DNA from: Bacteroidota bacterium
Lineage (GTDB): Bacteria > Bacteroidota > Bacteroidia > Bacteroidales > FEN-979
DNA length: 47,882 nucleotides
Reading direction: 5' to 3'
NCBI GenBank assembly: GCA_026391845.1
Contig: JAPLDG010000312.1
Location: 1 to 47,882 of the forward strand
Positions 1 through 47,882 of this stretch are shown here, in pieces. Made by a program: the position numbers and the translations under genes. Under the pieces are notes generated by a model that had not been told where the DNA came from, did no database searches, and saw nothing but the letters and a program-made list of their open reading frames with translations. How positions within the stretch are numbered: position 1 is the stretch's first letter; the number at the start of each line of letters is the position of its first letter.

Positions 1-1013
1 GAACGGAACTTCACGCGGTACGGGTTTTTCTTGCCATCACTGACAATGTAAACTCCTAACTCACCTCTTGCTGTCTCAACCCGTTGGTAAAATTCGCCCT
101 CCGGTAGTTTGACAACACCTTTCATCTTGACAGCGTAGTCACCTTCCGGGATATTGTCGATCAACTGCTCAATGATGTGCATTGATTCGTACATCTCTTC
201 GATTCTCAAACGGTAGCGGGTAAATGTGTCGCCTTTGGTATCCAGTTTTTCTTCGAACTGTACCAGTGGATAGGCGCTGTATGGCTGATGTTTTCTAACG
301 TCGCAGGAGAATCCTGAACCACGTCCTGCCGGACCGGTTACGCCCCAGGCGATCGCGTCTTCACGCGAAAGATAGCCGATCTCTTTAGTACGTTCCTGAA
401 AGATGACATTGCCGGTCAGCAGTTCATCGTATTCGGGTAGTTTCTTTTTGAATTCCTTGATGAATTCTTTGACCCTTTTCTGGAAATTCGGATGAATGTC
501 CCACATCAGTCCGCCGGGCGTATAATAGCTGTGTAACAGCCTGGATCCGCAGGATTCCTCGAAGATGTCGAGGATTTTTTCGCGGTCGCGTAATCCGTAA
601 AAGAAGCAGGTGAGCCCGCCCATATCCATTCCGAAGCTGCACCACCACAGTTGATGGGAGGCAATGCGGTTGAGTTCGTCAACAATGGTACGGATATATT
701 TTACACGTTCGGGAACTTCGACTTCGAGAGCATTCTCTACCAGCAGGCACACTGCATGGTTGTTAATGTGAGCCGAAAGGTAGTCCATCCGGTCGGTGAG
801 GTGGATGATCTGGGGATAGGTATCCTTTTCACACATTTTCTCAATCCCGCGATGGATATAGCCACAGTGAGGTTTCAGGCTTTTAACGATCTCTCCCTGG
901 AGTGAAACTACCAACCGCAACACCCCATGCGTGGAGGGATGCTGTGGCCCCATATTGATATGGTACTCCTCCTCCTCAACATTTTTAACAGGCAGGTTAA
1001 TGACTTCTTTCAT
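1..1013 (-). CDS. nuoD: NADH-quinone oxidoreductase subunit D (partial, runs off the left edge)
   Basis: Manual translation from ATG at 1013 (minus): MKEVINLPVKNVEEEEYHINMGPQHPSTHGVLRLVVSLQGEIVKSLKPHCGYIHRGIEKMCE..., the characteristic NuoD N-terminus; open to base 1. Confidence 0.95.
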   Translation of the reverse strand, partial: MKEVINLPVKNVEEEEYHINMGPQHPSTHGVLRLVVSLQGEIVKSLKPHCGYIHRGIEKMCEKDTYPQIIHLTDRMDYLSAHINNHAVCLLVENALEVEVPERVKYIRTIVDELNRIASHQLWWCSFGMDMGGLTCFFYGLRDREKILDIFEESCGSRLLHSYYTPGGLMWDIHPNFQKRVKEFIKEFKKKLPEYDELLTGNVIFQERTKEIGYLSREDAIAWGVTGPAGRGSGFSCDVRKHQPYSAYPLVQFEEKLDTKGDTFTRYRLRIEEMYESMHIIEQLIDNIPEGDYAVKMKGVVKLPEGEFYQRVETARGELGVYIVSDGKKNPYRVKFR

Positions 1014-1016
1014 ACC

Positions 1017-1381
1017 TTACAATTCTACGATGTTAACTTCATCAACATAATCTTTGCGAAGCGGATGACCGATCCAGCCCTCTTCGAGGAAGACCTGTCA
1101 ACCGCGCCATTTATGCGATCTTCGGTACGCACCTTGAGGACCAGCTGATGTTTGTGGGTGGTTGATTCGAGATGGTAAACCACTTCCAGGAATTTCACCA
1201 TATCGACGCCTGACAAGCAAAAGAGGTAATCGAATTTCAAATCATCCTCCGCCTTTAGTCTGAGAGCGAAATCATGAAATTTGGCCGGCGGAATGACGAA
1301 GGTGAGAAATTGTTTGTTTTCCTGGAATTCTGCGTCGGGAACAAGCCCCAGAATGCGCTCCTTCAATGCTGCGTTGTCCAT
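1017..1381 (-). pseudogene. nuoC: NADH-quinone oxidoreductase subunit C, internally deleted and frameshifted
   Basis: N-terminal part (MDNAALKERILGL...YHLESTTHKHQLVLKVRTEDR) is in one frame; the expected C-terminus (VFLEEGWIGHPLRKDYVDEVNIVEL*) is in another frame ending at 1017. The central EREVYDFFGI-type signature region is absent. Confidence 0.8.
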
Positions 1382-1394
1382 CTTGGGAATTTTT

Positions 1395-1946
1395 CTATTT
1401 TAATTCTAATGTTCGTTTCGGATTTGCCATCGATTCCAGCTTGATCTTGCGCTGGAGCTGCATGACGCCATACAGGAGGGATTCGGGGCGGGGCGGACAG
1501 CCGGGAATATATACATCCACGGGAATTACATGGTCAACGCCACGGATAACATGGTAGGAATTATAAAAGAACGGGCCGCCGGAAACAGCACATGCGCCCA
1601 TGGCAATCACATATTTTGGGTCAGACATCTGGTCGTACAACCGCTTGAGTACCGGCGCCATTTTATTCACGATGGTTCCTGCGACCACGATCACATCAGC
1701 CTGCCGGGGAGAGGCACGATAGACTTCGATGCCAAACCGGCTGAAATCATGGCGTGAAGCGCCGGTAGCCATCATTTCGATGCCGCAGCAACTGGTGGCG
1801 AAAGTAAGCGGCCACAACGAGTTGGACCGGCCCCAGTCAATTACAGCATCAAGTGTGGTCATCAGGATATTTCCTCCTGATTGTTTGAACAGATCCAGGG
1901 TTTCATTGTCGCGGAAATCCGCATCTTTCATGTTTTTTATTCCCAT
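1395..1946 (-). CDS. nuoB: NADH-quinone oxidoreductase subunit B
   Basis: [30 protein letters not shown] and [16 protein letters not shown]...[11 protein letters not shown] motifs. Confidence 0.97.
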
Positions 1947-2287
1947 TTCAAGGCTCCTTTCTTCCAGGCGTATAAAAGGCCCAGTCCCAATACGAAAAAG
2001 AAAATGACAATTTCAATGAAGGCAGTCATTCCCAATTCTTTCATGACGACAGCCCAGGGAAATATGAATACGCTTTCAACATCGAACACCAGGAAAATAA
2101 TGGCGAATAAGTAGTACCCGACATTAAATTGCAGCCAGGTAAGCCCTTCGGTGGGGATCCCGCACTCGTAAGGTTCGGCCTTTTGGGGGTTGGTGGAATT
2201 GGGCGCCGCAAAATGGGCCAATACGATGGCAAACCCTACCAGAAAAGCCCCAACGATAAAAAACAGGATCAGACTTTCAGCACTCAT
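1937..2287 (-). CDS. nuoA: NADH-quinone oxidoreductase subunit A
   Basis: [17 protein letters not shown]...[10 protein letters not shown]...[12 protein letters not shown]; start chosen at 2287 rather than the ORF-track start 2353. Confidence 0.94.
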
Positions 2288-2316
2288 AGTGAATCTTTTA
2301 ACAGGTGTTTGGGGGG

Positions 2317-2324
2317 CAAAGTTA
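2317..2324 (-). promoter_or_regulatory. Bacteroidota-type -7 box (TAACTTTG) upstream of nuoA
   Basis: CAAAGTTA on + strand 30 bp upstream of the nuoA start. Confidence 0.5.
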
Positions 2325-2450
2325 AAAATTAATCTGAAACAACCTAACCACATCTGACACTGAACATATATATCAGGTATTTATCCGACTGATTGTGTTG
2401 TGTTTAAGAAAATGAGACCGGAATATATCAAAGGTGGGGTTGATATTTGT

Positions 2451-2513
2451 CAATGAAAACAATGCAGACAATGAAGGTAATGCAAGCAATGAAGACAATG
2501 CAGGCAATTGATA
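2451..2513. repeat. 9-bp tandem repeat, CAATGMARR x6-7 (18-bp higher-order CAATGAARRCAATGCARR x3)
   Basis: caatgaaaa caatgcaga caatgaagg taatgcaag caatgaaga caatgcagg caattgata. Confidence 0.85.
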
Positions 2514-2849
2514 AAATCCAGGTAAATGTTTGGAAAGGGAAGGCTGGGGAGTAGGGACCGGTGGTCGTTGAAATTGATTTATCGGAATTTTGTCACATCA
2601 ACAATGTGGCTTGCTTAAAGCACCCATCCTGCTAAAATTATTGAACAATAAAGACAACTAAAACAAGATAACCAATCAGTTTTTTTAATGAGGCCTCGAT
2701 CTTATGCATATACTTTTACCGATTGCGCTCAATCAATTTTCAATTCATAATTTTTATAATATCTTTACTCATTATTTTCAGCGTGGTCTGAAACCAATCC
2801 CCACGAGCATAGAAAAACCAAACTCATTTTTATACGCAAATTCCATCCG

Positions 2850-5621
2850 ATGATTAGAAAAGCAATTCAACACTTGCTGCTGCTTTTGGTAATTGCAGTT
2901 GTTGGCGCGACATATGTCCGTTATACCTGGATGAGAATCGAAAACGAGCAATCTGAAAACATCATCCAACTTGCCCGATCCATTGAAGTAACCTTGCCAA
3001 AAGAGGATTTACAAACGCTTGATGCGAAGCCGGAAGATATTGAGAAAATTCAATATCAGGTTGTTAAAAAGATCCTGACAGGCATCACTCTCGTCAATCC
3101 CAAAGCAAGATTTGCTTATATATACACCGGGCAAAATGGTAAACTCTATTTTATAGCAGATTCAGAACCGGAGACTTCAGAAGATTACTCACCTCCCGGA
3201 CAAGAATATACTGAAGCTGGTACTGCTTATTACCAGCCGTTAAAGGATGGAAAAGCGATGATTACGGATCCTCTTTCCGACAGATGGGGAACCTGGATAA
3301 GTGTGCTGATTCCCATAAAAAATAAGGCTACAGGTAAAGTGATGGCGGTGTTTGCCATGGATTTTGATGCAAAATCATGGGCTAATTCCCGGTTGTTTGA
3401 AGTAATTCAATCAAGCATGCTGATTGTTATTTTCCTCCTTGCATTCTTTTTTTTACTCCGCTTTATAGCTAAGAACAGATCGCTTAAACAGGAAATCATC
3501 GGGCGCAAACGAATGGAGGATACCTTGCGGGAAAGCGAGGAAAAATACCGTTTGATTTTTCAGTATTCGCCTATGGGTCTTTTATCCTTTGATTCCAATG
3601 GGGTTATTGTTGCCTGCAATGACCGTTTCGTCCAAATCATCGGATCTTCACGGGATGTACTGATTGGCCTGAACATGCTCCGCCTTCCTGATAAAAAAAT
3701 GGTTGAAGCCGTTCAGAAAGCGCTGGACGGGCACAGTGGATTGTACGAAGATGCATATCAATCTGTTACTGCAAAAAAGACAACGCCGGGAAGAGCCCTT
3801 TTTGCCCCGATTAATGTTGGCAGCGGAAAATTTCGCGGCGGCGTGGGCATCATCGAAGACATCACCGAACGCAGGCAGGCAGAGGTGATGCTTTTCCAAA
3901 GCAGAGAGCGTGCCAGAAAACAACGTAATGCAATCGCCAGGATTGTAGAGAATGAAATAATTGCCTTCGGAGATCTTACCAGCTCTTTTCAAAAGCTAAC
4001 AGAGGAAGTCTCCTATGCCATCCATGCAGATCGTGCAAGTATATGGTTGCTTTCCGAGGATAAAACTGTTTTGCGATGCATCCTGCTTTTTGAAACCAAT
4101 TCAAAAAAACACAGTTCGGGCACAATTCTCAGATATGCAGACTATCCGCGTTATTTCGAAGCGATCAATCATGACAGCAGGATAAATGCAGATGATGCCC
4201 AAAATGATCCCCGTACAAATGAGTTTACCCGGGGTTATCTTGTTCCGATCGGGATAAGTTCAATGCTTGATGCCGGAATCTATATCGAAGGGGAGTTGAA
4301 AGGCGTGGTCTGTTTTGAACACATCGGTGAAAAGCGAACCTGGTATTCTGATGAAGAATCATTTGCAAGCACAGTTGCATCCATCGTATCCCAGACGCTT
4401 GTTAACAATAACCGCAAGGCCGCGGAAGAGGCGCTTCGCATGAGTGAGGAAAAATACCGCAATGATTTCATGTTTCAGCGTTCAATTTTAGAAAGCCCGA
4501 TAGATATCATCATATTTGCCCTGGATAAGAATTATTGTTATACGGAATTTACAAAATTTCACGCGGAAACCATCAAAAAAATATGGGGCAGGGATATTGA
4601 GATTGGCATGAATATGCTGGATGTTATTTCAAATCCTGGAGACAGGCAAAAGGCGAAGAACAATTTTGACAGAGCTCTGTCAGGCGAGTATTTTGTGTTA
4701 TCAGAGGAATATGGCGATAAAAATCTTTCCAGAACTTTTTATGAAGATTATTACAGTTCAATTAAAAATTCAGATGAGGTCATCGTTGGCATTTCTGTTT
4801 TTGTGATTGACATCACCGGGCGCAAACTTGCAGAGAACGAGATCCTCAAACTGAATGAAACCCTTGAAGAACGAATTGCCGAACGCACCACACAACTTGA
4901 AACATTAAACAAAGAGCTTGATTTTCGAATTAAGGAAGTTAAGCAGCTTACCTATATCGCATCTCATGATCTCAAAGAGCCGTTGCGCACCCTTGTGAAC
5001 TATGCTCAGCTTATACAGGAAGACTATGCTCAGAAGCTGGATGAAACGGGCAATAAGTACATCGCATTTATTTCTAATTCGGCACTCAGGATGAATGAGC
5101 TTGTTACGGGCATTCTCGAGTATTCCGTATTAGGCAAGGACCGGGTCATGACAACGGTTGACTGCCATAAAATCGTTGCAGAGGTTCTTTCTGATCTGAC
5201 CGATTCTATCAATGAAAGCAGCGCAAAAATAACCGTGCGGGAACTGCCGCAATTAACGGCCTATGCCATCGAATTAAGATTACTGTTCCAGAATCTGATT
5301 ACCAATGCCATCAAGTTCCGGAACAGGGATACCATTCCGGAAATAATTATTTCTTCCGAAAGACATGAAAAGGAATGGTTTTTTAGTATCGCGGATAATG
5401 GGATTGGCATTGATGAAAAAGACAAAGAGAAGGTTTTCATCATCTTCAAGCGGATGGTCAACCGCGAGGAATATGCAGGAACCGGGATAGGTCTTGCGCA
5501 TTGCAAAAAAATTGTGGAGTTGCATGGTGGCAGAATCTGGGTAGAATCCAATAAAGAGGGAGGCTCTACTTTCAGGTTTACGCTTCCAACGCAATTAAGC
5601 GAAATGACCACTTCAAATTAA
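2850..5621 (+). CDS. Membrane sensor histidine kinase with Cache-like extracellular region, PAS, GAF, PAS, HisKA and HATPase domains
   Basis: TM helices near 10-28 and 190-205 aa; LRESEEKYRLIFQYSPMG PAS; HDLKEPLRTLVNYAQL HisKA; NLITNAIKFRN, DNGIGIDEKDKEKVF and GTGIGLAHCKKIVELHGG ATPase boxes. Confidence 0.93.
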   Translation: MIRKAIQHLLLLLVIAVVGATYVRYTWMRIENEQSENIIQLARSIEVTLPKEDLQTLDAKPEDIEKIQYQVVKKILTGITLVNPKARFAYIYTGQNGKLYFIADSEPETSEDYSPPGQEYTEAGTAYYQPLKDGKAMITDPLSDRWGTWISVLIPIKNKATGKVMAVFAMDFDAKSWANSRLFEVIQSSMLIVIFLLAFFFLLRFIAKNRSLKQEIIGRKRMEDTLRESEEKYRLIFQYSPMGLLSFDSNGVIVACNDRFVQIIGSSRDVLIGLNMLRLPDKKMVEAVQKALDGHSGLYEDAYQSVTAKKTTPGRALFAPINVGSGKFRGGVGIIEDITERRQAEVMLFQSRERARKQRNAIARIVENEIIAFGDLTSSFQKLTEEVSYAIHADRASIWLLSEDKTVLRCILLFETNSKKHSSGTILRYADYPRYFEAINHDSRINADDAQNDPRTNEFTRGYLVPIGISSMLDAGIYIEGELKGVVCFEHIGEKRTWYSDEESFASTVASIVSQTLVNNNRKAAEEALRMSEEKYRNDFMFQRSILESPIDIIIFALDKNYCYTEFTKFHAETIKKIWGRDIEIGMNMLDVISNPGDRQKAKNNFDRALSGEYFVLSEEYGDKNLSRTFYEDYYSSIKNSDEVIVGISVFVIDITGRKLAENEILKLNETLEERIAERTTQLETLNKELDFRIKEVKQLTYIASHDLKEPLRTLVNYAQLIQEDYAQKLDETGNKYIAFISNSALRMNELVTGILEYSVLGKDRVMTTVDCHKIVAEVLSDLTDSINESSAKITVRELPQLTAYAIELRLLFQNLITNAIKFRNRDTIPEIIISSERHEKEWFFSIADNGIGIDEKDKEKVFIIFKRMVNREEYAGTGIGLAHCKKIVELHGGRIWVESNKEGGSTFRFTLPTQLSEMTTSN

Positions 5622-5738
5622 GCCTTCTTTTCAGATGACATTTGCAGGGAGCAATAAGTTTATCATTTCTGTCCAATGGCAGTTAACCGTCAACGGAACC
5701 CTTACAATAGCGCCATAAATGCAGTCCAGATCAAATTA

Positions 5739-5798
5739 TTCCTGATTTCTGACATTTAGTGCGGTACAACGCGAAGTAACAGGTACGAATGACGAAGT
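5739..5798 (+). repeat. Dispersed ~60-bp repeat, copy A
   Basis: ttcctgatttctgacatttagtgcggtacaacgcgaagtaacaggtacgaatgacgaagt; nearly identical to the reverse complement of 26610-26669. Confidence 0.85.
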
Positions 5799-5917
5799 GA
5801 CCGTTAAAGTGTTTCATCAGCCTCTTCCTCAACTATTTTCAATTTATTGATAAAATCCCATTTTGATTTCGTACAAACACAGTTACCTGTATAGTTTTTT
5901 CAGTATAGGACAGAAGA

Positions 5918-5995
5918 AAGCTTATACAAAGCTTATAGGAAGCTTATACAAGAGCATATACAAAGCTTATAGGAAGCTTATACAAAGCATATACT
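5918..5995. repeat. 11-bp tandem repeat (AAGCTTATAMR), 7 units
   Basis: aagcttataca aagcttatagg aagcttataca agagcatataca aagcttatagg aagcttataca aagcatatact. Confidence 0.9.
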
Positions 5996-6129
5996 TTGAT
6001 TGAACAAATGCTTCAAAGATGCAAAAAATGTTGAATAAAAGTTATTAACAATTGCCAGGTTCATGTATTACCTTTTGCCCTTCACCCGATTAAGCAGAAA
6101 AGAATCAATCAACCTTCCTTAACCGGCAT

Positions 6130-6157
6130 CACTTAACACTTAACACTTAACACTTAA
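6130..6157. repeat. Heptamer tandem repeat (CACTTAA)x4
   Basis: cacttaacacttaacacttaacacttaa, exact. Confidence 0.9.
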
Positions 6158-6172
6158 TTAATCACTTTCCCC

Positions 6173-6460
6173 ATGTCAACACTATCAAATTACCTGACAA
6201 AGAGTTACAGCGGCATTTTTGGAAACCAGGTCATCCTGAAAAACCGCAAGGGCAAAACGGTCATGATCATCCCGGGACCGGGAAAGAGACAGAAACCTTC
6301 GGAAAAACAAACCGCCTGGCGTCGGAAATTCCGGATTGCTTCGTGCCATGCAACAACCATTCTGAAAGATCCTGAAATACTGGCTGCATACCGGGCAAAA
6401 GCACGCAAGGGGCATACCGCTTATAATCTGGCGTTAAAGGATTGTCTCAAGCCAGCCTGA
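6173..6460 (+). CDS. Small conserved-type hypothetical protein (95 aa), Lys/Arg-rich
   Basis: MSTLSNYLTKSYSGIFGNQVILKNRKGKTVMIIPGPGKRQKPSEKQTAWRRKFRIASCHATTILKDPE...; resembles small Bacteroidota hypotheticals with an FGN..LKNRKGKT start and AYNLA..D end. Confidence 0.65.
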   Translation: MSTLSNYLTKSYSGIFGNQVILKNRKGKTVMIIPGPGKRQKPSEKQTAWRRKFRIASCHATTILKDPEILAAYRAKARKGHTAYNLALKDCLKPA

Positions 6461-6536
6461 ATACTTCCTTCAACTCTTCATTCGACAAATCTCCTATCCA
6501 CTTTTCGCCGGAGGGAACGGTGAGGCTGGTGATACA

Positions 6537-9500
6537 TTACCTTGTTATCACCACCTTAATCGTTTCCATGCCACTGTCGGAAATAACCCTTACAAAGTAT
6601 AGGCCTGCTGGGATTCCAGACAGAGAAAACTCATGTCTTTGTTCTCCGGTCATTCCGGTACGCATCAGTTTCTCTCCGCACATGCTGAAAATTTCGACAT
6701 GAACATTCCCTGTTTGCCTGTCACCTTTCTGTTCAAGGGTGAAAGTACCGCCGGAGGGATTTGGATAGATTCTGAACCGGTTTGATTCAGCAGGGGCTGG
6801 CTGTTCCTCTTCGCCCTGGATTACAGCTGCCATTAAAGGCGGGAAACTCCAGCAGTAAGCGTTGGTGGTTGTTATCCAGGCATGCATATATCCGCCTGAC
6901 CGAACGGTTGTGGTTGGCAGGATAGTAACCTGCCGGCCAGCAATGAATTTAGCGCTTGCTCCGCTCTGAACCCAAAAAGTTGTACCTCCGCCTGCGACTG
7001 TGATGGTATTGGTTGCATCGAAACAACGGGCAAGTACAGGAGTAACAGTACCTGTCGCTGTGGTATTTTCGGCCACCACCATCATGGTAATGATGTTGGA
7101 CAAGGCAGGATTTCCGGCGGAACATGATATATTTGATGTAAGGGCACACACTACCTGATCGAGGTTGGAGGGAATATATGTGTATGTGGCAAGACCTGAC
7201 CCTACATTCTCACCGTTGACTTTCCACTGATAGGCGGGCAATGATCCCCCGTTGACCGGTGAGGCTGCGAAGGCAACAGATGCTCCCGGTGGCGAGGGAT
7301 TTACCGACGCAGCAATGCTCACTGCTACGGGAAGAAGCGGATTGACTGTTATAGAAACATTGCCGGTGGCTGTTGTTCCAAGTGCATCTGTTACAGTAAC
7401 GGAATAGATTGTATTGGTAAGCGGACTGGCCACAGGATCTTTGATTGCCGCGTTGGACAACCCGGTTGCAGGGCTCCAGAGATAGGTGAAAGATGACATT
7501 CCGCCAGTGCGGATGGTGTTTAACTGTGTGGTTGATCCTGCACAAATAGTTGATGGCGTCGCAGTTGCCGATGCTGTGAGGGATGAAACCCAATCGACCA
7601 GGTTAAAATCATCTTTGTCAAAATCCTCCCCGGAAAAACCTCCTGAAAAATCAATGAAGAACAGATGACCGGTATTCAGCGTTTTAGTCACATTGGTTGC
7701 GCCGCCCCATGTATTGGCCGGAAAAACTGCATTCCGGATGATCGGCAGCTGACCGTTGTTTATGGTCAGCAATGTTCCCGCTGCAGCCCCATCCATGAAC
7801 GTACATCCATGGAATGAGTGTGCCGGATCGATCGCGCTTCCCGATTTTACATTTACCCCGCTAATGCCCATGTTTTTAAAGATACAGTATTCGGCGGCAA
7901 TTGTTCCCCCGGAGTTGACATTGAAGTTATATCTTGCCGCTGAAGTGTTAGCGCCGATCGTTGCCGGGCTACCGGCAGTTCCTGTGATATCAATACGCCC
8001 CCCCGAATTGATATTCAAACTTTTAGCGTCTGCAAGCTTTAATGAGGAAGCTGGGCGCATTGACAAAGTGCCGGCATCATTTACAGTCACGTCACCTCCA
8101 ACAAGAAGCGAGGAAGGAGAATTCATCTCCAGGCTCCCGCCGACGATCTGAAGATCATTCACGCAGATTACCTGATCCATGAGCTCCAATGCATCCACAG
8201 GAGCATAGGTTTTATTCAGATTCATGTTGTAAAATACTTCCGGAGAAAGGATGCCGGCAGCCGCTGCGCCATTAAAAACCACGGTACCCGATCCCTCCGA
8301 GAAACCTTCGTTGCCGACCAGATTATTCCAGTCGCCTTCAACGGAAATCGTATTGATGTCTGCCGAAAGAACTCCGGATTGAATGGTGATATTCCCTTTA
8401 ATATCGGTGGAGTTATCGACAAATACCGTATTGGAAAGCGCTGCAGTCGTTGCCGGGGAATTTTGCCAGTCACGAACGACCGGATTAGGATCTGTTTGGG
8501 GAAGATATGGACTGCTTTTATTGATGATCACATTTTTAACATATCCGCCATTGATCGTATGAAAAACACCATCGGTTGGCCCATAGAATTCGAGAGTTCC
8601 TGCATCGGGGGTAAAGTCGGCCCGTTCAACCCTGAAACCTCTTGATGTTCTGATGGTTCCACCGGTAATATTTTCAGAAAATGCTAAGGCAGTATTGTAG
8701 ATGAGTACCCCCACCTCTTTAAAATCCAGCGTTCCGCCCGACATGGTGATCCCGCCGTTGGTCGAAAACGGCCAGTAACTGTCGGAATCACTCCCGCCGA
8801 ACACATTGAAATTACCGCCATAGATGTTCAGGTAGCCCTTTAGATCAACCCATCCGACCATGCTGTGCAGGTTGATCGTTCCACCGGGGTTAAGGTACCA
8901 GTTTCCGGCAATGGCATTATCTTCAAGCGTATTGGCCGTAAAGGTGCCGTAAAGGACATCGACAGCGCCCGCAGTCCAGTCGTAACTGCTGCAGGTAACA
9001 GTTCCTCCCTCGACCCGGAATGCCCCGGCAGATTTATTGACCTCCAGATCGTTGAAAGTTTCGGTGCTGCAATATTGGTGAGACCCACCATTAAAAATGA
9101 CCTTTCCGGTTCCCTCCGTAAAAGCCGGCGGGCCGACATAATTGGTCCAGTTTTTCGTTACCTCAATGACATTGTCCATTGGATCAAAAACACCGCTTTC
9201 TATCTCAAGGTTGCCATTTATCACAATCCTGCCGGTGACGGGATTGGCAATACTTGCCGTTCCTGTTGCAGAGATTGTGAGATTATTGAAGAATGCTTCA
9301 TCGTTGATTGCAACATTCTGGGATATCCCGGCGAGGACAATTGTTCCATCATAACACGATAATCTACCGTCGCAAGTGATATCACCTTTCACAATAAGGC
9401 TATATGCATTATAACATGAAAAAACTGATCCGGAGCTGACATCTAAATAACCATTGATCAACAGATTTTGTGTGGATGTCCCTAATCCCACTTCGGCATT

Positions 9501-10505
9501 CTCATAATTATAGCTGCCGACATTGTTGAATGAGCAAACTGCCGAGTAATTACTGATATATTTATCATTATTTCCCCTGAATTGTACCGTTCCGCTGCCG
9601 AGTTGCACGTTGGCGCCGTCATTGAAGGTCCAGTTTCCATAAATCATCATAATGGCCTCTGCGGTAATACCGGCGGTTGAACCGGCGTACCATGTTACAT
9701 TTCCTTGCGAATTCAATCTGCCTGCAGGATTGTCCATCGAAAGTTTCCCGTAAATATTCACGGATTCAGAGACATGCATTGCTCTGTTTTTAATTAACAT
9801 TTCCCCCGATTCAATTTTAAGAATTTTGCACGCCCCATCACTGATGTCAAGTGTGGCAGGCTGGTATCCCGATGATGTGATGGTAACATCTTCATCTGGA
9901 GTCGGAACATGCCCCTGCGACCAGTTGCTCGAAATATTCCAGGAAGCGCTGACGGTTCCTGTCCATGCATTTGGCACCTTGGCGGTAACGTTTATGGTGT
10001 AATCTTCCACTTCACCGTACTGAGTATCGCCACAGGGGTCCAAACTTCCACTGTAAGTAATTCTTACCCGCATGGTGCAGTTTCCGATGGTTTGTCCTGC
10101 CGGTGGCCTGATCAACGCGGTATATGGACCGTATCCAGGTTGTCCTGAAACCCCGATTTGTTCATCTGCATCGGAAAAAGTACCGTTTCTGTTCCAGTCA
10201 ACCCATATCCCGCATTGATCAGGGGTATAGGGATGGCCGTTGGTGATGGTAACCGCCAAAACGCTGTTCAATGGTAAATCTGTCGTGTGGGTTGTCGTAT
10301 AATCCGCATAACCAAGGCAAGCGGACGAGTTATCAATGGTTCCGGCCTGTACGCGGCTGACGTATTCATCGCAGCCACCGGAGGCGGTACAGCTGGCAGG
10401 GAAACTGAGAGGAGAACGATCCTGCGTTCTTCCTGGATCAGAACAAAACAGAAACACAAAGACAGTTAAAAAAAGAGCTTGCATTTTCATTTTCTGGTTG
10501 ATCAT
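6537..10505 (-). CDS. Large secreted protein with GEVED-type domain, beta-rich repeats, Ig-like module and T9SS type A sorting domain
   Basis: N-terminal hydrophobic segment (MINQKMKMQALFLTVFVFLFCS), CGIWVDWNRNGTFSDADEQIG...GEVEDYTINVT, C-terminal NRFRIYPNPSGGTFTLEQKGD...GLYFVRVISDSGMETIKVVITR. Confidence 0.9.
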   Translation of the reverse strand: MINQKMKMQALFLTVFVFLFCSDPGRTQDRSPLSFPASCTASGGCDEYVSRVQAGTIDNSSACLGYADYTTTHTTDLPLNSVLAVTITNGHPYTPDQCGIWVDWNRNGTFSDADEQIGVSGQPGYGPYTALIRPPAGQTIGNCTMRVRITYSGSLDPCGDTQYGEVEDYTINVTAKVPNAWTGTVSASWNISSNWSQGHVPTPDEDVTITSSGYQPATLDISDGACKILKIESGEMLIKNRAMHVSESVNIYGKLSMDNPAGRLNSQGNVTWYAGSTAGITAEAIMMIYGNWTFNDGANVQLGSGTVQFRGNNDKYISNYSAVCSFNNVGSYNYENAEVGLGTSTQNLLINGYLDVSSGSVFSCYNAYSLIVKGDITCDGRLSCYDGTIVLAGISQNVAINDEAFFNNLTISATGTASIANPVTGRIVINGNLEIESGVFDPMDNVIEVTKNWTNYVGPPAFTEGTGKVIFNGGSHQYCSTETFNDLEVNKSAGAFRVEGGTVTCSSYDWTAGAVDVLYGTFTANTLEDNAIAGNWYLNPGGTINLHSMVGWVDLKGYLNIYGGNFNVFGGSDSDSYWPFSTNGGITMSGGTLDFKEVGVLIYNTALAFSENITGGTIRTSRGFRVERADFTPDAGTLEFYGPTDGVFHTINGGYVKNVIINKSSPYLPQTDPNPVVRDWQNSPATTAALSNTVFVDNSTDIKGNITIQSGVLSADINTISVEGDWNNLVGNEGFSEGSGTVVFNGAAAAGILSPEVFYNMNLNKTYAPVDALELMDQVICVNDLQIVGGSLEMNSPSSLLVGGDVTVNDAGTLSMRPASSLKLADAKSLNINSGGRIDITGTAGSPATIGANTSAARYNFNVNSGGTIAAEYCIFKNMGISGVNVKSGSAIDPAHSFHGCTFMDGAAAGTLLTINNGQLPIIRNAVFPANTWGGATNVTKTLNTGHLFFIDFSGGFSGEDFDKDDFNLVDWVSSLTASATATPSTICAGSTTQLNTIRTGGMSSFTYLWSPATGLSNAAIKDPVASPLTNTIYSVTVTDALGTTATGNVSITVNPLLPVAVSIAASVNPSPPGASVAFAASPVNGGSLPAYQWKVNGENVGSGLATYTYIPSNLDQVVCALTSNISCSAGNPALSNIITMMVVAENTTATGTVTPVLARCFDATNTITVAGGGTTFWVQSGASAKFIAGRQVTILPTTTVRSGGYMHAWITTTNAYCWSFPPLMAAVIQGEEEQPAPAESNRFRIYPNPSGGTFTLEQKGDRQTGNVHVEIFSMCGEKLMRTGMTGEQRHEFSLSGIPAGLYFVRVISDSGMETIKVVITR

Positions 10506-10718
10506 GTCAAATACAATTATTATGTTTTGTCAAAAATAGATGGAAAGAACCTTCTGTTCAACAGGATAAAGATATGGATATATTGAGCCAGTCTTTCGTT
10601 CATGGCTTTGATGGGAGCTTCGTCATACAAGGGTACGACAATTCCCGGCCGGGTGCAACCATATGTTTATATGGGGAACCTGATGATCACCAGGCAGAAC
10701 CGCTTATATAAACGGCCC

Positions 10719-11411
10719 CTAATTAAGCAGCGAGGAGTGGTGGATGTAGTAATCATCCTGATGATAAATAAAAAGACAGGTGCCTTTTTCGATGGTCTCA
10801 ATCACAGGTTTGATTAAATCAGGAGGGAGGGAGGGGCAGCCAAAGCTTCTGCCGAGCCGTCCGGTCTTCAGTATAAAATTCTCGGTTGCATAAGCCGCCC
10901 CGTGAATGATGATCTCACGCTTGATCGCGTTGTCATTGAATCCTTTTTCCACCCCGTCGATGATTAGCGACAACCCGACGCTGGCTCCGGTGGCATGATT
11001 TTTTGTTACAAAAAAGCCCAGGCTGCTTTTGTATGACCCTGCGATATTCGAGAAATACTTTGCAAATTCATCCCCGGTATTTCTGCCATGGGCAACATAG
11101 GTATTGAAGAGAAGCGCCCTGTTCTTCAGGTCGATCACAAACATGCGCTTCTTTTTGCTTGACTGGGAAAAGTCGATGATGGTTAAAATATTTGAATTCA
11201 AAAGCCTGCCGCTGTGCTCAAGTTTTTGGTATCCTTTCAAGGCAAGCTGAAAAACCTCGCGGGATAGTCCCATTTGCGACAGGTTCAACGCCCCAAAGAG
11301 ATCAGGCTGTCCTTCCATGTCCGGAACCGGGTTGCCGGAACCGGCCTGGTTCATGACCGGGATCATGGCCGGGATCAGAAACAGCAACAGGTACAGGAGA
11401 GACTTTTTCAT
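10719..11411 (-). CDS. Murein L,D-transpeptidase catalytic domain family protein (YkuD_2-like)
   Basis: MKKSLLYLLLFLIPA signal; FVIDLKNRALLFNTYVAHGRNTG, IIIHGAAYATENFILKTGRLGRSFGCPSLP active-site-like HG..S.GC motif. Start 11411 preferred over ORF-track 11597. Confidence 0.85.
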   Translation of the reverse strand: MKKSLLYLLLFLIPAMIPVMNQAGSGNPVPDMEGQPDLFGALNLSQMGLSREVFQLALKGYQKLEHSGRLLNSNILTIIDFSQSSKKKRMFVIDLKNRALLFNTYVAHGRNTGDEFAKYFSNIAGSYKSSLGFFVTKNHATGASVGLSLIIDGVEKGFNDNAIKREIIIHGAAYATENFILKTGRLGRSFGCPSLPPDLIKPVIETIEKGTCLFIYHQDDYYIHHSSLLN

Positions 11412-11415
11412 TCTG

Positions 11416-11423
11416 CAAAGGTA
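11416..11423 (-). promoter_or_regulatory. -7 box TACCTTTG upstream of the YkuD_2-like gene
   Basis: CAAAGGTA on + strand directly upstream of the start at 11411. Confidence 0.4.
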
Positions 11424-11506
11424 CGTTTTTAATACGACCAGCGGGAGAAGGGTTCGGGAAGGCCTGCCAGACAGCATCATGCAAACGTCGGTATCACCGT
11501 TTTTCG

Positions 11507-11514
11507 TACCTTTG
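11507..11514 (+). promoter_or_regulatory. -7 box TACCTTTG upstream of the NlpC/P60 gene (divergent to the previous gene)
   Basis: ttttcgTACCTTTGccgg 21 bp upstream of ATG 11535. Confidence 0.5.
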
Positions 11515-11534
11515 CCGGATAATACTTTTATGGT

Positions 11535-12047
11535 ATGTTGAAACGACTGTTGTTTTTTATTATAATTTCCCTCTCTGCATTTGTTGTTCCGGCTCAAACC
11601 CCGGTATTGCCCTCTTCATCATTCGCCATGCTGCGTGCGATACCAGGCGTGAACAGAACGGACCTGATCACCTTTGCAAAACTCTTCCTCGGTACACCTT
11701 ATCGCCTGGGCGGTTCTGATCCGAAGAGAGGTTTTGATTGTTCCGGTATTGTCAGTTATGTGTACAAACATTTCAACCTGGCCCTTCCCCGGAGTTCAAG
11801 GGAATACAAATCGCTCGGAACTGCCCTGAAACCTGAAGAGTTCAAGGTGGGCGATGTGGTGGTTTTCTATGGCAACAGGGACAGGGGCCATATAGGGCAT
11901 GTGGGGATTATCTGCGAAGCGGATGGCATGAGGTCGAGGTTCATTCATGCTTCTTCGGGAAAAGCTCATGGTGTTACCATCAGCAGTCTGGAGTCACAGG
12001 GATATAAACGACGCTTTTACAAATGCATTGATGTGATCAGCCGTTAA
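11535..12047 (+). CDS. NlpC/P60 family cysteine peptidase
   Basis: Signal peptide; GTPYRLGGSDPKRGFDCSGIVSYVYKHFNLALPRSSREY...GDVVVFYG...HIGHVGIICEADGMRSRFIHASSGKAHGV. Confidence 0.93.
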   Translation: MLKRLLFFIIISLSAFVVPAQTPVLPSSSFAMLRAIPGVNRTDLITFAKLFLGTPYRLGGSDPKRGFDCSGIVSYVYKHFNLALPRSSREYKSLGTALKPEEFKVGDVVVFYGNRDRGHIGHVGIICEADGMRSRFIHASSGKAHGVTISSLESQGYKRRFYKCIDVISR

Positions 12048-12059
12048 TTGCTGCGCTTT

Positions 12060-13658
12060 TCATTGGTCTCCTATGAGCAATCCGGCCAACCGTTCATCCA
12101 TGCTGTAAATATCTTCATAAAAATTAATCTCCCCCTCCTGGTTCACCCAGGCGGTGAAATAGCCGATATAAACAGGTATTTTCGCTTTCAGTGAATAGGA
12201 GCTTTCTTTTCCGCCGTGCATGGCAGCGTCTATTTTTCCCGGGGTCCAGTTAGGGTCATCCCTGAGAATTTCAACCGCCAGTTCTCTCGGTTTTGCCACC
12301 CTGATGCAGCCATGGCTGAATGCCCTTCTTTCCTGCGAAAAAAGGCTTTTAGCGGGTGTATCGTGCATGTAAATATCGTTGGAGTTGGGAAAGATGAACT
12401 TGATGAGGCCAAGAGAGTTGTTTTTTCCCGGTTTCTGGCGTACCAGGCCGTTGTTCCATTCCATGTTGTGCGATTCCAGGTAGTTTTTATTCTTTGCCAT
12501 CCCCGGCTTCACCTCTTTGTTGATGATGCTCTGGGGCAGATTCCAATAAGGGCTGAATACGATGTAACTTAACATCCCGCTAAAAATAACCGTTTTCGTT
12601 ACATTTTTTCCGACAACCACCGGGGATACCAGTTCGCTTTTCCCATTGCGGACCAGGTTCAGTTTAAAGGAGGGGATATTGACAACGATATACTCTCGGG
12701 CTTTGGCGAATTCAGGGGATATCCAGCGGCAACGCTCCATGTTCACGATGATTTTCCGGATCCGTTCGCCAATCGGGACGTTCATCTCTTTGATATGTTT
12801 CGGAGAAATCAATTTGTCGGGGTTGTAGCCGTTTCGCAGCTGATACTTCTCCACCGCTTCAACCAGTTCAGGATCATACTTGTTGCTTCCGTTGTTTTGT
12901 TTGATATCGCCCGTAATAAAAAGGCGATCCCTGATTTGCTGTATCGCTTTTGCGGTGTCGCCCGGTTTATAGGCTTTGAGTTTGGGATCGAGGATTATTT
13001 GATTCCATCCCCCGTTTTTCTCAATTTCCCGGTAACGCTGCAAGACATCCCGCAATTTGTAATACTGACCAAACAAAACTTTATCATCCCTGTTCAGCAA
13101 TTGAGGATTCAGCATGACTGAATCCAGTAAGCCATTATAAGAAAGTTGTTTGCGCGGAAGTAACCACCCGGTGGCCAGCGTGGAGTCTTCATCTACTCCC
13201 TGATATACTTTTTTGGCATAGAAGAGGTACAGGTTGGTCAGCATCAGGTCTGTTTCTGTGTCCGTCAGTGTGTTTTCGATGTCATTATTAAAAACACCTT
13301 CAATTTTTTCCCGATATGGAAACCTGGAAGAGACTCCTTCATCTTTTAACTCGTTTACTTTATTAAAGAGGGTTTGGCCAAATTCCACCACCCCTTTTTC
13401 ATCAAACCAGATATGCTTGAAATGATGTTCCCGATAAACCGCAACAACCTCTTTTTCATATCTGGCTAATCCGGGATAGGACTGGTAAAAAGTATTGAGC
13501 AGGTTGCTGTCGAACGCAATGTTGCTTTTTTGGTTTATCGCTACATGCAACAAGCCATCCGAGGTCTTCCTGGTACGGGCATTTTTGAGCTGGCAAGAGC
13601 CGTTCGCCAATGAAATCAGCGCAACAACTACGATAAAAGGCAATGTGAATTTTCTCAT
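12060..13658 (-). CDS. YcbB-like L,D-transpeptidase, probable lipoprotein
   Basis: MRKFTLPFIVVVALISLANGSC lipobox-like; ...IRKIIVNMERCRWISPEFAKAREYIVVNIPSFKLNLV...IYMHDTPAKSLFSQERRAFSHGCIRVAKPRELA. Start 13658 preferred over 13751. Confidence 0.92.
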   Translation of the reverse strand: MRKFTLPFIVVVALISLANGSCQLKNARTRKTSDGLLHVAINQKSNIAFDSNLLNTFYQSYPGLARYEKEVVAVYREHHFKHIWFDEKGVVEFGQTLFNKVNELKDEGVSSRFPYREKIEGVFNNDIENTLTDTETDLMLTNLYLFYAKKVYQGVDEDSTLATGWLLPRKQLSYNGLLDSVMLNPQLLNRDDKVLFGQYYKLRDVLQRYREIEKNGGWNQIILDPKLKAYKPGDTAKAIQQIRDRLFITGDIKQNNGSNKYDPELVEAVEKYQLRNGYNPDKLISPKHIKEMNVPIGERIRKIIVNMERCRWISPEFAKAREYIVVNIPSFKLNLVRNGKSELVSPVVVGKNVTKTVIFSGMLSYIVFSPYWNLPQSIINKEVKPGMAKNKNYLESHNMEWNNGLVRQKPGKNNSLGLIKFIFPNSNDIYMHDTPAKSLFSQERRAFSHGCIRVAKPRELAVEILRDDPNWTPGKIDAAMHGGKESSYSLKAKIPVYIGYFTAWVNQEGEINFYEDIYSMDERLAGLLIGDQ

Positions 13659-13700
13659 ATAACTGTTGAGCCTCCCATTGGGTGCGGGGTTCAGCCAGAG

Positions 13701-13708
13701 CAAAATTA
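13701..13708 (-). promoter_or_regulatory. -7 box TAATTTTG upstream of the YcbB-like gene
   Basis: CAAAATTA on + strand. Confidence 0.4.
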
Positions 13709-13805
13709 CGCAATAACCGCCATGAACACGAAGAAAAATCACAAAGTGCACAAAGTGCTGGTAATTTGATCTTCATTGTACCTCTCCCCCAACCCCTACC
13801 CAAAG

Positions 13806-14083
13806 AAGGCTACTCTTTATACACATCTTATTACAACACTGAGAGCCACAGAGAGGGCGCATAGGACCACAGAGTTTAAGGCCAATCATTGTTTTAGTGA
13901 ACGATGAATAATTGAGGCCACTCCGAAAATACTCTTTTACCGCCAAGTCGCTGAGATGCTAAATATTATATGACTGAAATCGAACTATTTGCGTCTCTGC
14001 GTCTTTGCGTCTCTGCGGTTTAAAGAGATTTATAACTTTTCGGAGCAGGCTCTTTATTAGAGATGTGTATAAAGAGTAGCCTT
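13806..14083. mobile_element. MITE-like non-coding element with perfect 23-bp terminal inverted repeats
   Basis: 13806-13828 aaggctactctttatacacatct; 14061-14083 agatgtgtataaagagtagcctt is its exact reverse complement; nested shorter inverted repeat near 13917-13929 / 14037-14050; no ORF. Confidence 0.6.
13991..14017. repeat. 8-bp tandem repeat GCGTCTYT x3 inside the MITE-like element
   Basis: gcgtctct gcgtcttt gcgtctct gcgg. Confidence 0.8.
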
Positions 14084-14084
14084 T

Positions 14085-14111
14085 GGGGGGAAGGGGGACG
14101 GGGGGATGGGG
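14085..14111 (+). other. Canonical G-quadruplex motif G6-AA-G5-AC-G6-AT-G4
   Basis: ggggggaagggggacggggggatgggg: four runs of at least 4 G with 2-nt loops. Confidence 0.85.
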
Positions 14112-14168
14112 TCTAATAGTGGACTCAAAATTTAAAAAGTTCCTGTTTAGTTGAATAAAAAATGATTT

Positions 14169-14176
14169 TAACTTTG
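14169..14176 (+). promoter_or_regulatory. -7 box TAACTTTG upstream of the EFR1-like gene
   Basis: gattttaactttgtagtg 33 bp upstream of ATG 14209. Confidence 0.5.
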
Positions 14177-14208
14177 TAGTGAAAACTGTATCCCGGAATT
14201 CAGCGACT

Positions 14209-15267
14209 ATGGAAAAACCATTGCTGGTCTATTTCTTTTCAGGTACCGGCAATGCCCGCAACGTGGCGCATTGGTTTACCGGTGTTGCACAGGAGATGAG
14301 CATCACTAATGAAACGATCGATATCGCAAAGGTTGACCGGAAAAACATCCAGCCGCTGCCACCCGGCTCAATGGTAGGGTTTGTCTCCCCCACCCATGGA
14401 TTCAACTATCCTCCTGCCATGATGTACTTCATCTTCCGCTTTCCCCGATCCAGGGGAAACAGTGCCTTCCTGATGAACACCCGGGCAGGGATGAAACTTT
14501 CAAAGTGGTTTCTTCCGGGACTGAGCGGTCTGGCGCTCTGGCTTTCGGCTTTGGTGCTGCTGTTCAAGGGCTACCGGATCGTGGGGCTGCGTTCCGTTGA
14601 CCTGCCATCCAACTGGATATCCTTCCATCCGGGTCTGAAAGAAAATGTGGTGAAATCGATTTATGAACATTGCAAAGGCGTTACGGTAAAATTTGCCACA
14701 AAAATTCTCTCCGGAAAAAAGGTTTATACGGCTTTCCGTGACATCATCCAGGATTTGCTGATTTCGCCGGTCAGCATCGGTTATTTCTTTGTCGGGCGTT
14801 TCATTCTCGCTAAATCATTTTACGCGACAAATGCCTGCGACAAATGCGATCTTTGCATCAACAACTGCCCGGTGAAGGCCATTCTGACAGTTGACAACCG
14901 CCCGTTCTGGTCATACCGCTGCGAAAGCTGCATGCGCTGCATGAACGACTGCCCCAAACGCGCCATCGAAACCGCCCATGGATATATCATCGGCATCATG
15001 TGTCTGCTCAACATGGGAATCATGATCTGGTTCTGGCAATGGGTTAGCGGATTCATCAACATCCCGGAACACAACGGGTGGGCACAGACAGGTGTCACGC
15101 TCTCCGGATGGGTTTTAACTTTCGCCGTGATGGTGGTATCTTATCGTATCTTTCATTATTTGCTGCGAATCCCCGTTATCCGGCAACTTTTTTACTACAC
15201 CTCTTTTACGAAATATAAATTCTGGAGGAGGTACAAGCCTTCACGGAAAATGGTTGCCGGGATTTGA
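14209..15267 (+). CDS. EFR1-type protein: flavodoxin-like N-terminus plus two 4Fe-4S clusters, C-terminal TM helices
   Basis: MEKPLLVYFFSGTGNARNVAHWF; CDKCDLCINNCPVKAI; CESCMRCMNDCPKRAIE; hydrophobic C-terminal segments. Confidence 0.85.
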   Translation: MEKPLLVYFFSGTGNARNVAHWFTGVAQEMSITNETIDIAKVDRKNIQPLPPGSMVGFVSPTHGFNYPPAMMYFIFRFPRSRGNSAFLMNTRAGMKLSKWFLPGLSGLALWLSALVLLFKGYRIVGLRSVDLPSNWISFHPGLKENVVKSIYEHCKGVTVKFATKILSGKKVYTAFRDIIQDLLISPVSIGYFFVGRFILAKSFYATNACDKCDLCINNCPVKAILTVDNRPFWSYRCESCMRCMNDCPKRAIETAHGYIIGIMCLLNMGIMIWFWQWVSGFINIPEHNGWAQTGVTLSGWVLTFAVMVVSYRIFHYLLRIPVIRQLFYYTSFTKYKFWRRYKPSRKMVAGI

Positions 15268-15287
15268 CAATGTTCAATTGACCAAAT

Positions 15288-15842
15288 ATGATCTACTTAG
15301 ATAACACCCTCCTCTCCGACGATATCAAGTCAACGTTCTTCTGCTGCGACATGGAAAAATGCAAAGGCGCCTGCTGCGTGGAGGGTGATGCAGGAGCGCC
15401 CCTGGATGAGGAGGAAATTTCTCTGCTGGAGGATCATATCGATGAGATCAAACCCTATATGGTGGAAGAAGGGATCAGGGAGGTGGAGTCGCTCGGAGTA
15501 TTTGACTATGATGCCGAAGGGAAATTTGTCACTCCGCTGATCCACGGGAAGGAGTGTGCATTTGTCTATTTTGAGGATGGAATTGCGAGGTGCGCCATCG
15601 AAAAGGCGTTCGAGGAGAAAAAGATCCCTTTTGCCAAACCCATTTCATGCCACCTCTACCCTATCAGAATTAAAACCACACAGGTCAATGATTTGCTCAA
15701 CTACCACAAATGGCCGATCTGCCAGAAGGCATTGATCAAAGGACATCACGAAAAAATACCCCTTTACCAGTTCCTGGAAGGGGCATTGATCCGCAAGTAC
15801 GGGCGTACCTGGTATAACAAGCTCGTTAAATTACTGCATTAG
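15288..15842 (+). CDS. DUF3109 family protein
   Basis: DDIKSTFFCCDMEKCKGACCVEGDAGAPLDEEEISLLEDHIDEIKPYM..., Cys-rich pattern typical of DUF3109. Confidence 0.9.
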   Translation: MIYLDNTLLSDDIKSTFFCCDMEKCKGACCVEGDAGAPLDEEEISLLEDHIDEIKPYMVEEGIREVESLGVFDYDAEGKFVTPLIHGKECAFVYFEDGIARCAIEKAFEEKKIPFAKPISCHLYPIRIKTTQVNDLLNYHKWPICQKALIKGHHEKIPLYQFLEGALIRKYGRTWYNKLVKLLH

Positions 15843-16365
15843 CGCCTCCGCTGATGGCCATTGCCGCCCGTTTGGCGGTTGCCATGGCTGCAAACTCCTT
15901 GTCCATCATGAACTGACCGCCTTTGTCGCTGCCGGCCAGTTTGATCTGGTCAAGAATGCTGCGAACGGTGCTCTCCTCCTCAATCTGCTCGGTGATATAC
16001 CATTGAAGGTAGTTTGCCGATGTAAAATCTTTCTCTTTGGTGCAGATGGCATACAGGTCGTTGATCGATGCCGAGATATACTCTTCGTGTTTCAACACCT
16101 GCTGGAATACATCCGGCAGGGATTTAAAGTTCGCATCAGGGGCATCCAGCGCCGGGATGATGGCAGTGCCGCCCCGGTCGTTGATATAATGAACCAGTTT
16201 CAGCATGTGAATCCGCTCTTCCTCGGTTTGCACATACAACCAGTTTGCCGCGCCGGGAAAACCGTTTCTTTCAGCCCATGAGGCCATTGACAGGTATATG
16301 CGTGATGAATGTTCTTCACGTTTGATCTGCTCGTTTATCGCTTTTTCTACGTTTTTGGAGATCAT
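15826..16365 (-). CDS. Ferritin
   Basis: MISKNVEKAINEQIKREEHSSRIYLSMASWAERNGFPGAANWLYVQTEEERIHMLKLVHYINDRGG...; E/H ferroxidase pattern. Start 16365. Confidence 0.95.
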   Translation of the reverse strand: MISKNVEKAINEQIKREEHSSRIYLSMASWAERNGFPGAANWLYVQTEEERIHMLKLVHYINDRGGTAIIPALDAPDANFKSLPDVFQQVLKHEEYISASINDLYAICTKEKDFTSANYLQWYITEQIEEESTVRSILDQIKLAGSDKGGQFMMDKEFAAMATAKRAAMAISGGANAVI

Positions 16366-16385
16366 GTTGTTTGGTTTTATTGATG

Positions 16386-16393
16386 ACAAAGGT
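16386..16393 (-). promoter_or_regulatory. -7 box TACCTTTG upstream of ferritin
   Basis: CAAAGGTA on + strand; a TTTG lies 17 nt upstream inside the adjacent 9-bp repeat array. Confidence 0.5.
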
Positions 16394-16406
16394 ACGATAT
16401 TTCGGG

Positions 16407-16451
16407 CAATGCAAACAATGTAGGCAATGCAAACAATGAAGGCAATCTGAT
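16407..16451. repeat. 9-bp tandem repeat CAATGNARR x4-5 (18-bp higher order), same family as 2451-2513
   Basis: caatgcaaa caatgtagg caatgcaaa caatgaagg caatctgat. Confidence 0.85.
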
Positions 16452-16454
16452 GGG

Positions 16455-19400
16455 TCAATTTCTGATCACCTTGACTGATTCAACCCTCGTTCCTGAAATC
16501 ACCCGGATTAAATAAACGCCTGAAGGTCTGTCAGAAAGAGAGAAAACATGGCAGTGTTCACCTCTCAGTTCTTCGCTTACCAGTTTCCTTCCCTGTGAAC
16601 TGTATATTTCCACCCGTATTTGATCATTTCCCTTGTCGCCATTGAATTCAATGGTGAAAGTACCGGAAGTCGGGTTGGGATAGACCATGATGGCTGACCG
16701 TTCACTGTTATCAGTTGTAATTTCCTGATTGGTTTGCCTAACAACCAGCAAATTGGTATCTGAAGTTGCAATCTTCAAAAAACTGCATGGAACACATTGA
16801 TTCGTAATGAACGCATGGAGAAAACCGGTTTCCTGAACCGTCGTTCCGGCTAATAACCGGATAAACTGACTGGCGATCAGTGTTACTTCTCCTCCACCCT
16901 CAATCAGAAATGTTGTGCCGAAGCCTGCCGTGGTAATGCTTTGGGCTGACAAACACTCCTGATGGGCCGGAGGAATGGTGATGTTGTTCAGGATTACCTG
17001 GCCTGTAAGCGAGGCATTGGCTTTAACCGTAAGATTCGGTGATTGAGCTCCGGTGAAACATGCATTCATTCCCCTGACGGAAAAATTTCCGATGAACGCG
17101 GAATTGGAGAAATTTACCGTGATTTCACGGGTTCCAGCCCCACTTGCAATGGTAACACCGAGCGGCACTTTCCAGAGATAACTTGTCGCATTCGGGATAG
17201 AACCAACGGTGTAGGTCACCCCCTGGGTTCCCGCGCAAATCTCGGTTGGACCTGAAATAGTCCCGGCTGATTGAGGTCTTGCATTTACAGTTACGTCGAG
17301 TACGGTTGGCGCCGTGGCAAAACATCCTGCGGCATTACCATAAATCACACTGACCGATTGTGCCCCCGATGTGTTCCAGACCACAGAAACAGTATTGGTA
17401 CCTGAACCTGAGACAATCTGACCCCCTGCTGATACATTCCAGCTATATCCGGTCATGCCGGCCTCTGTGGAATAGCTATTGCTTCCACTGCCCAGACACG
17501 CCGGGGTTGATCCTGAAATGGTCGGATTAATCACCAAACGAGACATTATAATCTGATTTGAGGTCACCGGGTTGCCCGATGTGCAGGCAATGCTGGAAGT
17601 AAGTACGCAGGTAACCTTATCACCTTCAACGGGATTATAGGTAAACTCTGCAGTGTTTCCATTGCTTGCATTGTTTCCATTCACCTTCCATTGACAGGCC
17701 GGATTTGTTCCTCCCCCGGAAATAACCGCCGTAAAAGTGACCGCAGAACCCTGACAGAATGGATTAACCGAAGCAGCTATAGAAATCGTTACCGCAGTTA
17801 CCGCGTCCATCGTAATCAAGCCAGTTACATTCTGCAACATACCCGTATTGTCATGTACAGTTACCGTATAATTCCCGGCTCCGGCAGCAAGGGTTTGTCC
17901 GATATGGCCATTGCTCCAGCTATAAAAGTATGGAGCAACACCTCCGCTGGCAGAGGCTGTTAATGAACCATCGATTCCTCCGGTACATCCAGGTATGGCT
18001 GTGAGCGAAACATCAAATAACCCAATGATCGCAGATGCCATGTTATCATTATCATCGAACTCTATCACACTTGTGTTCACAATTTTCCCGACAATCGTTG
18101 CTGAAATGTCGGCCACAAGCCATGGCATCACGACATAGGCGCTGTCATGTCCGAAAACCGAAATGTTTGTCTGCCCGATTGGAATGGTGTCTGAATAATT
18201 ATTGACATAATAAAACTGAACGGTGGCGGTGCAATTCTGTGCCCCGTTATTCCCGATCCGCGCATTCAGGGTGATATTTTCCTCCATGTCTGGTGCAGAA
18301 TCTGAAGGCCCAAAGGCCTGGAAATAGAGATTCGCGGCCTGCCCGACAACGATGGCGCGGGTTGCTTCATTGTTTGTTTCATTGGTTTCAACAATCTGGT
18401 GATCAGCATCAATAATGGCCCTGATCACATGTGCACCCCAGAGGTCACTTGACCATGCTGCAGGAATGGCAATGGTGGTATGTTCGCCGCTTGCCAGCCC
18501 CGACACCGGGTAAACGGAATCGAGCAGAACATTGTCTGCAAGTACTTTCAGCTTCATCACATCATTCACGTTGGATGTTCCGATATTTTCGTACGTAACC
18601 AGCAATGATACAGGCTCGTTCAGAGATGGATTCAACGTGGATGGATTGATGAACTGCGAAAGAATCCGCATGTCCGGATCTTCCGTAATGTGCACCGTGA
18701 CGACCAGTACATTGTTGTTTTCATTGCACTCCGTATACAGATTATCCGGGTCAACCGTCATGGTAAAGGTGTAAGTGCCGAGATGAAGAAATGTAAACGG
18801 GAAGGGCAATGAAACCATCCATGGACAATTATAACAATTTCTCGTGGCATTGTTCAGGTTCGCTGTACCCAGGATCTGGGTGCCGGTGATGCCCGGACCA
18901 CTCACCTCGAATTTTACTTTCACAGGGTTGGCATCATAAAGATGGGTCACAAAAACACCAACCGATAATTGGGCAAACTCGTTGATCTGATATCGATGGT
19001 CCCAGAAATTAACACCACAGTACGGACTGAATGAAACGGGTTGAAAGTCCCAGCACATGTTATCAGAGGTTTCGTTGTCGCCTTCATGCGACTCGGCAAG
19101 CTGATTCAACGGGTCAACGAATGCAGTGAGCACAGTGGTTGCCGGTGGTGGCAAGGGTGCAGAAACGGTCACGGCAACGGATTGCCCGGGACTCAGACTG
19201 CCATTGTATTGTGCCTGGAATATTTCTCCCGAGGAATAGGAAAACTTTACCCTGATCGGGCCTGTGGCGATGGTATCACCATTGTTCACAACATTGGCAA
19301 TCAAAACAGCCGTTCCCGGATACTGAGGATTCACAGGCTGAACTTCCAGAGAATGACACCCGTTAAATGTGAGGTTCGGGTGATGCAGGGGAGGTGATAT

Positions 19401-22400
19401 CACATTCACGTTGACCACGAAAACATTGTTGCTTTCGTCGCATTCAATGTACTCCTGATCCGGATCGGCCGTCATGGTGAAGGTATAGGTACCAAGATGC
19501 GAAAAAGTAAAGAGCCCAGGCAAATAAACAATGTAACCACAACTGCAGTTTCGCGTTGCGTTGTTCAATATTCCATAACCAAGGATCTGCGTTCCGACGA
19601 TCCCCGGTCCGCTGACCTCAAATTTCACCTTCACCTGGCTGGCATCATAAAGATGGGTAACATTCAGGGTAACTGATATGTTCGTCGACTGATTTATATA
19701 AAAAGTCTGACCAAAAGTGCTTCCGCAAACCCCGGGATGAAACTCCCAGCACATGTTGTCGGAGGTGATGTTATCCGTTTCACTTTTTTCAACAATCTGA
19801 TTCGCCGGGTCAAGCGTAACCGTGAGCACGGTGGTGGCCGGCGGAGGCAATGGTGCAGATACGGTGACCGTTGCTGTTTGACCGGGACTCAGGCTCCCGT
19901 CATATTGCCCCTGGAATGTTTCTCCGGTTGCATATGCAAACAGAATCTGGATGGGCCCGGTGGCCATGGTATCGCCATTGTTTACAATATTGGCAGCCAG
20001 CACAGCCGTTCCAGGATATTCCGGGTTGACCGGCTGAACATCCAATAAATGACACCCGGTAAATGACAGGTTTGGTTTAAGCGGTAGCGGTGGTGGTGGC
20101 GGCGGCGGTGGCGGTTGAGAGATGATGGAGAAATGATTGGTAAAGGTTCCCGTGAGGGTGTAATCGGTTACCGTTCCCGAAATGTGATAATCTCCCACCG
20201 GAACCGGGGCATAAAAAGAGATGCCGAAGTACCCTTCCGAATCGGTGTAACCGGTTCCCGTCGCTCCCGTTTCGTCAACCTGAAAATCAACGGTAGCGCC
20301 GGCAACACCCGGGTCGGGAAGTTGAACCGCGAGGTCAGTATAGATCGCCCTTCCCCGCAGCGTGATGTAGGCATTCTGGTAAGAATAAGCCACGGATGGG
20401 GAAACTGTTGTTGTGGTGACAATATTGCCGGCAACCGGATAGTTCCCGTTCACAAACGGTCGCACAGCCGAATTATCCAGTTCGTTTGTTTCGGCAATGG
20501 CATTGCTGTAATCCACCTGCACCTGCATGGGGCACCAGGCCGGAAGTGCAGGTGTGGTGATGCTCCATAGGACCGTGCTGCTTCCGTGGGGCGGAATGTT
20601 CGACACCGTGATATCCGGATAGTGGATGGCGGGGTCATTCTGGTTGAGCAAATGAACCTGGAAATTCTGGGCCGAAAAATCCGATTCGTTGTGAATCACG
20701 GCCGAAACAGTCATGTTTTGCGAAAGTTCCGGATGGGGGGCACTGAAGGTGATATCGTTGGCAAAGATGCTGAGGTTGGGTTGCTGTAAAATATCCGGGT
20801 AGTCAAAAGGCCCGAAAATGGTGTTGCACGACGCTCCGTCACTCACGATCAGGCTTGTTTTCCAATTGGTTCCATAGGCCAGACTGTTAAAATCCGCCAC
20901 ATATCGCTTGCCATCGCTGGTGATGGTATCAGAAACGTCGAAAGGTGTCATGATAAAGACATGGTCGTTCGGATTCGTATAAATGCCATTCCCTTCGTAA
21001 TCGAGGATCAGCCGGGGATAACCAGGAGTGGGCATGACGTTCGACACATCAAAATAATCTCCTTCAAAATGAAATGTCGTGTAGGGTGACCCGTTAAGCG
21101 GGGAGACAATAGCTGAGGTGAATCCCTGGTTACCGGTGAATGAAAAATATTGTGCCCCCGGATATACGTTGGGGTTGTTGTCGTTGCAATCGGTACTATT
21201 GTTTACATAACCTGTCGGTTGCGTACAAGCAAAAACAGAAACACCGGCGTTGCCATACCCGTCGCCATCGGCATCGGCAAAGTAGTGGATGGCTTGAGTA
21301 ACTGTGAGGGTAATGGCAGTCCGGTTACTGCTTTTGCAACCGGATACGAGATCTCTCGATTCGGCGTAATAGATTCCGGATGAAGAGGTGACAAATATGT
21401 TGCTGTTTGACTGCAAAAGTGCTCCCCCGTTGGGTGCGGTGTACCAGTCAACAGTACTTCCGGCAGGCGGTTCAGCGCTTAACGTGTCGGGCAGCGCGTT
21501 CGAACATACGGTTTGGTTTCCTGCTCCAACCGGGGGAGAAGGAACAGGATTGACCGTCATGATGATCTGGTTTGAAGTGGCGGAATTATTTGCTGTACAA
21601 AGGCCAATTGAAGTCAGCTGACAGGTAATGACATCGTTGTTCACCGGAATATAACTATAAGAAACATTGGTAGCCCCGGAAATGCTGTTCCCGCCATTCT
21701 TCCACTGGTAAACCGGTGTAGTGCCCCCGTTGACCGGAGTCGCGGTAAATACTACCAGAGTTCCGGCGCAAACCGGGTTGGATGAGGCAATGATTGAAAT
21801 ACCGACCGCCGGGTTTGATGTAGTGGTTTGGGTCAGCACAGCAGCGGTTGAATGACCACAGGTGTTATAAGCCCACACATACCGTGTATAAGCTGTGTTG
21901 CAAACCAGCCCGGTTTCAGTTTTAGTAATGGCTGTTCCCATATCCGATGCTGTTGAATAATCATTGGACGTATTCCACTTGTAACCGGCAGCCCCTGAAA
22001 CTGATGACCAGTTCCAGATGATCTGGGTGGGTGATTGAACATGCGTGCCTGAACCTGGTAAAACAGGCTGAGTACAGCCACCCGTCAGGCAGCGCAGGGA
22101 AAAGCCGCTCGGCTTATGGTAATATTCGTTACCTGAGCTCATCCCGCCGTTGAACTGCAAGAGCCAGGCTTGCGAATCGGTTGATTGCGTACCGCTCCAG
22201 TAGTAGCCATCTGAACCGCGTACGAACAGCAAACCACTGTAGAATAGGCTGAGGAAACCGGCCATGTGGAGTTTCAAATCCGAGCTCCAGGGGCCGGTAC
22301 TGTTTGTCCAGTTTCCGGCAGCATCCACATTGGTCCATTCGGTTAAGGTTGGCATACGCCAGCCGGTACCAAGTTCAATCGCACATGGGTCATTGGCTGT

Positions 22401-25184
22401 TGTCCAGTCAGAATTTTCATTGATGCTGGTTATCCAGTTGGTATTGGGCGTTCGGGTAGTGCCGTCATGCTTATATCCCTGCCTGAGGTCAAACTGCCAG
22501 TACCAGCCGGCAGAAGCCTCAGTAGCATCGTTCACGGCAGTTGCCTGGTGGTCGGCGCCAAGGTTGCTGGTGATCCAGCATTTGGAAGTTTCGCCGGGGA
22601 TATTGGTGACTGTACCATAAGTTACAGTTTTATCAACAGGCGCAACACCGTTTGAAACCAAATGGTTTATCGTGAATGATGAACCACAGGTAAACGGAGG
22701 GAGGGTTGTAAAACTTAACTCGTTCCCATAAGCAGTTCCTGCGCTATTGGTCGCATAAGCCCTGATATAATAGGTAGTATTTTCAGTTAACCCGGAAACA
22801 GCACTTGTAAAAACACCGGTTCCCCCGCCATCAGTTGTCTGGCTTCCGGCAATTGCCGGATTGTGAGATGTACTCCAACAACTACCCCTCGCCGTTACCG
22901 TGGCCCCGCCATCGGCTGTGACATTTCCACCGCCGTTTGCATTAGTTTGCGTGATGTTCATAACTGATGAGGTCGTTACTGTCGGGGATGATGTTGTTCC
23001 TGGATTACCATTTAGGCAGCGCAATGAGAATCCGAAAGATTTATAATAGGACTGCATATCGCTACCACCAGCGTGAAATGTGAAATACCAGCTATTTGTT
23101 ATATTTAATAAGGTAGTGCTCCAGACAAATCCTCCATAGCCACGACTTGACATGGAACCACTGCTATAGTCGATGAGCCCGGCAGCATGAAGCTTTAACC
23201 CTGAGTTCCAGGGCCCGTTCCAGTCGGCCCAACCACCAATATTGTCAATGTTGTACCACTCAGAATAAGTCGGAATCCGCCAGGCGCTGCCCAACTCTGT
23301 TTTGCAAGGATCATTGGCAGTGAGCCAATCTGAATTTTCAATGATGCTGGTTATCCATGTGGTATTTGGCGTACGGGTTGTGCCGTCATGCTTATAGCCC
23401 TGCTTGCGGTCAAACTGCCAGTACCACCCTGCCGATGGTTCGGTTGCATCGTTATAAGCCGTTGCCTGATGATCAGCGCCAAGGTTGCTGGTGATCCAGC
23501 ATTTGGACGTTTCGCCGGGGATGTTGGCAACCGTGCTATAAATGACAGTTTTTGAAACGGGCGCTACGGTTCCTGCCAGATGGTTTATTGTAAAGGAAGA
23601 GCCACATGAAAACATGCAGGCAGATGCTGTTTGATTCAGGAGCAGCGCAGTTGAATGCCCGCAGGCGTTGTATGCCCATGCATACCGGGTATAGGTCAAA
23701 TTGCAGATCAGCCCGATCTCAGGATTTGTTGTAGCCATTCCCATATCGGTCGCAGTGGCAAAATCGTTGACCATATTCCATTTGTAACCGGTTGCATCGG
23801 TCACGGTATTCCAGTTCCAGATGATCTGGGTTTGAGAAGGAACAGAAACACCTGCAGTTGGCGCATTGAGTGGAGGGGTTAATACAATGTCGATCTTGTT
23901 GGATGTTGCCGGATTTCCGGTTACATTGATAATACTCGAAGTCAGGATGCAGGCAACCGTGTCATGAGTTGCCGGCGTATAACTGTATATCGGGCTGTTC
24001 GGCCCCACGCTCACGCCATTGACTTTCCACTGAAAAGCAGGGGTCTGTCCCCCGTTTACCGGGGTGGCGGTAAAGGTTACCGGCAAGCCTCCGCAAACCG
24101 GGTTGGAGGAAGCCGCGATCGAAACGCTGACCGGGGCATTAGCCTGGGTAAATGTGTTCCAGACAACCATCGACCATTTGCCGTAACTGTCTTTTGCCCG
24201 GATCCACACGGTATGTGTGCCTAGGGGAAGGAGATTCAAGTCGATCGTAAAAGAAAGATTGCTGATGTTGGTTGATGGCATAACCGGAACATCAGTGCCC
24301 ATTCCCGTCCCGGGATCATTGTCGAAAAAGTATTCCACTTTTGTTACGTCAGGCAATGCAACCGTGCTGATAATCTCCGATTTATAAAACATCTTCACCT
24401 GGCTCAGGCTCCAGCGGTTATTCCCGTCTTTTGCCCTGACATAGAGCGTATGAAAACCGGATGGTACGGCACCCAGATCAATGGTGAATTGTAGGTTGTT
24501 GATATTCGTTGAAGGGGTTACAGGGATATCACTTCCCATTCCGAACCCAGGATCAGTATCGATAAAATATTCAGCTTTGGTAATATCCGGTAAGGCAACC
24601 GTGTTGATAATCGCCGATTTATAAAACATCTTTACCTGGCTCAGGCTCCAGCGGCTGTTCCCGTCTTTTGCCCTCCAGCGGCTGTTCCCGTCTTTTGCCC
24701 TGACATAGAGCGTATGAAAACCGGATGGCACTGCATTCAGATCAACCGTAAATTGAAGGGTGTTGATGTTCGTTGACGGGGTAACAGGGATGTTGCTTCC
24801 CAGCCCGAACCCGGGATCGGTATCAATGAAATATTCAGCCTGTGTAATATCAGGCAATGCAACCGTGTTGATAATCGGCGACTTATAAAACATTTTAACC
24901 TGGCTCAGGCTCCAGTGGCCATTTTCGTCTTTTGCCCTGACGTAAAATGTATGGAACCCTGCAGGCACGGCACTCAACCCGATCGTGAACTGAAGGTCGC
25001 TGATATTCTCCGCAGGGGCAACCGGAACTTCGGTTCCCGATCCAAATCCGGGATCGGTATCAATAAAATATTCAACCTTGTTGATATTCTGTCCATTTGC
25101 ACGGAGCATGAACAATAGAGAAATAATCAGAAAAACGAAAGGAGAAAATCCCGCTCCTGCGGATTTTCGGAAAAATCTTTTCAT
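16455..25184 (-). CDS. Giant (2909 aa) secreted multidomain protein: N-terminal repeats, Ig-like modules, two FISUMP-type modules, CARDB-like repeats, T9SS sorting domain
   Basis: Signal-like N-terminus MKRFFRKSAGAGFSPFVFLIISLLFMLRANG; repeated EYFIDTDPGFG..HTLYVRAKDGNSRWSLSQVKMFYKS; twice ELG..WRxPTxxEW...GFSLRCL; CARDB-like NLxFxGCHxLxVQPVNPxYPGTAVL; C-terminal MVYPNPTSGTFTIEFNGDKGNDQIRVEIYSSQGRKL...GVYLIRVISGTRVESVKVIRN. Confidence 0.92.
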   Translation of the reverse strand: MKRFFRKSAGAGFSPFVFLIISLLFMLRANGQNINKVEYFIDTDPGFGSGTEVPVAPAENISDLQFTIGLSAVPAGFHTFYVRAKDENGHWSLSQVKMFYKSPIINTVALPDITQAEYFIDTDPGFGLGSNIPVTPSTNINTLQFTVDLNAVPSGFHTLYVRAKDGNSRWRAKDGNSRWSLSQVKMFYKSAIINTVALPDITKAEYFIDTDPGFGMGSDIPVTPSTNINNLQFTIDLGAVPSGFHTLYVRAKDGNNRWSLSQVKMFYKSEIISTVALPDVTKVEYFFDNDPGTGMGTDVPVMPSTNISNLSFTIDLNLLPLGTHTVWIRAKDSYGKWSMVVWNTFTQANAPVSVSIAASSNPVCGGLPVTFTATPVNGGQTPAFQWKVNGVSVGPNSPIYSYTPATHDTVACILTSSIINVTGNPATSNKIDIVLTPPLNAPTAGVSVPSQTQIIWNWNTVTDATGYKWNMVNDFATATDMGMATTNPEIGLICNLTYTRYAWAYNACGHSTALLLNQTASACMFSCGSSFTINHLAGTVAPVSKTVIYSTVANIPGETSKCWITSNLGADHQATAYNDATEPSAGWYWQFDRKQGYKHDGTTRTPNTTWITSIIENSDWLTANDPCKTELGSAWRIPTYSEWYNIDNIGGWADWNGPWNSGLKLHAAGLIDYSSGSMSSRGYGGFVWSTTLLNITNSWYFTFHAGGSDMQSYYKSFGFSLRCLNGNPGTTSSPTVTTSSVMNITQTNANGGGNVTADGGATVTARGSCWSTSHNPAIAGSQTTDGGGTGVFTSAVSGLTENTTYYIRAYATNSAGTAYGNELSFTTLPPFTCGSSFTINHLVSNGVAPVDKTVTYGTVTNIPGETSKCWITSNLGADHQATAVNDATEASAGWYWQFDLRQGYKHDGTTRTPNTNWITSINENSDWTTANDPCAIELGTGWRMPTLTEWTNVDAAGNWTNSTGPWSSDLKLHMAGFLSLFYSGLLFVRGSDGYYWSGTQSTDSQAWLLQFNGGMSSGNEYYHKPSGFSLRCLTGGCTQPVLPGSGTHVQSPTQIIWNWSSVSGAAGYKWNTSNDYSTASDMGTAITKTETGLVCNTAYTRYVWAYNTCGHSTAAVLTQTTTSNPAVGISIIASSNPVCAGTLVVFTATPVNGGTTPVYQWKNGGNSISGATNVSYSYIPVNNDVITCQLTSIGLCTANNSATSNQIIMTVNPVPSPPVGAGNQTVCSNALPDTLSAEPPAGSTVDWYTAPNGGALLQSNSNIFVTSSSGIYYAESRDLVSGCKSSNRTAITLTVTQAIHYFADADGDGYGNAGVSVFACTQPTGYVNNSTDCNDNNPNVYPGAQYFSFTGNQGFTSAIVSPLNGSPYTTFHFEGDYFDVSNVMPTPGYPRLILDYEGNGIYTNPNDHVFIMTPFDVSDTITSDGKRYVADFNSLAYGTNWKTSLIVSDGASCNTIFGPFDYPDILQQPNLSIFANDITFSAPHPELSQNMTVSAVIHNESDFSAQNFQVHLLNQNDPAIHYPDITVSNIPPHGSSTVLWSITTPALPAWCPMQVQVDYSNAIAETNELDNSAVRPFVNGNYPVAGNIVTTTTVSPSVAYSYQNAYITLRGRAIYTDLAVQLPDPGVAGATVDFQVDETGATGTGYTDSEGYFGISFYAPVPVGDYHISGTVTDYTLTGTFTNHFSIISQPPPPPPPPPLPLKPNLSFTGCHLLDVQPVNPEYPGTAVLAANIVNNGDTMATGPIQILFAYATGETFQGQYDGSLSPGQTATVTVSAPLPPPATTVLTVTLDPANQIVEKSETDNITSDNMCWEFHPGVCGSTFGQTFYINQSTNISVTLNVTHLYDASQVKVKFEVSGPGIVGTQILGYGILNNATRNCSCGYIVYLPGLFTFSHLGTYTFTMTADPDQEYIECDESNNVFVVNVNVISPPLHHPNLTFNGCHSLEVQPVNPQYPGTAVLIANVVNNGDTIATGPIRVKFSYSSGEIFQAQYNGSLSPGQSVAVTVSAPLPPPATTVLTAFVDPLNQLAESHEGDNETSDNMCWDFQPVSFSPYCGVNFWDHRYQINEFAQLSVGVFVTHLYDANPVKVKFEVSGPGITGTQILGTANLNNATRNCYNCPWMVSLPFPFTFLHLGTYTFTMTVDPDNLYTECNENNNVLVVTVHITEDPDMRILSQFINPSTLNPSLNEPVSLLVTYENIGTSNVNDVMKLKVLADNVLLDSVYPVSGLASGEHTTIAIPAAWSSDLWGAHVIRAIIDADHQIVETNETNNEATRAIVVGQAANLYFQAFGPSDSAPDMEENITLNARIGNNGAQNCTATVQFYYVNNYSDTIPIGQTNISVFGHDSAYVVMPWLVADISATIVGKIVNTSVIEFDDNDNMASAIIGLFDVSLTAIPGCTGGIDGSLTASASGGVAPYFYSWSNGHIGQTLAAGAGNYTVTVHDNTGMLQNVTGLITMDAVTAVTISIAASVNPFCQGSAVTFTAVISGGGTNPACQWKVNGNNASNGNTAEFTYNPVEGDKVTCVLTSSIACTSGNPVTSNQIIMSRLVINPTISGSTPACLGSGSNSYSTEAGMTGYSWNVSAGGQIVSGSGTNTVSVVWNTSGAQSVSVIYGNAAGCFATAPTVLDVTVNARPQSAGTISGPTEICAGTQGVTYTVGSIPNATSYLWKVPLGVTIASGAGTREITVNFSNSAFIGNFSVRGMNACFTGAQSPNLTVKANASLTGQVILNNITIPPAHQECLSAQSITTAGFGTTFLIEGGGEVTLIASQFIRLLAGTTVQETGFLHAFITNQCVPCSFLKIATSDTNLLVVRQTNQEITTDNSERSAIMVYPNPTSGTFTIEFNGDKGNDQIRVEIYSSQGRKLVSEELRGEHCHVFSLSDRPSGVYLIRVISGTRVESVKVIRN
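18640..20090 (-). repeat. Two tandem ~220-aa CARDB-like modules within the giant protein
   Basis: Protein copies: NLSFTGCHLLDVQPVNPEYPGTAVLAANIVNNGDTMATGPI... and NLTFNGCHSLEVQPVNPQYPGTAVLIANVVNNGDTIATGPI..., both followed by VTHLYDAxxVKVKFEVSGPGIxGTQILG...TFTMTxDPDxxYxECxExNNV. Boundaries approximate. Confidence 0.8.
24646..24699. repeat. Exact 27-bp tandem duplication in the giant gene
   Basis: ctccagcggctgttcccgtcttttgcc x2; inserts 9 aa, giving ...RAKDGNSRWRAKDGNSRWSLSQVKMFYKS. Confidence 0.95.
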
Positions 25185-25214
25185 AACCGGATTGGTTTAG
25201 CAGCGTGAAACAAA

Positions 25215-26162
25215 TCAGTTATGTGATTTTACCTTCATATCTACATGGATCGTTGCGTCATTAAAATAGTAATTGAAATTATAGATGGCCGGGATGGCAG
25301 GCATACCCGACAGGATATAGGGGTTGGGCCCCCCGAACATGCCGCAATCCTCCCCGTTGGCACCGGCGCCGATGGCAGGCGAACCGGCTTTTAACTGGTA
25401 ACGGGCATCGGTTGAATATCCCGTGCAAGTACCGTAGCACATAAATACATCGTTCATGTTTACATTGAGCTGGTTGCCATTGCCGGCAGGAGCCTGCGTT
25501 GCCGAACAGACATTGTAGAGCACGTTGCAATTTGTAAACGTACAGGTTCCATAAATGATGTTGTTGGTACATTGAGTTACCAGGTTTAAGTTTGCATAAT
25601 TAATCACATTGTTGGAAACAACCAGGGAATTGTTGTATGAACGTATGCTAATATCATTGACCATGTTATTCTTGATAATTGTATTTTCATACGTTCCGCT
25701 GAAACTGTTTATCCAGTTTTGTTCAAATAAACTGTTTTCAGCAGAACCACCGATTGAACCAATATAATTTCTTATGAATACCATATTTTGAGCGTTGCCG
25801 ACTAGATACATTCCAGAGGAAATATACAACCCCATTACTTTACTTCCCGCGCTCCCGCCATAAAAATTCAATGAAGCAATGGTAGAAACATTGATACTGG
25901 CCTGGGTTTCGGGGTTTTCGTTCAGATAATACCCCGATCCGATGAAGACAAGACGCTTGTAACAGGAAAAACTCCCATAACCGAATCCCGAAGCCTCGAT
26001 GTAAATGGTATCTCCATCGACTGCCGCGTCATATGCAGCCGCTAAAGTGGCATAAGGCACCGTAATGGAGGGGGTGTTGTTCACTCTCAATACGGTTGAA
26101 TGGGCAACCAGGGTGCAGCCGAGCACGATCGCGGTTAAAAGAAATAAAGATGTCTTTTTCAT
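25215..26162 (-). CDS. Secreted right-handed beta-helix-like hypothetical protein
   Basis: MKKTSLFLLTAIVLGCTLVAHS signal; YATLAAAYDAAVDGDTIYIEASGFGYGSFSCYKRLVFIGSGYYL...; N-rich repeated short beta pattern; KAGSPAIGAGANGEDCGMFGG. Confidence 0.7.
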   Translation of the reverse strand: MKKTSLFLLTAIVLGCTLVAHSTVLRVNNTPSITVPYATLAAAYDAAVDGDTIYIEASGFGYGSFSCYKRLVFIGSGYYLNENPETQASINVSTIASLNFYGGSAGSKVMGLYISSGMYLVGNAQNMVFIRNYIGSIGGSAENSLFEQNWINSFSGTYENTIIKNNMVNDISIRSYNNSLVVSNNVINYANLNLVTQCTNNIIYGTCTFTNCNVLYNVCSATQAPAGNGNQLNVNMNDVFMCYGTCTGYSTDARYQLKAGSPAIGAGANGEDCGMFGGPNPYILSGMPAIPAIYNFNYYFNDATIHVDMKVKSHN

Positions 26163-26219
26163 GGGATTAGTTTGTTATATGTTTTATAGGTTAATGTGTT
26201 TCAGAACAAAAGAATTTCG

Positions 26220-26227
26220 CAAAGTTA
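26220..26227 (-). promoter_or_regulatory. -7 box TAACTTTG upstream of the 315-aa gene
   Basis: CAAAGTTA on + strand about 58 bp upstream of the start. Confidence 0.45.
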
Positions 26228-26426
26228 TTTCATCCTTTGAGCCGTTAAGCTCGCTGTTAAGCGAGATATGACCTTGAAAAAATGGTAATTTAATTGCTTA
26301 AAAGATGACAAATAGGAGAAATCCGGTTGATATATGTTAAAATTGTTGTTTTTACTTTTTAAATAACTCAAGTTTCGGGGTTAAAAATTTTAGTGCGTTG
26401 ACATTTTCCAAGCAATTGAATTTGAA

Positions 26427-26460
26427 TGCCTTAAAATTCACAATTGTGAATTTTAAGGCA
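26427..26460. repeat. 34-bp perfect palindrome
   Basis: tgccttaaaattcacaa|ttgtgaattttaaggca. Confidence 0.95.
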
Positions 26461-26474
26461 CTAACGCCCATTTT

Positions 26475-26583
26475 AAGGACAAACGAAAGTGGGAAGGACA
26501 AAGTTCGAAGGACGAACGAAAGTGGGAAGGACAAAGTTTGAAGGACAAACGAAAGTTCGAAGGACAAAGTTTGAAGGACGAAC
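26475..26583. repeat. 33-bp tandem repeat x3.3 (19-mer + 14-mer compound unit)
   Basis: aaggacRaacgaaagtKSg + aaggacaaagttYg repeated at 26475, 26508 and 26541, with a partial at 26574. Confidence 0.92.
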
Positions 26584-26609
26584 AACGGCCGGCGAATCCC
26601 AGCCTTTGT

Positions 26610-26669
26610 ACTTCGTCATTCGTACTTTTTACTTCGCGTTGTACCGCACTAAATGTCAGAAGTCAGGAA
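26610..26669 (-). repeat. Dispersed ~60-bp repeat, copy B (inverted relative to copy A)
   Basis: Reverse complement: ttcctgacttctgacatttagtgcggtacaacgcgaagtaaaaagtacgaatgacgaagt. Confidence 0.85.
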
Positions 26670-26689
26670 ATATCAATTGTTGAAACCCC

Positions 26690-27583
26690 CTACCCTTTCA
26701 ACGCCTCCGCCCCGGAAACAATTTCGAGGATGGCATTGGTAATGGCGTTCTGGCGGGCTTTGTTGTAGGAGATGTTGAGGTCGCGCAGGAGATCCTTTGC
26801 ATTTTCGGTGGCCTTGTTCATGGCGGTCATGCGTGCCCCCTGCTCGGAAGCGAATGAATCAAGCGCTGCTTTGAAAAGCTGGATGCGCAACGTTTTCGGG
26901 ATCAGTTCGCGAACAATGGTCTCCTGGTCCGGTTCAAAGATGTAGTCTGAAGCAACGGTTTTGGCCACAGGCGCCTTTGAATCAACAGGTACAGGTGCGA
27001 TGGGCAGATATTGCTCAACGATCAGCCGCTGAACAGCGGCATTTTTAAATTCATTGTAAATCAGATCAATCCGGTCAAATTTTTTCCCTGCAAAATCCTT
27101 CATCAGTTTCTCAGCAAGTACGGAGGCATTGGCGAAGGTAAGCTGGTCGAAAAGTTCATCATGTGATTCAAGGACATTGTATTTTCTTTTCCGGAAATAC
27201 TCCGTCGCTTTGCGGCCGATGGTGATAAAACTGACATTATTCCGGCTGAACTGCTGCTGGTAGGTGGTCGCGGTAAGGTGAACCGCCATTTTAATGATAT
27301 TGGAGTTGAACGCCCCGCACAATCCCCGGTTTGAGGCGATGACCACCAGCAAAATCTTCTCCTGTTTGCGTTCCTGGGAGAATACATTTTCGTCGGAACT
27401 GTCGATCGTCGCGCTCAGGTTTTGCAGAATTTCCCGCAGTTTGGCTGCATAAGGCCTTAATTTGATGATAGCCGTTTGTGCCTTACGCAACTTGGAGGCC
27501 GCCACCATTTTCATGGCATTGGTAATCTGTTGGGTCGATTTTACCGATGCAATCCGAATACGTACTTCCTTCAGTCCGGCCAT
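26690..27583 (-). CDS. atpG: F1Fo ATP synthase subunit gamma
   Basis: MAGLKEVRIRIASVKSTQQITNAMKMVAASKLRKAQ...; C-terminal ITNAILEIVSGAEAL. Confidence 0.97.
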   Translation of the reverse strand: MAGLKEVRIRIASVKSTQQITNAMKMVAASKLRKAQTAIIKLRPYAAKLREILQNLSATIDSSDENVFSQERKQEKILLVVIASNRGLCGAFNSNIIKMAVHLTATTYQQQFSRNNVSFITIGRKATEYFRKRKYNVLESHDELFDQLTFANASVLAEKLMKDFAGKKFDRIDLIYNEFKNAAVQRLIVEQYLPIAPVPVDSKAPVAKTVASDYIFEPDQETIVRELIPKTLRIQLFKAALDSFASEQGARMTAMNKATENAKDLLRDLNISYNKARQNAITNAILEIVSGAEALKG

Positions 27584-27592
27584 GTAAGTCTC

Positions 27593-29182
27593 TTATTTCT
27601 TTTCCTCGTATTTGTTGGACAGCTCTTTTGCCACCTGTTCCATGGTCCTCAGATCTTCATCCAGCAGTTTACCGGCTTTTAAATTGTCGAGTACTGCCTG
27701 GTGCCTTTCGGTCATAAAATGGAGGTATTCCGTTTCAAAATTATTGATGCTCCGAACCGGAATGTTGCGCAGCAATCCGCGGGTTCCGCAGAAAATGATC
27801 GCGATTTGTTTTTCAACCGGCATCGGGGAATACTGGGGCTGCTTGAGAATTTCAACGTTGCGTGCGCCTTTGTCGAGTACCGCTTTGGTAGCAGGATCGA
27901 GATCGGAACCGAATTTGGAAAAGGCTTCGAGTTCGCGATATTCGGCCTGGTCGAGTTTGAGCGTACCGGCAATTTTTTTCATGGATTTGATCTGTGCATT
28001 ACCGCCGACGCGCGATACCGATATTCCGACGTTGATGGCCGGGCGGATACCCGAGTTGAACAACGCTGTTTCGAGGAAGATTTGTCCGTCGGTGATGGAA
28101 ATCACGTTGGTCGGAATGTAAGCCGATACGTCGCCGGCCTGGGTTTCAATGATTGGCAACGCTGTGAGCGACCCACCTCCTTTGACCATATCCTTGAGTG
28201 CGGCAGGAAGGTCGTTCATCTGACGGGCAATGGCGTCTGACGAGATAACCCTTGCGGCGCGCTCCAGCAACCGGGAGTGCAGATAAAACACATCGCCGGG
28301 ATAGGCTTCGCGTCCGGGAGGGCGGCGGAGCAACAGGGAGACTTCGCGGTAGGCGACAGCCTGTTTTGACAAGTCGTCGTAGATCACCAAAGCGGGCCGG
28401 CCCGTATCGCGGAAAAATTCCCCGATGGCTGCGCCGGCAAACGGGGCATAATACTGCATGGCTGCAGGATCGGAGGCGGTTGAGGAAACAACCACCGTGT
28501 AGTCCATGGCGCCTTTTTCTTCGAGGGTTTTAACAATATTCGCTACTGTTGATCCTTTCTGGCCAACAGCCACATAAATGCAATATACCGTTTCGCCTTT
28601 TGCGTGAAACTCTTTCTGGTTGATGATGGTATCGATGGCAATGGCTGTTTTTCCGGTCTGGCGGTCGCCAATGATGAGTTCACGTTGTCCGCGGCCGATG
28701 GGTATCATGGCATCAATGGGTTTGATCCCGGTTTGAAGAGGCTGATTCACCGGCTGACGGTAGATAACGCCCGGAGCTTTACGTTCCAGCGGCATTTCAT
28801 AACGCACTCCTTCGATCTTCCCTTTGCCGTCGATCGGTTCTCCAAGGGTATTGATGACCCGGCCAAGCAATCCTTCTCCAACTTCGATGGAGGCTATGCG
28901 GCGGGTGCGTTTGACCACATCGCCCTCTTTAATTTCAAAATAATCGCCGAGCAAAACGGCGCCGACATTGTCGGCTTCCAGGTTCAAAACAATGCCTTTC
29001 AATCCGTTTTTCTCAAATTCGATCAGCTCTCCGCTTTCGACATTGTTCATGCCATAGATGCGGGCAATGCCATCCCCGATCGTCAACACGACACCTACCT
29101 CTTCAAGCTCTTTTTCACTCTGGTAACCGGCCAGTTCCCTGCGCAATATCGCCGTAACTTCTGCGGGTTTAATCTCAGCCAT
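27593..29182 (-). CDS. atpA: F1Fo ATP synthase subunit alpha
   Basis: [30 protein letters not shown]; full-length 529 aa. Confidence 0.98.
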
Positions 29183-29197
29183 GGTATAAAAATTTTT

Positions 29198-29758
29198 TTA
29201 AAATTCCTTTTTGTACAAATTTACCTTTGCAATTGCGATGCGCATGTCGTCAATTTCCCTGCGGATACTGGCATCGTATTGTTTGTCTTCCCAGTTCAGC
29301 ACGAACCCTCCGATCAGCGATTCATCTATATCGGCTTTCAGGTCGATTTCCGCCCGGGTGTATTTTTCCATCAGACTGATCACCTTTTTCCGCGTTGTCT
29401 CATCAGGTAACACCGGTGAAGAAAAATGGACAGTCAGGATATTGCGATAGGCCTGGTAGAGTTCAGCCAGTTTAATGGCGATGGCCGGAATAAATGATTC
29501 TCTGTTCTTCCTTACCATGATGAGCAGGTAAGTCATCGTAAGACTGTGTAAATTCTTGCCAAATATTTCCTGGAGAATAACCAGCTTTTTGCCCGAATTG
29601 ATGATCGGACTTTCCAGCAGCAACCTTAATTCCTTACTCTCTGTGCAGATCTTTGTAATCAATAAACTGTCCTGATATACCTCCTCCACCTCGCTCTTCT
29701 CCAGGGCAAGTTCAAATAACGCCTTTGCATAGCGTTCTGCTACTAAGGAAACATTCAT
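29198..29758 (-). CDS. atpH: F1Fo ATP synthase subunit delta
   Basis: VAERYAKALFELALEKSEVEEVYQD...LIGGFVLNWEDKQYDASIRREI; synteny. Confidence 0.95.
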   Translation of the reverse strand: MNVSLVAERYAKALFELALEKSEVEEVYQDSLLITKICTESKELRLLLESPIINSGKKLVILQEIFGKNLHSLTMTYLLIMVRKNRESFIPAIAIKLAELYQAYRNILTVHFSSPVLPDETTRKKVISLMEKYTRAEIDLKADIDESLIGGFVLNWEDKQYDASIRREIDDMRIAIAKVNLYKKEF

Positions 29759-29764
29759 TCGGGT

Positions 29765-30259
29765 TTAGTTGAATTTAATTTCTTTTAATAACTCCTGAAC
29801 ATATTCTTCCTGTTTCTTCGGGTCAGAAAGTTCGCGTTTCAAAATGAACTTTGCCAGGGTCAGTGAACTTTCCGCGATCTGATTTTTCAATTCGGTCATG
29901 GCAGCCATTTTTTCATTGTTGATGCTTGCCTTTGCTCCTTCAACGATCCTTGAAGCCTCTTCACTGGCCTTTATCCGTGCCTCTTCGATCATTTTATCCC
30001 TGATTTTGCGCGCTTCGTTCAAAATCGCATCCCGTTCATTTTTTGCCTCCTGAAGAAGTTGTTCATTGCTGAATTTCAGCTGCTTCATCTCTTCCCTGGC
30101 CTGGTTTGCGGCATTCAACGCTTCGTGGATGGAAACTTCCCGTTCTTTGAGCATCAGAAGGATGGGTTTCCAGGCAAATTTACCCAGTACGAACACCAGG
30201 AATAAAAAAGCCAGTGTCATCCAGAAAATCAGTCCCAGTCCCGGAGTGATTAATTCCAT
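29765..30259 (-). CDS. atpF: F1Fo ATP synthase subunit b
   Basis: N-terminal TM plus long charged helix; LITPGLGLIFWMTLAFLFLVFVLGKFAWKPI; synteny. Confidence 0.96.
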   Translation of the reverse strand: MELITPGLGLIFWMTLAFLFLVFVLGKFAWKPILLMLKEREVSIHEALNAANQAREEMKQLKFSNEQLLQEAKNERDAILNEARKIRDKMIEEARIKASEEASRIVEGAKASINNEKMAAMTELKNQIAESSLTLAKFILKRELSDPKKQEEYVQELLKEIKFN

Positions 30260-30293
30260 ATCGTTTTGCTTTAAGTAATTGTGAATTGATTAA

Positions 30294-30332
30294 GTTCATT
30301 GCGCATCAACCAACCGTTGATCCGCAATGAAC
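30294..30332 (-). other. Long hairpin (17-bp stem, one mismatch, 5-nt loop) between atpE and atpF
   Basis: gttcattgcgcatcaac-caacc-gttgatccgcaatgaac on + strand. Confidence 0.8.
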
Positions 30333-30344
30333 CTGTTGTTTCTG

Positions 30345-30617
<273 letters not shown>

Positions 30618-30636
30618 TTAAGGGTTAAAAAAAATT

Positions 30637-31797
30637 CTAATGATGTTCAGGTTCAATCGTTGCCAGCCCGAAATATAGCGCCGACAACAGGGTAAACACA
30701 TATGCCTGGATGAACGCAACAAGCAGTTCCAGTAAATTCATAAATATCATAAAAGCAACGGAAACAACCGAAACACCCAATCCCAATGCCGCGCTGATCG
30801 CGCCAAAGATAAAGATCAGGCTGACGAATCCAAGCACGATGATGTGCCCGGCGGTAATATTCGCAAAGAGTCGGATCATCAATACAAATGGTTTGGTTAT
30901 GATCCCGATGATCTCGACGATGGGCATCAAAGGCACCGGAAATTTCAACCACCAGGGCACTCCCGGCGTATTGATGATATCCACCCAATAGTGCTTATTT
31001 CCGTTGACCGTTGTGATGATGAAGGTAAAAACAGCCATGACCAGTGTTACCGCGATGTTTCCGGTTACATTGGCCCCGCCGGGGAAAAACGGCACAAGCC
31101 CGAGCAGGTTGTTCAGGATAATAAAAAAGAATAAGGTCAGCAAAAAGGGCATGAACTTCTCATATTTTTTTTCCCCGATGGAACTTTTGGCAATATCATC
31201 GCGGACAAAAACGATCAATGGTTCAACCAACGACTGCAAGCCGCTGGGCGCTTTTCCCTTGTTGCGTGTGTAAGCGCCGGCAACGGAGATAAATATCACG
31301 GCGAGCAGGAAGGAATTAAGCAAAATGGCAAAAGCGATCTTGGTGATCGAAAAATCATATACGGCCGGACCTTCGGCAGCCGCATTCCCGCCTGCTCCTT
31401 CCCGAACAATTTTTCCCTTGTGAGGGCCTTCCGGCTCTAATGTAAACCCTTTGTAACTGTGTGTTTCATTGTGAAACCGGCTTGATAAAAAAGCATAAAG
31501 CTTTCCGTCATAAAGCAAAATAACCGGTAACGGGATGGTCAGGTGAACATTTCCTATTTCGGCTACATGCCATTCATGATTATCGAGCACATGCTCCATG
31601 ATCATTTCGCCGGCATTGAATTTTCCTTCGGCACCGTGTTCAGATTCCCCCTTTTGTTCAAAAATGGTGTCACTTGCAGGCACAAGCATGGTATGATCCT
31701 GAACGGATGCCGCCATTCTGGCTGTGAACAGCACCCAGATCAGGAGACTGAGCGCCGCAAAACGAATAACAGGGAGGTACGATCTGTTTGCTGTCAT
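30637..31797 (-). CDS. atpB: F1Fo ATP synthase subunit a with N-terminal extension
   Basis: FPGGANVTGNIAVTL, FVLMIRLFANITAGHIIV, LLVAFIQAYVFTLLSALYF. Start uncertain (31797 vs ORF-track 31857). Confidence 0.95.
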   Translation of the reverse strand: MTANRSYLPVIRFAALSLLIWVLFTARMAASVQDHTMLVPASDTIFEQKGESEHGAEGKFNAGEMIMEHVLDNHEWHVAEIGNVHLTIPLPVILLYDGKLYAFLSSRFHNETHSYKGFTLEPEGPHKGKIVREGAGGNAAAEGPAVYDFSITKIAFAILLNSFLLAVIFISVAGAYTRNKGKAPSGLQSLVEPLIVFVRDDIAKSSIGEKKYEKFMPFLLTLFFFIILNNLLGLVPFFPGGANVTGNIAVTLVMAVFTFIITTVNGNKHYWVDIINTPGVPWWLKFPVPLMPIVEIIGIITKPFVLMIRLFANITAGHIIVLGFVSLIFIFGAISAALGLGVSVVSVAFMIFMNLLELLVAFIQAYVFTLLSALYFGLATIEPEHH

Positions 31798-31892
31798 GAA
31801 ACCATTTACGATGTTATTTACCGGGCGGTTGAGCGTGGGTATCCTCATAAAAAACAATGGCCGATCCTCAATCCGTCGAAGTACAATCAGTG

Positions 31893-31900
31893 CAAAAATA
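31893..31900 (-). promoter_or_regulatory. -7 box TATTTTTG upstream of atpB
   Basis: CAAAAATA on + strand. Confidence 0.35.
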
Positions 31901-31986
31901 TAAAATAATATTGAATTGCGAAAATGGTGAATTGTAACCTAAAAACAATTTCTTCGTCTTAATGCCTTAGCGAACGGTAAAATCAT

Positions 31987-31994
31987 TACTTTTG
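31987..31994 (+). promoter_or_regulatory. -7 box TACTTTTG upstream of the TolC-like gene
   Basis: atcatTACTTTTGaacacg 24 bp upstream of ATG 32018. Confidence 0.5.
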
Positions 31995-32017
31995 AACACG
32001 TATAAAAAACCTTTAAA

Positions 32018-33472
32018 ATGCAAGTGTATCCTTCTAAATTATGGCTTTCTGCCTGTTTGATTTTTGCTTTTTTAGGAATTTCAGGAAGCGGTCAGGCTCA
32101 AAAAATCTGGACCCTGGAAGATTGCATCAATTATGCCCTGGAAAACAACCTCGACATCAACAAACAACTGTTCACGGTTGAAAACAACAAGGACCTGTTA
32201 TTGCAGAGTGGCCTGAACATGTTGCCAAATCTCAATGCCAATGGCACAAATGTGTGGAACTTCGGGCAAACCATCGACCAGTACACCAACACATTCGCCA
32301 CAAACACCGTTCGTTCCAACAACTTCTACATTGCAAGTAACGTTACCCTGTTTGGCGGTCTGCAAAAATTAAACACCTACAAAGAGAATAAAATCAACCT
32401 GCTGGCGAGCAAATACGACCTCGATGTACTGAAAAACAGCATCTCTCTTACGGTCGCCGGATATTATCTCGACAACTTATTCAACCTCGAATTGCTGGAT
32501 GTGGCCAATGAGCAGCTCATGATCACAACTTCACAATCCGAACGGATGGAGAAACTGGTTGATGCCGGTTCCTCCGCCAGGGGAGACTTGCTGAACATCC
32601 AGGCTCAGAAGGCAACCGAGCAATTGAATGTCGTGGACGCTGAAAACCGGCTCTATATCTCCAATCTTTCCCTTCAGCAGTTGATCAATCTGCCGGTCAC
32701 ACGCGATTTCAGGATTGAAAAACCGCTTCTCAAATCTGTTCAGGCCCCGCAGGAAAAAATCACTCCAGACATCATTTTCGAACATGCCATGAAAACCCGG
32801 CCGGAGATCAAAAGCGCTCAGCTTCAGGTTGAAAGTGCACAAAAACGGCTTGCGATTGCCAGGGGATATATACAACCGACCCTGTCGGTGAGCGGATCTT
32901 GGGGAACAGGATATTCGGGTGTATCGCAGCAAGTCGATCCCACCAAGCCGGCCGACACAATCGCTTATCCCATCGGCTATGTTCAAAACACAAACGACAT
33001 CGTGCTGACGAAGGAAATTGTCCACTCATACCGGATTCAATCTTTCACCGACCAATTGCGTGACAACAGCAACCAATCGGTCGGATTTTACCTGAATATT
33101 CCCATTTTCAACGGATGGCAGGGCCGTACTGCCATCAGCCGGGCTAAAATTCAAAAATCGCAACTTGAACTTGAATTGGGGATCAAAACCAGAGAGTTGC
33201 GAAAACTTATTGAGCAGGCCTATGCGGATGCCTCTTCCGCACTGCAAAAATACACGGCCTCCCAGGAAAAGGTAAATGCTCAGAAAGAGGCATTCAAATA
33301 TGCCCAGCAAAAATTCGATGTCGGCGCACTGACTTCATTTGATTATAACAACAGTAAAAAGGACCTTACCAGATCCGAGGCAGAACTGCTGCAGGCCAAG
33401 TATGATTTTATTTTTAAAACAACCATACTCGATTTCTACATGGGGAACCCCATCAAGATTGACCGTGAATAA
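32018..33472 (+). CDS. TolC family outer membrane efflux protein
   Basis: WTLEDCINYALENNLDINKQ...; HAMKTRPEIKSAQLQVESAQKRLAIARGYIQPTLSVSGSWGTGYSG. Confidence 0.93.
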   Translation: MQVYPSKLWLSACLIFAFLGISGSGQAQKIWTLEDCINYALENNLDINKQLFTVENNKDLLLQSGLNMLPNLNANGTNVWNFGQTIDQYTNTFATNTVRSNNFYIASNVTLFGGLQKLNTYKENKINLLASKYDLDVLKNSISLTVAGYYLDNLFNLELLDVANEQLMITTSQSERMEKLVDAGSSARGDLLNIQAQKATEQLNVVDAENRLYISNLSLQQLINLPVTRDFRIEKPLLKSVQAPQEKITPDIIFEHAMKTRPEIKSAQLQVESAQKRLAIARGYIQPTLSVSGSWGTGYSGVSQQVDPTKPADTIAYPIGYVQNTNDIVLTKEIVHSYRIQSFTDQLRDNSNQSVGFYLNIPIFNGWQGRTAISRAKIQKSQLELELGIKTRELRKLIEQAYADASSALQKYTASQEKVNAQKEAFKYAQQKFDVGALTSFDYNNSKKDLTRSEAELLQAKYDFIFKTTILDFYMGNPIKIDRE

Positions 33473-33490
33473 CCAATAACACTTTTTTCA

Positions 33491-34876
33491 ATGACCAGGA
33501 AGATTTCAAAAAAAACAATGTGGATCATTATTGCCAGCGTTGCAGTGGTGACCATGATTGTAATTGCGGCCGTAATCAAAGGCAAAGGAACCGATGCAAT
33601 TAAAATTGCCACGGAAAAAGTGATGAAGCGAACCATCATCCAAACGGTTTCATCAAACGGCAAGATCCAGCCTGAAAAGGATATCAAGATCAGCCCGTAC
33701 ATCTCCGGTGAAGTCGTTGAGTTGTATGTTAAAGAGGGATATCAGGTTAAAAAGGGCGACCTGCTGGCGAAAATCGATCCTGAAATCTATATTTCCCAAT
33801 TCGATCAGAGTGAAGCCTCCGTCAATACACAGAAAGCAAACCTTGCCAATTCAAAGGCACGGCTTGCCCAGCTGACGGCGCAATTTGAAAATGCGAAACT
33901 CACCTATAACCGTCAGGAAAAATTATTTAAACAAAACGTCATTTCAAAGGCGGAATTTGAGCAGGCCGAATCAGCATTTCAGGTGGCCCAGGCCCAGGTA
34001 AATGCAGGGGAAGAGGATATCAAGGCATCTGGTTTTATGGTAAAAAATTCAGAGGCAGCGCTTAAAAGATCACGGGAAGACCTTGCCCGTACAGCGATAT
34101 TTGCCCCCAATGACGGTACCGTATCAAAGTTAAGCGTGCTGCAGGGAGAACGGGTTACCGGCGCCTCCCAATTCTCAAGCGGGACGGAAATCATGCGCAT
34201 TGCAAACCTCAATGAAATGGAGGCGCAGGTTCAGGTCAATGAAAATGACATTGTTCGCGTGAACATGGGCGACACAGCCCTGATCGAAGTGGATGCCTAT
34301 CTGAACAGGAAATTCAAAGGGATTGTAACCGAAATCGCCACGTCAGCCAACACAACGGGGGTAAGCGTTGACCAGGTGACCAACTTCAATGTAAAAATTC
34401 ACATCCTGAAAGACTTTTACAAAGACCTGCTGGTGGGAAAAGAGATCAACTATTCTCCTTTCCGGCCAGGGATGTCGTGCACTGTTGAAATACAGACGGA
34501 AACTGCCGAAAATACAGTCACTGTACCGATCCAGGCTGTTACGACCAGGGTGGAAAAAGATACTCTCGACAAGCTCAATGAAAAAAATAAGACAAAACAG
34601 GAAGATGGCGACCGGGATATTGAGGTAGTAACCTCAGCAAAGAAAAATGATAAAATTCAGGAGTGCGTTTTTGTTCTTGTTGACGGTGTTGCCAAAAAAA
34701 TTGATGTTAAAACAGGCATCCAGGACAACACCTATATTCAGATTACCAGCGGACTGAAAATTGGGGATGAAATCATCACAGCCCCATACAGCGCCGTGTC
34801 GAAGCTCCTCAAGGACGGGGACAAGGTTAAGAAAGTTGACAAAAAAGACCTGTTTACCAAGGAGAAAGAAAAATAG
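33491..34876 (+). CDS. Efflux RND/HlyD-type periplasmic adaptor subunit
   Basis: SSNGKIQPEKDIKISPYISGEVVELYVKEGYQVKKGDLLAKIDPE; FAPNDGTVSKLSVLQGERVTG. Confidence 0.94.
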   Translation: MTRKISKKTMWIIIASVAVVTMIVIAAVIKGKGTDAIKIATEKVMKRTIIQTVSSNGKIQPEKDIKISPYISGEVVELYVKEGYQVKKGDLLAKIDPEIYISQFDQSEASVNTQKANLANSKARLAQLTAQFENAKLTYNRQEKLFKQNVISKAEFEQAESAFQVAQAQVNAGEEDIKASGFMVKNSEAALKRSREDLARTAIFAPNDGTVSKLSVLQGERVTGASQFSSGTEIMRIANLNEMEAQVQVNENDIVRVNMGDTALIEVDAYLNRKFKGIVTEIATSANTTGVSVDQVTNFNVKIHILKDFYKDLLVGKEINYSPFRPGMSCTVEIQTETAENTVTVPIQAVTTRVEKDTLDKLNEKNKTKQEDGDRDIEVVTSAKKNDKIQECVFVLVDGVAKKIDVKTGIQDNTYIQITSGLKIGDEIITAPYSAVSKLLKDGDKVKKVDKKDLFTKEKEK

Positions 34877-34879
34877 TGC

Positions 34880-35608
34880 ATGGCGCTGATCCTTTGTATT
34901 GAAACTGCAACGGACGTGTGTTCCGTGGCTTTGGCCCGGGATGAAAAACTTCTGGGGCTCAGGGAATCATCGGTGCGGAATAGTCACTCCGCCCTGCTTA
35001 CAACATTCATCGACGAACTGTTTCAATCCCGGGATATTCATTTCAACGAGCTGGATGCCGTGGCAGTCAGCATGGGCCCCGGATCTTATACCGGATTGCG
35101 AATCGGCGTGGCTACTGCAAAAGGGTTCTGCTTTGCGCTCGACAAACCGCTGATTGCGGTCCCTACCCTGCAGGCCATGGCGAGGGGTCTTAATTTCAAA
35201 TTTCAAATTTCAAATTTCAAATTCGAAAGACAAAATCCTACCGCTGAAATCCTGATGTGTCCGATGATCGACGCCAGAAGGATGGAGGTTTATTGTGCGA
35301 TTTACAACCTGAATAACAAGGAGTTGCGCGATGTCCGTGCTGACATCATTGATGAATTTTCATTTCAGGAGTTCCTGGCAGAAGCAGTGGTGGTTTTCGG
35401 AGGTGAAGGATCCGATAAATGCAAACCAATTTTGGGGAATCATCCGAATGCTATCTTCATGGATGGATTCCAGGCATCCGCACAGTATATGACCGGTTTT
35501 GCGGAGGAGAAATTCCGGCAGCAGCAATTCGAAGACCTTGCCTATTTTGAACCATTTTATCTGAAAGATTTTGTAGCAGGTAAGCCAAGGGTTAAAGGGC
35601 TGCATTAA
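34880..35608 (+). CDS. tsaB: tRNA threonylcarbamoyladenosine biosynthesis protein TsaB, containing an in-frame heptamer-repeat insertion
   Basis: MALILCIETATDVCSVALARDEKLL...VSMGPGSYTGLRIGVATAKGFCFALDKPLIAVPTLQAMA...PMIDARRMEVYCA. Confidence 0.93.
   Translation: MALILCIETATDVCSVALARDEKLLGLRESSVRNSHSALLTTFIDELFQSRDIHFNELDAVAVSMGPGSYTGLRIGVATAKGFCFALDKPLIAVPTLQAMARGLNFKFQISNFKFERQNPTAEILMCPMIDARRMEVYCAIYNLNNKELRDVRADIIDEFSFQEFLAEAVVVFGGEGSDKCKPILGNHPNAIFMDGFQASAQYMTGFAEEKFRQQQFEDLAYFEPFYLKDFVAGKPRVKGLH
35193..35227 (+). repeat. Heptamer tandem repeat (ATTTCAA)x4 plus ATTCGAA, inside tsaB
   Basis: atttcaa atttcaa atttcaa atttcaa attcgaa; encodes NFKFQISNFKFE. Confidence 0.95.
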
Positions 35609-35659
35609 CCGTCATAGCATCCTTCTAAAAAGCAGACACGACCATGAATATCCCGTTTT

Positions 35660-36340
35660 CTATTTAAGGCCGAGCCTTTCAATTTTATTTCCGACGGTGA
35701 AATCTCTCATCTCCCGCTCCAGTTTTTCGAAATCCCCGCGTAAAACCTTTTTTCCCAATACACCTCTGGTAAGTAAATAAATTTCATCGCAGGTATCGCT
35801 CAGGGTGGCAAAAATATGGGATGAAATAATTACAATCTTTTTCAGCTCTTTGAGTTTCAAAATGATCTCCGTGATGAGGATGTTGCTGTGAATATCAACT
35901 CCGTTATATGGCTCGTCGAGAATGTAACAGTCGTTTTCCTGCATCAGTATTGCGGTTATCGCAAGTTTTTTCTTCATTCCCGTGGAATACGTTGAAGCGT
36001 ATTGGTTCAACGGCAATTCGAAAATGTTCCGCTGATCAATGTTGCCGGTGGGCTTTCCTCTGGCATTGCACAGCAGTTGAATATATTCCCGGCCTGTTAT
36101 TTTTGAGAAGAAGAACGGTTCGGTCTGCAAAAATCCCAGGTGATTTTTCAGTTTGTCAAAATCGGAGGTAATTATGCCGTCGAACTTTTCAAGCCCGGTT
36201 ATACATTTGAACAACGTTGTTTTCCCTGAACCATTCTCTCCAACAATTCCGTAAACCCTGCCCTTTTCAAAACTGAGGCTAACCTGATGCAATGCTTCAA
36301 TGGAGCCATACGATTTTGATATGTTTTCGATCCGAATCAT
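35660..36340 (-). CDS. ABC transporter ATP-binding protein
   Basis: MIRIENISKSYGSIEALHQVSLSFEKGRVYGIVGENGSGKTTLFKCI; YSTGMKKKLAITAILMQENDCYILDEPYNGVD. Confidence 0.93.
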   Translation of the reverse strand: MIRIENISKSYGSIEALHQVSLSFEKGRVYGIVGENGSGKTTLFKCITGLEKFDGIITSDFDKLKNHLGFLQTEPFFFSKITGREYIQLLCNARGKPTGNIDQRNIFELPLNQYASTYSTGMKKKLAITAILMQENDCYILDEPYNGVDIHSNILITEIILKLKELKKIVIISSHIFATLSDTCDEIYLLTRGVLGKKVLRGDFEKLEREMRDFTVGNKIERLGLK

Positions 36341-37254
36341 TGCAATAGCCATTTTAAGCGATTGACCGATTGAAAAATGAAAAAGGGAATGATGCCGACC
36401 AGCAGTGGAGGAAATCCGACACTGAGCGCTATAATCACCATTTGCGGTAAATTCATCTGGTGCGGAAACACAGAATATTTTGCAAGAATGATGGTTGCAA
36501 GATAAAGATCACATAATGCCTGAAAGCCAAGGATAACAGGTATTTCTGAAGAAAAAAAAGTACACAGGGCGATTGTTACAGGCATAACCAGAAAAGTCGC
36601 AAACAACAGGGCGATTTTTATTTTCATGATTAGAAATTGTCCCGGAGTTAAACGATATATCCACACAAAAAAATCATTTTCGGGATTGACATAGAACGAA
36701 ATGGAAGTGAAAAAAACAAGTATCAGCGCAAAGATGCCAAGATTAAAATTACCGGTTGCAACTGCCATGAAAGTAATAAAAAAGGCCGCAGTGATGAAGT
36801 AAAATGTGTTCCTGAAACCGATGATGAACTCAAAAGGGTATTTGTAAAATGGAGTCGGAACCGTCAGGTTAAACTGACTTTTAACATGATAAAAGGCCAG
36901 CAGCAATGCCGATCCCGTTAATATTGCAATGGGAATAAAGGCTGCATGATACATCAGGAAAAGGAAAAATGGTGTAGCAGCCGCAACGTTTTCAATGAGC
37001 CTGATCTTATATCGGGTTTTATCGGCGAAACAAATTTGCAGGAACTCATTTCTTTTTGTTTCACTCAATTTTGAGATTAAAGTCAAGGCAATGATCACAT
37101 AGATGTAATCCGCAAAATCTGTTTTGGAAAAAAGCCAGGCAGACAGCCCGGCAAATCCCAATGCCAATATTCCGTAACCCAATACAGGATGTATCCCAAA
37201 CCCGATCAGGTGCCGGTTGATCATGTTGAACTGAAGTTTGAAATATTGAATCAT
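36337..37254 (-). CDS. Polytopic membrane protein, probable ABC transporter permease partner
   Basis: Multiple hydrophobic segments; overlaps or abuts the ATPase gene downstream. Start uncertain (37254 vs ORF-track 37341). Confidence 0.65.
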   Translation of the reverse strand: MIQYFKLQFNMINRHLIGFGIHPVLGYGILALGFAGLSAWLFSKTDFADYIYVIIALTLISKLSETKRNEFLQICFADKTRYKIRLIENVAAATPFFLFLMYHAAFIPIAILTGSALLLAFYHVKSQFNLTVPTPFYKYPFEFIIGFRNTFYFITAAFFITFMAVATGNFNLGIFALILVFFTSISFYVNPENDFFVWIYRLTPGQFLIMKIKIALLFATFLVMPVTIALCTFFSSEIPVILGFQALCDLYLATIILAKYSVFPHQMNLPQMVIIALSVGFPPLLVGIIPFFIFQSVNRLKWLLQ

Positions 37255-37329
37255 CCCGACTTGAACAAAGAACCTGTTCGCAAAAATTTTCCTCCGTGAG
37301 TTAATCATCAAATTTACAAAAGAGAATCG

Positions 37330-37337
37330 TAATTTTG
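37330..37337 (+). promoter_or_regulatory. -7 box TAATTTTG upstream of ispG
   Basis: aatcgTAATTTTGacac 24 bp upstream of ATG 37361. Confidence 0.45.
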
Positions 37338-37360
37338 ACACTTATCTTGATTTCGAACAG

Positions 37361-38545
37361 ATGACTTCAGAAAAAACCTTCAGATATCAAACGCGGGTGG
37401 TCAACATCGGGAATCTGCCCATGGGTGGCGATCATCCGGTTCGTGTACAGTCGATGACCAACACGGATTCACTGGATACCAAATCGACCGTTTTACAGGC
37501 CATCCGGATGATTGAGGCAGGTTGCGAATATGTGCGCATTGCGGTCCCTTACATGAAGGAGGCGGAAAACCTCCGGGAAATTAAAAATGAGCTTCGCCGG
37601 CAGGGATATCATACACCGATCATCGCAGATGTTCACTTTAATGCTCAAATAGCTGAAGTTGCAGCCGGTATTGTTGAAAAAGTCAGAATCAACCCCGGAA
37701 ACTATTTACCGTCACGCGTCACGCGTCACGCGTCACAAGAAAATAATCCCGACTTCGCATTGGACCTGATTGCCGAAAGAATCTCCCCGTTGTTAAAAAT
37801 ATGCAGGGAACATGGCACCGCCATCCGCATCGGCGTGAATCATGGTTCATTGTCGGAGCGCATCATGAATCTCTATGGTGACACCCCCCTTGGGATGGTC
37901 GAGTCGGCGCTTGAGTTTGCCCGGATTTGTGATGGTCTCTCCTTTCACGACCTTGTTTTCTCCATGAAAGCAAGCAATATCCGGATGATGATCGCAGCAA
38001 ACCGGCTTCTGGCCCAACGGATGCAGCAAGCCGGCATGAATTATCCCATCCATCTGGGGGTTACCGAAGCAGGAGCCGGGGAAGACGGACGGATTAAATC
38101 GGCCATCGGTATCGGAAGTTTGCTGGCCGATGGCATCGGAGATACCATCCGGGTATCGCTGACGGAAGATCCTGAATTTGAGATTCCCGCAGCTTACAGC
38201 ATTCTGCAGTCGGCCGGTGTGCGCATTACCAAAACTGAATTCATTGCCTGCCCCTCCTGCGGAAGGACACAATACAACATCCAGGCGGCGTTGCACAATA
38301 TCCAGGCAAAAACATCACACCTGAAAGGGTTGAAAATTGCCGTGATGGGTTGTGTGGTCAATGGCCCCGGTGAAATGGCCGATGCTCATTACGGGTTTGT
38401 AGGCGCCGGCAGTGGCAAAATACACCTTTACAAGGGTCAAAAACTGATCAGGAAGAATATCGGGGAGGCCATGGCTGTTGAAGCGCTGATCGAACTGATC
38501 AAGGAGTCGGGTGACTGGGTTGAAAATTCCCTGTCACAACCCTGA
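37361..38545 (+). CDS. ispG: 4-hydroxy-3-methylbut-2-enyl diphosphate synthase, short form, with in-frame heptamer repeat
   Basis: VQSMTNTDSLDTKSTVLQAIRMIEAGCEYVRIAVP; RIGVNHGSLSERIMNLYGDTPLGMVES; FIACPSCGRTQ; MGCVVNGPGEMADAHYGFVGAG. Confidence 0.96.
   Translation: MTSEKTFRYQTRVVNIGNLPMGGDHPVRVQSMTNTDSLDTKSTVLQAIRMIEAGCEYVRIAVPYMKEAENLREIKNELRRQGYHTPIIADVHFNAQIAEVAAGIVEKVRINPGNYLPSRVTRHASQENNPDFALDLIAERISPLLKICREHGTAIRIGVNHGSLSERIMNLYGDTPLGMVESALEFARICDGLSFHDLVFSMKASNIRMMIAANRLLAQRMQQAGMNYPIHLGVTEAGAGEDGRIKSAIGIGSLLADGIGDTIRVSLTEDPEFEIPAAYSILQSAGVRITKTEFIACPSCGRTQYNIQAALHNIQAKTSHLKGLKIAVMGCVVNGPGEMADAHYGFVGAGSGKIHLYKGQKLIRKNIGEAMAVEALIELIKESGDWVENSLSQP
37711..37736 (+). repeat. Heptamer tandem repeat (GCGTCAC), 3.7 units, inside ispG
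   Basis: gtcac gcgtcac gcgtcac gcgtcac; encodes PSRVTRHAS. Confidence 0.95.
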
Positions 38546-39464
38546 TGCACCGGGGCAGTATCTCAAATGTAAACGGGGTATGCCCGAGCGACTCTCCGTC
38601 GGTTTCAAGAAATACTTTTCCGGTTGATCTGATGCGGATATTTTCTCCTTTAAAGGTTGCCACCATCGGAAGATCAACCAGCGAACCATCGAAAAGTTTG
38701 CGGGCATACCGCACCACCATCCACTTCGAGGTTTTTTTGATCAGGGTCACATCAAGCAATCCATCATCGGGAATGGCAAAGGGGACCTGCATCATCCCGC
38801 CGCCATTGTATTTGCAGATTCCGACATTCATCGAAAATATTTCACCTTTGAAAGCCGGCTTTCCGTCAACTTCAATCACTGCTTCGATGAATTTATACTG
38901 AAACAGGCTTGCGAAAACAAAGTACATGTAGGTGAGCGGTCCGCCCAGCCCTTTTTCTTTCAGCATGTTGGTTTTCTTGGCCACCAGCGCATCGTAACCC
39001 ATCCCGGCAACATTCATGAAGTAACGTTTTACCTGGTTTTCTTTGTGATAGTAGGTCACTTTTCCGGCATCCTGCAAAAAGGTCTTTTTCTGTTTCAGCA
39101 CCTGAATGGCCTTCAGATAATCAAACGGGATGTTGAACATGCGGCACCAGTCGTTTCCGGTTCCTACCGGGATCATGGCCAGGGTCAACCCTGAGGTTAA
39201 AACCTCAGGATGGGACATAATGCCGTTGAGCACCTCGTTCAGCGTTCCATCCCCTCCTACCACACAAATGTTCTGATGCCCCTTTTCCACGGATTCAGTA
39301 GCAATCCCGATGGCATGACCTCTGCGTTCGGTCAGTTGAAAATCAAAATCCACCTTTTCCTCCCTGAGGATCCTCAGAATTTTTGGCCAGTCTTTGGTTC
39401 CTTTTTTTACACCGGCATTTGGGTTGACAATCATGAACCATTTTTCCGAAGAGGCAGTTTGCAT
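38499..39464 (-). CDS. YegS/diacylglycerol kinase-like lipid kinase
   Basis: WFMIVNPNAGVKKGTKDWPKI...ICVVGGDGTLNEVLNGIM...MIPVGTGNDWCRMFNIP. Start 39464. 3' end overlaps ispG by 47 bp. Confidence 0.92.
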   Translation of the reverse strand: MQTASSEKWFMIVNPNAGVKKGTKDWPKILRILREEKVDFDFQLTERRGHAIGIATESVEKGHQNICVVGGDGTLNEVLNGIMSHPEVLTSGLTLAMIPVGTGNDWCRMFNIPFDYLKAIQVLKQKKTFLQDAGKVTYYHKENQVKRYFMNVAGMGYDALVAKKTNMLKEKGLGGPLTYMYFVFASLFQYKFIEAVIEVDGKPAFKGEIFSMNVGICKYNGGGMMQVPFAIPDDGLLDVTLIKKTSKWMVVRYARKLFDGSLVDLPMVATFKGENIRIRSTGKVFLETDGESLGHTPFTFEILPRCIRVVTGNFQPSHPTP

Positions 39465-39474
39465 GGGATTTTTA

Positions 39475-41151
39475 TTATTTGTCTTTTTGAAGTATCTCGT
39501 CTTTTTCCTTCCGGGCAAAAAGAAACAGCGTATAAAAGATGGCAATGAACGACACCCCTGTTTGTGATTCAATGGTGTCGCCTGTTAACATGGATAAGGC
39601 AGCGATGATGATAAATATCAGGAAAAAATAATCACCGAAACGATGCAATAGCAAAGGTGGATAAAAGAGGGAAAATAAAAACCAGAAAAAGCCAACGATG
39701 CCGAAACCGATGAAAATGGAAAGAAACTGGTTATGGGAGCGCCACCGCTGATCGGGCGATAGTTTTGTTCGCATCTTTTCATATTGGGCGCTGAATGCAA
39801 GGTTCATGTCGCCGGTGCCAACGCCGGTAAGCCAATTATCTTTGATGATCCCGATGGATGCTTTCCAGAATTCGAACCGCTGCATCAGGGTGGAGCCTGT
39901 GGGGTTGCCTGTTTCGCGGTAGTTGTCAAAACCCCACAGAAACTCATAAATGCGCCCGCGGATGCTGAATTCCGTGAGGAATATATAGTTGGCCACGCCG
40001 TTTTCGATGGCATCAATTTCTCCGGGTTTCAGTCTTTCAACTGCATCAGCATCTTTTGGCCAGCCCTTGGAGGTGAGAAAACGAACAACCGTATAGGCAA
40101 CGGTTTCGTTTTTTTTGTTCAGGCTGTCGAAGGGTATCCGGCTTCGCTGATTCCAGGCGCTACGCATTTCATCCCACTGGATATAGATCCACAGCAAATT
40201 ACCGTTTTCGGTCTGGGTCGCATAGATATTATGAATATATGGATTACCACGGGAGGTCGTTTTTTCAAGTTTGGTAAAATCAACCTTGTTCACATGATAA
40301 TAATCACGGACGATCGACCGGAGTGAAAAAAACAGTGAAGAGGCAATAACGAGCAGCCCTATAACCAAGGTTGCCTTTAACCATTTCTTCCTCGTTTTAA
40401 AGATCAAAACCGGGAGCAGGATCAATAAGGTAATCAGGGTGATGGAGAGTCCGGTAAACGACCTCGACAGAATGATATAAACCAACAGCCACAAAAGAAC
40501 CAGCAACATGAATCCCTTTTGCCAGAAAAGAAACAGGTTTCGTTTGAATAAGAAAAAAATGAGCGTATAGATGCTGAGCGCGAGCAATAAACTGAAAATA
40601 ATGTGGGAGACATTGTGTGAAACCAAACGGATATCTATAAAATCATGGGTTGTGATCATCCAGGTATTGTAAACAGATCTTACCAGAACTGCGAGGACAA
40701 ATAGAAGCATGAACCGGTAAAAACCTTTTTTATCAAAGGCTTCGGAAGTTGAAATGATCAATGGAAGGAGAAAAATCGGGAATTTTGTCCGTAAATCTTT
40801 GACGGCATAATCGAAATCGGTGGTAAAGACCAAACCCAGTATATGAATCAGGTAGATGGAGCTGAAAATCAAAGCAGGTTTATTTCCGGAGAATTGCTTA
40901 ATCCCCGTTAATATACTTTTCAACAGCAGGATGACTGAAACCGGGACCATTCGCAGCATGACCTGCCAGATTGACCTCCCGGCCAAAGCCGACTTTAACT
41001 TCCTGATATCATACCGTTCCACGATCCATCCGCCAACCATCATCATCTGCCCGATGCTCAATCCGAGTTTTGAAAACGGCAGAGATGCGATCGTCACTGC
41101 GAGCGCGAAAATGTACCAATACCGTTCAAATTGTCTCCAGGTGATGGGCAT
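39475..41151 (-). CDS. O-antigen ligase family (WaaL-like) membrane protein
   Basis: Polytopic; large loop followed by WLTGVGTGDMNLAFSAQYEKM...RWRSHNQFLSIFIGFGIVGFFWFLFSLFYP. Confidence 0.85.
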   Translation of the reverse strand: MPITWRQFERYWYIFALAVTIASLPFSKLGLSIGQMMMVGGWIVERYDIRKLKSALAGRSIWQVMLRMVPVSVILLLKSILTGIKQFSGNKPALIFSSIYLIHILGLVFTTDFDYAVKDLRTKFPIFLLPLIISTSEAFDKKGFYRFMLLFVLAVLVRSVYNTWMITTHDFIDIRLVSHNVSHIIFSLLLALSIYTLIFFLFKRNLFLFWQKGFMLLVLLWLLVYIILSRSFTGLSITLITLLILLPVLIFKTRKKWLKATLVIGLLVIASSLFFSLRSIVRDYYHVNKVDFTKLEKTTSRGNPYIHNIYATQTENGNLLWIYIQWDEMRSAWNQRSRIPFDSLNKKNETVAYTVVRFLTSKGWPKDADAVERLKPGEIDAIENGVANYIFLTEFSIRGRIYEFLWGFDNYRETGNPTGSTLMQRFEFWKASIGIIKDNWLTGVGTGDMNLAFSAQYEKMRTKLSPDQRWRSHNQFLSIFIGFGIVGFFWFLFSLFYPPLLLHRFGDYFFLIFIIIAALSMLTGDTIESQTGVSFIAIFYTLFLFARKEKDEILQKDK

Positions 41152-41154
41152 GAT

Positions 41155-41955
41155 CTATCTGTTTTCATCAATTGTAAAGTGGTCCCAATCCATACCCACC
41201 GTAAATGAATCGCGGAAAAGAATCAGGTTTCCGGCAGAAAATGTTACCGTTTCAATGGCGTCACGTCCCTCTTCTGCAAGGAATAGAACCCTTCCCTTTG
41301 AATCTACAGCCATGGAATCTCCGGCATGCCTGGTACCATTTCCGTCGATGCCGATTCGGTTTACTCCTGCTACATATGCCTGATTTTCAATGGCCCTCGC
41401 CTGCAGAAGGGTTTTCCAGACATGGGCACGGCTGGAGGGCCAATTGGCCAGGCACACCATCAGATCATAGCCATATTTGCCATCATTCCAGGTATTCTTA
41501 CTCCATACCGGGAAACGGAGATCGTAGCATACCAGTGGTAATATTTTCCAGCCCTTTAACTCGACGATCAGCTTTTTTTGTCCCCCCCTGAATATCTTAT
41601 ACTCTTCGCTTAACCGGAAAAGGTGTCGTTTGTCGTACGTTTCAAAATTCCCGTCAGGATGCATGCAGACCAGGCGGTTGTAGCATCCGTTCCCTTCGCA
41701 GATCAGCAAGGTGGCCATGATCACGGCGTTTCTTTCACTGGCTTTGCTTCGAAGGAACAGCATGGATGGGCCATCCATGGATTCGGCGCAGGCTGCCGGA
41801 TTGATCGAAAAACCTGTGTTAAATGTCTCGGGTAGCAGAATAAGATCGGTTGGTTCACTGATGCTGCCAAGCAAACGATCGAAATGAGCAAGATTCTTTT
41901 GTGTTTCCTCCCAGAATAGGTTTGTCTGAATAAGCGTTACCCTTAAATCTTGCAT
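41155..41955 (-). CDS. Nitrilase/omega-amidase family amidohydrolase (YafV-like)
   Basis: DLILLPETFNTGFS; ILPLVCYDLRFPVWSKN; LLQARAIENQAYVAGVNRIGIDGNGTRHAGDS. Confidence 0.93.
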   Translation of the reverse strand: MQDLRVTLIQTNLFWEETQKNLAHFDRLLGSISEPTDLILLPETFNTGFSINPAACAESMDGPSMLFLRSKASERNAVIMATLLICEGNGCYNRLVCMHPDGNFETYDKRHLFRLSEEYKIFRGGQKKLIVELKGWKILPLVCYDLRFPVWSKNTWNDGKYGYDLMVCLANWPSSRAHVWKTLLQARAIENQAYVAGVNRIGIDGNGTRHAGDSMAVDSKGRVLFLAEEGRDAIETVTFSAGNLILFRDSFTVGMDWDHFTIDENR

Positions 41956-42016
41956 GTTTCAGGTTTAAAAATCAAGGTAAAATTAAAAATATATGCGTTG
42001 TCGTCTTTAAAAATTT

Positions 42017-42024
42017 TACTTTTG
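42017..42024 (+). promoter_or_regulatory. -7 box TACTTTTG upstream of pgk
   Basis: aattttTACTTTTGcttcg type match 15 bp upstream of the first ATG. Confidence 0.5.
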
Positions 42025-42038
42025 CTTCGATAATCTAA

Positions 42039-43241
42039 ATGAACAACAACATGCTTACAATTGACAATTTCACTTTTAAAGATAAAAAGGCACTGATCAG
42101 GGTTGATTTCAACGTTCCCCTCGATGCTCAGAATCAGATAACGGATACAAACCGCATTGATGCCACCATTCCAACCATTACCAAGATATTGAACGACGGA
42201 GGGGCTGTGATCCTCATGTCGCACCTGGGAAGGCCAAAGGGAGGACCGGAAGAAAAATATTCTCTGAAACATGTGATACCCTATCTCTCAAAAGAGCTGA
42301 ACCGACCGGTAAAGTTTGCCGATGATTGCATTGGGCAGTCTGCCACAGATTTAGCCGGTTCCCTGAAATCGGGAGAGGTGTTGCTGCTCGAGAACCTCAG
42401 ATTTTACAAGGAGGAGGAGAAGGGTGATAAGGAATTTGCCAGAAAACTGTCCCTTCTGGGCGATATGTATGTCAACGACGCTTTCGGCACTGCACACCGT
42501 GCCCATGCCTCTACCGCCATCATTGCCGAATTTTTTCCAAAAACAAAGATGTTCGGCTATGTCATGGCCAATGAGATCATCAACATCGACAAATGCCTGA
42601 AAGACGGCAAACGTCCGATCACCGCCATTCTGGGAGGAGCCAAGGTATCGACAAAAATCGAGATCATCAACCATCTGATGGACAAAGTTGACAACCTCAT
42701 CATTGGCGGCGGCATGATGTTCACTTTTATCAAAGCGCAGGGTGGGGAAATCGGGGCCTCCATGGTGGAAGATGAGTACCTCGAAATGGCGAAGAACATC
42801 ATAGAAAAAGCCAAGTCAAAGGGTGTTAACCTGTACCTCCCCCCTGATGCCATCCTGGCCGATGCCTTTTCAAACGATGCCAATAAAAAGACCAGCAGCG
42901 CCTACGATATCCAGGTTCCATGGATGGGACTCGATATAGGGCCTTCGGCATGCGCAAAATTCGACCATGTTATTGATCAGTCAGGAACCATCCTGTGGAA
43001 CGGTCCGATGGGTGTTTTTGAAATGAACAACTATGAGGCAGGTACGAAATTCATCGCGCTGGCTTTGGCCAGGGTCACTGAAAAAGGCACTTTTACGCTG
43101 GTTGGTGGCGGTGATTCGGTTGCGGCCGTCAATAAGTATGGTCTGGCCGACAAGGTCAGTTATGTTTCGACCGGCGGAGGCGCCATGCTGGAGTACATTG
43201 AAGGCAAAGAACTCCCCGGCATCAAGGCCATCATGGATTAG
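42039..43241 (+). CDS. pgk: Phosphoglycerate kinase
   Basis: [77 protein letters not shown]. Confidence 0.98.
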
Positions 43242-43265
43242 TAAGGAACATTTGAGGCCGGTACG

Positions 43266-43772
43266 TCACCAGCTTGGAAATTTTATCTCCCCGCCAAAGG
43301 TTTTCATCAGTTTTGGAAATACCTCCGATGCCCTGCTGTAAAAAAAGGATCCTTTTTTGTCCTTCACGGTAAGCCATTTTTCTTTGGGATCAATACTTTT
43401 GATGATGAAGATCAGGATGCTGATCAGGATGATGCCTTTGACGAGCCCGAGTGCGGCGCCGCCAACCTGATTGAAGAACCCCATGCCGACCACATCGACC
43501 AGTTTTTCCGTCAGTTTGGCGATGAGCATCACCACGATCACTACCAGCAGCAAGGTGATGGAAAAAGAGATGATCGGGAGCCATTTCCGCGATGGATGAA
43601 GGTGTTCCATCAGGGTGGAATCGAGGTAGTTCGAAAAATGAACCGCCATGTAAATGCCCAGCACAAGCGCGACGATTGAGGCGAGTGAAATGATTATTCC
43701 CTTGCGATAACCCTGAATCATAAACAGAACAAGAATCACCAGGATGATATAATCAATAAAATTCAGGGTCAT
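43266..43772 (-). CDS. CvpA family protein
   Basis: NFIDYIILVILVLFMIQGYRKGIIISLASIVALVLGIYMAVHFSNY...GAALGLVKGIILISILIFII. Confidence 0.9.
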   Translation of the reverse strand: MTLNFIDYIILVILVLFMIQGYRKGIIISLASIVALVLGIYMAVHFSNYLDSTLMEHLHPSRKWLPIISFSITLLLVVIVVMLIAKLTEKLVDVVGMGFFNQVGGAALGLVKGIILISILIFIIKSIDPKEKWLTVKDKKGSFFYSRASEVFPKLMKTFGGEIKFPSW

Positions 43773-43776
43773 GGCT

Positions 43777-44523
43777 TTATCGCTTTAACCTGGATGTTAA
43801 TTCTGTTCCGAACACAAATTCGTTCAACTCTGCATTATCGGAGTGCAAAATGGTCTCCTTATCGCCCTTCCACCATAACTCACCTTTATAGATGTAGGCG
43901 ACGCTGTCGCCGATGCTCAGCACCGAGTTCATATCGTGGGTATTGACAATGGTGGTGATTTCGTATTCTTCGGTGATCTCTTTGATCAGATGGTCAATCA
44001 CCCCGGAGGTATGCGGGTCGAGTCCGGAATTGGGCTCATCACAAAAAAGGTATTGCGGCTTCATGGCGATGGCCCTGGCAATGGCCACGCGTTTGCGCAT
44101 TCCGCCGCTCAGTTCGGATGGCATTAAACGGTTGACATTTTCAAGATTCACCCGCTTCAATACAAAATTGACCCGGTCCTGCTTTTCAGCCAACGCCTGA
44201 GATGTAAACATATTCAGCGGGAACATCACATTTTCCTCCACATTCATCGAATCGAACAAAGCGCCACCCTGAAACAGCATTCCGATTTCCTGCCGCAGGG
44301 TTTTGCGCTGTTCAAAATTCATCTTCGTGAAATTGCGGTCATCATAAGCCACTATGCCGCTGTCAACTTCAAACAAACCCACCAGGCACTTCATCAGCAC
44401 CGTCTTTCCCGAACCGCTTTGCCCGATGATGAGATTTGTCTTACCCTTTTCGAAAGTGCAGGAAACATTCTTTAGCACATGATGCTCCCCGAATGTTTTA
44501 TTGAGGTTCCGGGCTTCGATCAT
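43777..44523 (-). CDS. MlaF-like ABC transporter ATP-binding protein
   Basis: NLIIGQSGSGKTVLMKCLVGL; LSGGMRKRVAIARAIAMKPQYLFCDEPNSGLDP. Confidence 0.92.
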   Translation of the reverse strand: MIEARNLNKTFGEHHVLKNVSCTFEKGKTNLIIGQSGSGKTVLMKCLVGLFEVDSGIVAYDDRNFTKMNFEQRKTLRQEIGMLFQGGALFDSMNVEENVMFPLNMFTSQALAEKQDRVNFVLKRVNLENVNRLMPSELSGGMRKRVAIARAIAMKPQYLFCDEPNSGLDPHTSGVIDHLIKEITEEYEITTIVNTHDMNSVLSIGDSVAYIYKGELWWKGDKETILHSDNAELNEFVFGTELTSRLKR

Positions 44524-45263
44524 GTGAGTAAAAGTTGAGTCAGGACCAGATTGAACAAAATGATGATCACACTGCTGAAGACGACTGCCTTGGTGCTTGC
44601 CTGACCTACCTCAAGGGCTCCTCCCCGGGTAATGTAACCATAAAAACCGGAGACAGAAGAGATGATAAAGGCAAAAAAGATGGTTTTCGTGATGGCATAA
44701 AATATGGTATAACCCATAAACCCATCACGCATTCCCTGAACAAAATCATTTGTTGAGACCAACCCTGTAGCAACCATGGCCATCCAGCCGCCCAGGATGC
44801 CCATCCACATGCTGAATACGATCAGCACAGGGTTGATTAAGATTGAAGCCACAATTTTGGGAAAAATCAGGTAGTTTGCAGAGTTCACGCCCATGATCTC
44901 CAGTGCGTCGATTTGCTCGGTAACACGCATGGTTCCGATCTCAGAAGCAATCCTTGATCCGACTTTCCCGGCCAGGATGAGGCTCATGACTGTCGGCGAA
45001 AATTCGAGAATGACACTCTGGCGAACAGTAAATCCCACCATCGACATCGGAATCAGCGGACTGGTGATGTTGTAGGCGGTCTGGATGGATACAACGGCAC
45101 CCATAAAAGCAGAAATGAAAGCCACAATGCCCAGCGATTCAAGGCCCAGGTTGTTTATTTCGATCATCAGCTGGTCCCAGAAAATCCTGCGCTTTTGCGG
45201 AAGGCTGAATACCTTTTGCATCAGCAGCACATAATTTCCGATGGTGGTGAATACCTTAAGCAT
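44520..45263 (-). CDS. MlaE-like ABC transporter permease
   Basis: GAVVSIQTAYNITSPLIP...PTVMSLILAGKVGSRIASEIGTMRVTEQIDALEIMGVNSANYLIFPK. Confidence 0.94.
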   Translation of the reverse strand: MLKVFTTIGNYVLLMQKVFSLPQKRRIFWDQLMIEINNLGLESLGIVAFISAFMGAVVSIQTAYNITSPLIPMSMVGFTVRQSVILEFSPTVMSLILAGKVGSRIASEIGTMRVTEQIDALEIMGVNSANYLIFPKIVASILINPVLIVFSMWMGILGGWMAMVATGLVSTNDFVQGMRDGFMGYTIFYAITKTIFFAFIISSVSGFYGYITRGGALEVGQASTKAVVFSSVIIILFNLVLTQLLLT

Positions 45264-45339
45264 AAAATGTTTTTGCTAAAGTACCAAAATTTGATGAATC
45301 TGCGTTTAGAAGGTTGAATAAATCGGTGGGCATTTGGCA

Positions 45340-45360
45340 GTCACGCGTCACGCGTCACGC
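45340..45360 (+). repeat. Intergenic copy of the GCGTCAC heptamer repeat
   Basis: gtcac gcgtcac gcgtcac gc. Confidence 0.92.
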
Positions 45361-45411
45361 TTTAATGACATTCAACTTTTTTAACTACTTTTACCCTTGA
45401 AACTTTTCTCC

Positions 45412-45552
45412 ATGAAGATATTGCGCTTCCGTTTGATTTTAATGGCTGTTCCGGTGATCCTTCTGTTATTGGCCGGGTCGTGCAGTTCGCAGCGCTATCC
45501 TTCGCACGGAAGGTCTCATCCTAAAAAATGCAACTGCCCAAGCTTCAAATAG
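45412..45552 (+). CDS. Putative 46-aa lipoprotein with C-terminal KKCNCPSFK motif
   Basis: Manual translation: MKILRFRLILMAVPVILLLLAGSCSSQRYPSHGRSHPKKCNCPSFK*; below the ORF-track cutoff. Confidence 0.65.
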   Translation: MKILRFRLILMAVPVILLLLAGSCSSQRYPSHGRSHPKKCNCPSFK

Positions 45553-45574
45553 ATCAGTAAAGTGATTTTTTTTG

Positions 45575-45582
45575 TACGTTTG
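45575..45582 (+). promoter_or_regulatory. -7 box TACGTTTG upstream of the DUF4258 remnant
   Basis: tttgTACGTTTGtacaagc 21 bp upstream of ATG 45603. Confidence 0.45.
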
Positions 45583-45602
45583 TACAAGCTAACCGCCAAA
45601 AA

Positions 45603-45711
45603 ATGACTTACTCGTTTTCTCAGCATGCTCTTCAGCATTTGTAAAAACCCACCACTTGTAGTAACTGTTTACAGAACTTCAAAAATAGAAAAGTATTATG
45701 AAGGTAAAATA
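45603..45711 (+). pseudogene. DUF4258-type (RelE/BrnT-like toxin) remnant: N- and C-termini only
   Basis: N-terminus MTYSFSQHALQHL*; another frame gives KNPPLVVTVYRTSKIEKYYEGKI*, the family's typical C-terminus, overlapping the DUF2283 start. Confidence 0.7.
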
Positions 45712-45892
45712 TGACAAAGAGGTTGACATCCTCTACATCAGGTTCACGGAAGAAAAAATCAGGGAGAGCGATGAAGATAAACCAGGAATCATTATTGATT
45801 ACAACGATTCCGGCAATATTATTGGGATTGAGGTATTAAATGCTTCAAAGAAAATATCACAGCCCATGAAGTTTGAATATGAAGTTGCTTAA
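45698..45892 (+). CDS. DUF2283 domain protein (putative antitoxin)
   Basis: MKVKYDKEVDILYIRFTEEKIRESDEDKPGIIIDYNDSGNIIGIEVLNASKKI. Confidence 0.93.
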   Translation: MKVKYDKEVDILYIRFTEEKIRESDEDKPGIIIDYNDSGNIIGIEVLNASKKISQPMKFEYEVA

Positions 45893-45908
45893 TACCTGGA
45901 TATTCTAA

Positions 45909-46613
45909 GTGCAACTCTCCCTGTTTCAATCAAAACCAACCATTACCAGACCAGATTCCGCACTTCTCGCAGAAAAGATCAGGTCGGTGCTGGGCCCCCG
46001 GCTTCCAGCTGCTGCCGTGGAGATTGTTGTGGAACAAATCGTGGAAAACCCCATCAGTCTGAAAGTGGTGCGTGAACGCACCTCCAAATCCGGCGATTTC
46101 AGGGCTCCTCATAAAAACGAAACCGCACGCATCACGGTTAACGGCAATCTGAACCCTTATGCTTTCCTGATCACCCTTGTGCACGAACTGGCACATCACC
46201 ATGTAACGCTTCACCACACCCGTGCGTTGCAAAAATTCTCGCTTCGGCGAAAAAAAAGACCGCTGCCTCATGGCTCGGAGTGGAAAGACCTGTTTCGCTA
46301 TCTGATGGAACCCTACCTGAACCACGAAATCTTTCCCTTCGACATTCTGCCGGTCCTGAAACAGTATCTTGAAAATCCCAAGGCTTCTTCCTCGGCCGAT
46401 CATCATCTGTCAAAAGTTTTGAAAAAATATGATCCTCCCGATGATACAATTCGGCTGGAAGAACTCCCTTTTGATGCGATTTTCACCCTCCACGGAAAAA
46501 GAACCTTCCGGAAAAAAGAGAAGATCAGAAGCCGGTATCGTTGCATTTGCCTGAATAACAACCGGATGTACCTGGTAAGCGCAAATGCGCCGGTGGAGAA
46601 AGCCGATGAATAA
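45909..46613 (+). CDS. SprT-like zinc metalloprotease-domain protein
   Basis: LITLVHELAHHHVTLHHTRALQKFSLRRKKRPLPHGSEWKDLFRYLMEPYL (HELAHH motif). Confidence 0.85.
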   Translation: MQLSLFQSKPTITRPDSALLAEKIRSVLGPRLPAAAVEIVVEQIVENPISLKVVRERTSKSGDFRAPHKNETARITVNGNLNPYAFLITLVHELAHHHVTLHHTRALQKFSLRRKKRPLPHGSEWKDLFRYLMEPYLNHEIFPFDILPVLKQYLENPKASSSADHHLSKVLKKYDPPDDTIRLEELPFDAIFTLHGKRTFRKKEKIRSRYRCICLNNNRMYLVSANAPVEKADE

Positions 46614-46672
46614 AAGGATAAAAGCTTTTTTTTATCGTTCCTGGTAATTCGTAATTCATTATTCTTTTTGCT

Positions 46673-46680
46673 TATGTTTG
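46673..46680 (+). promoter_or_regulatory. -7 box TATGTTTG upstream of the mannose-1-P guanylyltransferase gene
   Basis: gctTATGTTTGtataaa 22 bp upstream of ATG 46703. Confidence 0.5.
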
Positions 46681-46702
46681 TATAAATTTAAACTCTTCTG
46701 GC

Positions 46703-47806
46703 ATGGCGAAGTCAAAACACAACTACTGCGTGATCATGGCCGGTGGTATCGGCGCACGGTTCTGGCCCATGAGCCGGACAACACACCCTAAACAATTTAT
46801 CGATATCCTGGGAACAGGGGAAACGCTGATACAGCAAACTTATAAACGGTTTAAGCGAATCTGTCCCAAAGAGAACATCTACATTGTGACCAATGAGATT
46901 TACAAGACGCTGGTTAACAAGCAAATACCGGAGCTCAGCGATCAGCAGATCCTGATGGAACCTTCGCGACGAAACACTGCTCCCTGCCTTGCATATGCCA
47001 ATTACCGCATCCTAGAACGAGATCCGAATGCCCGCATCGTGGTGGCTCCTTCCGATCATGTCATTCTCATGGAAGATGTTTTTTTGAAGAATATCGAATC
47101 AGCGCTTGAAGCTGTCACGGCAAACGACTGGCTTCTCACCTTAGGAATTCGCCCAAGCAGGCCCGATACCGGCTACGGTTACATTCAATACGTGGACGGG
47201 AAAAAGCATGTTTATGCCAAAGAAAAGCACATCAAAAAGGTGAAAACATTTACCGAAAAACCCAACCTTGAACTGGCTGAGACTTTTCTCAAATGTGGAG
47301 ATTTCCTTTGGAATGCCGGAATCTTCATCTGGTCGCTGAAGAGCATTATGAAGGCCTTCGAAAAGCACCTGCCCGATGTGGATAATCTGTTCAAACTGGG
47401 TATCGGAAAATATGGTACCAAAGATGAAAAAGCTTTTATTGCGGGCACCTATACGGTATGTAAAAGTATTTCCATTGATTATGGCGTGATGGAAAACGCA
47501 GATAATGTTTATGTGCTTGCGGCAGATTTTGGCTGGTCCGACCTTGGAACCTGGGGTTCGCTGTATGAAAACCGGAAAAAGGACAACAACGGCAACACCG
47601 TGGTCGGAAAGAACGTGATGATGTACGACTCCTCCAATTGCATTGTGAACATGCCAAAAGACAAGCTGGTGGTGCTTGAAGGCCTCAATGATTATATCGT
47701 TGTTGAATCAGAGAATGTCCTTTTAGTTTGTAAGAAAACGGATGAGCAGCAGATCAGGCAGTTTGTCAACGATGTGATGCTTGAAAAAGGTGAGAAGTAT
47801 GTATAA
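46703..47806 (+). CDS. manC: Mannose-1-phosphate guanylyltransferase
   Basis: CVIMAGGIGARFWPMSRTTHPKQFIDILGTGETLIQQTYKRF; VVAPSDHVI; FTEKPNLELAETFL; WNAGIFIW. Confidence 0.95.
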   Translation: MAKSKHNYCVIMAGGIGARFWPMSRTTHPKQFIDILGTGETLIQQTYKRFKRICPKENIYIVTNEIYKTLVNKQIPELSDQQILMEPSRRNTAPCLAYANYRILERDPNARIVVAPSDHVILMEDVFLKNIESALEAVTANDWLLTLGIRPSRPDTGYGYIQYVDGKKHVYAKEKHIKKVKTFTEKPNLELAETFLKCGDFLWNAGIFIWSLKSIMKAFEKHLPDVDNLFKLGIGKYGTKDEKAFIAGTYTVCKSISIDYGVMENADNVYVLAADFGWSDLGTWGSLYENRKKDNNGNTVVGKNVMMYDSSNCIVNMPKDKLVVLEGLNDYIVVESENVLLVCKKTDEQQIRQFVNDVMLEKGEKYV

Positions 47807-47882
47807 ACAAAAAACACCGGAATTCCGGTGTTTTTTGTTTATACATACTTCTCACCTTTTTCAAGCATCACATCGTTGACAA
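47763..47882. repeat. 120-bp perfect palindrome reaching the window end
   Basis: ttgtcaacgatgtgatgcttgaaaaaggtgagaagtatgtataaacaaaaaacaccggaa followed by its exact reverse complement. Confidence 0.95.
47805..47840 (+). terminator. Rho-independent-like terminator (part of a larger palindrome)
   Basis: aaacaaaaaacaccggaattccggtgttttttgttt: GC-rich stem followed by T-tract immediately after the manC stop; bidirectional. Confidence 0.75.

Follow-up and report, generated by a model that had tools for sequence, protein, structure and literature searches.

A broken nuoC gene in a Bacteroidales draft genome and its probable origin in metagenome assembly

The nuoC locus and its closest described counterparts

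NuoC, the 30-kDa subunit of complex I (PF00329), is encoded in Bacteroidales by an 11-subunit operon, whose gene order A-B-C-D is shared by the locus described here. Chen et al. 2020 (PMC7111523), a guide to the curation of metagenome-assembled genomes, treats unsupported local errors of assembly, chimeras, and N gaps placed where the flanks in fact overlap. The present assembly resembled such cases in displaying broken genes in otherwise conserved loci, N-runs over overlapping flanks and, at the end of a contig, a conserved gene with a chimeric join. In contrast to that guide, where read support is the criterion, the presumed artefact was judged here from the assembled sequence.

The window, i.e. 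the whole stretch of DNA analysed, was contig C214 (47,882 bp). The draft genome to which it belongs comprises 343 contigs and 4.64 Mb, with an estimated completeness of 93 %. Its nearest named relatives were metagenome-assembled Bacteroidales, and many isolate names among the relatives suggest a lake habitat. The contig started with nuoD (cut by the contig end), nuoC, nuoB and nuoA on the minus strand, nuoC occupying its expected position between nuoB and nuoD (Table 1).

On the minus strand, nuoC extended from an ATG at 1381 to the ancestral TAA at 1017-1019, in agreement with the coordinates first assigned to it, and measured 365 bp, against 459 bp (152 codons plus stop) in all 29 orthologues compared, which were gathered from the genus and the family. 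As written, the ORF encoded 118 aa. Alignment of the DNA traced the difference to a single gap of 94 bp at window ~1095/1096, falling on the coding strand between GGTTGACA and GGTCTTCCTC, with normal sequence on either side. Since 94 is not divisible by three, the final 25 codons were shifted to another frame. The internal deletion and frameshift reported in the preliminary description were thereby confirmed, with altered dimensions: in aligned DNA the intact N-terminal part comprised ~95 codons instead of 75-80, and the missing part 31 codons plus one nucleotide instead of roughly 40 residues.

The lost stretch corresponded to 32 residues in the closest relative and, as had been anticipated, took in the conserved segment with the ER-E-x-x-D core. 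PF00329 matched the window NuoC over model positions 2-63 of 124 only (42 bits), against 3-118 in a relative; the N-terminal half of the domain was present, and the conserved core, which sits inside the missing 94 bp, was absent. The window copy retained 91 % protein identity to NuoC of Bacteroidales over its first 89 residues and a conserved C-terminus, but differed from it by the loss of 94 bp of the conserved core and by its broken frame.

Comparison with six congeners over codons 1-92 gave dN/dS values of 0.06-0.10 for the window, inside or beneath the 0.07-0.18 spanned by those congeners among themselves. No relaxation of selection was apparent in these codons, although a very recent event would leave no such mark. 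Private residues of the window NuoC were limited to two, of which one lies in the N-terminal part and the other beside the junction, in the C-terminal part. Both surviving pieces bear the mark of purifying selection, so that a true deletion could only be very young.

The same deletion was not found in the genus or among GTDB relatives, and a 32-mer spanning the junction was matched in neither genome_contigs nor viral_contigs. Among GTDB loci, the 22 closest (at least 66 % identity) all matched the query NuoC over its full length, one being short by a single residue. It had been considered beforehand that a close relative might carry the same short protein in a single frame; none of the 29 orthologues was short. 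Two candidates for a shared deletion were ruled out: the short frame of relative G011 was a contig end, and the lack of a full hit in G010 reflected the absence of the copy from that assembly. An intact second copy of this operon's nuoC was not found elsewhere in the genome. PF00329 had two further matches, a 521-aa ORF on contig C280 and the NuoC encoded by a separate nuo operon of 14 genes on contig C64, an operon present ancestrally in the genus.

Neighbouring nuo genes

The nuo operon had been described as otherwise intact, with complete nuoA, nuoB and nuoD. This held for nuoA and nuoB but failed for nuoD, which was truncated by the contig end and chimeric, and for nuoH to nuoN, which were not found in the assembly (NuoH tested). 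Congeners were 76-87 % identical among themselves over the nuoD 3' stretch where the window dropped to far lower values (Table 1), and the closest proteins to the 3' half of NuoD (up to 80 %) were those of other families of the order. The only match in the assembly to nuoH, the gene next after nuoD in relatives, was the copy of the second operon (43 %). As identity falls at ~520, the protein matches point to other families and nuoH is missing, the contig end is more likely chimeric than recombinant. The 3' half of nuoD (window 1-520) derives from another lineage of the order, one that is unsampled.

Identity to congeners was steady across the nuoC junction. A switch of species at this point was ruled out, both sides being related to the congeners alike.

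Elsewhere in the window, a gene at 42000-43232 (92-93 % identical to congeners) displayed an in-frame stop at 42036, near the start codon of the congeners; this may merely indicate a different start site.

Table 1. Coordinates of the nuo genes in the window, indel sites of the census and palindromes of the second nuo operon (L063, on contig C64, i.e. G000:C64)
Feature	Sequence	Position	Strand	Remarks
nuoA	window	1937..2287	-	intact, 116 aa; longer in-frame ORF from 2353; protein start and end match relative L067
nuoB	window	1395..1946	-	intact, 183 aa
nuoC 5' part	window	1096..1381	-	codons 1 to ~95, normal sequence
nuoC junction	window	1094..1098	-	94 bp of all relatives absent; exact base ambiguous by a few positions
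nuoC 3' part	window	1017..1095	-	VFLEEGWIGHPLRKDYVDEVNIVEL and stop, in another frame
nuoD 5' half	window	530..1013	-	own genus; 83-90 % DNA identity to congeners, counted together with nuoC 3' part
nuoD 3' half	window	3..520	-	of another lineage; congener DNA identity 65-70 %; runs to contig end; position of switch approximate
Indel site, nuoC	window			-94
Indel site, nuoM of second complex I operon	L063	17496		~-113, frameshift
Indel site, HD-domain gene				~-140
Indel site, DUF255 gene				-37
Indel site, AraC-type gene				~-25
Indel site, PreP-type peptidase gene				+5
Indel site, urocanase gene				N-run of wrong length
Imperfect palindromes	L063	about 6220-6345, 11520-11635, 12650-12770, 13340-13450, 14335-14450		between nuo genes of second operon

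Indels and N-runs in the genome

Coding DNA of this genome and of congeners was compared for indels in both directions (104 kb here, ~206 kb in four congener sets). The raw sequence of this genome taken into the census came to 708 kb, about 15 % of its length. Only seven sites were encountered, all of them in the 104 kb of this genome and none in the ~206 kb of congeners. At equal rates, the chance that all seven would fall in this genome is about 5e-4 (simple binomial on the lengths compared). In-frame stops were left out as a measure of breakage; they are noisy, since they also arise in relatives from antisense ORFs and extended starts. One such stop (TAA at L063 14890) was found in nuoL of the second nuo operon, where relatives read on.

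Short N-runs were also frequent, with 32 in 687 kb of this genome against one in ~1.1 Mb of relatives. Where a relative covered the same place, several deviated from the expected length, with 33 for 17, 17 for an overlap of 19 and 47 for 0 (approximate values, projected from translated matches). Wrong gap lengths are the behaviour of scaffold joins with estimated gaps.

Several intergenic gaps of the second nuo operon contained imperfect palindromes of ~110 bp with TGCAAAATGCAAA-like arms. Similar repeats were present in a congener (G018, locus L069), and at a guess they might represent a small mobile or REP-like element.

Origin of the gap

The broken nuoC is most likely an assembly artefact and not an unusual gene. 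The preliminary description had left a choice between a recent deletion and an assembly or strain-variant error; the evidence favours assembly error, because the genome carries an excess of comparable indels absent from relatives together with wrongly sized N gaps, and because the same contig is chimeric ~570 bp further on, at the lineage switch in nuoD. Three observations stand against it: the junction itself displayed no N-run, no repeat of useful length that could explain a false join or a graph collapse was found nearby, and the steady identity over the junction shows that it is not a join between species. Two pieces of ordinary nuoC would have been joined with about 94 bases left out during metagenome assembly and scaffolding, possibly through a spurious match of a few bases between the ends of two contigs, accepted where depth was low. 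We infer a common technical cause for the nuoC gap, the other indels, the wrong N gaps and the chimeric nuoD, which would be mis-joining during assembly or scaffolding.

A real and very recent 94-bp deletion that inactivates nuoC in this strain or population is unlikely; in that case the second complex I operon, or none, would take over. The flanks of the gap are clean and of one lineage, and the loss could be tolerable given the ancestral second operon. However, that operon is damaged as well (nuoM break, in-frame stop in nuoL), nuoC shows no sign of relaxed selection, and similar breaks in other, unrelated genes of this genome, but not in relatives, make a special cause for nuoC unnecessary. 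If the deletion were true, nuoC would be an ordinary pseudogene.

Genome-wide decay, in which the lineage would be losing genes, including both complex I operons, by many small deletions, is very improbable. The seven indel sites, and the fact that three of the visible lesions lie in nuo genes of both operons, would accord with it, but the flanking codons are under strong constraint, the affected genes have no common function, and the N-runs of wrong length and the chimeric nuoD require a technical cause anyway. A functional short NuoC, or one rebuilt by programmed frameshifting over the junction, is hardly credible: the N-terminal frame is free of stops ahead of the junction, but the family's conserved core has been lost, none of the relatives carries a short form, and a frameshift would not bring back the 31 missing codons.

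Taken at face value, the broken nuoC would mean loss of complex I in this lineage. It is very improbable that the two complex I operons of this population were both inactivated recently (nuoC here; nuoL and nuoM on C64) and that the assembly shows it shortly after losing a respiratory enzyme that is otherwise conserved. The census shows that reads are needed before a broken gene in this assembly is interpreted. With assembly artefact as the preferred explanation, the organism most likely has a gene for a normal NuoC of 152 aa, part of a complex I with 11 subunits (nuoABCDHIJKLMN) like that of its congeners.
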